Below, piece after piece: positions 1 to 64,000 of a stretch of 64,000 nucleotides of DNA. This DNA is from Stomorhina lunata (lineage: Eukaryota > Arthropoda > Insecta > Diptera > Rhiniidae): positions 22,266,536-22,330,535 of the forward strand of contig OW121744.1 of NCBI GenBank assembly GCA_933228675.1, read 5' to 3'. Numbering within the stretch: position 1 is the stretch's first letter; each line of letters opens with the position of its first letter. Under the pieces are notes generated by a model that was not told the origin of the DNA, searched no databases, and worked only from the letters and a program-made list of their open reading frames with translations. The translations under genes were made by a program, and so were the position numbers.

Positions 1-69
1 ACGTTTACACACGTAGGTGACTTGTTACAAGTTGTGTATACGTATTCTTCTGACATGCAAGTAAAAAAA

Positions 70-99
70 TCACTGGCAATCAAAATCGCTTGCCAGTGA
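70..99. repeat. Perfect 10-bp inverted repeat (hairpin)
   Basis: TCACTGGCAA at 70-79 and TTGCCAGTGA at 90-99 are perfect reverse complements around a 10-nt loop. The surrounding 1-632 is AT-rich, with two GTGTAAATGC copies near 168-190 and no convincing ORF. It could be a transposon end or a chance hairpin; no family is recognised. Confidence 0.6.
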
Positions 100-632
100 G
101 CCTACAACTTGCAGAAGTGTGGTTGTGTTAGTAAAAAAATATAAATGTATTGAGCTTGCACTTGCATGTGTAAATGCCGTGTAAATGCAGACCACCTAAA
201 ATGGAATACAAGATATATTTATAAAAATTTTATTTATTTTGATTACTATCCAATAATTTTGATATAGAATAGAATATAAGGAAAATAAGTTTTGATAATC
301 TAGTTCCCAGAAGTCTATTTGTCTAATGGTGGCTATAGCTTGCGAAAACAAACGCTCGCTTGGCACAGAAGTGGCAACGATATAAATGTTTGGGGAACAA
401 AGATTTCATATCCTCCCAAATCTGAGGTGTCACCTTTTGCTGGTGTAACAGGAGATGAGAAGTACATCTGTATTTCCGTTTCACTAATAGTTTTTTTTTT
501 AAAGCTTTAGATGATATTGAAACCATAAACATACACATGTGTTTAAGTTAGTAAAGCAAAAATTAAATTAAATTCAAAAAACCTAAAATAAATAAACAAA
601 TCTTGTATGAACAATGTTTACAGCTCGGAAGG

Positions 633-839
633 TCGATGTATCGCCGAAGTATCGTCTTCGATAAATCGATGTTTCTGTAACATCGATGTATTGTATGCAT
701 AACTTCTTATTACGGTAGTCGAAGTCGTATCTTCGACTACGACAGTTAGTACTAAATTAATGAAATTGTGTTGATGATTTCTTATATCTAGTACTAACTG
801 TCGTAGACGAAGATGTGACTTCGACAATCGTAATAAGAA
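633..839. repeat. Fold-back element with three nested or adjacent hairpins (MITE-like)
   Basis: The arms 704-754 and 789-839 are 51 nt each and reverse-complementary with about six mismatches, separated by a 34-nt loop. Just upstream, 633-649 pairs with 656-669 (core CGAAG/CTTCG), and 665-673 pairs perfectly with 679-687 (ATCGATGTT/AACATCGAT). The last two hairpins share bases 665-669, so they cannot form together. GC content is higher than in the surroundings. Long terminal arms and no coding capacity fit a fold-back or MITE-type element. No target-site duplication could be assigned. Confidence 0.55.
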
Positions 840-1149
840 TGATTATATCAAAAAATCCTATAAAGGTGGGCAAATTTAAATTTAGGAAGATAATTGGTTT
901 AAAAGCATATGTCCTTAAAAATCCAGTTTAATTGAAACCAATTTCACAAAATTTTGAACCATATTTGCAACAAAGCGTCGCTAAGTGATACTCAGTGGAG
1001 AAATATTCAATGCTGCCAAAATGAAGCCCTAAGAAATATAAAAGGCTGCCTACAAATGACTTTACTAGATCATCTTAATTAGGAAACAAAGATCCTTCTA
1101 GTAAAGGAACACAACATTATGCTATCTCAGCAGTTCCTTTTGTTATGTC

Positions 1150-1500
1150 ATCGGAGAAATCATTCAAACAGTTGGCATCATCCCCGAAGCATGTCAGAAA
1201 AGATATATAATTCCCCGATAACATTCCAATTGAAACAAAGGGTACTTCTCTCAGACAAGGAGCTGCATCCGATTCTATTTTTAGACTCAATGAAAGAGAC
1301 CTACGATTTAACGCCGGCTCCGAGTGACAAATGCATTAGTTAGAGAAGTTTAACATAGCCTAATACTCAATAATTAGTGACCAGTTGGGTTATGAGGTGA
1401 ACCGCTTTTTTGAAAATTTATTTTTTCAAGAGTGCCTGGGATCGAATTTGACATCAGGTATGCTAGGCGGATGACAAACCTGCTATACCACGTCGATTCG
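1150..1500 (-). mobile_element. tRNA-derived SINE (degenerate)
   Basis: Read on the minus strand, the right end carries RNA polymerase III internal promoter boxes. The A box is TGGTATAGCAGG (complement of 1479-1490) and the B-box-like AAATTCGATCCC is the complement of 1438-1449, about 41 nt downstream as in a tRNA. The body (lower coordinates) contains a stretch around 1290-1335 (complement of CCTACGATTTAACGCCGGCT) that resembles dispersed SINE-like elements I remember from other flies; that resemblance is from memory and untested. The left limit is approximate. A short plus-strand ORF across 1119-1343 lies inside the element and is not considered a gene. Confidence 0.55.
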
Positions 1501-3380
1501 CCGTGTATAAGGATATCATACTAAAACATGTTCTTGATCCTTTGATCATCAAACAACATTCATAAAGACGCCGCGATTTCAGGTTATCGCATGCATGTTG
1601 TTTTAGGAGGTCGGCCACCGCCCATAGAAGAATCAGTTGTTTGTGGTTTGTTCGTGTAAATCCGGCTTTTCAAATAACATTATTTTGCGGCGTTAAATCC
1701 CAAGAACTAGACGGTCAAATCAAGAAATTACGTGAAATTTCTCATGCAATAACTGTATTGTTTGGCCGACCGAGTGGTTTGCGGCTCCAAATATCCCAGA
1801 TGTCAAAATTAGTTGTTTTGGTAACACCTTTACTTATTTTCGAAACAATAAGGGCGATGACGACGACTCACCACAAACCGTACTATACGGTAACTTTCTG
1901 TGGGTGTAATTTTTCGAGTATTGTTTGTGGTTTTTGTGAGCCCCATATGTGACAATTTTTATCTGTTTTCGAAATAGCCAAATGAAAATAGCACTGATCT
2001 TGTTAAAAATGTTTTGTTTTCGTTAAGTTTTTCAAACAGCCAATTCACAAATGTTCGAACCATGGAGTGTAACGTTCAATGGCTAAAATTTTATAACATT
2101 TTACTAATTAAATGTCAAAGAATGACAATCCAATACCTGACATTTCTTCATTTGACACCAAATTTACTTACTGACCTCAAATTTACCCAACTTTTAGCTG
2201 TTAGCAAACAAATATTTAGGTACTTTTTAGAAATTATAGAGACCATCTCTGGCATCTAATAGAAAACAATAATAAATAAAAGTTTTACCATTGCGAAGAC
2301 AAAGAGGGGACAACTTACAAATAAGGAAGTGGAAAATCAATTGATGATTTAGTCAATCGTATTATTATTTTATTCTTATGGCTTTTTACACTTTCCAAAG
2401 TCACAATTATACACTTATGCCAACAAACTCAATGCTAATAAAACTATTTTATTTATAGTTCTTATTATTTTTCACCTTTAACCACAACATTTGAGATTAA
2501 ATTACAAGAAAACCAAAGAAATTCTTTTAAAACTTCATTTTTAAAGAGTAGAGGCAAAAACGCCACGCATTTGATTTTTGCTTTATTATTCACTTTATAC
2601 TAAATAAATTCGTAGTTCCTTAATTATTGCAAATCATTTTCTTTATGCACAAAAAGTTTTTTTTGCGTTATATTTTTTCCAAAAACGAAACTTGATTACT
2701 TTTGTTGAAATGTTTTCACCTCAATTAATTTACCTTTTATCTTTAATTATAATTCGTAATACGATATTTGTTGGTATAAAAAAGTTATTATTTATTTGTT
2801 TTTATTATATTTTGATTTTATTCGCGTCAAACATTTTTCTATTTCTATTGTTTGTGTTAAAATAGTAAAAAAATGAAATTGTGAAACATATGTCTCAAAC
2901 AGTGTTGCCAACTTTGGTAAGCAAAAAATCGTTAGCAGAAAAAATCTCTGGAATCTAGCTGACATCATTTCTAACCGTTATTTAATTAGACTGTGATATT
3001 TTTGATTTGACTGTGATTTTTTATTTCGAATAGAAAATAGGTAGAGATGCTTTTAAAGTTTTGTTTAGAAAAAATTCAGTTATTAACATTCACAATTTTT
3101 CTTCATATATTCAGAAAAAGTTCAAAAAAATATCATAGTTAACATCACTGCTTTTTCGTACACTCTCTTTTAATAACAGCTATTTCTAATTAGCAGCCAC
3201 AGTTGCAGTTCTTTAGTAGCAACAATTCTTACAATGTTTACAACTGTGTATGATTTTAATAATCATTCACAATTAGAAAATATGTATGAAAGGGATTAAG
3301 AAAACTACTTAGTCGAGACAATTACCAAAAAGTAACGGCTTTAGTGTTTTGAAATTTTAAAACGTAGAAAACTTATTCAA
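1501..3380. other. Non-array DNA, no convincing gene
   Basis: The stretch 1560-1960 is less AT-rich than its surroundings and stays open for about 100 codons on the plus strand (1641-1952), but only from a TTG. It has no signal peptide, no recognisable domain and no obvious splice structure. It could be a decayed exon or transposon remnant. From about 1960 to 3380 the sequence is AT-rich with no supportable gene, RNA or terminal repeats. Confidence 0.5.
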
Positions 3381-5239
3381 TTTGAAAGCTTTCTTTAAAA
3401 AATTGTTATCTTAAAATTTTTCATACAAAAAAATTCCATATATGCAATTTTCCCTTTAGAAAAATTTTTGTTTCAAAAAAATTTCGAACAAATAAAATTT
3501 TGTATACAATAATTTTGCTATTGAAAAGTTCTTAAATTTCCATTTTTAAATTAACGTTTTAAAAATTTTGTTTAATATAAAATAAATATTTTTAAAGAAG
3601 AAATTTTTATATAGAATTCATTTTTAAAAATTTTTCGTAAAAAAAAAAAATTTTTTTTAAATTTTCTTACAGCAAAATTTACGTTTTTTGAGATTTTTCT
3701 TATAGAAAAAGTTTCGTTTTTAATTTTTTTAAATTCAGTTTTAAATTTTTTTCCAATAAAAAACTTTAGGTTTTTTCTTATAGAAAAATTTTCTTTTCTT
3801 ATAGAAAAATTTTCGTTTTTAAAGTTTTTCTTTAAAATAATAGGTTTTAAAAATGTTCGTTCTTAAATTTTTTTTATAGAAAAATTTTCGTTTTTTAAAT
3901 TTTTCTTAAAAATTTTTCTAATCGAAAAACTTTTCAATCGAAAAATTTTTCTTAAAGAAAAAATTTCTGTTTTAATATTTTTCTTAAAGAATAATTTTTA
4001 TTTTAAAATTATTCTAAAAGAAAAATTTTCGGGTTTAAAATTTTTCTTAAAGAAAAATTTTCAGTTTTAAAATTTTTCTTAAAGACAAATTTTCGGTTTT
4101 AATATTTTTCTTAAAGAAAAATTGTAGTTTTTAAAATTTTTCTTAAAGAAAATTTACGGTTTTAAAATTCTAATCGAAAAAGTTTTCTATAGAAAAATTT
4201 TTTAATCGAAATATTTTCTATAGAAAAATTTTTTAATCGAACAATTTTTTATAGAAAAATTTTTTAATCGAAAAATTATTTATAGAAAAATTTTTAAATC
4301 ATAAAATCTTTTAGTTTTGAAAAATTTTCGTTCATAAAATTTTTCTTATAGAAAAACTTTTGGTTTTAAAATTTTTCTTAAAGAAAAATTTTCGGTTTTA
4401 TAACTTTTCTTAAAGAAAAGTTTTAGGTTTTAAAATTTTTCTAATCGAAAAATTTTTCAATCGAAAAATTTTCTATAGAAAAATTTTTAAATCATCAAAT
4501 TTTTTAGTTTTGAAAAATTTTCGTTCATAAAATTTTTCTTATAGAAAAATTTTCGTTTTTAAAATTTTTTTTAAATAAAAATTATCGATTTAATCGAAAA
4601 ATTTTTCAATCGAAAAATTTTCTATAGAAAAATTTTATATCGAAATATTTTGTATAGAAAAATTTTTAAATCAAAAAATTTTATATTGAACAAATTTTCA
4701 ATCGAAATATTTTTTATAGAAAATTTTTTTAATCGAAAAATTTGTTCTATAGAAAAATTATTAAATCATAAAATTTTTTAGTTTTGAAAATTTTTCGTTC
4801 ATAAAATTTTTCTCATAGAAAAATTTTTGTTTTTAAAAATTTCTCTTAAAAAAAAATTATCGATTTTAAAATTTTTCTTAGAAAAATTTTAAATCGAAAT
4901 ATTTTGTATAGAAAAATTTTTTAATCAAAAAGTTTTCTATAGAAAAAATTTTCAATCGAAATATTTTTTATAGAAAATTTTTTTAATCGAAAAATTTTTT
5001 ATAGAAAAATTTTTAAATCACAAAATTTTTTAGTTTTGAATAATTTTTAAAATTTTCTTATAGAAAATTTTTTCGGTTTTAAAATATTTTGAAGAAAAAT
5101 TATTGGTTCCATAATTTTTCTTATAGAAAAATTTTCGGTTTTAAAGTTTTTCTTAAAGAATAATTTTCGGTTTGAAAATTTTATTTAAAGAAATATTTTC
5201 GGTTTTAAAATTTTGAATAATTTTTCTTAAAAAAAATTT
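3381..5239. repeat. Degenerate ~32-bp minisatellite array
   Basis: Imperfect units of the type TTTTTCTTAAAGAAAAATTT followed by TCGGTTTTAAAA, with patches carrying the CTATAGAAAAATTTT core and ATCGAAAAATTTT halves (about 4170-5010). Units vary strongly in length and sequence, so this is one of the older or less homogenised arrays. No coding capacity. Confidence 0.85.
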
Positions 5240-5439
5240 TTGTTAAAAACTCGCGATACCCTACTTTTTTATCACTTGATTCTCAAATTAAGAAATTGTC
5301 AAAATTTTATATCTTATCTCAAAAATGTTGCATTATCTTCAATGCAGCAACAAAAAATGGAAGTAGAAAAAATGAAAACAGAACAAAATAATTACAATTT
5401 AGATACAAATTCCCTTACATTTTAGCCGATAAGTTTAAG

Positions 5440-5472
5440 TATTTAAACAGTTGACTGTTTCAGTCAATATCA
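5440..5472 (+). promoter_or_regulatory. Core promoter of the 5495 gene
   Basis: A TATA-like TATTTAAA lies at 5440-5447. Two arthropod initiator-like sites follow: TTCAGTC (A at 5462) and TCACATT (A at 5472). The second puts the TATA box about 32 nt upstream of the start and would give a 5' leader of about 23 nt. This compact layout is usual for small, highly expressed fly secretory genes. Start-site mapping is not possible from sequence alone. Confidence 0.5.
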
Positions 5473-5494
5473 CATTGAAAAACCTTTACCCAAA

Positions 5495-5857
5495 ATGAAG
5501 TTCTTCATCGTTTTGTGTTTAATTTCTCTCTGGGCGTTGGCCTATTCTCAGCCTCTGTTCGATCAGGTTCAACAGCTAAATGTTCCGTTGCCGCCATTGA
5601 ACAGTAAACCAAATAGACCTTCTGTCTCGAAACCTCAAGGTCTCAGACCACCTGTAAAACAACCCACTAGGGAGTTAAACAGTTCACCTGTACAGGAGAA
5701 ACCCCATCCACCCATAGAAGAGCAGCCCCATCCACCAATGGCAACAGAGGTCGAGATTCCGGCTCCAGTAGAGGAAATTCAAAATCAAAAACCAAAACCA
5801 GAACCAGAAGTGGATTATTTCAATGGCAAAGTAGTACCGACACCAAAATATACTTAA
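5495..5857 (+). CDS. Small secreted proline-rich protein (120 aa)
   Basis: Intronless ORF starting at ATG 5495 in a good insect context (CAAA before ATG). Residues 1-18 form a classical signal peptide: Lys2, a hydrophobic core FFIVLCLISLWALA, and a likely cut after AYS before Gln19. The mature part (about 102 residues) is rich in Pro, Glu, Gln and Lys and has no cysteine. It contains a doubled PHPP motif (70-73 and 78-81), an N-glycosylation sequon at Asn62, and an acidic KPKPEPEVDYF segment near 99-109. No enzymatic domain is visible and the chain is probably disordered. TATA/initiator elements sit just upstream and AATAAA 28 nt past the stop, so this is a complete gene unit. Codon use and GC clearly exceed the flanking arrays. 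Accessory-gland, salivary or cuticle-associated secretion are all possible; I do not recognise the family. Confidence 0.85.
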   Translation: MKFFIVLCLISLWALAYSQPLFDQVQQLNVPLPPLNSKPNRPSVSKPQGLRPPVKQPTRELNSSPVQEKPHPPIEEQPHPPMATEVEIPAPVEEIQNQKPKPEPEVDYFNGKVVPTPKYT

Positions 5858-5884
5858 AATTAAAGTTAAAGGAGTTATTTTAAA

Positions 5885-5890
5885 AATAAA
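5885..5890 (+). terminator. Polyadenylation signal of the 5495 gene
   Basis: Canonical AATAAA 28 nt after the TAA stop, followed by A/T-rich sequence before the next minisatellite array begins at about 5920. This implies a very short 3' UTR. Confidence 0.7.
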
Positions 5891-5919
5891 AACAAAATTT
5901 AATATAAAATGAAACATAT

Positions 5920-7500
5920 CGAAAAATTTTTTTAAACATTTTTATATCAAAAAATTTTTAATATAAACATTTTTTTATATAAAAAAACTTGGATAGAAAA
6001 TTTTTCTGTAGAAAAATTTCTATACAAAAATTTTTTATCGAAAAATTTTCTATAGAAATATTTTTCATCGAAAAATTTTCTGTTAAAAAAATTTTCTATA
6101 GAAAAATTTTTTTACCGAAAAATTTTCTATAGAAAAATTTTTTTACCGAAAAATTTTCTATAGAAAAATTTTTTTACCGAAAAATTTTCTATAGAAAAAT
6201 TTTTTTACCGAAAAATTTTCTATAGAAAAATTTTTTTACCGAAAAATTTTCTATAGAAAAATTTTTTTACCGAAAAATTTTCTATAGAAAAATTTTTTTA
6301 CCGAAAAATTTTCTATAGAAAAATTTTTTTACCGAAAAATTTTCTATAGAAAAATTTTTTTACCGAAAAATTTTCTATAGAAAAATTTTTTTACCGAAAA
6401 ATTTTCTATAGAAAAATTTTTTTACCGAAAAATTTTCTATAGAAAAATTTTTTTACCGAAAAATTTTCTATAGAAAAATTTTTTTACCGAAAAATTTTCT
6501 ATAGAAAAATTTTTTTACCGAAAAATTTTCTATAGAAAAATTTTTTTACCGAAAAATTTTCTGTAGAAAAATTTTTTACCGAAAAATTTTCTGTAGAAAA
6601 ATTTTTTACCGAAAAATTTTCTATAGAAAAATTTTTTTACCGAAAAATTTTCTATAGAAAAATTTTTTTACCGAAAAATTTTCTATAGAAAAATGTTTAC
6701 ATAAAAATTTTCTATAGAAAATTTTTTTTACCGAAAAATTTTCTATAGAAAAATTTTTTTACCGAAAAATTTTCTATAGAAAAATTTTTTTACCGAAAAA
6801 TTTTCTATAGAAAAAGTTTTATTTTAAAAAATTTGGTATAGAAAAATTTTAATATCGAAAAATTTTTTATAGAAAAATTCTTTTAAAGTAAAATTTTTCA
6901 TCGAAAAAATTGTTTTATCAAAAAATTTTCTATGAAAAATTTTCTATAGAAAAATTAAAAAAAAAAAAAAATTTTTAAATTTGTATAGAAAAATTTTTAT
7001 AAAGAAAAATTTTCTTTGAAAATTTTTTTTTACCGACAAATTTTCTATAGAAGAATTTTTATATCGATAAATGTTTACATTAATTTTCTGTTCAAAATTT
7101 TTTATATTGAAAAATTCTTTTTATCGAAAAATTTTGTATAGAAAATTTATTTTATCGAAAAATTTTCTGTTGAAAAATTTTTATTTCGTAAAATTTTCTA
7201 TAGAAACATTTTTTTATCGAAAAATTTTCTATGGAATTTTTTTTTTATCGAAAAATTTTATATAGAAATATTTTCTTATTTTTTATTGAACAATTTTTTA
7301 TTTCCTATAAAAATAGTTTATCTAAAAATTTTCCACAGAAAATTTTTTTATCGAAAAAATTTTTTTCGAAAAATTTTCTATAGAAAAATTTTTTGTTAAA
7401 AATTTGTATATAAAAAAATTTGGATAGAAAAATTTTCATATCGAAAAATTTTTTATAGAAAAATTTGTTATCAAAAATTTTATTAGAAAAATTTAAAAAA
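5920..7500. repeat. 31-bp minisatellite array, TTACCG variant
   Basis: The core at about 6080-6830 is a nearly perfect 31-bp tandem repeat of TTACCGAAAAATTTT plus CTATAGAAAAATTTTT, about 24 units with only single-base variants (for example CTGTAG near 6562 and 6593). Both flanks decay into irregular units, some with ATCG in place of ACCG. The array fills most of the space between the two convergent secreted-protein genes. The same unit variant recurs at about 24.6-25.67 and 30.0-31.55 kb. Confidence 0.95.
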
Positions 7501-7553
7501 CCAAATTTTGACCGAAATAAAAATTTCTAAAACACAATTTTTTTTTCAAAAAT

Positions 7554-7559
7554 TTTATT
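7554..7559 (-). terminator. Polyadenylation signal of the 7575 gene
   Basis: AATAAA on the minus strand (TTTATT on plus) about 16 nt after the TAA stop. It lies almost against the neighbouring repeat array. Confidence 0.6.
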
Positions 7560-7574
7560 TCATCCTCTTAATTT

Positions 7575-7763
7575 TTAAATTAATCCCGTTTGTTGTCCTT
7601 GTGTTTGTGGTAACAAACCATTCACCATTTGTTGTCCATTATTAAGGGCCGTGGAGACAAGACGATCTAGAAGATTTAGGGTTCGATCCACAAAGTATCC
7701 TTGAACATTTTCAAGGCAAAATATAGCGATTGAGAAAAGAGCAGGGAGACCAATAAATCGCAT
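7575..7763 (-). CDS. Small secreted peptide precursor (62 aa)
   Basis: Intronless minus-strand ORF with ATG at 7763-7761. Residues 1-22 look like a signal peptide: Arg2, a hydrophobic stretch up to Phe15/Cys16, and a likely cut after Val-Gln-Gly22. The predicted mature peptide is about 40 residues and has no cysteine. It begins YFVDRTLNLLDRLVSTAL, which could form an amphipathic helix, and ends in a Gln/Gly-rich tail. A TATA-like box lies 34-41 nt upstream of the ATG and AATAAA directly follows the stop, so the unit looks complete. It converges with the proline-rich gene at 5495. I do not recognise the family; small secreted reproductive, salivary or immune peptides of flies have this general form. 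The main doubt is its short length. Confidence 0.7.
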   Translation of the reverse strand: MRFIGLPALFSIAIFCLENVQGYFVDRTLNLLDRLVSTALNNGQQMVNGLLPQTQGQQTGLI

Positions 7764-7774
7764 TGCAAATTAAT

Positions 7775-7804
7775 TGCCCGAAAGATTACTCAAACTATAT
7801 TTAT
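7775..7804 (-). promoter_or_regulatory. Core promoter of the 7575 gene
   Basis: Minus-strand ATAAATAT lies at 7804-7797. A possible initiator GGCAATT has its A at 7775, 29 nt downstream, leaving a leader of about 11 nt. The leader is very short, so the true start may differ. Confidence 0.35.
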
Positions 7805-8100
7805 GTAAGTAATGAACATTTCCGGGGAAGTCTCTACTTTTATTCAGTCAATTCCGGTATTTGTTGTTAAAAATGGTGAAGTTTTATTTTGATAAGATTA
7901 CAAACAATTTTTTACTAAATGTTAAAATATTGTAATTAGAAAGATAACTTCTCGTAGAATAAATTAAAAGATTCTGGGAAAAAATGTTAGATAAAAAATG
8001 TAAATTCAAAATTTTCAAATCAATGAAACTAATGAAAGATGCATCGTTTGGTTTAAAAAGGTCTTTTCTTTATTTTTTACTATTTCAATTAAATTTATTA

Positions 8101-10190
8101 ATTTAAAATTATAATCAAAATTTATTTAAAAACCGAAAATTTTTCTATAAGAAGAATTTTAAAACCGAAAATTTTTCTTTAAAAAAATTTTAAAACCGAT
8201 AACTTTTCGTTGGGAAAAATATTATAAACCGATAATTTACTTAAAAAAATTAAAAAACTGAAAATATTTCTTTAAGAAAAATTTTAAAAGCCGAAAAATT
8301 TTCTTTAAGAAAAATTTTAAAAACCGAAAAATTTTCTTTAAGAAAAATTTTAAAAACCGAAAATTTTTGTATAAGAAAAACTTTAAAACCGAAAATTTTT
8401 CTATAAGAAAAATTTTAAAACCGAAAATTTTTCTATAAGAAAAATTTTAAAACCGAAAATTTTTCTTTAAAAAAATTTTAAAACCGATAACTTTTCGTTG
8501 GGAAAAATATTATAAACCGATAATTTACTTAAAAAAATTAAAAAACTGAAAATATTTCTTTAAGAAAAATTTTAAAAGCCGAAAAATTTTCTTTAAGAAA
8601 AATTTTAAAAACCGAAAAATTTTCTTTAAGAAAAATTTTAAAAACCGAAAATTTTTGTATAAGAAAAACTTTAAAACCGAAAATTTTTCTATAAGAAAAA
8701 TTTTAAAACCGAAAATTTTTCTATAAGAAAAATTTTAAAACCGAAAATTTTTCTATAAGAAAAATTTTAAAACCGAAAATTTTTCTATAAGAAAAATTTT
8801 AAAACCGAAAATTTTTCTATAAGAAAAATTTTAAAACCGAAAATTTTTCTATAAGAAAAATTTTACAACCGAAAATTTTTCTATAAGAAAAATTTTAAAA
8901 CCGAAAATTTTTCTATAAGAAAAATTTTAAAACCGAAAATTTTTCTATAAGAAAAATTTTAAAACCGAAAATTTTTCTATAAGAAAAATTTTAAAACCGA
9001 AAATTTTTCTATAAGAAAAATTTTAAAACTAAAAATTTTTCTATAAGAAAAATTTTAAACCCGAAAATTTTTCTATAAGAAAAATTTTAAAACCGAAAAT
9101 TTTTCTACAAGAAAAATTTTAAAACCGAAAATTTTTCTATAAGAAAAATTTTAAAACCGAAAATTTTTCTATAAGAAAAATTTTAAAACCGAAAATTTTT
9201 CTAAAAGAAAAATTTTAAAACCGAAAATTTTTCTATAAGAAAAATTTTAAAACCGAAAATTTTTCTATAAGAAAAATTTTAAAACCGAAAATTTTTCTAT
9301 AAGAAAAATTTTAAAACCGAAAATTTTTCTATAAGAAAAATTTTAAAACCGAAAATTTTTCTATAAGAAAAATTTTAAAACCGAAAATTTTTCTATAAGA
9401 AAAATTTTAAAACCGAAAATTTTTCTACAAGAAAAATTTTAAAACCGAAAATTTTTCTACAAGAAAAATTTTAAAACCGAAAATTTTTCTATAAGAAAAA
9501 TTTTAAAACCGAAAATTTTTCTACAAGAAAAATTTTAAAACCGAAAATTTTTCTATAAGAAAAATTTTAAAACCGAAAATTTTTCTATAAGAAAAATTTT
9601 AAAACCGAAAATTTTTCTATAAGAAAAATTTTAAAACCGAAAATTTTTCTATAAGAAAAATTTTAAAACCGAAAATTTTTCTACAAGAAAAATTTTAAAA
9701 CCGAAAATTTTTCTATAAGAAAAATTTTAAAACCGAAAATTTTTCTACAAGAAAAATTTTAAAACCGAAAATTTTTCTATAAGAAAAATTTTAAAACCGA
9801 AAATTTTTCTATAAGAAAAATTTTAAAACCAAAAATTTTTCTATAAGAAAAATTTTAAAACCGAAAATTTTTCTATAAGAAAAATTTTAAAACCGAAAAT
9901 TTTTCTATAAGAAAAATTTTAAAGCCGAAAATTTTTCTATAAGAAAAATTTTAAAGCCGAAAATTTTTCTATAAGAAAAATTTTAAAACCGAAAATTTTT
10001 CTATAAGAAAAATTTTAAAACCGAAAATTTTTCTATAAGAAAAATTTTAAAACAGAAAATTTTTCTATAAGAAAAATTTTAAAACCGAAAATTTTTCTAT
10101 AAGAAAAATTTTAAAAACGAAACATTTTTCTATAAGAAATATTTAAAAAAACAAAAAATTTTCTTTTAAAAAAATTCTAAGAATCGAAAT
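8101..10190. repeat. 32-bp minisatellite array, CTATAAG / AACCG variant
   Basis: A 32-bp unit of AAAACCGAAAATTTTT plus CTATAAGAAAAATTTT, near-perfect from about 8690 to 10110, with scattered single-base variants (CTACAAG, AAAGCCG). The central palindrome is broken here: CTATAAG replaces CTATAG. The left part (8101-8690) is less regular and shows a higher-order duplication. Confidence 0.95.
8153..8728. repeat. 288-bp higher-order duplication inside the 32-bp array
   Basis: An irregular block with the marker CGATAACTTTTCGTTGGGAA occurs at about 8198 and again exactly 288 nt later (9 x 32), with the neighbouring irregular units duplicated in the same order. Left copies first differ near 8151 versus 8439 (AAGAAG against AAGAAA). 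The boundaries given are approximate. Confidence 0.8.
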
Positions 10191-11745
10191 AATTTGATAT
10201 TGAAAAATTTTCTATAGAAAAATTTTTATATCGAAAAATTTTCTATAGAAAAATTTTTATATCGAAAAATTTTCTATAGAAAAATTTTTATATCGAAAAA
10301 TTTTCTATAGAAAAATTTTTATATCGAAAAATTTTCTATAGAAAAATTTTTATATCGAAAAATTTTCTATAGAAAAATTTTTATATCGAAAAATTTTCTA
10401 TAGAAAAATTTTTATATCGAAAAATTTTCTATAGAAAAATTTTTATATCGAAAAATTTTCTATAGAAAAATTTTTATATCGAAAAATTTTCTATAGAAAA
10501 ATTTTTATATCGAAAAATTTTCTATAGAAAAATTTTAATATCGAAAAATTTTCTATAGAAAAATTTTCTATAGAAAAATTTTTATATCGAAAAATTTTCT
10601 ATAGAAAAATTTTTATATCGAAAAATTTTCTATAGAAAAATTTTTATATCGAAAAATTTTCTATAGAAAAATTTTTATATCGAAAAATTTTCTATAGAAA
10701 AATTTTTATATCGAAAAATTTTCTATAGAAAAATTTTTATATCGAAAAATTTTCTATAGAAAAATTTTTATATCGAAAAATTTTCTATAGAAAAATTTTT
10801 ATATCGGAAAATTTTCTATAGAAAAATTTTTATATCGAAAAATTTTCTATAGAAAAATTTTTATATCGAAAAATTTTCTATAGAAAAATTTTTATATCGA
10901 AAAATTTTCTATAGAAAAATTTTTATATCGAAAAATTTTCTATAGAAAAATTTTTATATCGAAAAATTTTTTATAGAAAAATTTTAATATCGAAAAATTT
11001 TCTATAGAAAAATTTTAATATCGAAAAATTTTCTATAGAAAAATTTTTATACCGAAAAATTTTCTATAGAAAAATTTTTATATCGAAAAATTTTCTATAG
11101 AAAAATATTTATATCGAAAAATTTTCTATAGAAAAATTTTTATATCGAAAAATTTTCTATAGAAAAATTTTTATATCGAAAAATTTTCTATAGAAAAATT
11201 TTTATATCGAAAAATTTTCTATAGAAAAATTTTTATATCGAAAAATTTTTTATAGAAAAATTTTTATATCGAAAAATTTTTTATAGAAAAATTTTTATAT
11301 CGAAAAATTTTCTATAGAAAAATTTTTATATCGAAAAATTTTCTATAGAAAAATTTTTATATCGAAAAATTTTCTATAGAAAAATTTTTATATCGAAAAA
11401 TTTTCTATAGAAAAATTTTTATATCGAAAAATTTTCTATAGAAAAATTTTTATATCGAAAAATTTTCTATAGAAAAATTTTAATCGAAAAATTTTCTATA
11501 GAAAAATTTTTATATCGAAAAATGTTCTATAGAAAAATTTTTATATCGAAAAATGTTCTATAGAAAAATTTTTATATCGAAAAATTTTCTATAGAAAAAT
11601 TTTTATATCGAAAAATTTTCTATAGAAAAATTTTTATATCAAAAAATTTTCTATAGAAAAATTTTTATATCAAAAAATTTTCTATAGAAAAATTTTTATA
11701 GCGAAAAATTTTCTATAGAAAAATTTTTATAGCAAAAAATTTTTC
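10191..11745. repeat. 31-bp minisatellite array, ATATCG variant
   Basis: 31-bp units of ATATCGAAAAATTTT plus CTATAGAAAAATTTTT, roughly 49 copies by length, highly homogeneous. Small variants such as TTATAG, GTTCTATAG or a shortened unit near 11485 are shared by neighbours, which shows local unit spreading. Confidence 0.95.
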
Positions 11746-12980
11746 TACAGAAAATTTTTTCTATACAAAATTTTTCGATGTAAAAATTTTTGTATATAAA
11801 ATTTTCGATATAAACATTTTTCTATAGAAAATTTTACGATATAACAATTTTTCTATAGAATTTTTTTTTTTAAATTTTCGATATAAACATTTTTCTGAAG
11901 AAATTTTTTCGATATAGAAGTTTTTCTAAAGTTAATTTTTCGATAAAAAAAATTTTTCTGTAAAAATTTTTCGATAGTAAATTTTTCTATATAAAAATTT
12001 TTCTATAAAAAATTTTTCGATATAAAAATTTTTCAGTACAAAATTTTTCGATATTAAAAAGTTTTCTATAGAAAATTTTTTGATATAAATATTTTTCTAT
12101 AGAAAATTTCTCGATATAAAAATTTTTCTATAGGAAATTTTTTGTTTTAAAAATTTTTCTATAGAAAATTTTTAGTTATAAAAATTTATCTAGAAAAATT
12201 TTTCGATATAACAATTTTTCTATAGAAAATTTGCAATATAACAATTTTTCTATAGAAAATTTGTTGATATAAAAATGTTTCTATTTTTATATCAAAAAAT
12301 GTCAAAATAAAAATTTTTTAATATAAATTTTTTTTTTTAGAAATTTTTTTTGATATAAAAATTTTTCTATAGAAAATTTTTCGATATAAAAATTTTTCTA
12401 TAGAAAATTTTTCGATATAAAAATTTTTCTATAGAAAATTTTTCGACATAAAGATTTTTTTATAGAAAATTTTTGGATACACAAATTTTTCTACAGAAAA
12501 TTTTCCGATATAAAAATTTTTCTATAGAAAATTTTTCGATATAAACATTTTTCTATTAAAATTTTTCGATATAAACATTTTTCTAAAAAAATTTTTCTGT
12601 AGAAAATTTTTGTTACAAAAATTTTTCTATAGAATATTTTTCGTTATTAAAATTTTTCTATAGAAAATTTTTCGTTATAAAAATGTTTCTATAGAATATT
12701 TTTTGATATAAAAATTTTTCGTTGTAAAAATTTTTCTATAGAAAATTTTTCATTATAAAGATTTTTCTTTAGAAAATTTTTAGTTATAAAAATTTTTCTT
12801 TAAAAAAAATTTTAAAAACCGAAAATGTTTCTGATTATTTTTTAGAAAAATTTTAAAGCACAGAATTTTTCTAAACAAAAATTTAAAAAAACCCAAAATT
12901 TTTCTATAAGAAAAATTTTAAAAAACCGAAAACTTTTCTATAAGAAGAATTTTAAAAATCAAAAATTTTTCTATAAAAAA
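11746..12980. repeat. Same ATATCG unit in the opposite orientation, degenerate
   Basis: From about 11750 the unit reads CGATATAAAAATTTTT plus CTATAGAAAATTTTT, the reverse complement of the preceding array. It is much more mutated, with patches of CGTTATAA (about 12600-12790) and finally AAAACCG-type units (12800-12960). Confidence 0.85.
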
Positions 12981-13690
12981 AATTTTTGAGAAAAAATTTT
13001 CTCTAACAAAAGTTGTTAAAAATAAAAATTCTTCCAAAAGAAAAAATCCTATACAAATATTTATAGTTTAAATTTTCTATGAAAAAATCTAAAACTCCAA
13101 AATTCTTTCCCATGATATAAATTCTTCCAGTTAATACCATTTGGTGCTTGATTGTCTATTCCAATTTATTCTGTTGAACATCAGGATAAAATTAGTCTTA
13201 AGATGGCAGCTACAATTAATTTAAATGCTGACAATTGTGTCACAAATGGATTGAGTTGCGGCAAAGGACTTCCTTGTGGTTATGACAATCGAATAAAGCC
13301 AAAGATGCTTAAATTATCCCCTTTTTCCTCTATTTAATTTTGATTTGATTTCAATTCATTTGAGGTTTCTTTTTCATATTCTTTTCTTTTTTTAGATTTT
13401 GCGTTTTATATGCTTTTATATACAATTTTCTTCAATTATCCTGTGGGTGTATTCCGACATGAGTTTTAAAATGATTTTTGTTTTATTTCTCTTACGCTTT
13501 AGTTTCTTAACTATTAACTCAGTTACTGGTAACTAGTTTACTAGTTTTATTTTTTTCCATCTAAATTAAATGTAAAAATTTAAGTACAAAATAGTGTGAA
13601 GTGTATGAAATGGAGATGGGAGGTTGCAACGTGTTAGGATGACGAATAAAAGGTTTAAACAGTTTTACCACATAATGGACTCATACATAC
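12981..13690. other. Unique island, no convincing gene
   Basis: Contains a 44-codon ATG ORF (13203-13337) with four cysteines, but no signal peptide, promoter or AATAAA in a sensible place. A longer version of this frame starts only at a TTG. I see no other gene, RNA or repeat in this stretch. Confidence 0.4.
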
Positions 13691-16600
13691 ATGTTTCGAA
13701 AAATTTTCGATACAAATATTTTTCTACAGACAAATTTTCGTTAAAAATATTTTTCTTTAGAAAAATTTTCGATACAAATATTTTTCTATAGAAAAATTTT
13801 CGTTAAAAATACTTTTCTATAGAAAAATTTTCAATAGAAATATTTTCCTATAGCAAAATTTTCAATAGAAATATTTTTCTATAGAAAAATTTTCGATAGA
13901 AATATTTTTCTATAGAAAAATTTTCGATAGAAATATTTTTCTATAGAAAAATTTTCGATAGAAATATTTTTCTATAGAAAAATTTTCGATAGAAATATTT
14001 TTCTATAGAAAAATTTTCGATAGAAATATTTTTCTATAGAAAAATTTTCGATAGAAATATTTTTCTATAGAAAAATTTTCGATAGAAATATTTTTCTATA
14101 GAAAAATTTTCGATAGAAATATTTTTCTGTAGAAAAATTTTCGATAGAAATATTTTTCTATAGAAAAATTTTCGATAGAAATATTTTTCTATAGAAAAAT
14201 TTTCGATAGAAATATTTTTCTATAGAAAAATTTTCGATAGAAATATTTTTCTATAGAAAAATTTTCGATAGAAATATTTTTCTATAGAAAAATTTTCGAT
14301 TGAAATATTTTTCTATAGAAAAATTTTCGATAGAAATATTTTTCTATAGAAAAATTTTCGATAGAAATATTTTTCTATAGAAAAATTTTCGATAGAAATA
14401 TTTTTCTATGGAAAAATTTTCGATAGAAATATTTTTCTATGGAAAAATTTTCGATAGAAATATTTTTCTATAGAACAATTTTCGATAGAAATATTTTTCT
14501 ATAGAAAAATTTTCGATAGAAATATTTTTCTATAGAAAAATTTTCGATAGAAATATTTTTCTATAGAAAAATTTTCGATAGAAATATTTTTCTATAGAAA
14601 AATTTTCGATAGAAATATTTTTCTATAGAAAAATTTTCGATAGAAATATTTTTCTATAGAAAAATTTTCGATAGAAATATTTTTCTATAGAAAAATTTTC
14701 GACAGAAATATTTTTCTATAGAAAAATTTTCGACAGAAATATTTTTCTATAGAAAAATTTTCGATAGAAATATTTTTCTATAGAAAAATTTTCGATAGAA
14801 ATATTTTTCTATAGAAAAATTTTCGATAGAAATATTTTTCTATAGAAAAATTTTCGATAGAAATATTTTTCTATAGAAAAATTTTCGATAGAAATATTTT
14901 TCTATAGAAAAATTTTCGATAGAAATATTTTTCTATAGAAAAATTTTCGATAGAAATATTTTTCTATAGAAAAATTTTCGATAGAAATATTTTTCTATAG
15001 AAAAATTTTCGATAGAAATATTTTTCTATAGAAAAATTTTCGATAGAAATATTTTTCTATAGAAAAATTTTCGATAGAAATATTTTTCTATAGAAAAATT
15101 TTCGATAGAAATATTTTTCTATAGAAAAATTTTCGATAGAAATATTTTTCTATAGAAAAATTTTCGATAGAAATATTTTTCTATAGAAAAATTTTCGATA
15201 GAAATATTTTTCTATAGAAAAATTTTCGATAGAAATATTTTTCTATAGAAAAATTTTCGATAGAAATATTTTTCTATAGAAAAATTTTCGATAGAAATAT
15301 TTTTCTATAGAAAAATTTTCGATAGAAATATTTTTCTATAGAAAAATTTTCGATAGAAATATTTTTCTATAGAAAAATTTTCGATAGAAATATTTTTCTA
15401 TAGAAAAATTTTCGATAGAAATATTTTTCTATAGAAAAATTTTCGATAGAAATATTTTTCTATAGAAAAATTTTCGATAGAAATATTTTTCTATAGAAAA
15501 ATTTTCGATAGAAATATTTTTCTATAGAAAAATTTTCGATAGAAATATTTTTCTATAGAAAAATTTTCGATAGAAATATTTTTCTATAGAAAAATTTTCG
15601 ATAGAAATATTTTTCTATAGAAAAATTTTCGATAGAAATATTTTTCTATAGAAAAATTTTCGATAGAAATATTTTTCTATAGAAAAATTTTCGATAGATA
15701 TATTTTTCTATAGAAAAATTTTCGATAGAAATATTTTTCTATAGAAAAATTTTCGATAGAAATATTTTTCTATAGAAAAATTTTCGATAGAAATATTTTT
15801 CTATAGAAAAATTTTCGATAGAAATATTTTTCTATAGAAAAATTTTCGATAGAAATATTTTTCTATAGAAAAATTTTCGATAGAAATATTTTTCTTTAGA
15901 AAAATTTTCGATAGAAATATTTTTCTATAGAAAAATTTTCGATAGAAATATTTTTCTATAGAAAAATTTTCGATAGAAATATTTTTCTATAGAAAAATTT
16001 TCGATAGAAATATTTTTCTATAGAAAAATTTTCGATAGAAATATTTTTCTTTAGAAAAATTTTCGATAGAAATATTTTTCTATAGAAAAATTTTCGATAG
16101 AAATATTTTTCTATAGAAAAATTTTCGATAGAAATATTTTTCTATAGAAAAATTTTCGATAGAAATATTTTTCTATAGAAAAATTTTCGATAGAAATATT
16201 TTTCTATAGAAAAATTTTCGATAGAAATATTTTTCTATAGAAAAATGTTCGATAGAAATATTTTTCTATAGAAAAATTTTCGATAGAAATATTTTTCTAT
16301 AGAAAAATGTTCGATAGAAATATTTTTCTATAGAAAAATTTTCGATAGAAATATTTTTCTATAGAAAAATTTTCGATAGAAATATTTTTCTATAGAAAAA
16401 TTTTCGATAGAAATATTTTTCTATAGAAAAATTTTCGATAGAAATATTTTTCTATAGAAAAATTTTCGATAGAAATATTTTTCTATAGAAAAATTTTCGA
16501 TAGAAATATTTTTCTATAGAAAAATTTTCGATAGAAATATTTTTCTATGGAAAAATTTTCGATAGAAATATTTTTCTATAGAAAAATTTTCGATAGAAAT

Positions 16601-17340
16601 ATTTTTCTATAGAAAAATTTTCGATAGAAATATTTTTCTATAGAAAAATTTTCGATAGAAATATTTTTCTATAGAAAAATTTTCGATAGAAATATTTTTC
16701 TATAGAAAAATTTTCGATAGAAATATTTTTCTATAGAAAAATTTTCGATAGAAATATTTTTCTATAGAAAAATTTTCGATAGAAATATTTTTCTATAGAA
16801 AAATTTTCGATAGAAATATTTTTCTATAGAAAAATTTTCGATAGAAATATTTTTCTATAGAAAAATTTTCGATAGAAATATTTTTCTATAGAAAAATTTT
16901 CGATAGAAATATTTTTCTATAGAAAAATTTTCGATAGAAATATTTTTCTATAGAAAAATTTTCGATAGAAATATTTTTCTATAGAAAAATTTTCGATAGA
17001 AATATTTTTCTATAGAAAAATTTTCGATAGAAATATTTTTCTATAGAAAAATTTTCGATAGAAATATTTTTCTATAGAAAAATTTTCGATAGAAATATTT
17101 TTCTATAGAAAAATTTTCGATAGAAATATTTTTCTATAGAAAAATTTTCGATAGAAATATTTTTCTATAGAAAAATTTTCGATAGAAATATTTTTCTATA
17201 GAAAAATTTTCGATAGAAATATTTTTCTATAGAAAAATTTTCGATAGAAATATTTTTCTATAGAAAAATTTTCGATAGAAATGTTTTTCTATAGAAAAAT
17301 TTTCGATATAAGTATTTTTATATAAAAATTGTCGATAGAA
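13691..17340. repeat. 31-bp minisatellite array, CGATAGAAATA variant (~115 units)
   Basis: The longest and most homogeneous array of the window: 31-bp units of CGATAGAAATATTTTT plus CTATAGAAAAATTTT, with about 115 copies by length from about 13740 to 17310. Point variants (CGACAG, CTATGG, AATGTTCG, TCTTTAG) often occur in adjacent or regularly spaced copies. Both ends decay within a few units. Confidence 0.97.
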
Positions 17341-17354
17341 AATTCCAATTAGAA

Positions 17355-17371
17355 CAAGGGCAATGAGCCCT
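17355..17371. repeat. GC-rich hairpin followed by a T-tract
   Basis: AAGGGC and GCCCTT flank AATGA, followed by seven T residues. It sits in a short non-array stretch that separates the CGATAG array from the degenerate array to the right. It resembles an intrinsic-terminator shape, but there is no transcript unit to assign it to. Confidence 0.4.
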
Positions 17372-18435
17372 TTTTTTCTATAGAAAATTTTTTTATCAAA
17401 AATTTTTTATAGAACATTCTCTTACAAAAATGTCTATAGAAAATTCTTTTACAGAAAATTTTTTTTTCAAAAATTTTTCTACAGAATTTTTTTTATCAAA
17501 ATTGTGTCTATATTTTTTTATCAAAAATTTTTCTATAGAAAATTGTTTATTCACAAATTTTTCTCTAGAAAATTTTCTTATCAAAAATTTTTCAATAAAA
17601 ATTTTTTTTAGAACATTTTCTTATAAAAATTTCTATAGCAAATTTTTTTTATCAAAAATTTTTCTATAGAAAATTGTTTTATTAAAAATTTTTCTCTAGA
17701 AAATTTTCTTATCAAAAATTTTTCTATAGAAAATTTTTTTATCAAAAATTTTTCCATAGAAAATTTTTTTTAGAACATTTTCTTACAAAAGTTTCTATAT
17801 AAATTTTTTAATCAATATAAAATTTTTTGTTTTCAAGAATTTTTCTATAGAATTTTTTTTTTATCAAAAATTTTTCTATAGACATTTTTTTTTATCAGAA
17901 TTGTTTCTTAATTTTTTTTTTTTATCAAAACTTTTTCTCTAGAAAATTTTTTTATCAAATATTTTTCTATAGAAATTTTTTTAGAACATTTTTTTACAAA
18001 AATTTCTATAGAAAATTTTTTTTATATAAAATTTTTCTATAGAAATTTTTTTTATCAAAAATTTTTCTTTAAGAATTTTTTTTTATCAATTTATCAAAAG
18101 TTTTTCTATAGAAAATTTTTTTATCAAAAATTTTTTATAGAACGTTTTCTTACAAAAATTTCTATAGAAAATTTTTTTGTAGAAATTATTTTTTTTTTAA
18201 TTTTTCTATAGAACTTTTTTTTATATTAAAATTGTTTCTTTATTTTTTTTTTATCTAAAATTTTTCTATAGAAAATTGTTTTATCAAAAATTTTTCGATA
18301 GAAAATTTTCTTATCAAAAAATTTTTAGAACATTTTCTTACAAAAATTTCTATAGAAAATTTTTTATCAAAAATTTTTCTATAGAAAATTTTTTATCAAA
18401 AATTTTTTGTTTTCAAAAATATTCCCAATATTTAC
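17372..18435. repeat. Degenerate ATCAAAAA-variant minisatellite
   Basis: Irregular units of TTATCAAAAATTTTT plus CTATAGAAAATTTT, interspersed with TTAGAACATTTTCTTACAAA units that recur at about 90-130-bp intervals. The apparent ORFs on both strands (17396-17669, 18276-18593) are products of the repeats. Confidence 0.85.
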
Positions 18436-18689
18436 AAAAATATTCCCAATGTTTGTCGTGGCAACAATGCTCGAGATTTTGTATCTTTGTCTTATCGAAC
18501 CGTGTATTTTGTTGCTATAAATTGGATTTTGATTTGTTTCTTGCATATTTTGTTTTTGTCATTTTTTTAACTTTGTTAACATCCAAATTCTAACTGAATT
18601 TTAATACTCATTTTTACAACTCGTAAAAATCGTGGTATTTATGAAAATTAAAAAAATTCATCGGCTACTGGTGATATGGCTACTCCTGC

Positions 18690-18970
18690 TTATTGGTACA
18701 AAAGGTACATAAGGGTTTCAAAAAGTACCAAAATTTGTTTACCCTTTTTAAACTCTATTTGTCTTATTTTCAAAAAAGTACTAAACATGAGTTCTCTAAT
18801 TTTTGTATCTGATCCAAACCCAATTTAAATTTTGTTTCTATCACTGTTAGTTACGGAGATATAACGTAACTATTTTTTCCTTTTTTACTCCTTAGTTGTC
18901 GTATTTAGAAAAATCCCTTCTTTTCGGATATATACATCGTATAAGGTACGCGCTATTCAATTTTTAGTTT
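18690..18970 (-). mobile_element. Decayed Helitron fragment (same family as 54721-59082)
   Basis: Collinear over about 270 bp with the right-hand part of the Helitron at 58712-58978. It has AAGGGTTTCAAAAAGTACCA, then CAAAAAAGTACTAAACATGA, CGGAGATATAACGTAACT, and finally AAAATCCCTTCTTTTCGGAT and AAGGTACGCGCTATTCAA. The TC terminus, the CAGT repeats and the CTAG end are missing. The divergence indicates an older insertion. Confidence 0.65.
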
Positions 18971-19715
18971 ATTTCTATATAACAGGATTTCTTGATGATA
19001 TATTTAAAATATTATTATGTGTCTAACAGTTATAAGGCACCTTTTTAAAGTCATCACTTCAACAAAATATACATACATATTATGTTTGATGCATTTACAA
19101 ATATACAAACCTAAAGCAATACCTTTCCGTTATAAAATTGGCAATTATCTCTCGGCTGGCCTTAAGCTTGTGTCACACTGCGTTACCTTCTACAAAACTA
19201 TTAACTTTTTAATAGAGTAAATTAACCATGCAATTGCTTGTATGCCCACAGCTCCATGTCCAAACAAAATTTCCAGATCCGCAGGGTATTAATGCATACA
19301 CTCAATATAGAGGCACCCACATACATATATATATTTTCAATACATATGTACGAACGCATACATTTGAATTTTATGTTGCAGTTTCCCCAAATAACGAGTA
19401 ACAGGTGAACAAAACAAAAAAAAAAGCAGTTCCTATTATTAAAGTTTCAAACTTTGTAAAAAAAAAAGGAAAAAAGACGAACAAACTTTTGAAAATGTTT
19501 TAAGGAAGTTACTAAATTACGAGAAGTTATATAGTTAAAATTTTAATTATAATTATTGATAGAATGTCGTAGAATAAGTTTTAATTAGAAATGAAAAATA
19601 AAAGTTAGTTATTGCAATATGTGTAAGGCAAATTAGGTCTCATAGAAATAATTAAAAAGTTGAAACAAAAAAATAAGAGGGGAAAGCTTCAGGAGAAAAA
19701 AAAAACGAAAAATAT
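18971..19715. other. Unique island, no gene seen
   Basis: AT-rich sequence with ACATACATATATATATT-type simple repeats near 19315-19345 and A-runs near 19410-19475. The plus-strand ORF at 19017-19220 starts at a non-ATG codon and shows no protein-like features. Confidence 0.4.
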
Positions 19716-20715
19716 TTCTGACAAAAATTTTTCTATATAAAAATTTTTCATAAAAAATTGTTCTATCGAAAAATATTTTTATCAAAAATTTTCTAAAGAA
19801 AAATTTTTTATCAAAAAATTTTTTTAGAAAAATTATTATCAATAATTTTCTATAGGAAATTTTTTTATAAAAAATTTTCTATAGAAAAAATTTTTTAACA
19901 AAAATTTTTTATCAAAAATTTTCTATAGAAAAATTTTTTATCAAAAATTTTCTAAAGAAAAATTTTTTATCAAAAATTTTCTAAAGAAAATTTTTTTTAT
20001 TAATTTTTGTAATTTTCTATAGAAAAATTTTTTATTAAAAATTTTCTATAGATAAATTTTTTAGCAAAAATTAAAGAAAAATTTGTTATCAAAAATTTTC
20101 TATAGAAAAATTTTTTATAGAAAAGTTTTCTATAGAAAAATTTTTTATAGAAAAGTTTTCTATAGAAAAATTTTTTATAGAAAAGTTTTCTATAGAAAAA
20201 TTATTTATAGAAAAGTTTTCTATAGAAAAATTTTTTATAGAAAAGTTTTCTATAGAAAAATTTTTTATAGAAAAATTTGTTATCAAAAATTTTCTATACA
20301 AAAATTTTTTATTAAAAATTTTCTATAGAAAAATTTTTTATCAAAAATTTTCTATAAAAAAATTTTATTTGGAAAATTTTTTTATCAAAACCTTTCTATA
20401 GAAAAATTTCTTAGCAAAAATTTTCTATAGAAATATTTTTTTTACCAAAAATTTTCTACAAAAAAATTTGTTATCAAAAATTTTCTATAGAAAATTTTTT
20501 ACCAAAAATTTTCTACAGAAAAATTTGTTATCAAAAATTTTCTATAGAAAATTTTTTATCAAAAATTTTCTATAGAAAATTTCTTAGCAAAAATTTTCTA
20601 TAGAAACATTTTTTATCAAAAATTTTCTACAGAAAAATTGTTTATCAAAAATTTTCTATAGAAAAATTTTTTATCAAAAATTTTCTAAAAATAAATTTTT
20701 AACAAAAATTTTCAA
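19716..20715. repeat. Degenerate ATCAAAAA minisatellite with a 30-bp in-frame patch
   Basis: Irregular TTTTTTATCAAAAATTTT plus CTATAGAAAAA units. At about 20098-20280 six regular 30-bp units (CTATAGAAAAATTTTTTATA plus GAAAAGTTTT) occur. Because 30 is a multiple of three, both strands stay open there and encode repetitive FYRKI/FYRKV and FSIENFSIKN peptides. I regard these as non-coding. Confidence 0.85.
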
Positions 20716-20987
20716 TAGAAAAATGTGCCAAGCTTTAAAATAAACTTTTGTTTATTTAAATCTTTCTTTGAACCCCCTTTATAGCACTTTTGTCTTAGTC
20801 GCCAACAAAGCAACAACAAAAGTGTGGGAAATAAAGAAATGATAAAACTGAAAAATGTTTGTGTGTTTCTGTTCGGATGATAATCTGCGCTTTATGTTGA
20901 TATTTGTTGGACACAATAATAATAATTCGTATTTATTCAGTCCCTCAAATTATACATAATGTGAGGTTTTCGCTCTGTCTAGAATTA

Positions 20988-21050
20988 GGGATAATCCTCC
21001 TGATGAGATGGACTAACCAACCATCGAAACGCGTCGAGGAAAGGTTTCCC
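20988..21050 (+). ncRNA. Type I hammerhead ribozyme (dimeric form), copy 1a
   Basis: All core elements are present. CTGATGA lies at 21000-21006. Stem II is GATGG 21007-21011 with CCATC 21021-21025 around a 9-nt loop. GAAA is at 21026-21029, and the cleavage triplet GTC at 21033-21035 places the cut before G21036. Stem I is CCTC 20996-20999 with GAGG 21036-21039, continued after an internal loop by GGGA 20988-20991 with TCCC 21047-21050. Stem III consists only of the palindrome ACGCGT (21029-21034) with no loop, so a single molecule cannot close it properly; two copies must pair, as in known dimeric hammerheads. The element probably releases monomer RNA by self-cleavage. Confidence 0.88.
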
Positions 21051-21210
21051 CACCAACATTTTTTGGTTTTATCAAAAAACTATTTATTACAATAATAAAT
21101 AATTGTAATAAATTGGGATTCTTAGTGCAATACACTACAGTAAAACTTTTTAATTAAATGTTTGATGTCCCAAATTTTGATAAACCTTTTTAATAAATAT
21201 ACGGCTGCAC

Positions 21211-21640
21211 ATGTGCCAAGCTTTAAAATAAACTTTTGTTTATTTAAATCTTTCTTTGAACCCCCTTTATAGCACTTTTGTCTTAGTCGCCAACAAAGCA
21301 ACAACAAAAGTGTGGGAAATAAAGAAATGATAAAACTGAAAAATGTTTGTGTGTTTCTGTTCGGATGATAATCTGCGCTTTATGTTGATATTTGTTGGAC
21401 ACAATAATAATAATTCGTATTTATTCAGTCCCTCAAATTATACATAATGTGAGGTTTTCGCTCTGTCTAGAATTAGGGATAATCCTCCTGATGAGATGGA
21501 CTAACCAACCATCGAAACGCGTCGAGGAAAGGTTTCCCCACCAACATTTTTTGGTTTTATCAAAAAACTATTTATTACAATAATAAATAATTGTAATAAA
21601 TTGGGATTCTTAGTGCAATACACTACAGTAAAACTTTTTA
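21211..21640 (+). repeat. Second unit of the 488-bp tandem pair (copy 1)
   Basis: Repeats 20723-21152 at an offset of 488. It lacks the last 58 bp of the unit, where it runs straight into minisatellite sequence at 21641. Confidence 0.9.
21476..21538 (+). ncRNA. Type I hammerhead ribozyme, copy 1b
   Basis: Identical motif 488 nt after copy 1a, with all core bases and stems intact and predicted cleavage after C21523. Cleavage at both sites would release nucleotides 21036-21523, a 488-nt RNA. The ACGCGT palindromes of copies 1a and 1b can pair with each other in one transcript to give the dimeric fold. Confidence 0.88.
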
Positions 21641-23700
21641 GAAAAATTTTTTATCGAAAATTTTCTATAGAAAAATTTTTTATCAATAATTTTCTATACA
21701 AAAATTTTTATCAAGAATTTTCTATACAAAAATTTTTTATAGAAAAATTTTCTATACAAAAATTTTTTATAGAAAAATTTTCTATAGAAAAATTTTTTAT
21801 CAAAAATTGTCAATAGAAAAATTTTTTATCAAAAATTTTCTATAGAAGAAACATTTTTTATCAAAAATTTTCTACTGAAAAACTTTTTATCACAAATAGA
21901 ATAGATTAATTTTTCTATAGAAAAATTTTTTATCAAACATTTTCTATAGACAAATTTTTTTATTAAAAATTTTCTATAGAAAAATTTTTTATCAAAAATT
22001 TTTAATAGACAAATTTTTTATCAAAAATTTTTATAAAAAATTTTTAATAGAAAAATTTTTTATGAGAAATTTTCTATAGAAAAATTTTTAATCAAAAATT
22101 TTTTATAGAAAAATTTTTTATCAAAAATTTTCTATAGAAAAATTTTTTATCAAATATTTTCTATAGAAAAATTTTTGATCAAAAATTTTTTATAGAAAAA
22201 TTTTTGATCAAAAATTTTCTATAAAAAAATTTTTGATCAAAAATTTTCTATAGAAAAATCTTTTATCAAAAATTTTCTATAGAAAAATTTTTTATCAAAA
22301 ATTTTCTATAGAAAAATTTTTTTATCAAAAATTTTTGTATAGAAAAATTTTGATAAAAAAAATTTAGTATAGAAAATTTTTCTATAGAAAGTTTTTGATA
22401 AAAAAATTTTTCTATAGAAAATTTTTGATAAAAAAATTTTTCTATAGAAAATTTTTGATAAAAAATTTTTCTATAGAAAATTTTTGATAAAAAAATTTTT
22501 CTATAAAAAATTTTTGACAAAAAAAATTTTATCAAAAATTTTCTATAGAAAAATTTTTTATCAAAAATTTTCTATAGAAAAATTTTTTATCAAAAATTTT
22601 CTATAGAAAAATTTTTTATCAAAAATTTTCTATAGAAAAATTTTTTATCAAAAATTTTCTATAGAAAAATTTTTTATCAAAAATTTTCTATAGAAAAATT
22701 TTTTTTCTATAGAAAATTTTTGATAAAAAATTTTTCTATAGAGAATTTTTGATAAAAAAGTTATTTATAAAAAATTGTTTATAAAAAATTTTTCTATAGA
22801 AAATTTTTGATAAAAAACATTTTTTATCAAAAATTTTCGACAGAAAAAGTTTGATTAAAAATTTTCTATAAAAAATTTTTATCAAAAATTTTTTAGCGAG
22901 AATTTTCTATAGAAATATTTTTAGCAATAATTTTCTATAGAAAAATTTTTGATCAAAAGTTTTCTATAAAAAATTTGTTATCAATAATTTTCTATAAAAA
23001 ATTTGTTATCAATAATTTTCTATAGAAAAACTTTGTATCAAAAATTTCTATAAAAAAATTATGTATTAAAAATTTTCTATAGAAAAATTTTGTATCAAAA
23101 ATTTTATACTGAAAAATTTTTTATCAAATATTTTCTTTCAAAAATTTTCGAAAAAAATTTTTTTTATCAGAAATTTTCTTAGAAAAATATTTTATCAAAA
23201 ATTTTCTATAAAGAAATTTTTTATCAAAAATTTTCTATAGAAAAATTTTCTATTGAAAAATTTTTTATCAAAAATTTTCTATTGAAAAATTTTTTATCAA
23301 AAATTTTCTATGGAATATTTTCCACAAAAAATTTTCTTAGAAAAATATTTTATCAAAAATTTTCTATAGAGAAATTTTTTATCAAAAATTTTCTATAGAA
23401 AAATTTTTTATCAAAAATTTTCTATAGAAAAATTTTTTATCAAAAATTTTCTATAGAGAAATTCTTTATCAAAAATTTTCTATAGAAAAATTTTTTGTCA
23501 AAAATTTTCTATGGAAAATTTTTGTATCAAAAATTTTCTATAGAAAATTTTTTTTCCAAATATTTTCTTTCAAAAATTTTCCATAGAAAATTTTTTTTAC
23601 CAAAAATTTTCTGTAGAAAAATTTGTTTACCAAAAATTTAATATAGACAAATTTTTTATAGAAAAATTTTTTATCAAAAATCAAAAATTTTTTTATAAAT
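21641..23700. repeat. Degenerate ATCAAAAA minisatellite with strand flips
   Basis: Irregular units of ATCAAAAATTTT plus CTATAGAAAAATTTTT. At 22370-22520 and 22700-22830 the orientation reverses to GATAAAAAATTTTT plus CTATAGAAAATTTTT. The apparent ORFs (21601-21816 plus, 22266-22535 minus) are repeat products. Confidence 0.9.
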
Positions 23701-24580
23701 TTTTCTATGGAAAAAAGATAATATTAAGATACGACGACAACTTGTGAATTATCAGAAAATATGTTTTTTCATCGTCAATGATATCATATATTTCCTAAAA
23801 CAATAAAATCTTTATAAATTATGTAAAAACTAACATCTACATTTAAATTTCTCTATATTTATAATCTAAAAACATTAAGTCCTAACTACTAAATTGTATA
23901 AAAATCTAAAAGCTTAGATCCTAAAAAAATTTATGACAAAAACTCACTCCAAAAAATACATAAGTTTTTAATGGGTCCCTTGGGAGCAGAAAAAAAACGA
24001 CTTAAATTAAATCACGCACAAAACATTTATCAATAAACCATCAGGAATAACATTCACTTCACCCGAGCCACCGCAACAGCAGAACAAACATCAATGACCA
24101 CAATCTATTAAAATGCAGCTCCAAAGGAGAAGGCAAAAGCTAGTGATGACCATCAAAAGCACTTAAACAAATTAACTTGCATTTGGTGCGTTTGTGTTAG
24201 TGTTAATGTGAAAGCTAAAGCTCGCTTATGTGTGTGTATGTATGTGCAAAATCCTTAAAGGATAGTTTACAGCGGTTTCACTAGGTCGCTGCAAAGAATT
24301 AGTGGCGTTTTAAGTTAAGTGGAGTATCAGTGACCCAGCATTATTCAAACATGACAACTCGGAATACGTGCGACCTAAATCTAAGTTTAAGTGTTACTCA
24401 TTTTAATGCGAATGCTAAGGATTTTCCTAAGGACTTTTATGAATTTCAATTTTATAACCAAATGATTTTGCAATTTATATTTTGAGTGTGTAGTTCTGAG
24501 TAGTTAAAATGTTGGCTTTTAGGAATTACAATAATGAAAGGAGGTTAAAAGCTTGAAAATTAAAAAAATTTAAGTAAATC
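23701..24580. other. Unique island inside duplication copy 1
   Basis: About 880 bp of non-array DNA, somewhat richer in GC at 24040-24400, with a CA/GT-like stretch near 24225-24245. No ORF, splice pair or RNA gene could be supported. It may be ancestral intron or intergenic sequence in which the arrays grew. Confidence 0.5.
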
Positions 24581-25651
24581 ACTTTTAGAAAATTTTTATA
24601 CCGAAAAATTTTCTATAGAAAATTTTTTATACCGAAAAATTTTCTATAGAAAATTTTTTATACCGAAAAATTTTCTATAGAAAATTTTTTATACCGAAAA
24701 ATTTTCCATAGAAAATTTTTTATACCGAAAAATTTTCTATAGAAAATTTTTTATACCGAAAAATTTTCTATAGAAATTTTTTTTTTACCGAAAAATTTTC
24801 TATAGAAAATTTTTTATACCGAAAAATTGTCTATAGAAAATTTTTTTTAACCAAAAATTTTCTATAGAAAATTTTTTTTAACCAAAAATTTTCTATAGAA
24901 AATTTTTTATATCGAAAAATTTTCTATAGAAAATTTTTTTTACCGAAAAATTTTCTATAGAAAAATTTTTTCACCGAAAAATTTTCTATAGAAATTTTTT
25001 TACCGAAAAATTTTCTATAGAAATTTTTTTACCGAAAAATTTTCTATAAAAATTTTTTACCGAAAAATTTTCTATAGAAATTTTTTTACTGAAAAATTTT
25101 CTATAGAAAATTTTTTTACCGAAAAATTTTCTATAGAAAAATTTTTTTACCGAAAAATTTTCTATAGAAAAATTTTTTTACCGAAAAATTTTCTATAGAA
25201 AAATTTTTTTACCGAAAAATTTTCTATAGAAAAATTTTTTTACCGAAAAATTTTCTATAGAAAAATTTTTTTACCGAAAAATTTTCTATAGAAAAATTTT
25301 TTTACCGAAAAATTTTCTATAGAAAAATTTTTTTACCGAAAAATTTTCTATAGAAAAATTTTTTTACCGAAAAATTTTCTATAGAAAAATTTTTTTACCG
25401 AAAAATTTTCTATCGAAAAATTTTTTTACCGAAAAATTTTCTATAGAAAATTTTTTTACCGAAAAATTTTCTATAGAAAATTTTTTTTACCGAAAAATTT
25501 TCTATAGAAAATTTTTTTTACCGAAAAATTTTCTATAGAAAATTTTTTTACCGAAAAATTTTCTATAGAAAAATTTTTTTACCGAAAAATTTTCTATAGA
25601 AAAATTTTTTTACCGAAAAATTTTCTATAGAAAAATTTTTTTACCGAAAAA
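24581..25651. repeat. 31-bp ACCG-variant minisatellite (duplication copy 1)
   Basis: Starts with TATACCGAAAAATTTT plus CTATAGAAAATTTTT units, then becomes the TTACCG form also seen at 5.9-7.5 kb. Unit length drifts between 29 and 32 bp through T- and A-run length changes. About 35 units. Confidence 0.95.
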
Positions 25652-26423
25652 TTTTCTATAGAAAAATTTTTTATAGAAAAGTTTTCTATAGAAAAATTTT
25701 TTATAGAAAAATTTGTTATCAAAAATTTTCTATACAAAAATTTTTTATTAAAAATTTTCTATAGAAAAATTTTTTATCAAAAATTTTCTATAAAAAAATT
25801 TTATTTGGAAAATTTTTTTATCAAAACCTTTCTATAGAAAAATTTCTTAGCAAAAATTTTCTATAGAAATATTTTTTTTACCAAAAATTTTCTACAAAAA
25901 AATTTGTTATCAAAAATTTTCTATAGAAAATTTTTTACCAAAAATTTTCTACAGAAAAATTTGTTATCAAAAATTTTCTATAGAAAATTTTTTATCAAAA
26001 ATTTTCTATAGAAAATTTCTTAGCAAAAATTTTCTATAGAAACATTTTTTATCAAAAATTTTCTACAGAAAAATTGTTTATCAAAAATTTTCTATAGAAA
26101 AATTTTTTATCAAAAATTTTCTAAAAATAAATTTTTAACAAAAATTTTCAATAGAAAAATGTGCCAAGCTTTAAAATAAACTTTTGTTTATTTAAATCTT
26201 TCTTTGAACCCCCTTTATAGCACTTTTGTCTTAGTCGCCAACAAAGCAACAACAAAAGTGTGGGAAATAAAGAAATGATAAAACTGAAAAATGTTTGTGT
26301 GTTTCTGTTCGGATGATAATCTGCGCTTTATGTTGATATTTGTTGGACACAATAATAATAATTCGTATTTATTCAGTCCCTCAAATTATACATAATGTGA
26401 GGTTTTCGCTCTGTCTAGAATTA

Positions 26424-26486
26424 GGGATAATCCTCCTGATGAGATGGACTAACCAACCATCGAAACGCGTCGAGGAAAGGTTTCCC
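26424..26486 (+). ncRNA. Type I hammerhead ribozyme, copy 2a
   Basis: Same complete core, stems I and II and palindromic stem III as copy 1a. Predicted cleavage is after C26471. Confidence 0.88.
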
Positions 26487-26911
26487 CACCAACATTTTTT
26501 GGTTTTATCAAAAAACTATTTATTACAATAATAAATAATTGTAATAAATTGGGATTCTTAGTGCAATACACTACAGTAAAACTTTTTAATTAAATGTTTG
26601 ATGTCCCAAATTTTGATAAACCTTTTTAATAAATATACGGCTGCACATGTGCCAAGCTTTAAAATAAACTTTTGTTTATTTAAATCTTTCTTTGAACCCC
26701 CTTTATAGCACTTTTGTCTTAGTCGCCAACAAAGCAACAACAAAAGTGTGGGAAATAAAGAAATGATAAAACTGAAAAATGTTTGTGTGTTTCTGTTCGG
26801 ATGATAATCTGCGCTTTATGTTGATATTTGTTGGACACAATAATAATAATTCGTATTTATTCAGTCCCTCAAATTATACATAATGTGAGGTTTTCGCTCT
26901 GTCTAGAATTA

Positions 26912-26974
26912 GGGATAATCCTCCTGATGAGATGGACTAACCAACCATCGAAACGCGTCGAGGAAAGGTTTCCC
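26912..26974 (+). ncRNA. Type I hammerhead ribozyme, copy 2b
   Basis: Fourth intact copy, with predicted cleavage after C26959. Together with copy 2a it brackets a 488-nt RNA at 26472-26959. Confidence 0.88.
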
Positions 26975-27076
26975 CACCAACATTTTTTGGTTTTATCAAA
27001 AAACTATTTATTACAATAATAAATAATTGTAATAAATTGGGATTCTTAGTGCAATACACTACAGTAAAACTTTTTA

Positions 27077-29136
27077 GAAAAATTTTTTATCGAAAATTTT
27101 CTATAGAAAAATTTTTTATCAATAATTTTCTATACAAAAATTTTTATCAAGAATTTTCTATACAAAAATTTTTTATAGAAAAATTTTCTATACAAAAATT
27201 TTTTATAGAAAAATTTTCTATAGAAAAATTTTTTATCAAAAATTGTCAATAGAAAAATTTTTTATCAAAAATTTTCTATAGAAGAAACATTTTTTATCAA
27301 AAATTTTCTACTGAAAAACTTTTTATCACAAATAGAATAGATTAATTTTTCTATAGAAAAATTTTTTATCAAACATTTTCTATAGACAAATTTTTTTATT
27401 AAAAATTTTCTATAGAAAAATTTTTTATCAAAAATTTTTAATAGACAAATTTTTTATCAAAAATTTTTATAAAAAATTTTTAATAGAAAAATTTTTTATG
27501 AGAAATTTTCTATAGAAAAATTTTTAATCAAAAATTTTTTATAGAAAAATTTTTTATCAAAAATTTTCTATAGAAAAATTTTTTATCAAATATTTTCTAT
27601 AGAAAAATTTTTGATCAAAAATTTTTTATAGAAAAATTTTTGATCAAAAATTTTCTATAAAAAAATTTTTGATCAAAAATTTTCTATAGAAAAATCTTTT
27701 ATCAAAAATTTTCTATAGAAAAATTTTTTATCAAAAATTTTCTATAGAAAAATTTTTTTATCAAAAATTTTTGTATAGAAAAATTTTGATAAAAAAAATT
27801 TAGTATAGAAAATTTTTCTATAGAAAGTTTTTGATAAAAAAATTTTTCTATAGAAAATTTTTGATAAAAAAATTTTTCTATAGAAAATTTTTGATAAAAA
27901 ATTTTTCTATAGAAAATTTTTGATAAAAAAATTTTTCTATAAAAAATTTTTGACAAAAAAAATTTTATCAAAAATTTTCTATAGAAAAATTTTTTATCAA
28001 AAATTTTCTATAGAAAAATTTTTTATCAAAAATTTTCTATAGAAAAATTTTTTATCAAAAATTTTCTATAGAAAAATTTTTTATCAAAAATTTTCTATAG
28101 AAAAATTTTTTATCAAAAATTTTCTATAGAAAAATTTTTTTTCTATAGAAAATTTTTGATAAAAAATTTTTCTATAGAGAATTTTTGATAAAAAAGTTAT
28201 TTATAAAAAATTGTTTATAAAAAATTTTTCTATAGAAAATTTTTGATAAAAAACATTTTTTATCAAAAATTTTCGACAGAAAAAGTTTGATTAAAAATTT
28301 TCTATAAAAAATTTTTATCAAAAATTTTTTAGCGAGAATTTTCTATAGAAATATTTTTAGCAATAATTTTCTATAGAAAAATTTTTGATCAAAAGTTTTC
28401 TATAAAAAATTTGTTATCAATAATTTTCTATAAAAAATTTGTTATCAATAATTTTCTATAGAAAAACTTTGTATCAAAAATTTCTATAAAAAAATTATGT
28501 ATTAAAAATTTTCTATAGAAAAATTTTGTATCAAAAATTTTATACTGAAAAATTTTTTATCAAATATTTTCTTTCAAAAATTTTCGAAAAAAATTTTTTT
28601 TATCAGAAATTTTCTTAGAAAAATATTTTATCAAAAATTTTCTATAAAGAAATTTTTTATCAAAAATTTTCTATAGAAAAATTTTCTATTGAAAAATTTT
28701 TTATCAAAAATTTTCTATTGAAAAATTTTTTATCAAAAATTTTCTATGGAATATTTTCCACAAAAAATTTTCTTAGAAAAATATTTTATCAAAAATTTTC
28801 TATAGAGAAATTTTTTATCAAAAATTTTCTATAGAAAAATTTTTTATCAAAAATTTTCTATAGAAAAATTTTTTATCAAAAATTTTCTATAGAGAAATTC
28901 TTTATCAAAAATTTTCTATAGAAAAATTTTTTGTCAAAAATTTTCTATGGAAAATTTTTGTATCAAAAATTTTCTATAGAAAATTTTTTTTCCAAATATT
29001 TTCTTTCAAAAATTTTCCATAGAAAATTTTTTTTACCAAAAATTTTCTGTAGAAAAATTTGTTTACCAAAAATTTAATATAGACAAATTTTTTATAGAAA
29101 AATTTTTTATCAAAAATCAAAAATTTTTTTATAAAT
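27077..29136. repeat. Degenerate ATCAAAAA minisatellite (duplication copy 2)
   Basis: Duplicate of 21641-23700, including its strand-flipped patches at about 27805-27955 and 28140-28260. Confidence 0.9.
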
Positions 29137-30016
29137 TTTTCTATGGAAAAAAGATAATATTAAGATACGACGACAACTTGTGAATTATCAGAAAATATGT
29201 TTTTTCATCGTCAATGATATCATATATTTCCTAAAACAATAAAATCTTTATAAATTATGTAAAAACTAACATCTACATTTAAATTTCTCTATATTTATAA
29301 TCTAAAAACATTAAGTCCTAACTACTAAATTGTATAAAAATCTAAAAGCTTAGATCCTAAAAAAATTTATGACAAAAACTCACTCCAAAAAATACATAAG
29401 TTTTTAATGGGTCCCTTGGGAGCAGAAAAAAAACGACTTAAATTAAATCACGCACAAAACATTTATCAATAAACCATCAGGAATAACATTCACTTCACCC
29501 GAGCCACCGCAACAGCAGAACAAACATCAATGACCACAATCTATTAAAATGCAGCTCCAAAGGAGAAGGCAAAAGCTAGTGATGACCATCAAAAGCACTT
29601 AAACAAATTAACTTGCATTTGGTGCGTTTGTGTTAGTGTTAATGTGAAAGCTAAAGCTCGCTTATGTGTGTGTATGTATGTGCAAAATCCTTAAAGGATA
29701 GTTTACAGCGGTTTCACTAGGTCGCTGCAAAGAATTAGTGGCGTTTTAAGTTAAGTGGAGTATCAGTGACCCAGCATTATTCAAACATGACAACTCGGAA
29801 TACGTGCGACCTAAATCTAAGTTTAAGTGTTACTCATTTTAATGCGAATGCTAAGGATTTTCCTAAGGACTTTTATGAATTTCAATTTTATAACCAAATG
29901 ATTTTGCAATTTATATTTTGAGTGTGTAGTTCTGAGTAGTTAAAATGTTGGCTTTTAGGAATTACAATAATGAAAGGAGGTTAAAAGCTTGAAAATTAAA
30001 AAAATTTAAGTAAATC
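29137..30016. other. Unique island inside duplication copy 2
   Basis: Duplicate of 23701-24580. No gene is seen in either copy. Confidence 0.5.
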
Positions 30017-31590
30017 ACTTTTAGAAAATTTTTATACCGAAAAATTTTCTATAGAAAATTTTTTATACCGAAAAATTTTCTATAGAAAATTTTTTATACC
30101 GAAAAATTTTCTATAGAAAATTTTTTATACCGAAAAATTTTCCATAGAAAATTTTTTATACCGAAAAATTTTCTATAGAAAATTTTTTATACCGAAAAAT
30201 TTTCTATAGAAATTTTTTTTTTACCGAAAAATTTTCTATAGAAAATTTTTTATACCGAAAAATTGTCTATAGAAAATTTTTTTTAACCAAAAATTTTCTA
30301 TAGAAAATTTTTTTTAACCAAAAATTTTCTATAGAAAATTTTTTATATCGAAAAATTTTCTATAGAAAATTTTTTTTACCGAAAAATTTTCTATAGAAAA
30401 ATTTTTTCACCGAAAAATTTTCTATAGAAATTTTTTTACCGAAAAATTTTCTATAGAAATTTTTTTACCGAAAAATTTTCTATAAAAATTTTTTACCGAA
30501 AAATTTTCTATAGAAATTTTTTTACTGAAAAATTTTCTATAGAAAATTTTTTTACCGAAAAATTTTCTATAGAAAAATTTTTTTACCGAAAAATTTTCTA
30601 TAGAAAAATTTTTTTACCGAAAAATTTTCTATAGAAAAATTTTTTTACCGAAAAATTTTCTATAGAAAAATTTTTTTACCGAAAAATTTTCTATAGAAAA
30701 ATTTTTTTACCGAAAAATTTTCTATAGAAAAATTTTTTTACCGAAAAATTTTCTATAGAAAAATTTTTTTACCGAAAAATTTTCTATAGAAAAATTTTTT
30801 TACCGAAAAATTTTCTATAGAAAAATTTTTTTACCGAAAAATTTTCTATCGAAAAATTTTTTTACCGAAAAATTTTCTATAGAAAATTTTTTTACCGAAA
30901 AATTTTCTATAGAAAATTTTTTTTACCGAAAAATTTTCTATAGAAAATTTTTTTTACCGAAAAATTTTCTATAGAAAATTTTTTTACCGAAAAATTTTCT
31001 ATAGAAAAATTTTTTTACCGAAAAATTTTCTATAGAAAAATTTTTTTACCGAAAAATTTTCTATAGAAAAATTTTTTTACCGAAAAATTTTCTATAGAAA
31101 AATTTTTTTACCGAAAAATTTTTTATAGAAAAATTTTTTTACCGAAAAATTTTCTATAGAAACATTTTTTTACCGAAAAATTTTCTATAGAAAAATTTTT
31201 TTACCGAAAAATTTTCTATAGAAAAATTTTTTTACCGAAAAATTTTCTATAGAAAAATTTTTTTACCGAAAAATTTTCTATAGAAAAATTTTTTTACCGA
31301 AAAATTTTCTATAGAAAAATTTTTTTACCGAAAAATTTTCTATAGAAAAATTTTTTTACCGAAAAATTTTCTATAGAAAAATTTTTTTACCGAAAAATTT
31401 TCTATAGAAAAATTTTTTTACCGAAAAATTTTCTATAGAAAAATTTTTTTACCGAAAAATTTTCTATAGAAAAATTTTTTTACCGAAAAATTTTTTTACC
31501 GAAAAATTTTTTTACCGAAAAATTTTCTATAGAAAAATTTTTTTACCAAAAAATGGTTATAGAAAATTTTTTGTTTTGAAAAAGTTTGTG
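30017..31590. repeat. 31-bp ACCG-variant minisatellite (copy 2 and unduplicated tail)
   Basis: Duplicate of 24581-25651 up to 31087, then about 15 further units to about 31555 that are not part of the duplicated segment. Near 31490-31520 two units are shortened to TTTTTTTACCGAAAAA. Confidence 0.95.
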
Positions 31591-33350
31591 TTTTAAAAAA
31601 TTTTTTATATATTAGTTTCATCTCAACATCTGCATTCATGTCCTTTTTTAACCAGTTTTCTTTATGTAAATTTATTTTAATTTTGTTAAATAGAAAATAT
31701 GTTTTTGCTCGGTTCTTCGCTCAGAAGAATAAAATAAAGTTTTCTTTTCTAGAGTAAAAACTTTAATTTTTTCTGCAAAAGATTTTATTTTTGTAGATTG
31801 TCACATAAAATATGCAATGAAATTATAACATGCTCGTGTGTAGTTTTGTAAGCACTTTCAGTTTATTCATAAAACAGATGCATATAAAGTAAAGTTTAAA
31901 AAGGAATTTTATCTATTTTATATTTCTATTTTAAAATGTGCCTTTTGGGGAATAGAGTTCGTTATTGTTTTTTTCTTTTTTCATGGAAAGAAATTTGAAC
32001 AAAAGACAAAAACTTTATATTTTTTTTGTTATTGTTTAAAATTCATGAACATTTAAGAGAAAATGTTTGTATGAAAGAGTTTGGTTTGTATGTAGGAATG
32101 ACGTAGATATATTTAAATAGTTTTCAAAATTTATTTTACTTAATGTTGAAATTTCTGTTATTTTTGCCATAACACTTAAGTTGAGGACTTAACAGAAACA
32201 TATGAATTGCATGCACTCAGGGGCATGAGCACATCAATATGTTTTGCATACTTTTAGGAGGGATTAATAAAAACTATTACATTTTCAAATAATTTGAAAT
32301 TTAATAATGAATAAGGCTTTTAGTCTTATTTGTAAGACTTTATTGTTTATTATAAAATGGACTTTGTTAGTATATTTAGATGAGTTTTATATACAGATGT
32401 CCTTGGTTCTTATACTATTTTTTAGTTTTTTTTTTATTTTTGTTCTAGAAAACTACTTTAAACATTTTTAACTTTCATGAATTTATGCTAAAGTCAAAAA
32501 ATAACTAGACACTAGGCAACCAAATTAAAAATGTATCAAAAATTTGATGACCACCATTTTTTTTTATCAGGGTTTTCAAACCGTTAATATATTTTTTTTT
32601 AATTTTTCACAAAATTAGGAAACCAGTTCCGTTTTAAATTGTATTTCTCTAGCTTATATGATAATATAAAACACGGTACTTATGTTGCGTTAATGGTTTC
32701 ACTATTGGTTGCAGCGTGTGTATGTGTGTCTTGTTGTCTAGTGTAATAATAAACTTTTTTCACAGCTTAAAGTAGTTTTTTTTTATGTAAAAAAACATAA
32801 ATTGCACTTTTCTTATTGTCGCTTTTTTTTCTTTGCACATTTCAAAGACAATTTGCTCGGAAAATAAAATAAAGATGGTGATGATGAGACCAACAGGGAC
32901 TTACAAATACACGTATTTACTTATACTCGAGTTAGTCAACCTCTGCTACTGCTGTTAGAGTAAAATAGCAAAAAAATGGACTGACTGAAAAAAAATTAAA
33001 TGTGTAACGTAATAGTGTCAAGTGGCTTCGTTTCATTTGTTAAGTGTCACGAAAGGAAAAACTGTTGGCATTTATTTCTAGAACAAATACGAATTACTAG
33101 CAGAAGCTGAGGAAAAGTCAGTTTGTATTTAGTAAAAGGAAAGTATATATTTATATATATAAATATATTCGATCAATTGTTTTCTTATAAATGAAATGTG
33201 TTTAAGTCAGAAACTTGTACTATTTTATTATTGCATTTGTATATTCAGTTACAGCAGGAATTGTAATGGCAACTAGAAAGGAAGCAAATATTCAATAGAA
33301 GAAATTAGTAACCCAGAAAACAAATTAAGAAAAAGAAAAATTAACGTCAG
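31591..33350. other. Unique island (1.76 kb), no gene seen
   Basis: AT-rich sequence with an alternating A/T patch (TATATTTATATATATAAATA near 33147-33168) and a GT-rich patch near 32715-32730. No ORF of note and no terminal repeats. It contains one half of the dispersed 29-nt inverted motif (33015-33042). Confidence 0.5.
33015..33042 (+). repeat. Unique-sequence motif with an inverted partner at 63222-63250
   Basis: GTGTCAAGTGGCTT-CGTTTCATTTGTTA matches the reverse complement of 63222-63250 except for one inserted C. The shared GTAACG lies just upstream, separated by 5 extra bases in this copy. No family is recognised. Confidence 0.6.
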
Positions 33351-33645
33351 AAAAAAATTTTTAAATTAACATTTTCCATAGAAAAATTTTTAATATCAAA
33401 AATTTTCTATAGAAAAATTTTTAAAATCAAAAATTTTCTATAGAAAAATTTTTGAATATCAAAAATTTTCTATAGAATAATTCTAGATATCAAAAATTTC
33501 CTACAGAAAAATTTTTAATATCAAAAATTTTCTATAGAAAATCTTAAGTATCAAAAATTTTCTATACAAAAATTTTTAATATCAAAAATTTCCTATAGAA
33601 AAATTTTCAATATCAAAAATTTTCCATAGAAAAATTTTTCAAAAA
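33351..33645. repeat. Short minisatellite patch, AATATCAAAAA orientation
   Basis: About nine irregular units of AATATCAAAAATTTT plus CTATAGAAAAATTTTT, ending in an A-run at about 33630-33660. Confidence 0.85.
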
Positions 33646-33689
33646 AAAAAAAAAAATAAATAAATAAATTGACGTTAGTCGAATTTTTT

Positions 33690-34690
33690 TCAAATTTTTC
33701 TATAGAAAATTTTTGACATTCAAAAATTTTTCTATAGAAAATTTTTGCTGTTCAAAAAATTTTGTATAGAAAATTTTTGATACTAAAAAATTATTTCTAT
33801 CCAAAATTTTTCTATAGAAAAATTTTCGATAGAAATATTTTTCTATAGAAAAATATTTCTATCGAAATTTTTTCTATAGAAAAATATTTCTATCGAAATT
33901 TTTTCTATAGAAAAATATTTCTATCGAAATTTTTTCTATAGAAAAATATTTCTATCGAAATTTTTTCTATAGAAAATATTTCTATCGAATTTTTTTCTAT
34001 AAAAAAATATTTCTATCGAAATTTTTTCTATAGAAATTTCTATCGAAATTTTTTCTATAGAAAAATATTTCTATCGAAATTTTTTCTATAGAAAAATATT
34101 TCTATCGAAATTTTTTCTATAGAAAAATATTTCTATCGAAATTTTTTCTATAGAAAAATATTTCTATCGAAATTTTTTCTATAGAAAAATATTTCTATCG
34201 AAATTTTTTCTATAGAAAAATATTTCTATCGAAATTTTTTCTATAGAAAAATATTTCTATCGAAATTTTTTCTATAGAAAAATATTTCTATCGAAATTTT
34301 TTCTATAGAAAAATATTTCTATCGAAATTTTTTCTATAGAAAAATATTTCTATCGAAATTTTTTCTATAGAAAAATATTTCTATCGAAATTTTTTCTATA
34401 GAAAAATATTTCTATCGAAATTTTTTCTATAGAAAAATATTTCTATCGAAATTTTTTCTATAGAAAAATATTTCTATCGAAATTTTTTCTATAGAAAAAT
34501 ATTTCTATCGAAATTTTTTCTATAGAAAAATATTTCTATCGAAATTTTTTCTATAGAAAAATATTTCTATCGAAATTTTTTCTATAGAAAAATATTTCTA
34601 TCGAAATTTTTTCTATAGAAAAATATTTCTATCGAAATTTTTTCTATAGAAAAATATTTCTATCGAAATTTTTTCTATAGAAATATATTT
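33690..34690. repeat. 31-bp array, inverted relative to the 13.7-17.3 kb array
   Basis: After a few GATATTC-type units, about 28 units of AAATTTTTTCTATAG plus AAAAATATTTCTATCG run from about 33820 to 34690. The unit is the reverse complement of the CGATAGAAATA variant apart from one A-to-T change at the A/T boundary that is fixed in nearly every copy. Confidence 0.95.
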
Positions 34691-35540
34691 CTATCAAAAA
34701 TTTTTCTATAGAAAAATATTTCTATATCGAAAATTTTTCTATAGACAAATATTTATAACGAAAATTTTTCTATAGAAAAATATTTCTATATCGCAAATTT
34801 TTCTATAGAAAAATATTTATAACAAAAATTTTTATATAGAAAAATATTTCTATCAAAAATTTTTCTATAGAGAAATATTTCTATATCGAAAATTTTTCTA
34901 TAGAAAAATAATTTTATCGAAAATTTTTCTATTAAAAAATATTTCTATCGAAAATTTTTCTTTACAAAAATATTTGTATCGAAAATTTTTCTATAGAAAA
35001 ATATTTGTATTAAAAATATCAAAAATTTTTTTCACAAAAATTTTTGATATTCAAAAATTTTTCTATAGAAAATTTTTGATATTCAAAAATTTTTCTATAG
35101 AAAATTTTTGATATAAAATTTTTCTATAGAAAATTTTTGATTTTCAAAAATTTTTTTTTTGATATTCAAAAATTATCTATAGAAAAATTTTTGAATATCA
35201 AAAATTTTCTATAGAAAAATTCTTGAATATCAAAAATTTTCTATAGAAAAATTTTTAATATCAAAACTTTTCTATAGAAAAATATTTAACATCAAAAATT
35301 TTCTATAGAAAAATTTTTAAATCCAGAATTAAAAAAAAAAAAAAAAATTTAATATCAAAAATTTTCTATAAAAAAATTTTAATATCAAAAATTTTCGATA
35401 GAAAAATTTTTAGTATCAAAAATTTTTGATAGAAAATTTGTGAAATTAAAATGTTTTCTATATAAAATGTTTGATATTAAAAATTTTTTTATAGAAAATT
35501 TTAGAAACTAAACATTTTTCTATTGAAAATTTTCTGTAGA
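34691..35540. repeat. Degenerate mixed-orientation minisatellite
   Basis: Decayed TATCGAAAATTTTT units (34690-35000), then GATATTC units (35030-35165), then the reverse orientation GAATATCAAAAATTTT (35170-35420). The strand switch is centred near 35160-35180. Confidence 0.85.
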
Positions 35541-36440
35541 AAATTTTTGATATTCAAAAATTTTTCTATAGAAAATTTTTGATATTCAAAAATTTTTCTA
35601 TAGAAAATTTTTGATATTCAAAAATTTTTCTATAGAAAATTTTTGATATTCAAAAAATTTTCTATAGAAAAATTTTTGAATATCAAAATTTTTCTATAGA
35701 AAATTTTTGATATTCAAAAATTTTTCTATAGAAAATTTTTGATATTCAAAAATTTTTCTATAGAAAATTTTTGATATTCAAAAATTTTTCTATAGAAAAT
35801 TTTTGATATTCAAAAATTTTTCGATAGAAAATTTTTGATATTCAAAAATTTTTCTATAGAAAATTTTTGATATTCTATAGAAAATTTTTGATATTCAAAA
35901 ATTTTTCTATAGAAAATTTTTGATATTCAAAAATTTTTCTATAGAAAATTTTTGATATTCAAAAATTTTTCTATAGAAAATTTTTGATATTCAAAAATTT
36001 TTCTATAGAAAATTTTTGATATTCAAAAATTTTTCTATAGAAAATTTTTGATATTCAAAAATTTTTCTATAGAAAATTTTTGATATTCAAAAATTTTTCT
36101 ATAGAAAATTTTTGATATTCAAAAATTTTTCTATAGAAAATTTTTGATATTCAAAAATTTTTCTATAGAAAATTTTTGATATTCAAAAATTTTTCTATAG
36201 AAAATTTTTGATATTCAAAAATTTTTCTATAGAAAATTTTTGATATTCAAAAATTTTTCTATAGAAAATTTTTGATATTCAAAAATTTTTCTATTTTTGA
36301 TATTAAAAATTTTTCTATAGAAAAGTTTTGATATTCAAAAATTTTTCTATAGAAAATTTTTGAAAAATTTCTCTTGTTTAAATTTTTCTAAAGAAAAATT
36401 TTTGCTTTCAAAATTTTTCTATAGAAAACCTACGTGATCA
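35541..36440. repeat. 32-bp minisatellite array, GATATTC variant
   Basis: About 25 units of GATATTCAAAAATTTTT plus CTATAGAAAATTTTT, with one unit inverted near 35660-35690 and a deleted unit at 35875. The same variant builds the large 41.6-44.8 kb array. Confidence 0.95.
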
Positions 36441-37505
36441 AAGTATTTCTTAAGAAAATTTTTCTATATAGAATAAATTTTATAAAATATTTCACTTTTT
36501 TTCATTTGTTGGGAGACTGCGAGCCAAATGTGTGTGAGTGTGTTTGTGAAAATGAATGGATGCGGGCAAATGTAGTGTAGCAAAAAGAAAAAAAAAAAAA
36601 CAACAAACGATGAGCATGAATAAAACGGAAACGGAAATGGCAAAATGACAAGATGAGTGCACATTTACTTTATGGCTATAAATCGTTTGTGAAGGCTGGG
36701 AAAAAAATGTAAAATAAATGAATTTAAGAAATATAAAACTGCACAAGTTTTCTTCACATACAGTCAAGTAAGTTAAGAAGTTGTAAAGTTAACACTTTGA
36801 ATTTATAAGAAAATCAAATACAGATATTGAGCTAAGATAAGGAGGAAAATATACGACGAGTATTAAAAAAATGAAATAATTTTAAGTAAGTAATATTGAT
36901 AAAATAAAATAAAAATAAAAAACTATAACTTTAAATTCAATTTCATGCTTTAGTTTATGATTCTTGGGTTTTAAGTTTGGAGTATATTTCATTTCAAATC
37001 CATTATTATTTGATTTCATACTTTTTTTTAAAGTTGAGTTATGAAATTTTTGTTTTTTATTTAATTCCTTCCTTTAACATTCTTTTAGATAGTTTTTTTT
37101 TCGTTTAATTTTATTTTTCCCGTTATTTTCCTTTTTAGCTTAAAACACCAGCAGTGACTGGCCGGCCACTAACCACAATTTATATTTTTCAGGTGCAGGT
37201 GCATTTCGTTTTTGTTTCGGAAGGCTATTTCCGGCTGACAATGTGGCTGTGAAATAAGGCAAAAAGTTATTACCTAAAATGCCAAATAAATAAATGAAAA
37301 TATTTTATTTTTATTTTTTTGGTTTTAGTAAAATAAACTCAGGGCTTTTGTTTTTCAACCTGGAATGAGGTCTGAGGCTAACACTTGCTTTTGTAATGGT
37401 AAAATATTAAAATGCATTAATTTTTGCCAGTTGTGAAACACCAGGCGACAAACTTTTCCAAAACAGTTGATGACATACAAATCTTATCTCTTATGTCTTC
37501 AATAA
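36441..37505. other. Unique island (1.06 kb), no gene seen
   Basis: Contains a short GC-rich palindrome TGGCCGGCCA near 37158-37167 and a splice-acceptor-like TTTTTCAG near 37185-37192 that leads into a short open stretch; no partner exon is visible. The overlapping minus-strand ORFs at 36464-36767 are T/F-rich and not protein-like. Confidence 0.45.
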
Positions 37506-40500
37506 ATTTTTAGAAATATTTTTCTATAAAAAATTTTCAAGAGAAATACTTTTCTATAGAAAAATGTTCGATAGAAATATTTTTCTAAAGCAAAATTTTC
37601 GATAAGAAAATATTTTTCTATAGCAAAATTTTCAAAAGAAATATTTTTCTATAGAAAAATTTTCAAAAGAAATATTTTTCTATAGCAAAATTTTCAAACG
37701 AAATATTTTTCTATAGAAAAATTTCCAAAGAAATATTTTTCTATCGAAAAATTTGCAAAAGAAATATTTTTCTATAGAAATATTTTTCTATTGAAAAATT
37801 TTCAATAGAAATATTTTCAAAAGAAATAAATTTCTATAGAAAAATTTTCGATAAAAAAATTTTTCTATAGAAAAATTTTCGATAAAAAAATTTTTCTATA
37901 GAAAAATTTTCGATAACAAAATTTTTCTATAGAAAAATTTTCGATAACAAATTTTTTCTTTAGAAAAATTTTCGATAACAAAATTTTTCTATAGAAAAAT
38001 TTTCGATTAAAAAATTTTTCTATAGAAAAATTTTCGATTACAAAATTTTTCTATAGATAAATTTTCGATAAAAAAATTTTTCTATAGAAAAATTTTCGAT
38101 AAAAAAATTTTCTATAGAAAAATTTTCGATAAAAAAATTTTCTATAGAAAAATTTTCGATAACAAAATTTTCTATAGAAAAATTTTCGATAACAAAATTT
38201 TTCTATAGAAAAATTTTCGATAACAAAATTTTTCTATAGAAAAATTTTCAATAACAAAATTTTTCGTTGGAATAATTTTCGGTAACAAAATTTTTCGTTA
38301 GAAATATTTTTCTATAGAAATAAAATTTTCGTTAGAAATATTTTTCTATAGAAAAATTTTCGTTAGAAATATTTTTCTATAGAAAAATTTTCGTTAGAAA
38401 TATTTTTCTATAGAAAAATTTTCGTTAGAAATATTTTTCTATAGAAAAATTTTCGTTAGAAATATTTTTCTATAGAAAAATTTTCGTTAGAAATATTTTT
38501 CTATAGAAAAATTTTCGTTAGAAATATTTTTCTATAGAAAAATTTTCGTTAGAAATATTTTTCTATAGAAAAATTTTCGTTAGAAATATTTTTCTATAGA
38601 AAAATTTTCGTTAGAAATATTTTTCTATAGAAAAATTTTCGTTAGAAATATTTTTCTATAGAAAAATTTTCGTTAGAAATATTTTTCTATAGAAAAATTT
38701 TCGTTAGAAATATTTTTCTATAGAAAAATTTTCGTTAGAAATATTTTTCTATAGAAAAATTTTCGTTAGAAATATTTTTCTATAGAAAAATTTTCGTTAG
38801 AAATATTTTTCTATAGAAAAATTTTCGTTAGAAATATTTTTCTATAGAAAAATTTTCGTTAGAAATATTTTTCTATAGAAAAATTTTCGTTAGAAATATT
38901 TTTCTATAGAAAAATTTTCGTTAGAAATATTTTTCTATAGAAAAATTTTCGTTAGAAATATTTTTCTATAGAAAAATTTTCGTTAGAAATATTTTTCTAT
39001 AGAAAAATTTTCGTTAGAAATATTTTTCTATAGAAAAATTTTCGTTAGAAATATTTTTCTATAGAAAAATTTTCGTTAGAAATATTTTTCTATAGAAAAA
39101 TTTTCGTTAGAAATATTTTTCTATAGAAAAATTTTCGTTAGAAATATTTTTCTATAGAAAAATTTTCGTTAGAAATATTTTTCTATAGAAAAATTTTCGT
39201 TAGAAATATTTTTCTATAGAAAAATTTTCGTTAGAAATATTTTTCTATAGAAAAATTTTCGTTAGAAATATTTTTCTATAGAAAAATTTTCGTTAGAAAT
39301 ATTTTTCTATAGAAAAATTTTCGTTAGAAATATTTTTCTATAGAAAAATTTTCGTTAGAAATATTTTTCTATAGAAAAATTTTCGTTAGAAATATTTTTC
39401 TATAGAAAAATTTTCGTTAGAAATATTTTTCTATAGAAAAATTTTCGTTAGAAATATTTTTCTATAGAAAAATTTTCGTTAGAAATATTTTTCTATAGAA
39501 AAATTTTCGTTAGAAATATTTTTCTATAGAAAAATTTTCGTTAGAAATATTTTTCTATAGAAAAATTTTCGTTAGAAATATTTTTCTATAGAAAAATTTT
39601 CGTTAGAAATATTTTTCTATAGAAAAATTTTCGTTAGAAATATTTTTCTATAGAAAAATTTTCGTTAGAAATATTTTTCTATATAAAAATTTTCGTTAGA
39701 AATATTTTTCTATAGAAAAATTTTCGTTAGAAATATTTTTCTATAGAAAAATTTTCGTTAGAAATATTTTTCTATAGAAAAATTTTCGTTAGAAATATTT
39801 TTCTATAGAAAAATTTTCGTTAGAAATATTTTTCTATAGAAAAATTTTCGTTAGAAATATTTTTCTATAGAAAAATTTTCGTTAGAAATATTTTTCTATA
39901 GAAAAATTTTCGTTAGAAATATTTTTCTATAGAAAAATTTTCGTTAGAAATATTTTTCTATAGAAAAATTTTCGTTAGAAATATTTTTCTATAGAAAAAT
40001 TTTCGTTAGAAATATTTTTCTATAGAAAAATTTTCGTTAGAAATATTTTTCTATAGAAAAATTTTCGTTAGAAATATTTTTCTATAGAAAAATTTTCGTT
40101 AGAAATATTTTTCTATAGAAAAATTTTCGTTAGAAATATTTTTCTATAGAAAAATTTTCGTTAGAAATATTTTTCTATAGAAAAATTTTCGTTAGAAATA
40201 TTTTTGTATAGAAAAATTTTCGTTAGAAATATTTTTCTATAGAAAAATTTTCGTTAGAAATATTTTTCTATAGAAAAATTTTCGTTAGAAATATTTTTCT
40301 ATATAAAAATTTTCGTTAGAAATATTTTCCTATAGAAAAATTTTCGTTAGAAATATTTTTCTATAGAAAAATTTTCGTTAGAAATATTTTTCTATAGAAA
40401 AATTTTCGTTAGAAATATTTTTCTATAGAAAAATTTTCGTTAGAAATATTTTTCTATAGAAAAATTTTCGTTAGAAATATTTTTCTATAGAAAAATTTTC

Positions 40501-41038
40501 GTTAGAAATATTTTTCTATAGAAAAATTTTCGTTAGAAATATTTTTCTATAGAAAACTTTTTGTTAGGTATATTTTTCTATAGAAAAATTTTCGTTAGGT
40601 ATATTTTTCTATAGAAAAATTTTCGTTAGAAATATTTTTCTATAGAAAAATTTTCGTTAGAAATATTTTTGTATAGAAAAATTTTCGTTAGAAATATTTT
40701 TCTATAGAAAACTTTTCGTTAGGTATATTTTTCTATAGAAAAATTTTCGTTAGGTATATTTTTCTATAGAAAAATTTTCGTTAGAAATATTTTTCTATAG
40801 AAAAATTTTCGTTAGAAATATTTTTCTATAGAAAAATTTTCGTTAGAAATATTTTTGTATAGAAAAATTTTCGTTAGAAATATTTTTCTATAGAAAACTT
40901 TTCGTTAGGTATATTTTTCTATAGAAAAATTTTCGTTAGGTATATTTTTCTATAGAAAAATTTTCGTTAGAAATATTTTTCTATAGAAAAATTTTCGTTA
41001 GAAATATTTTTCTATAGAAAAATTTTCGTTAGAAATAT
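37506..41038. repeat. 31-bp minisatellite array, CGTTAGAAATA variant (~88 regular units)
   Basis: An irregular left part (37506-38290, AAAAGAAATA and CGATAACAAAA units) leads into 31-bp units of CGTTAGAAATATTTTT plus CTATAGAAAAATTTT. At the right end the variant unit TTAGGTATA recurs at 40566, 40721 and 40907, giving higher-order steps of 155 and 186 bp (5 and 6 units). Confidence 0.97.
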
Positions 41039-41600
41039 TCGCTTATTGTGAAAAAAATGTAATTGCACTCATTGGAATTTTCTGTTGAATAGTGTAATTA
41101 AAACCAAATATATTTTTAAATAAGAAAATAAAAAAAACATAATTTCTTTTAAACAATTATTAATTCTTTACTTTAAAGAAAATGTCAAGTTTTTTGTTAA
41201 ATTAAATATTTCCATGTCCTCTAAAGGTTCATGTAAAGGTTCAATATTTTCCAGACACATTTTTAATATTATCTACAATTCTCTTGCATTAAATCTTAAA
41301 AAAAGAAAAGAACCCCAAAACAAACAACTTTGAAGTACTATTTAGTTTAATTTTCAACAAGTTCCGCCTTTTGATTAAAAATTCTTTGTTTTAACAGATA
41401 ACACGTCCTTCCTTCCATATGTCTGTCCGTCTGTCTGTCTGTCTGCGTAAATGTTGTCATAGTCTCATTGTCGTCATATTGTAATGTGTCAACAATTACA
41501 GAATATCAAACAGAAAAAAATTTACATATTTATATAAAAATTTCAAAGAACAATTGTCTGGTGGCTGCCTGCCTTCTTTATACAAAATTTGTTTTACTTT
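41039..41600. other. Unique island with a (TGTC)n microsatellite
   Basis: About 560 bp of AT-rich sequence with a TCTG/TGTC repeat at about 41419-41447. No gene is seen. Confidence 0.5.
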
Positions 41601-44600
41601 GCAAAAAAATTTAATATATAAAAATTTTTTAATATCAAAAATCTTTCTATAGAAAATTTTTGATATTCAAAAATGTTTCTATAAAAAATTTTTGATATTC
41701 AAAAATGTTTCTATAGAAAACTTTTGATATTCAAAAAATTTTTTATAGAAAACTTTTGATATTCAAAATTTTTTCTATAGAAAATTTTTGATATTCAAAA
41801 ATGTTTCTATAGAAAATTTTTGATATTCAAAAATGTTTCTATAGAAAACTTTTGATATTCAAAAAATTTTCTATAGAAAACTTTTGATATTCAAAAATTT
41901 TTCTATAGAAAATTTTTGATATTCAAAAATTTTTCTATAGAAAATTTTTGATATTTAAAAATTTTTCTATAGAAAATTTTTGATATTCAAAAATTTTTCT
42001 ATAGAAAATTTTTGATATTCAAAAATTTTTCTATAGAAAATTTTTGATATTCAAAAATTTTTCTATAGAAAATTTTTGATATTCAAAAATTTTTCTATAG
42101 AAAATTTTTGATATTCAAAAATTTTTCTATAGAAAATTTTTGATATTCAAAAATTTTTCTATAGAAAATTTTTGATATTCAAAAATTTTTCTATAGAAAA
42201 TTTTTGATATTCAAAAATTTTTCTATAGAAAATTTTTGATATTCAAAAATTTTTCTATAGAAAATTTTTAATATTCAAAAATTTTTCTATAGAAAATTTT
42301 TGATATTCACAAATTTTTCTATAGAAAATTTTTGATATTCAAAAATTTTTCTATAGAAAATTTTTGATATTCAAAAATTTTTCTATAGAAAATTTTTGAT
42401 ATTCAAAAATTTTTCTATAGAAAATTTTTGATATTCAAAAATTTTTCTATAGAAAATTTTTGATATTCAAAAATTTTTCTATAGAAAATTTTTGATATTC
42501 AAAAATTTTTCTATAGAAAATTTTTGATATTCAAAAATTTTTCTATAGAAAATTTTTGATATTCAAAAATTTTTCTATAGAAAATTTTTGATATTCAAAA
42601 ATTTTTCTATAGAAAATTTTTGATATTCAAAAATTTTTCTATAGAAAATTTTTGATATTCAAAAATTTTTCTATAGAAAATTTTTGATATTCAAAAATTT
42701 TTCTATAGAAAATTTTTGATATTCAAAAATTTTTCTATAGAAAATTTTTGATATTCAAAAATTTTTCTATAGAAAATTTTTGATATTCAAAAATTTTTCT
42801 ATAGAAAATTTTTGATATTCAAAAATTTTTCTATAGAAAATTTTTGATATTCAAAAATTTTTCTATAGAAAATTTTTGATATTCAAAAATTTTTCTATAG
42901 AAAATTTTTGATATTCAAAAATTTTTCTATAGAAAATTTTTGATATTCAAAAATTTTTCTATAGAAAATTTTTGATATTCAAAAATTTTTCTATAGAAAA
43001 TTTTTGATATTCAAAAATTTTTCTATAGAAAATTTTTGATATTCAAAAATTTTTCTATAGAAAATTTTTGATATTCAAAAATTTTTCTATAGAAAATTTT
43101 TGATATTCAAAAATTTTTCTATAGAAAATTTTTGATATTCAAAAATTTTTCTATAGAAAATTTTTGATATTCAAAAGTTTTTCTATAGAAAATTTTTGAT
43201 ATTCAAAAATTTTTCTATAGAAAATTTTTGATATTCAAAAATTTTTCTATAGAAAATTTTTGATATTCAAAAATTTTTCTATAGAAAATTTTTGATATTC
43301 AAAAATTTTTCTATAGAAAATTTTTGAATATCAAAAATTTTCTATAGAAAAATTTTTGAATATCAAAAATTTTCTATAGAAAAATTTTTGAATATCAAAA
43401 ATTTTCTATAGAAAAACTTTTGAATATCAAAAATTTTCTATAGAAAAATTTTTGAATATCAAAAATTTTCTATAGAAAAATTTTTGAATATCAAAAATTT
43501 TTCTATAGAAAATTTTTGATATTCAAAAATTTTTCTATAGAAAATTTTTGATATTCAAAAATTTTTCTATAGAAAATTTTTGATATTCAAAAATTTTTCT
43601 ATAGAAAATTTTTGATATTCAAAAATTTTTCTATAGAAAATTTTTGATATTCAAAAATTTTTCTATAGAAAATTTTTGATATTCAAAAATTTTTCTATAG
43701 AAAATTTTTGATATTCAAAAATTTTTCTATAGAAAATTTTTGATATTCAAAAATTTTTCTATAGAAAATTTTTGATATTCAAAAATTTTTCTATAGAAAA
43801 TTTTTGATATTCAAAAATTTTTCTATAGAAAATTTTTGATATTCAAAAATTTTTCTATAGAAAATTTTTGATATTCAAAAATTTTTCTATAGAAAATTTT
43901 TGATATTCAAAAATTTTTCTATAGAAAATTTTTGATATTCAAAAATTTTTCTATAGAAAATTTTTGATATTCAAAAATTTTTCTATAGAAAATTTTTGAT
44001 ATTCAAAAATTTTTCTATAGAAAATTTTTGATATTCAAAAATTTTTCTATAGAAAATTTTTGATATTCAAAAATTTTTCTATAGAAAATTTTTGATATTC
44101 AAAAATTTTTCTATAGAAAATTTTTGATATTCAAAAATTTTTCTATAGAAAATTTTTGATATTCAAAAATTTTTCTATAGAAAATTTTTGATATTCAAAA
44201 ATTTTTCTATAGAAAATTTTTGATATTCAAAAATTTTTCTATAGAAAATTTTTGATATTCAAAAATTTTTCTATGGAAAATTTTTGATATTCAAAAATAT
44301 TTCAATAGAAAATTTTTGATATTCAAAAATTTTTCAATAGAAAATTTTTGATATTAAAAAATTTTTCAATAGAAAATTTTTGATATTCAAAAATTTTTAA
44401 ATAGAAAATTTTTGAAATTCAAAAATTTTTCTATAGAAAATTTTTGATATTCAAAAATTTTTCTATAGAAAATTTTTGATATTCAAAAATTTTTCTATAG
44501 AAAATTTTTGATATTCAAAAATTTTTCTATAGAAAATTTTTGATATTGAAAAAAATTTTCTATAGAAAATTTTTGATATTGAAAAAATTTTTCTATAGAA

Positions 44601-44830
44601 AATTTTTGATATTGAAAAATTTTTCTATAGAAAATTTTTGATATTGAAAAAATTTTTCTATAGAAAATTTTTGATATTGAAAAAATTTTTCTATAGAAAA
44701 TGTTTGAGATTGAAAAAATTTTTCTATAGAAAATTGTTGCTATTCAAAAAAAATTTTTGATATTCAAAAATTTTTCTATAGAAAATGGTTGCTATTCAAA
44801 AAAATTTCTATAGAAAATGTTTGCTACTAA
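41601..44830. repeat. 32-bp minisatellite array, GATATTC variant (~100 units)
   Basis: 32-bp units of GATATTCAAAAATTTTT plus CTATAGAAAATTTTT, almost perfect at 41890-44270. Both ends carry marker variants (AAAATGTTTC and AACTTTT near 41.7 kb; CAATAG and GATATTGAAAA near 44.3-44.7 kb). Confidence 0.97.
43322..43498. repeat. Inverted block inside the GATATTC array
   Basis: Six successive GAATATC markers (43326 to 43486, 32 bp apart) show the unit in reverse complement, flanked on both sides by the normal orientation. The block is otherwise as homogeneous as its surroundings. Confidence 0.93.
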
Positions 44831-45765
44831 AGAAACTTTTTTGTGAATATTTTTATCTCGTTATATTTTAATATCTCAAGTTTTTAGAAAAAAATTTTAA
44901 AACAGATATTTTATACAACTTAACAATAGCAATTAAATAGATATCACTTTCTTGTTATTCGCAGAATTCCAAGCATTTAAAATAAATACTTGAGAATATA
45001 AAATGCAGAGACAATTAAATTCTATTCAGAAACTGAATGAACCATAAATAAACGTTTATACAGCGTAAAATGGATGTCATTCCTCTACTTTAACCGCAAT
45101 AGTTTTATCCCTTTTATTCCGTTTTATGAGCGAATGTGTTAGTGTATTGTTTTGAAATATACACAACGACAATTTTCCAACTTGTACAAAGTACATTTAT
45201 ATATTAAGGTGGTACTATATTTCGAAAGTGATTTTTTCGAAATGTTAAGGAATAAAGGTTTAAACGCTATTTGTGACTATTAACTTTGTTTTAAAAATCA
45301 AAGGTATAAGTCTTTTCATGATTTCCAACAACCACCCTAATGCTTTTATAAGTTATTCCGCAACATAACATGACTGCAGCTTAATTATGTCATAGAGTTG
45401 CTGGTTAGTCTTTTTTTCTCCATTCATTTTTCTCTGGTTTTCCTTTTACATTTTATGTTTCCATAGATTTACTTATTTTGACATTTTATGAATATGATGG
45501 CATCGTTTAATTTGTAACAATTACATCTGGTTTTTAATACCGTATGAGTAACAAATGCTTAAAGATATTACAATATTACTCATACGCTGATATGAACAAT
45601 TAAGTTACCTCTTTATATACAAAATATTTAACATGTAATTCTATTTATGTTATAACAATAGTTATAAGTCATACAGATCATTCATAATTAAATATTATAA
45701 TAAACCAAGTGTCGCTCGATTTAATATATGACTAAAATAATCGGGTCCCCATTGCTGGATAATTT
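44831..45765. other. Unique island, no gene seen
   Basis: About 930 bp of AT-rich sequence. The only structure noted is the inverted repeat at 45541-45586. Confidence 0.5.
45541..45586. repeat. Perfect 11-bp inverted repeat
   Basis: CGTATGAGTAA at 45541-45551 and TTACTCATACG at 45576-45586, with a 24-nt AT-rich loop. It may be a small structured element or a chance hairpin. Confidence 0.55.
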
Positions 45766-48700
45766 TCTTATAGAAAATTTTCTTACAGAAAATCTTAATA
45801 AAAATTTTCTTCTCGAAAATTTTTATAGAAAATTTTCTTATAGACTTTCTTAAATTTTTATTAATTTTCTTAAATTTTCTATAAGAAAATGTTCTATAAA
45901 AATATTCAATAAAAAAAATTTCTATAAAAATTTTCTATAAGAAAATTTTCTTTATTAATTTTCTATTAAAAATGTTTTATAAAAATTTTCTATAAGACAA
46001 TTTTCAATAAAAATTTTTTATAAAAATTTTTTATAAAAATTTTTTATAAAAATTTTTTAAAAAAATTTTTGTAGAAAATTTTTATAGAAAATTTTCTTAT
46101 AGAAAATTTTTATAGAAAATTTTCGTATAGGAAATTTTTATAGAAAATTTTCGTATAGGAAATTTTTATAGAAAATTTTCTTATAGAAAATTTTTATAGA
46201 AAATTTTCTTATAGAAAATTTTTATAGAAAATTTTCTTAAAGAAAATTTTTATAGAAAATTTTCTTATAGAAAATTTTTATAGAAAATTTTTTTATAGAA
46301 AATTTTTATAGAAAATTTTCTTATAGAAAATTTTTATAGAAAATTTTCTTATAGAAAATTTTTATAGAAAATTTTCTTATAGAAAATTTTTATAGGAAAT
46401 TTTCTTATAGAAAATTTTTATAGAAAATTTTCTTATAGAAAATTTTTATAGAAAATTTTCTTATAGAAAGTTTTTATAGAAAATTTTCTTATAGAAAATT
46501 TTTAAAGAAAATTTTCTTATAGAAAATTTTTATAGGAAATTTTCTTATAGAACATTTTTATAGAAAATTTTCTTATAGAAAATTTTTATAGGAAATTTTC
46601 TTATAGAAAATTTTTATAGAAAATTTTCTTATAGAAAATTTTTATAGGAAATTTTCTTATAGAAAATTTTTATAGGAAATTTTCTTATAGAAAATATTCA
46701 TAGAAAATTTTCTCATAAAAAATTTTTGTAGAAAATTTTCTTATAGAAAAATTTTTTTTCTTATAATTTTTTTAGTAAAATTTTTTATAGAAGATTTTCA
46801 TAGATCACTTTTTTTTCTAGAAATTTTTTGTAGAATTTACAGAAAATTTTTTTTATTGAATATTTTTTTATAGAAAATTTTCTTATCGAAAAATTTCTTA
46901 TAAAAAATTTTCGTATAAAAAATTTTCGTACAAAAAATCTTCGTGTAGAAAATTTTCTTACATAAAATTTTTTTAGAAAACTTTCTTATAGAAAATTTTT
47001 ATTGAAAATTTTCTTATAAAAAATTTCTATAGAAAAATTTTCTTATAAAAAATTTTCTTATAAGAAAATTTCTTATAGAAATTTTCTTTACAAAGTTTTT
47101 ATAGAAAAATTACTTATAGAAAATTTTTATACAAAATTTTCTTATTGAAAATGTTGTTATAGAAACATTTTCAAATTAAAAAAAAATAAAATATTCTAAC
47201 AGAAAATTAAAAAAAATTCTTACATAAATTTTTATAGAAATAGACAATATTTATAAAAAATTTTCTAATAGAAAATATTTATAGAAAATTTTCTATTAGA
47301 AAATATTTATAGAAAATTTTCTAATAGAAAATATTTATAGAAAATTTTTTTATGAAAATTTTTATACAAAATTTTCTTATAAAAATTTTTATAGAAAATT
47401 TTCTTATAAAAATTTTTATAGAAAATTTTCATTGAAAATTCTTACATAAAATTTTTACAGAAATTTTTTTTATAGAAAATTTGTCTTGAAAATTTTCTTA
47501 TAAAAAATTTTTAAAGAAAATTTTCTCATAGAAAATTTTTACAGAATCGTTTCTTATAGAAAATTTCAAAAGGAATTTTTTTTGTTGGAAATTTTGTTAT
47601 TGAAGATTTTCTAAAAAATGTTTATAGAAAATTTTCTTATAAACAATTTTTATAAAAAATTTTCTTATAGGAAATATTTATAGAATTTATAGAAATTTTT
47701 TTATAAAAAATTTTCGTATAGAAAATTTTCTTATAGAAAATTTTCTACATAAAATTTTTATTGAAAGTTTTCTTACAGAAAATTTTTATTGAAAATTCTT
47801 TTATTAAAAATTTTTTTATAAAAAATTTTCCTATAGCAAATTTTTATAGAAAATTTTCGTATAAAAAATTTCTTATAGAAAATGTTTTTATAGAAAGTAT
47901 TAACGAACAATTTTCTTATAGAAAATTTTCTTATAGAAAATATTTAAAGAAAATTTTCTTATAAAAATCTTTATAGAAAAGTTTCTTATAGAAAATTTTT
48001 ATTGAAAATTTTTTTATTAAAAATTTTTATAGAAAATATTCTCATAGAAAATTTTCTTATAGAAAAATTGTTTGTATTCAATTTTCTTACAGAAAATTTT
48101 TTATGAAAAACTTTAAAGAAATAAAAAAAAAATATAGAAAATTTTCTAATAGAAAATTTTTATATTAAATTTATTCATAGAAAATTTTTATAGAAAATGT
48201 TCTCATAGAAAATTTTTGTAGAATATTTTCTTGTAGAAAATTTTCTTATGGAAATTTTAAAAAATTTTTTTTTAAAGAAAATTTGTATATTTAATTTTCT
48301 TATAAAAAATTTTCTAATAGAAAGTTTTCATAGAAAATTTTCTTATAGGAAATTTTCTAGTAATTTTTTTTTAAGAAAATTTTCTTGTAAAAAATGTTTA
48401 TAGAAAACTTTTTTTATAAAAAATTTTTATAGAAAATTTTCTTTTAGAAAATTTTTATAGAAAATTTTCTAATAGAAAATTTTTATATAGAAAATTATCA
48501 TATAGAAATTTTTCTATAAAAATATTTCTACAGAAAATTTTTATAGAAAATTTTCTAATAGAAAATTTTTATATAGAAAATTATCATATAGAAATTTTTC
48601 TATAAAAATATTCCTACAGAAAATTTTTATAGAAAATTTTCTTATAGAAAGTTTTTGTAGAAAATTTTCCTACAGAAAATTTTTTTATATAAAAATTATT

Positions 48701-49440
48701 AATAGAAAATTTGTGCAAAAATTTTTTTGAAAAAAATGTTTATAGAAAATTTTGTTATAAAAAATTTTTATAGAAAATTTTGTTATAAAAAATTTTTATA
48801 GAAAATTTTGTTATTTTAAATTTTCTTATAGAAAACTTTTATTGAAAATTGTTTTATTAAAATTTTTTATAGAAAATGTTCTCATAAAAAATTTTTTTCA
48901 TTCTATTTTCTTATTGAAAATTTTTTATGAAAAATTTTTATAGAAAATTTTCTTATAGACAATTTTTATATTAAATTTGCCCATAGAAAATTTTCTCATA
49001 GAAAATTTTGGTATAGAAATTTTTTATAGATAATTTTCTTATAGAAAGTTTTTTTTAGAAAATTTTCTTATAGGAAATTTTCTAGTATAAAATTTTTTTT
49101 AGAAAATTTTCTTGTAGGAAATGTTTATAGAAAATTTTTATATAAAACTTTCTTATAGAAAATTTTTATAGAAAATTTTCTTACAGAAAATTTTTATAGA
49201 AATTTTCTTATAGAAAATTTTTGTACAAAATTTTTCTAGAAAATTTTCTAATAGAAAATTTTTTGATAGAATGTTTTGACAGAAATTTCTTGATAGAAAA
49301 TTTTCTTTTAAAAAATGTTTATTAAAAATTTTGTTATAGAAATTTTTTTTTAGAAAATTTTCTTATAGAAAACATTTATAAAAAAAATTTTTTTCAAAAA
49401 TTTTCTCATAAATAATTTTGTTTTAGAAAATTTTTATTTT
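45766..49440. repeat. 28-bp minisatellite array (CTTATAG / TTATAG class), first block
   Basis: A 28-bp unit of CTTATAGAAAATTTT plus TATAGAAAATTTT, most regular at 46080-46700 and increasingly degenerate to the right. The CTATAG palindrome common elsewhere is replaced by CTTATAG and TTATAG. The ORF at 47761-47964 is a repeat product. Confidence 0.9.
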
Positions 49441-50140
49441 CTTTTAATAAAGTCTACATTTTTTTACATACAATTTTTTGCTTAAGTAAACTTTAATATG
49501 ATATCGGTTCTAATATCCTTTTATTGGTCTGCTACTTCATTTTTGTTTCATTTGGAATTCTTGCCTTACACATTTTGTATCTGAGAATAGTTTTAGTTTT
49601 TTGTTCCAAAGCCAAGTTGTCTGTCTGTCTAAGTATCTTGTGTTCTTTTGAGAGTATAAACTTTTCTGACAATATCTTAATTAATTCATGTCACTTTTTG
49701 TTGAATTTCGTATGATACGATTCCATTGCATTGCATTGGGTTGATGACAGACATGGTTAGAATGATATCTAACCTAGGAAATGATATTAGTTAAAGAAGT
49801 TAAGGTATAAGTATTTGATAGTTTAGTTTTAAGCAGTTGAGATGTGTTAAATATTTAAAAAAGTTGTATATTTTAACTTGTGTAACTGACATAAGAAAAG
49901 TATTTAAGGTAGACCATTTTGAAGTTTTCAAAAAGTTAATGCTAGATGTATTGCACTAAATTATAACTATTATTTGTAATATGTAGTTATGGTTGTATAA
50001 ATAAACTAAGAGCAAAAAAACACCTTTTATTTCTCTTAATTTTCATTTGGTGATTACAGTCAGCCAAACGAGGTTTGATTTTAAAGTGAAATCCTATGAA
50101 CTAGCAAACTAAGAACTAGTTTCAAAAATACGATATTAAT
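49441..50140. other. Unique island, no gene seen
   Basis: About 700 bp separating two arrays of the same 28-bp class. The plus-strand ORF 49524-49715 starts at a non-ATG codon and is hydrophobic only because it is T-rich. A short GTCT repeat lies at about 49617-49630. Confidence 0.45.
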
Positions 50141-51096
50141 TTATTATAGAAAATTTTCTTATAGAAAATTTTTATTGAAAATTTTCTGATAGAAAATTTT
50201 ATTATAGAAAATTTTAAATGCAAAAATTTCTGATAGAAAATTTTTTTAGAAAATTTGTATAGAAAATTTTCTTATAGAAATTTTTTATAGAAAACTTTTA
50301 AAGAAAATTTTCTTACAGAAAAATTTATAGCAAATTTTCTTATAGAAAATTTTTAAAGAAAATTTTCTTATTAAAAATTTTTAAAGAAAATTTTCTTATA
50401 AAAAAATGTTTGTAGAAAATTTTCTTATAGAAAATTTTCTTATAAAAAATCTTTTTATAGACAACATTTATAGAAAATTTTCTTATAAAAAATTTTTATA
50501 GAAAATTTTCTTATAAAAAATTTTTAAAGAAAATTTTCTTATAGAAAATTTTATATAAAAAACTTTCTTAGAGTAAATTTTCGTATAGAAAATTTTCTTA
50601 TAGAAAATTTTCATAGAAAATATTCTTATAGAAAAATTATTTATAACAAATTTTTATAGAAAATTTTCTTTTCGAAAATTTTTATAGAAAAAATTATTAG
50701 AGAAAATTTTCTTATAAAAAATTTCTATAGAAAATTTTTTTATGGAAAATTTTGTAACAAAAATTTTTATAGAAAATTTCTATATAGAAAATTTTTATAA
50801 AAATTTTTCTTATAGAAAATTTTTATAAAAAAATTTTATAGAAAATTTTTATAGAAAATTTTCTTATAGAAAATTTTTATAGAAAATTTTCGTATATTAA
50901 ATTTTTATAGAAAATTTCTATATAGAAAATTTTTATAGAAAATTTTCTTATAGAAAATTTTTATAAAAAATTTTCTTATAGAAAATTTTTATAGAAAATT
51001 TTCTTATAGAAAATTTTTATAGAAAATTTTCGTATATGAAATTTTTATAGAAAATTTTCTTATAGAAGATTTTTATAGAATATTTTATCATAGAAA

Positions 51097-51116
51097 AATT
51101 CGAACCCACAACCTCT
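51097..51116 (-). other. tRNA B-box-like fragment embedded in the array
   Basis: On the minus strand GAGGTTGTGGGTTCGAATTT contains GGTTCGAAT, close to the pol III B box. There is no A box at tRNA distance and no T-stem pairing, so it is at most a SINE or tRNA remnant. Confidence 0.3.
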
Positions 51117-51516
51117 TAAATTTTTATAGAAAATTTTTTTTATAGAAAATTTTTATAGAAAATTTTCTTATAGAAAATTTTTTTAATAGAAAATTTTCTT
51201 ATAGAAAATTTTTATAAAAAATTTTCTTATAGAAAATTTTTATAGAAAATTTTCTTATAGAAAATTCTCTTATAGAAAATTTTCTTATAGAAATTTTTCT
51301 TATAGAAAATTTTCTTATAGAAAATTTTCTTGTAGAAAATTTTCTAATAAAACTTTTTATAGAAAATTTTCTTATAGACAATTGTTACAGAAAATTTTCT
51401 TATACAATATTTTTATAGAAAATTTTCTTATTGATAATCTTGATAGAAAAGTTTCTTGTAGAAAATTTTTATAGAAAGTTTTTTAATAGAAAAGTTTCTT
51501 AAAGCAAATTTTATAG

Positions 51517-51565
51517 AAAAGGGTTGAACTAAGAAGTCAACTTCAAAAAAAAAAAAAAAAAAAAA
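51517..51565 (+). repeat. Short poly(A)-tailed repeat, copy 1
   Basis: AAAAGGGTTGAACTAAGAAG plus TCAACTTC followed by 21 A. About 27 of 32 positions match 54570-54601, which is also followed by a poly(A) run (54631-54645). It resembles the 3' end of a retroposon. Confidence 0.4.
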
Positions 51566-53480
51566 TGTTATACAAAATTTTCTTATAGAAAATTTTTTCA
51601 TAATAAATTTTTATAGAAGATTTTCTAGTAGATATATTTTTTATAGAAAATTTTCTTATAAAAAAAAATTTTTGTAGAAAATTTTCTTATAAAAAATTTT
51701 TATAGAAAATTTCTTATAGAAAATTTTATAGACAAATTTTTTCTAGAAAATTTTCTTAAAGAAATTTTTTATAGAAAATTTTCTTATAGAAAATTTTCAT
51801 ATAGAAAATTTTTATAGAAAATTTTCTTATAGAAAATTTTCTTATAGAAAATTTTTATAGAAAATTTTCTTATAGAAAATTTTTATAGAAAATTTTCTTA
51901 TAGAAAATTTTTATAGAAAATTTTCTTATAGAAAATTTTTATAGAAAATTTTCTTATAGAAAATTTTTATAGAAAATTTTCTTATAGAAAATTTTCTTAT
52001 ATTAAATTTTCCTATAGAAAATTTTCTTATATTCAATTTTCCTATAGAAAATTTTCTTATAGAAAATTTTTATAGAAAAATTTATTATAGAAAATTTTTA
52101 TAGAAAATTTTATAGAAAATTTTTATAGAAAAATTTCTTCTAGAAAATTTTTATTGAAAAATTTCTTCTAGATAATTTTCTTATAGAAATTTTTTATAGA
52201 AAATTTTCTTATAGAAAATTTTTATAGAAAATTTTCTTATAGAAAATTTTTATAGAAAATTTTCGTATAGAAATTTTTTATAGAAAATTTTCTTATAGAA
52301 AATTTTTATAGAAAATTTTCTTATAGAAAATCTTTATAGAAAATTTTCTTATATTAAATTTTCCTATAGAAAATTTTCTTATAGAAAATGTTTTTAGAAA
52401 AATTTATTCTAGAAAATTTTTATAGAAAATTTTATAGAAAATTTTTATAGAAAAATTTCTTCTAGAAAATTTTTATAGAAAAATTTCTTCTAGAAATTTT
52501 TTATAGAAAATTTTCTTATAGAAAATTTTCTTATAGAAAATTTTTATAGAAAATTTTCTTTTAGAAAATTTTCTTATAGAAAAGTTTTATAGAAAATTTT
52601 CTTTTAGAAAATTTTTATAGAAAATTTTCTTATAGAAAATTTTTATAGAAAATTTTCTTATAGAAAAATTTTTATAGAAAATTTTCTTAAAGAAAATTTT
52701 TATAGAAAATTTTTATAGAAAATTTTCTTATAGAAAACTTTTATAGAAAATTTTCTTATAGAAAATTTTTATAGAAAATTTTCTTATAGAAAATTTTTAT
52801 AGAAAATTTTCTTATAGAAAATTTTTATAGAATATTATCTAATATAAAATTTTTGTATAGAAAATTTTGTTATATAAAATTTGTATAGAAAATTTTGTTA
52901 TGTAAAATTTTTCTAGAAATTTTTTAAAGAAAATTTTTATAGAAAATTTTCTTATAACAGAAAATTTTCTTTTAAAAAATTTTCTAACAGAATATTTTCT
53001 TATAGAAAATTTTTGTAGAAAATTTTCTTAAAGAAAATTTTTGTTGAAAATTTTCTTATAGAAATTTTGTTTAAATATTTTCTTATAGAAAATTTTCCTA
53101 TAGAAAATTTTCTTATAGATAATTTTTATAGAAATTTTTTTTATAGAAAATTTTCTTATAGATAATTTTTATAGAAATTTTTTTTATAGAAAATTTTCTT
53201 TTATAAAATTTTTATATAAAATTTTCTTTTATAAAATTTTTGATATAAAATTTTTAAAGAAAATTTTCTTATTTAAAATTTTTGTATAAAATTTTTTTAT
53301 AAAAATTTTTTTTAGAATATATTTTTGTAGAAAATTTTAAAAGAAAATTTTCTTATAGAAAGTTTTTATAAAAAAATTTCTCATAGTAAATTTTACTATA
53401 GAAGATTTTCTTAAAGAAAATTTTCATAGAAAATATTCTCATAGAAATTGTTTTTGTAAAAAATTTTTGTGGAGAAGAAG

Positions 53481-54720
53481 AAGGTTTTTGATCAGATTTT
53501 TTTTTAAATTTTTCAATATTGTCTTTAAATCGATCAAAATAAATTTCTAGAGTGTCGTTTAAAAATCGATTATTTTTCGTATGAATATTGAGCCGATTTA
53601 ATGTCTATGCATGTATTAATCTAGTAAATTCTATTTCCTATTTGAATTCACAGCTTTTTACTGTATGTTTCATTGTAGCTAAACAAGATTTCAATCATTT
53701 TGTGGAAAGAAAACCTATCCTGACGTTTAGGTTTTTTAAAGTATACACAAGTGAAACTGGGTTAGAAAGTGAAATACAAATACATTTTTATTTGCCAAAA
53801 TGAATATGTGCTATTTATATGGAATGTGGTTGTGTAGTGGTATAGGCATGTAAGTGTGTGTAATAATGTAAGATAGATTTTCTTTTAAGCATTTAACTGA
53901 AAAAATGGTTTTAAAAACTAATAAAGTTTAAATTTTGAAAGAAGTTTTGTGTTTTGTTTTTGTTCATTACAAAGTTTTAATGTTCAAAAATTATAAAGTG
54001 TTGATGTTTTCTAGCGTTTTCTAGTGTTGATGTTTTCACAAAAATTTGTTTCTTTTGTATAAGACGATATCTTTTTTGACGACAAATTATCATTTTTGAA
54101 TAACTGTGATCGATCTGCTTTATTGTCAGTTGTTTTAAGAGTTCTTGAATTATTTTTGAAATATTTATTTTGCAACCCACTGTGCAAAACTTTTTTTTTC
54201 TAATTTTATTTTATGTACTTTTATTCTGCAAATAATGATTTCCACTCTAAAATTTCCTTCAAACATTCATCCCTTCATTCCTATTATTTCACTCCTTTAC
54301 GCTATTAATTTTCGTTTATTTGTCAAAGTCAAAGAACTCAATTGCTCTAGTTATTAACGAATCGAACGCAAAACTAATTGGGTATATCTAGAGAATATCA
54401 TGAACTAAATGAAGTTTTCTTGTATTTGAGGAATACTAATTAATTGTCTTCGTCTTTTCTAATTGCATTTATAACAATTTTTTTTTTAGTTAGTTCTTAG
54501 TTGTTGCTACAATGAAAAGGGTATATAAATCTCTGGAAAATACAAAATGATTGACGAACAAGTGAAGGAAAAAGGGCTACACTATGAAGTCAAATTCAAA
54601 ATATTGTTTAAAAACAATTTTCAAATGTACAAAAAAAAAAAAAAATTTGCTAGGTTTCAATTTAATCCTAATGGTTAAAGAAGTTTGTTAATGAAGTAGA
54701 AATTCGTAATTTATAAAAGA
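53481..54720. other. Unique island left of the Helitron, no convincing gene
   Basis: Contains the second poly(A)-tailed short repeat (54570-54645). A strong TATA-like GTATATAAAT lies at 54531-54540, followed 15 nt later by a 43-codon ATG ORF (54547-54678). The TATA box is too close to the ATG to direct its transcription. Other ORFs (53588-53803 plus, 53977-54180 minus) show no protein-like features. Confidence 0.4.
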
Positions 54721-55279
54721 CTAGCTTTATAACCCGCTACTTCGTTAGCGGCACCATTTGAATTGACAAAGTTACAAAATTTACCAAAATAACTTTTTCA
54801 CTTATTTATCAATTATAAATTAAATTAAATACTTATAGGTTCTTAAGATACATATAGGACAAAATAAGTACCTACCCTCTACATTTTCAAAAAAGTACTA
54901 CACACGCCTCCCTTATTTTTGTAGCTGACCCAATTTTGATTGCTAACCCAATTTAAATCTTGTTCTTATCGCTTTTGATTTTGAATATTTTACAAAAGTT
55001 TCCTTTTTTACCCGTTGTTTACCCCTGATCAGCCAAATTAAAAAAAAAAATCCGGATACATGTCCTAATATTTTTATTGCTGATCTTAACTCCATTTTTG
55101 TTAATTGAAAAAAAAATTCCAAACACCTGTCACAATGTCAATAGAACAGTCCATAAATTATTGATTTATTTATTATTTTATTGATTTAAACAACACAGTT
55201 TAAAAGGAAAAAACCTATCTATAAATTTTTGACCCGGTTTTGTTATTTTCGATTGCGGTATAAATTTTGTTTCTATAAT

Positions 55280-58200
55280 AATTGATTCAAAAATTATATA
55301 TGGGTCAAAAAAGTACCAAAATTTAGTTTTTATCCTTTTTATTCCCTATTTTTAGCTCATTTACGAAAAGTACCTACTAAAAACATGACTTTTATTTTCC
55401 TATTCGATCTAAATCCAATTTAAATTTTTTTTTCTGTCGATATTAGTATTAGAGATATAACTTTACTTAAGTTTTTATTTTCTACCCTATTTTAACCCCA
55501 AAACTGTTTAATTTGCAAAAAGTACTGAAAAGTCCCTTAATTTTTAGGGCTGATCTTAGACCATTTTAGTGTTTGTTTCCATCCATTAGGTTTAGAAGAT
55601 ATGTCATCAATTTTTCCCTTTTTTATTCCTTTGATTGACACATCTCTAATTTATACTTCTGACTTCATTAGCTTAAATGAATATTTTCCCGTTTTCACCT
55701 TTTGGAACCCCATTTATCGTAAAAGTACCAAGCACATGTTTAATATTTTGTTAATACTTATTGATTGTGGCATAAAGTGAGTCTTTATGTTTATAAGTTC
55801 AAAAGATACGCATGGGTTAAAAAAAGTACAAAAATATAGTTTTTACACTTTTTGCCCTTATTAGTGCCATTTCCAAAAAAAGTACAGAACACATGTCCCT
55901 TTCATTTTCTAGCCGATTATATGATTTATTCATTTTCTAGCCTGTTTTAACCATAAGCGGCCAATTAAAAAAAAAAATACCGAACCCGTGTCCTTTAATT
56001 TTTAATGCTGATCATAGACCAATTTAATCTTTGTTTCTATCACTTTTGATTTATGAGATATTACGTTACCGATTTTCTCCCTTTTTACTCCAAAAATTAA
56101 AAAAAGGAATCAACTTTGTTTCTAACGATGTAAATTTCGGAGATATGATGTTACTAATTTATCCATTTTCTTTTTCAATTTTTTTCAATTTACTTTTTCA
56201 ATATGAATCCACCCGTCTGTAAATTATAGTTCTGGCTTCATTAGTTAAAAACCTACCCTTGAATATTTCCCAGTTTTTATCTTTTTTACCTCAATTATCG
56301 TAAAAGTACCAAATACGTGTCTAATAATTCTTTGTTACTTATCAATTTTGATGTTTACTGTTTCTCTATGTTTGTTATTTCAAAAGATACGTATGGGTTC
56401 AAAAAAAGTACCAAAATATAGTTTTTGCCCTTTTTTACCCTTATTAGTACCATATTCAAAAAAGTACCAAATACGTTTCTCGTTTTTTTTCAGCCCATCC
56501 GAAGCAAATTTCAACTCTATTCCTATCGTTTTGAATTTCGGAGATATGACGTTACTAATATTTCCCATTTTTTCCCTGTTTTAACCCCAAAACGGCCGAA
56601 TTAAAGAAAAAAGTGCCCTTAATTTAAAGTGCCGATTTTAGACCGATTTAGTTGTTGTTTCTATCACTTTTGGCTAAGAAGATATATTTTTACCGATTTT
56701 TACCCCAAAATTAAAAAAGTACCAGACACTTATTTTACTTTTTTCAGTGTCAATTTACCAGCCAATAAATTATGCTTCTGGCTTCATTAGCCGAAAAGAT
56801 ATTCTTAGCTAAAAAGCAAAAAACCTACTCTTGAATATTTTCCCTTTTTTTACCCTTTCGTCCCACATTAATCGCAAAAGTACCAAATACGTATTTAATA
56901 GTTTTTAATGCCTATCAGTTGCGATATAAATTATGTTTCTATGTTTATTAGTTCAAAAGATATATATGGGTTAAAAAAGTACCAAAATATAGTTTTTACC
57001 CTTTTTTATTCTTATTAGTGCCATTTTTGAAATAGTACCAAATATGTGACCATTTATTTTTTTATCCGATTCAAATCCAATTTAAACTTCGTTTGCATCG
57101 GTGTTAGTTTCGGAGATATGATGTTACTACTTTCTCCCTTTTCTACCCTGTTTTACCCTTTAAAAGGTCGAATTTCAAAAAAGTACCGAACACGTGTACC
57201 TTAATTTATAGTGCTGATCTCAGACTAATTTAGTTTTTGTTTCTATCACTTTTGATTTAGAAGATATATTTTTACCCCCAAAATTAAAAAAAGTACCAAA
57301 AATGTATTTTATTTTTTCTTTGTCAATCGACCAGTCAATAAATTATACTTCTGGCTTCATTAGCCTAAAAGATATCCATAGCTAAAAACAAAAAAACCTA
57401 CCCTTAAATATTTTCCCTTTTTTACCCTTTTGTACCCCATTAATCGCAAAAGTACCAAATACGTATTTAATTGTTTTTTAATATCTATCTGTTGCGATAT
57501 AAATTATGTTTCTATGTTTATTAGTTCAAAAGATACATATTAGTTGAAAAAGTACCAAAATATAGTTTTTACCCTTTTTTATCCTTATTGGTGCCATTTT
57601 CAAAAAAGTACTAAACACGTGTCCCCTTATTTTTCTAGCCGATTTAAATCCAATTTGAACTTTGTTTCTATCTGTATTGGTTTCGGAGATATGATGTTAC
57701 TGATTTTTCCCTTTTCTACCCTGTTTTACCTTCTAGGAGGTTGAATTTCATAAAAGTACCGAACACGTGTCCCTTGGTTTTAAGTGCCGATCTCAGACCA
57801 ATTTAGTTTTTGTTTCTATCACTTTTGGTTTAGAAGATATACTTTACAGATTTTTACCCCCAAAATTAAAAAAAAGTACCAAACTCGTAGTTTATTTTTT
57901 TCAATGTTCATCGACCAGTCAATAAATTATACTTCTGGCTTCATTAGCCTTAAAGATATCCATGGCTAAAAACCAAAAAACCTATCCTTGAATATTTTCC
58001 CTTTTTTTATCCTTTTGTACCCCATTAATCGCAAAAGTACCAAATACGTATTTAGTTTTTTTTTAATATCTATCGGTTGCGATATAAAATGTGTTTCTAT
58101 GTTTATTAGTTCAAAAGATACATATGGGTTAAAAAAAGTACCAAAATATAGTTTTTACCCTTTTTTATCCTTATTAGTGCCATTTTCAAAAAAGTACCAA

Positions 58201-58800
58201 ACACGTGTCCCTTTATTTTTGCAGGCAATTCAAATCCAATTTCAACTTTGTTTCTGTCTATGTTGGTTTCGGAGATATGATGTTACTAATTTCTCCCTTT
58301 TCTACCCTGTTTTGCCCGCTAGGCGCCGATTTTCAAAAAAGTACCGAACACGTGTTCCTTAGTTTTTAGTGTTAGTCTCAAGCCAATTTAATTTTCGCTT
58401 CTATCGCTGTTGGTTAAGGAGATATAATGTTACCGATTTTTCCCTTTTTTACCCTTTTAATTGAAAAAAGTACCAAACACGTATTTAATATTTTGTACTG
58501 GGCAATCGACCTCCCTATAAATTTTATTGGTAGCTTTATTGGTTCAAGTCAAATACAAAGAAAAAGAAAAATGGACCTACCCTAAATTTTTTTCCCCGCT
58601 TTTCCCCCTTTTTGAACCCTGAATCAAAAAAGTACCAAACACGTGTCTAATATTTTTTTCTTGTTTACCGGCTCCGTTTTGAATTTTGTTACTGCGTTGA
58701 TTGGTTCAAAAGATACACATGGGTTTAAAAAAGTACCAACATTTTATTTTTACCCTTTTTACCCCCTATTTGTCCCATCTGCTAAAAAGTACCAAACACG
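55280..58800. repeat. ~575-bp internal tandem units of the Helitron
   Basis: The marker AAAAGTACCAAAATATAGTT recurs near 55310, 55823, 56408, 56978, 57551, 58138 and (diverged) 58733, giving steps of about 510-596 bp and six to seven units. Within each unit shorter subrepeats begin AAAGTACCAAACACGTGT and continue through CGGAGATATGATGTTAC to CCCTTTTCTACCCTGTTTTA. The ORFs across 56031-58918 are products of these repeats. Confidence 0.9.
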
Positions 58801-59026
58801 TGTCTGCTTATTTTTGCAGCTGATCACAACGCAATTCCAATTTTGGGCCTATGACGTTTACTTCCGGAGATACAGCATCACTAATTTTTCCCTTTTTTAC
58901 CCCTTTTTACCCCCTTAGAGGCCGAATTTCCAAAAATCCCGTCTTAGTGGATCTATACTTTGAAAAAGGTACTCGCTGTCAAAATTTCAGCTCTCTAGCT
59001 TTAGCCGTTTGGGCTGTGCGATGATG

Positions 59027-59059
59027 AGTCAGTCAGTCAGTCAGTCAGTCAGTCAGTCA
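59027..59059. repeat. (AGTC)n microsatellite near the Helitron 5' end
   Basis: About eight AGTC repeats, 23 bp inside the right-hand Helitron terminus. Confidence 0.95.
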
Positions 59060-59190
59060 CGTTAGAGTTTTATATATATAGATTATTATTTTAAGAGTGG
59101 TTTTGCAAAACCTGAATAGCAGATAAATTGAAAATTTTGTTAAAGCCAAGAACTGCATATACAAAAAAGTGCAAAAACATCACAGTATTT

Positions 59191-62102
59191 AGATCAAAAA
59201 ATTTTCTATAGAAAAATTTTGTAACGAAAAATTTTCTATAGAAAATTTTTCGTTACAAAAAAAAATTTTCTATAGAAAATTTTTATAACGAAAAATTTTT
59301 AATATCGAAAATTTTTTATACTGAAAAATTTTTTATCGAAAAATTTTTTATACTAGAAAATTTTTTATCGAAAAATTTTCAATAAAAAAATTTTTTATAC
59401 CGAAAAATTTTCTTTAGAAAATTGTTTGTACCGAAAAATTTTCTTTGTAAGAATTTTGATACCGAAAAATTTTCTTTAGCAAAAATCTCTTCTGAAAAAT
59501 TTTTATACTGAAAAATTTTTATAACTAAAAATTTTCTTCAGAAAAATTTTTATAATGAAAATTTTTCTATAGAAACATTTTTATAACGAAAAATTTTCTC
59601 AACAAAAAATTTTATAAAAAATTCTATAGAAAATTTTTCGTTATAAAAATTTTTCGTTATAAAAATTTTTCGTTATAAAAATTTTTCTATAGAAAATTTT
59701 TCGTTATAAAAATTTCTCTATGGAAAATTTTTCGTTATAAAATGTTTTCTATGGAAAATTTTTCGTTATAAAAATTTTTCTATAGAAAATTTGTCGTTAT
59801 AAAAATTTCTCTATAGAAAATTTTTCGTTATAAAAAATTTTCTATAGAAAATTTTTCGTTATAAAAATTTTTCTATAGAAAATTTTTCGTTATAAAAATT
59901 TTTCTATAGAAAATTTTTCGTTATAAAAATTTTTCTATAGAAAATTTTTCGTTATAAAAATTTTTCTATAGAAAATTTTTCGTTATAAAAATTTTTCTAT
60001 AGAAAATTTTTCGTTATAAAAATTTTTCTATAGAAAATTTTTCGTTATAAAAATTTTTCTATAGAAAATTTTTCGTTATAAAAATTTTTCTATAGAAAAT
60101 TTTTCGTTATAAAAATTTTTCGTTATAAAAATTTTTCTATAGAAAATTTTTCGTTATAAAAATTTTTCTATAGAAAATTTTTCGTTATAAAAATTTTTCT
60201 ATAGAAAATTTTTCGTTATAAAAATGTTTCTATAGAAAATTTTTCGTTATAAAAATTTTTCCATAGAAAATTTTTCGTTATGAAAATTTTACTATAGAAA
60301 ATTTTTCGTTATGAAAATTTTACTATAGAAAATTTTTCGTTATAAAAATCTTTCTATAGAAAATTTTTCGTTATAAAAATTTTTCTATAGAAAATTTTCG
60401 ATATACAAATTTTTCTATAGAAAATTTTTCGTTATAAAAATTTTCTATAGAAAATTTTTCGTTATGAAAATTTTTCTATAGAAAATTTTTCGTTTTAAAA
60501 ATTTTTCTATAGAAAGTTTTTCGTTATAAATTTTTTTTATAGAAAATTTTTCGTTATAAAAATTTTACTATAGAAAATTTTTCGTTATAAAAATTTTACT
60601 ATAGAAAATTTTTCGTTATAAAAATTTTTCTATAGAAAATTTTTCGTTATAAAAATTTTACTATAGAAAATTTTTCGTTATAAAAATTTTCTATAGAAAA
60701 TTTTTCGTTATGAAAATTTTTCTATAGAAAATTTTTCGTTATGAAAATTTTTCTATAGAAAATTTTTCGTTTTAAAAATTTTTCTATAGAAAGTTTTTCG
60801 TTATAAAAATTTTACTATAGAAAATTTTTCGTTATAAAAATTTTACTATAGAAAATTTTTCGTTATAAAAATTTTACTATAGAAAATTTTTCGTTATAAA
60901 AATTTTACTATAGAAAATTTTTCGTTATAAAAATTTTACTATAGAAAATTTTTCGTTGTAAAGATTTTTCTATAGAAAATTTTTCGTTATAAAATTTTTC
61001 TATTTTCTATTAAAATTTTTCTATAGAAAAATTTTCGTTATTAAAATTTTTCTATAGAAAATTTTTCGTTATAAAAATGATTCTATAGAAAATTTTTCGT
61101 TATAAAAATTTTTCTATATAAAATTTTTCGTTATAAAAATTTTTCTATAGACAATTTTTCGTTATAAAAATTTTTCTATAGAAAATTTTTCGTTATAAAA
61201 TTTTTTTTATAGAAAAATTTTCAATAGAAAATTTTTTTATAGAAAATTTTTCGTCATAAAAATTTTTCTTTAGAAATTTTTTATAGAAAATTTTTCGTTA
61301 TAAAAATTTTCCGTTATAAAAAATTTTTGTAAAGAAAAATTTTGGTACAAAAAATTTTTCTTTAGAAAAATGCTTATAGCAAACAATTTTTTATAGAAAA
61401 ATTTTTATATCAAAAAATTATCTTCAGAAAAATTCGATTTAGTAAAATTTTTATACCGAAAAATTTTTTATAGACAAATTTTTTATAAAAATTTTCTATC
61501 AAAAAATTTCTTATACCGAAAATTTTTTATAAAGGAAAATTTTCTATAGAAACATTTTGATAACGAAAAATTTTCTATACAAAAATTTTTATAACGAAAA
61601 ATTTTCTGTATAAAAATTTTTTTAACGAAAAATTTTTTATATAAAAATTTTTATAACGAAAAGTTTTCTATAAAGGAATTTTTATAATGAAAAGATTACT
61701 GTAGAAAAATTTTCTATAGAAAATTTTTATAACGATAAATTGCCTAAAGCAAAATTTTTATAACAAAAAATTTTCTATAAAAAAAAAATTTTTGTTATAA
61801 AAATTTTTTATAGAACATTTTTCGTTGGAAAAAGGCGAAAAATTTTTCTATAGAAAATTTTTCCTTTAAACAATTTTTTGTTATACAAATTTTTCTATAG
61901 AAAATTTTTTTTTATAAAAATATTTCTATATAGAAAATTTTTCTATAGAAAAATTTTTCTATATAGAAAAATTTTCTTTAGAAAAATTTTGTTGTAAAAA
62001 TTTTTCTATACAAAATTTTTCAACAGAAAATTTTTCTATAGAAAATTTTTCGTTATAAAAATTTTTCTATATAATAATTTTTTCGTTACAATAATTTTGA
62101 AA
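59191..62102. repeat. 31-bp minisatellite array, CGTTATAA variant, flanked by inverted units
   Basis: The core at 59640-61310 has 31-bp units of CGTTATAAAAATTTTT plus CTATAGAAAATTTTT, about 50 copies, some with TACTATAG. The left flank (59200-59630) and part of the right flank (61550-61780) carry the reverse orientation, ATAACGAAAAATTTT plus CTATAG. Beyond 61780 units are mixed and degenerate. Confidence 0.95.
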
Positions 62103-62240
<138 letters not shown>

Positions 62241-63000
62241 TTTCTTTAAGAAATGTTTGTAACAAAAAATATTTCTTTAGAAAAATTTTTTTTATCGAAA
62301 AATTATCTTTTATAAAAATATTTTTCTTTATAAAAATTTTTTTACCGAAAATTTTTCTATATAAAAATTTTTTTTACCGAAAATTTTTCTATATAAAATT
62401 TTTTTTGGAAAATTTTTCTATATAAAAATTTTTTTACCGAAAATTTTTCTATATAAAATTTTTTTTACCGAAAAGTTTTCTATATAAACATTTTTTTACC
62501 GAAAATTTTTCTATATAAAAATTTTTTTCCCAAAAATTTTTCTATGGAAACATTTTTTTACCGAAAGTTTTTCTATATAAAATTTTTTTTACCGAAAATT
62601 TTTCTATAGAAAAATTTTTTTTACCGAAATTATATATGTAAAAATTATAACGAAAAATTTTCTATAGGAACGTTTTTCTAACGAAAAATATTCTTTAGAA
62701 AAATTTCTATAGAAAAATTTTTATAACGAAAAATTTTCTATAGAATAATTTTTTATACCGAAAAATTTTCTATAGAAAAATTTTTATACAAAAAAATTTT
62801 CTTTAAAAAATTTTTGTATTATAATTTTTTATTGAAAAATTTTTATACAGAAAAATTTTCTATAGAAATTTTTCTAATATAACGAAAAATGTTGTATATC
62901 AAAAGATTTTTTATAAAAAATTTTTGTACCTTAAAATTTTTGATAGAAAAGTTTTTCTAGCCAAAACTTTTCTACAGAAGAATTTTTATACTGAAAAAAA
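62241..63000. repeat. Degenerate minisatellite, ACCG and AACG units
   Basis: Irregular TTACCGAAAATTTTT plus CTATATAAAAATTTTT units (62330-62630) followed by ATAACGAAAAATTTT units. In most of them the central palindrome is changed from CTATAG to CTATATA. Confidence 0.9.
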
Positions 63001-64000
63001 TTTCAAAATTTTGCTCTTCGTTTCCAGAACCATTCAGTAATCAAAATCTTTTAAACAGAAAGACAAGATTGTAAATTGTGATTAAATGGAACCAGAATTT
63101 TTTTTTTAGCAAAAAGTTCTAACATCAAAAACGCAGATTACAATAGAAACAGTTGCTTTAACTGAAAGTGTTTGTTCATATGTGGATGAGGAAGCAGAGC
63201 AAACACTAAGAGACTGCGACATAACAAATGAAACGGAAGCCACTTGACACCGTTACATTAAAACATCCTTTACACGCCAAAGCACTTAGGGCTAACATTT
63301 TCACGCGCTTATTACTCAAAAACTTAAAAGAGAAAAATTACAAAAATATGACAAAAACACTTATGTAGAAATATATATTCCCCCCGGTGGTTTTAAAAGC
63401 TGGAAATTTTGATTTTTTAATAGAAATTTTTCAACATTTTAATTTTCTCGAGAAAAATGTCTATGATTAAAAATTTATAGTTTCTTTTAAACAATGATTT
63501 TTAAAATTTTACTAGTTTTTCTTTAATTTTTTTTTGTGATGAAATATTTTACCATTTTCTACAAAAACAAGTTTTCAAAATTCTATTTTGCAACTTCTGG
63601 GTATTAAATACTAATATTTACACCAAGTACATGACTTTCATGCAGTTGAAGTTGGCTTGTAACATTTTCACTTCAAGTGTTTACACTACAATTAATTTGA
63701 AGTGTAATGTTCAAATCACGAAACTAACGCAGAAGAAGGAAATGCAGAAAAGAGGAAATGCAAGAGATAGAAAGATGGAAAGTTAGAAAAAAAAGGAAAT
63801 AAAACAGCTCAAAAAAAAGATATATACGAGTAAGTAGATTTCTTTTTATTACACCAATTAGAATAATAGCGAATTAAGTAGAATATAATAATCACTTGAA
63901 GAAAACAACTAAGACTTTAAGCTCTGTTACAAGAAAAAAGGATTATAAATAAGAAAAAAGTGCGTTGGTTGTAAATTACACTAGGTAACAATAAAAATTT
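63001..64000. other. Unique sequence at the right end, no gene seen
   Basis: About 1 kb of AT-rich sequence. It contains the inverted partner of the 33015 motif at 63222-63250 and purine-rich runs at 63730-63810. No ORF, RNA gene or terminal repeats. Confidence 0.5.
63222..63250 (-). repeat. Inverted partner of the 33015-33042 motif
   Basis: The reverse complement reads GTGTCAAGTGGCTTCCGTTT plus CATTTGTTA and differs from 33015-33042 by one extra C. It lies in unique sequence about 30 kb away in opposite orientation. Confidence 0.6.

Follow-up and report, generated by a model that had tools for sequence, protein, structure and literature searches.

A non-coding hammerhead retrozyme family of a calyptrate fly with insertion ends resembling those of Penelope-like elements

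We identified a family of non-coding tandem repeats in the genome of a calyptrate fly that is almost certainly a retrozyme of the metazoan type, and whose insertions end and pair like those of the Penelope-like elements (PLEs) resident in that genome. The anatomy of the unit, its copy number, its two sites of 3' ends, the inverted arrangement of copies, the use of one site at each outer end and the recurrence of this anatomy in the PLEs are read directly from the assembly, and retrozyme and PLEs have a common plan, not a common sequence. A non-coding retrozyme family moved in trans by PLEs is the best explanation of these data and probably the right one.

The window analysed here is a 64-kb stretch (G000:C11:22266536-22330535) of a 728-Mb assembly. 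A Med31 exon places the host among the calyptrates near Lucilia: among the best 120 of 450 matches, the nearest named proteins are those of Lucilia cuprina (88%), Cochliomyia (84%) and Sarcophaga bullata (79%), whereas Stomoxys, Haematobia, Musca autumnalis and M. vetustissima reach 62-65% across that stretch of the query and M. domestica 83% across 58% of it. Unit coordinates (c) are counted from the predicted cleavage site, with c1 at position 21036. The element and its surroundings are as follows.

20723..21640, plus strand: retrozyme copy, 1.88 units of 488 bp (exact repeat; strict mapping runs from c176 to c117, 918 nt)
20716..20724, no strand: candidate target site duplication, left copy, TAGAAAAAT (flank-joining test)
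21639..21647, no strand: candidate target site duplication, right copy (flank-joining test)
26159..27076, plus strand: second, identical retrozyme copy, carried by a 5,436-bp tandem duplication

An earlier note on this DNA had described two head-to-tail units 488 bp apart inside a fly minisatellite. The repeat is indeed exact (20723-21152 equals 21211-21640, spacing 488), and AT-rich minisatellite lies on both sides of the element (TRF rows 19707-20724 and 21639-29117); the minisatellite string itself returned only an unrelated match in the open-licence literature. The note's picture of the locus was right about the tandem unit but overlooked the identical copy 5,436 bp downstream. That second element at 26159-27076, with predicted hammerhead cuts after 26471 and 26959, is there because positions 20216-25651 are duplicated in tandem at 25652-31087, with 100% identity over 5,457 bp; the duplication is either a recent biological event or an assembly artefact. 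Of the joins tried, the one linking the flanks at 20724/21648 gives back the minisatellite most completely (score 103 against 96 for the best other offset), and we take the 9-bp duplicate around the window copy as a candidate target site duplication of 5-9 bp, a length that is not fixed because 2 nt at each end also belong to the element. If the whole 9-bp duplicate is target sequence, the retrozyme copy is bounded by 20725 and 21638.

Each unit carries a hammerhead motif with the following features.

20988..21050, plus strand: hammerhead 1, of type I, delimited by the distal stem I strands GGGA and TCCC, predicted cut after C21035
21476..21538, plus strand: hammerhead 2, predicted cut after C21523
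21029..21034, plus strand: ACGCGU, helix III of one A-U pair closing a CGCG loop (from sequence)

Stem I (TCCTC/GAGGA, with distal GGGA/TCCC), CTGATGA, stem II (GATGG/CCATC), GAAA, CGCG and the GTC site are present in every unit, so that the complete hammerheads described earlier are found as described, and we assign them to type I since helix I is the open helix and core, stem I and stem II are as expected. A relaxed type I pattern matches the window four times on the plus strand and never on the minus strand, whereas 100 Mb of random sequence gives 0.010 matches per 64 kb at unit composition and 0.004 at window composition (0.0013 and 0, respectively, with short loops), which bears out the earlier view that the motif is unlikely by chance. 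The covariance-model check that the earlier note had proposed came out against it: an Rfam scan of the window gave nothing at gathering score, the best hammerhead score being 14.7 bits for Hammerhead_3 (cut-off 48.5, E 8.7). The short helix III may be the reason for this failure. The hammerhead pattern had 0 matches in viral contigs.

ACGCGU is self-complementary, and therefore a six-pair helix III can be shared by two units. On its own the hammerhead stretch folds unexceptionally (z -1.1, 25 of 200 shuffles equally good), the predicted monomer minimum being a competing pairing at -17.7 kcal/mol versus -14.9 kcal/mol for the hammerhead. For two units the double hammerhead has a predicted energy of -38.3 kcal/mol, and the predicted two-strand minimum of -41.5 kcal/mol retains stem I and the helix III common to both units but changes stem II. 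The folding evidence for a dimer is mixed, because the loop II base of the family majority gives a predicted two-strand minimum (-44.6 kcal/mol) other than the double hammerhead. A set of 121 unit copies, whole or partial, varies too little for a covariation test to be of use, with 1 double change against 87 broken cells. A palindromic helix III of one pair is common to the fly element and the axolotl HHR_Amex1, which has a palindromic tetraloop and is reported to cleave far better as a dimer (PMC7229834). A repeat-type hammerhead of another dipteran, Aedes aegypti, is alike by its description in PMC3088659, with a palindromic loop and helix III that suggest dimers; the palindromic-loop-III candidate of that species showed no cleavage in the assay described there. 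The genomic hammerheads of Musca, Rhagoletis and Hermetia are described as type III and kin to those of HDV-like agents (PMC7936874), unlike the type I motif of the fly element. A plant LTR retrozyme was rejected as an assignment, as it would need a type III hammerhead.

The region between the two cuts has the following features.

21036..21523, plus strand: monomer between the two predicted cleavage sites, c1-c488 (predicted circle MFE -117.4 kcal/mol)
21113..21173, plus strand: stem-loop 3' of the cut, arms TTGGGA (c78-83) and TCCCAA (c133-138) (from sequence and shuffles)
21141..21157, plus strand: 17-nt motif copy 1, TAAAACTTTTTAATTAA; family 3'-end site 1, c113-129, peak c118
21181..21197, plus strand: 17-nt motif copy 2, TAAACCTTTTTAATAAA; family 3'-end site 2, c154-165, peaks c157-158 and c162-163

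As a predicted circle, the 488-nt monomer is more stable than any of 100 shuffles (z -6.2), with 64% of its bases paired; forming the hammerhead in this circle costs 2.8 kcal/mol relative to the minimum, and stem I has a pair probability of about 0.06. Arms like TTGGGA/TCCCAA arise in 19 of 5000 shuffles in a post hoc test, and the two copies of the 17-nt motif lie 40 nt apart. The unit also contains a near-perfect 32-nt palindrome, ATTTATTACAATAATAAATAATTGTAATAAAT, at 21082-21113 of the window. Its GC content is 31% and its frames are full of stops, with no ORF of at least 90 aa starting inside it, in keeping with the non-coding tandem unit proposed earlier; a 103-aa frame at 21505 extends into the minisatellite. 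Pfam searches gave no match for a 45-aa piece of the unit and none above the curated cut-off for nine frames of the window. We do not file the unit as a PLE because it lacks an ORF for reverse transcriptase (RT) and GIY-YIG endonuclease.

Our genome search with the exact pattern (core, stem I and CGCG) returned 1,003 matches, 499 forward and 504 reverse, and 0 for the reversed control; this is a copy count and no measure of conservation, because the pattern itself selects intact cores. The other core-bearing copies that the earlier note had suggested looking for therefore exist, and its term "retrozyme-like" suits a type I hammerhead in a non-coding tandem unit matched this often. Tandem copies, from dimers to multimers, are dispersed across the genome. 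Among the 40 unit-search candidates scored of 2,627, the longest array has about 13.7 units at 100% identity (C7:45987738-45994416) and adjoins an inverted piece (C7:45987539-45994416 with it), and many single or partial copies are listed as well. The window unit equals the majority of the 121 whole or partial unit copies save for 1 base, in loop II, and the window copy is thus young, since only this single base departs from the family majority. Metazoan non-LTR retrozymes as described by Cervera and de la Pena (2020; PMC7229834) are alike in that a type I hammerhead lies in GC-poor, non-coding repeats, arranged in tandem as dimers and higher multimers, with a strongly self-paired monomer. Their units of 150-450 bp, or about 170-400 nt, are slightly shorter than the 488 bp found here, and the self-pairing of more than 70% given for retrozymes in PMC4918200 compares with 64% in the fly.

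Strict end mapping covered 45 loci of one contig (C1, from its start to 41.5 Mb in pattern order) and dropped segments below 90% identity or 30 nt. Five of 30 pattern-match loci (L015-L018 and L039) were left out as overlapping other loci, and the end counts omit L026, L028 and L057, which hold the same insertion as L022 in a common 2.1-kb repeat, and one of two L055 segments with a shared right flank. Distinct 3' ends fell at c113-129 in 27 of 58 cases and at c154-165 in 24, with 7 elsewhere, a clustering far from uniform (p ~6e-55), and the two maxima, c118 and c158, each lie behind one copy of the 17-nt motif. A lenient, hand-copied list puts 51 of 54 3' ends in the two ranges, two being overrun window copies; lenient mapping overran into AT-rich flanks, giving for example c164 instead of c117 for a window copy, and the counts use strict mapping. 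Distinct 5' ends are scattered, with one recurrent position.

21317 (also 20829), plus strand: c282, recurrent 5' end of copies (11 of 59 distinct 5' ends at c279-286, strict mapping)

Copies at different sites begin near this position (L021, L022, L024, L030, L031, L035, L043, L049, L058, L061 and L062). Position c282 is possibly a transcription start, and no obvious initiator motif is seen there. Flanking duplications of at least 8 bp occur in 14 of 44 cases against 15% in mismatched flanks, a weak enrichment based on leniently mapped ends; target site duplications longer than 4 bp are reported for retrozymes in PMC7229834, compared with 5-9 bp, depending on register, for the candidate duplication of the window copy.

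Copies inverted head to head were found at 14 of the 45 loci and tail-to-tail copies at none. By strict mapping, 10 of 11 scorable head-to-head loci have site 1 at one outer end and site 2 at the other, L035 being the sole exception; L019, L034 and L054, each with an outer end outside both ranges, were excluded, and the right end of L014 was taken from the lenient mapping of L016. Nine further cases with lenient, hand-copied ends agree, which makes 19 of 20; if the two ends chose their sites independently, roughly half would show this pattern. The pattern of one site each is strong within this sample, in which nearly half of the cases rest on leniently mapped, hand-copied ends.

We compared these end patterns with those of the resident PLEs. 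A GIY-YIG family search of the genome gave two matches, one PLE-like and one in a frame that we take to be SLX1, adjoining a Med31 gene. With the PLE-like query, 150 matches were scored of 206 candidates, with open frames of up to 864 aa, and RVT_1 and GIY-YIG were found in both PLE open stretches tested. A hammerhead-like motif stands 3' of the PLE frame and is followed by arms, mostly GACC/GGTC. The comparison covers families A, B and D (our own letters; families E-H contributed a single copy apiece and no pair of ends), with PLE site-2 positions read by eye from printed sequence.

PLE family A, nt past the cut: arms 42 and 89, 3' ends ~78 or 117
PLE family B, nt past the cut: arms 32 and 73, 3' ends ~62 or 96
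PLE family D, nt past the cut: arms 58 and 99, 3' ends ~84 or 122
Retrozyme, nt past the cut: arms 80 and 133, 3' ends 118 or 158

The alternative PLE 3' ends are 34-39 nt apart. Relative to the 3' arm, these positions thus put site 1 10-14 nt ahead and site 2 20-25 nt beyond, alike in families A, B and D and in the retrozyme. All three inverted PLE pairs examined (L065/L064, L085/L086 and L087/L088) show one end of each kind. Two PLE-like traits are therefore present in the retrozyme: two alternative 3' ends behind a hammerhead, and copies inverted head to head of which one side bears the tail (14/45 loci; 19/20 scorable insertions). PLEs elsewhere are alike in the accounts of PMC11167929 and PMC3846280, with a hammerhead ahead of two 3' ends separated by 30-40 nt, AT-rich targets, and copies that are either in tandem or head to head with a one-sided tail; unlike them, the fly unit has no ORF, RT or endonuclease, and its stem I and helix III are longer. 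The Anolis PLE protein is reported to initiate cDNA synthesis internally on the RNA, at two neighbouring positions by which the tail is defined, to extend both strands and to prefer AT-rich DNA (PMC11167929), and in an Adineta vaga PLE the tail is optional at one inverted pseudo-LTR, with duplications of 8-10 bp in the examples given (PMC3846280).

A PLE is very likely the mobiliser of the retrozyme, and we infer cleavage, circles and the identity of the enzyme from the features above. In our model, the hammerhead would process transcripts of 488-nt units, two adjacent units probably acting together as a dimer through the palindromic helix III, and the monomers would be closed into circles. 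A resident PLE RT/GIY-YIG protein would recognise the stem-loop 3' of the cleavage site and, where AT-rich target DNA is cut, begin reverse transcription at one or other of two sites separated by 40 nt. Copying round the circle would yield multimers with ragged 5' ends, and extension of both target strands would leave two cDNAs head to head, one from site 1 and one from site 2. Cleavage and use of a circular template in vivo are, on this model, reasonably likely. More tentatively, the PLE-type integration complex may be an asymmetric pair of one site 1 and one site 2 template, a rule that the retrozyme would obey without coding sequence and off a circular template. If so, PLE mobility would need only a few hundred non-coding nt with a duplicated 17-nt motif and a stem-loop, and the PLE tail would be the trace left by two halves of the complex with different tasks.

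We regard as rather unlikely the alternative in which a long multimeric RNA that stays uncleaved, and no circle, serves as template and the hammerhead is dispensable for movement. Single copies that start at c282, cross the cleavage site and end at c118 or c158 do require uncleaved RNA, and insertion by the Anolis PLE in vitro was unaffected by hammerhead mutants, as reported in PMC11167929. Yet the near-identical array of about 13.7 units with its inverted end piece looks like one event on a circle, and metazoan retrozymes are described as accumulating as circles (PMC7229834).

That the retrozyme is instead a deletion derivative of a PLE from an unsampled family, reduced to pseudo-LTR and tail without an ORF and moving in the same way, we find improbable. 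Such an origin would account for the shared plan of hammerhead, arms and two 3' ends, and only part of the PLE copies was inspected. However, a search for retrozyme homology in 8 EN-flanking loci (L063-L070) gave one AT-rich match only, and one in 14 PLE 3' regions gave only a 34-nt AT-rich match in L075, with no similarity beyond these; moreover, compared with the minimal hammerheads of the PLEs, that of the retrozyme is extended in stem I and longer in the loop of helix III. The 34-nt stretch of L075 resembles the 32-nt palindrome of the unit (85%), possibly through AT-richness.

Mobilisation by other machinery such as a LINE, with the two 3' ends due to the duplicated motif alone and the inverted copies to twin priming, is less probable again. 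The 3'-end sites do lie behind a repeated motif, and the flanking duplications are compatible with target-primed insertion, but the head-to-head copies have 3' ends at both outer sides, one per site in 19 of 20, and all three resident PLE pairs examined likewise combine the two kinds of end. LINE twin priming is expected to give another arrangement. It is hardly credible that the hammerhead is a decayed or chance motif, inactive within an ordinary satellite, as the lack of an Rfam match and the weak monomer fold might suggest, since at most 0.01 matches are expected per window, 1,003 genome matches stand against 0 in the control, and the insertions are dispersed with defined 3' ends and do not form one satellite block. 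The pDo500 repeat of Dolichopoda cave crickets is an insect hammerhead repeat too, but one described as satellite DNA (PMC2837043, PMC2808323).

Returning to mobilisation in trans by PLEs, the authors of PMC7229834 left the mobilising element open and named PLEs as a strong candidate, and the fly family supplies insertion-end evidence, within one genome, for the link they proposed. We found no description there of a defined pair of 3' ends or of head-to-head copies for retrozymes, and no report of retrozyme insertion ends of this kind in our searches of the open-licence literature. For biochemical work on PLEs the retrozyme is a compact template free of coding sequence, and the PLE tail becomes a testable rule of one RT start site per strand.

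Finally, we note some further features of the window and the genome. A 136-aa frame at 5447-5857 of the window has a signal-peptide-like start and a proline-rich body, and a search for relatives of this secreted-protein-like frame gave none at E 0.001. The 2.1-kb genomic repeat at L022, L026, L028 and L057, whose copies are 95-97% identical, carries one retrozyme insertion along, from c282 to about c118. The genome also houses several families of PLEs (L064, L065 and L071-L088) in which the open frames are long, the hammerhead-like motif is followed by a stem-loop GACCT..AAGCTC/AAGCC, and head-to-head pairs occur.
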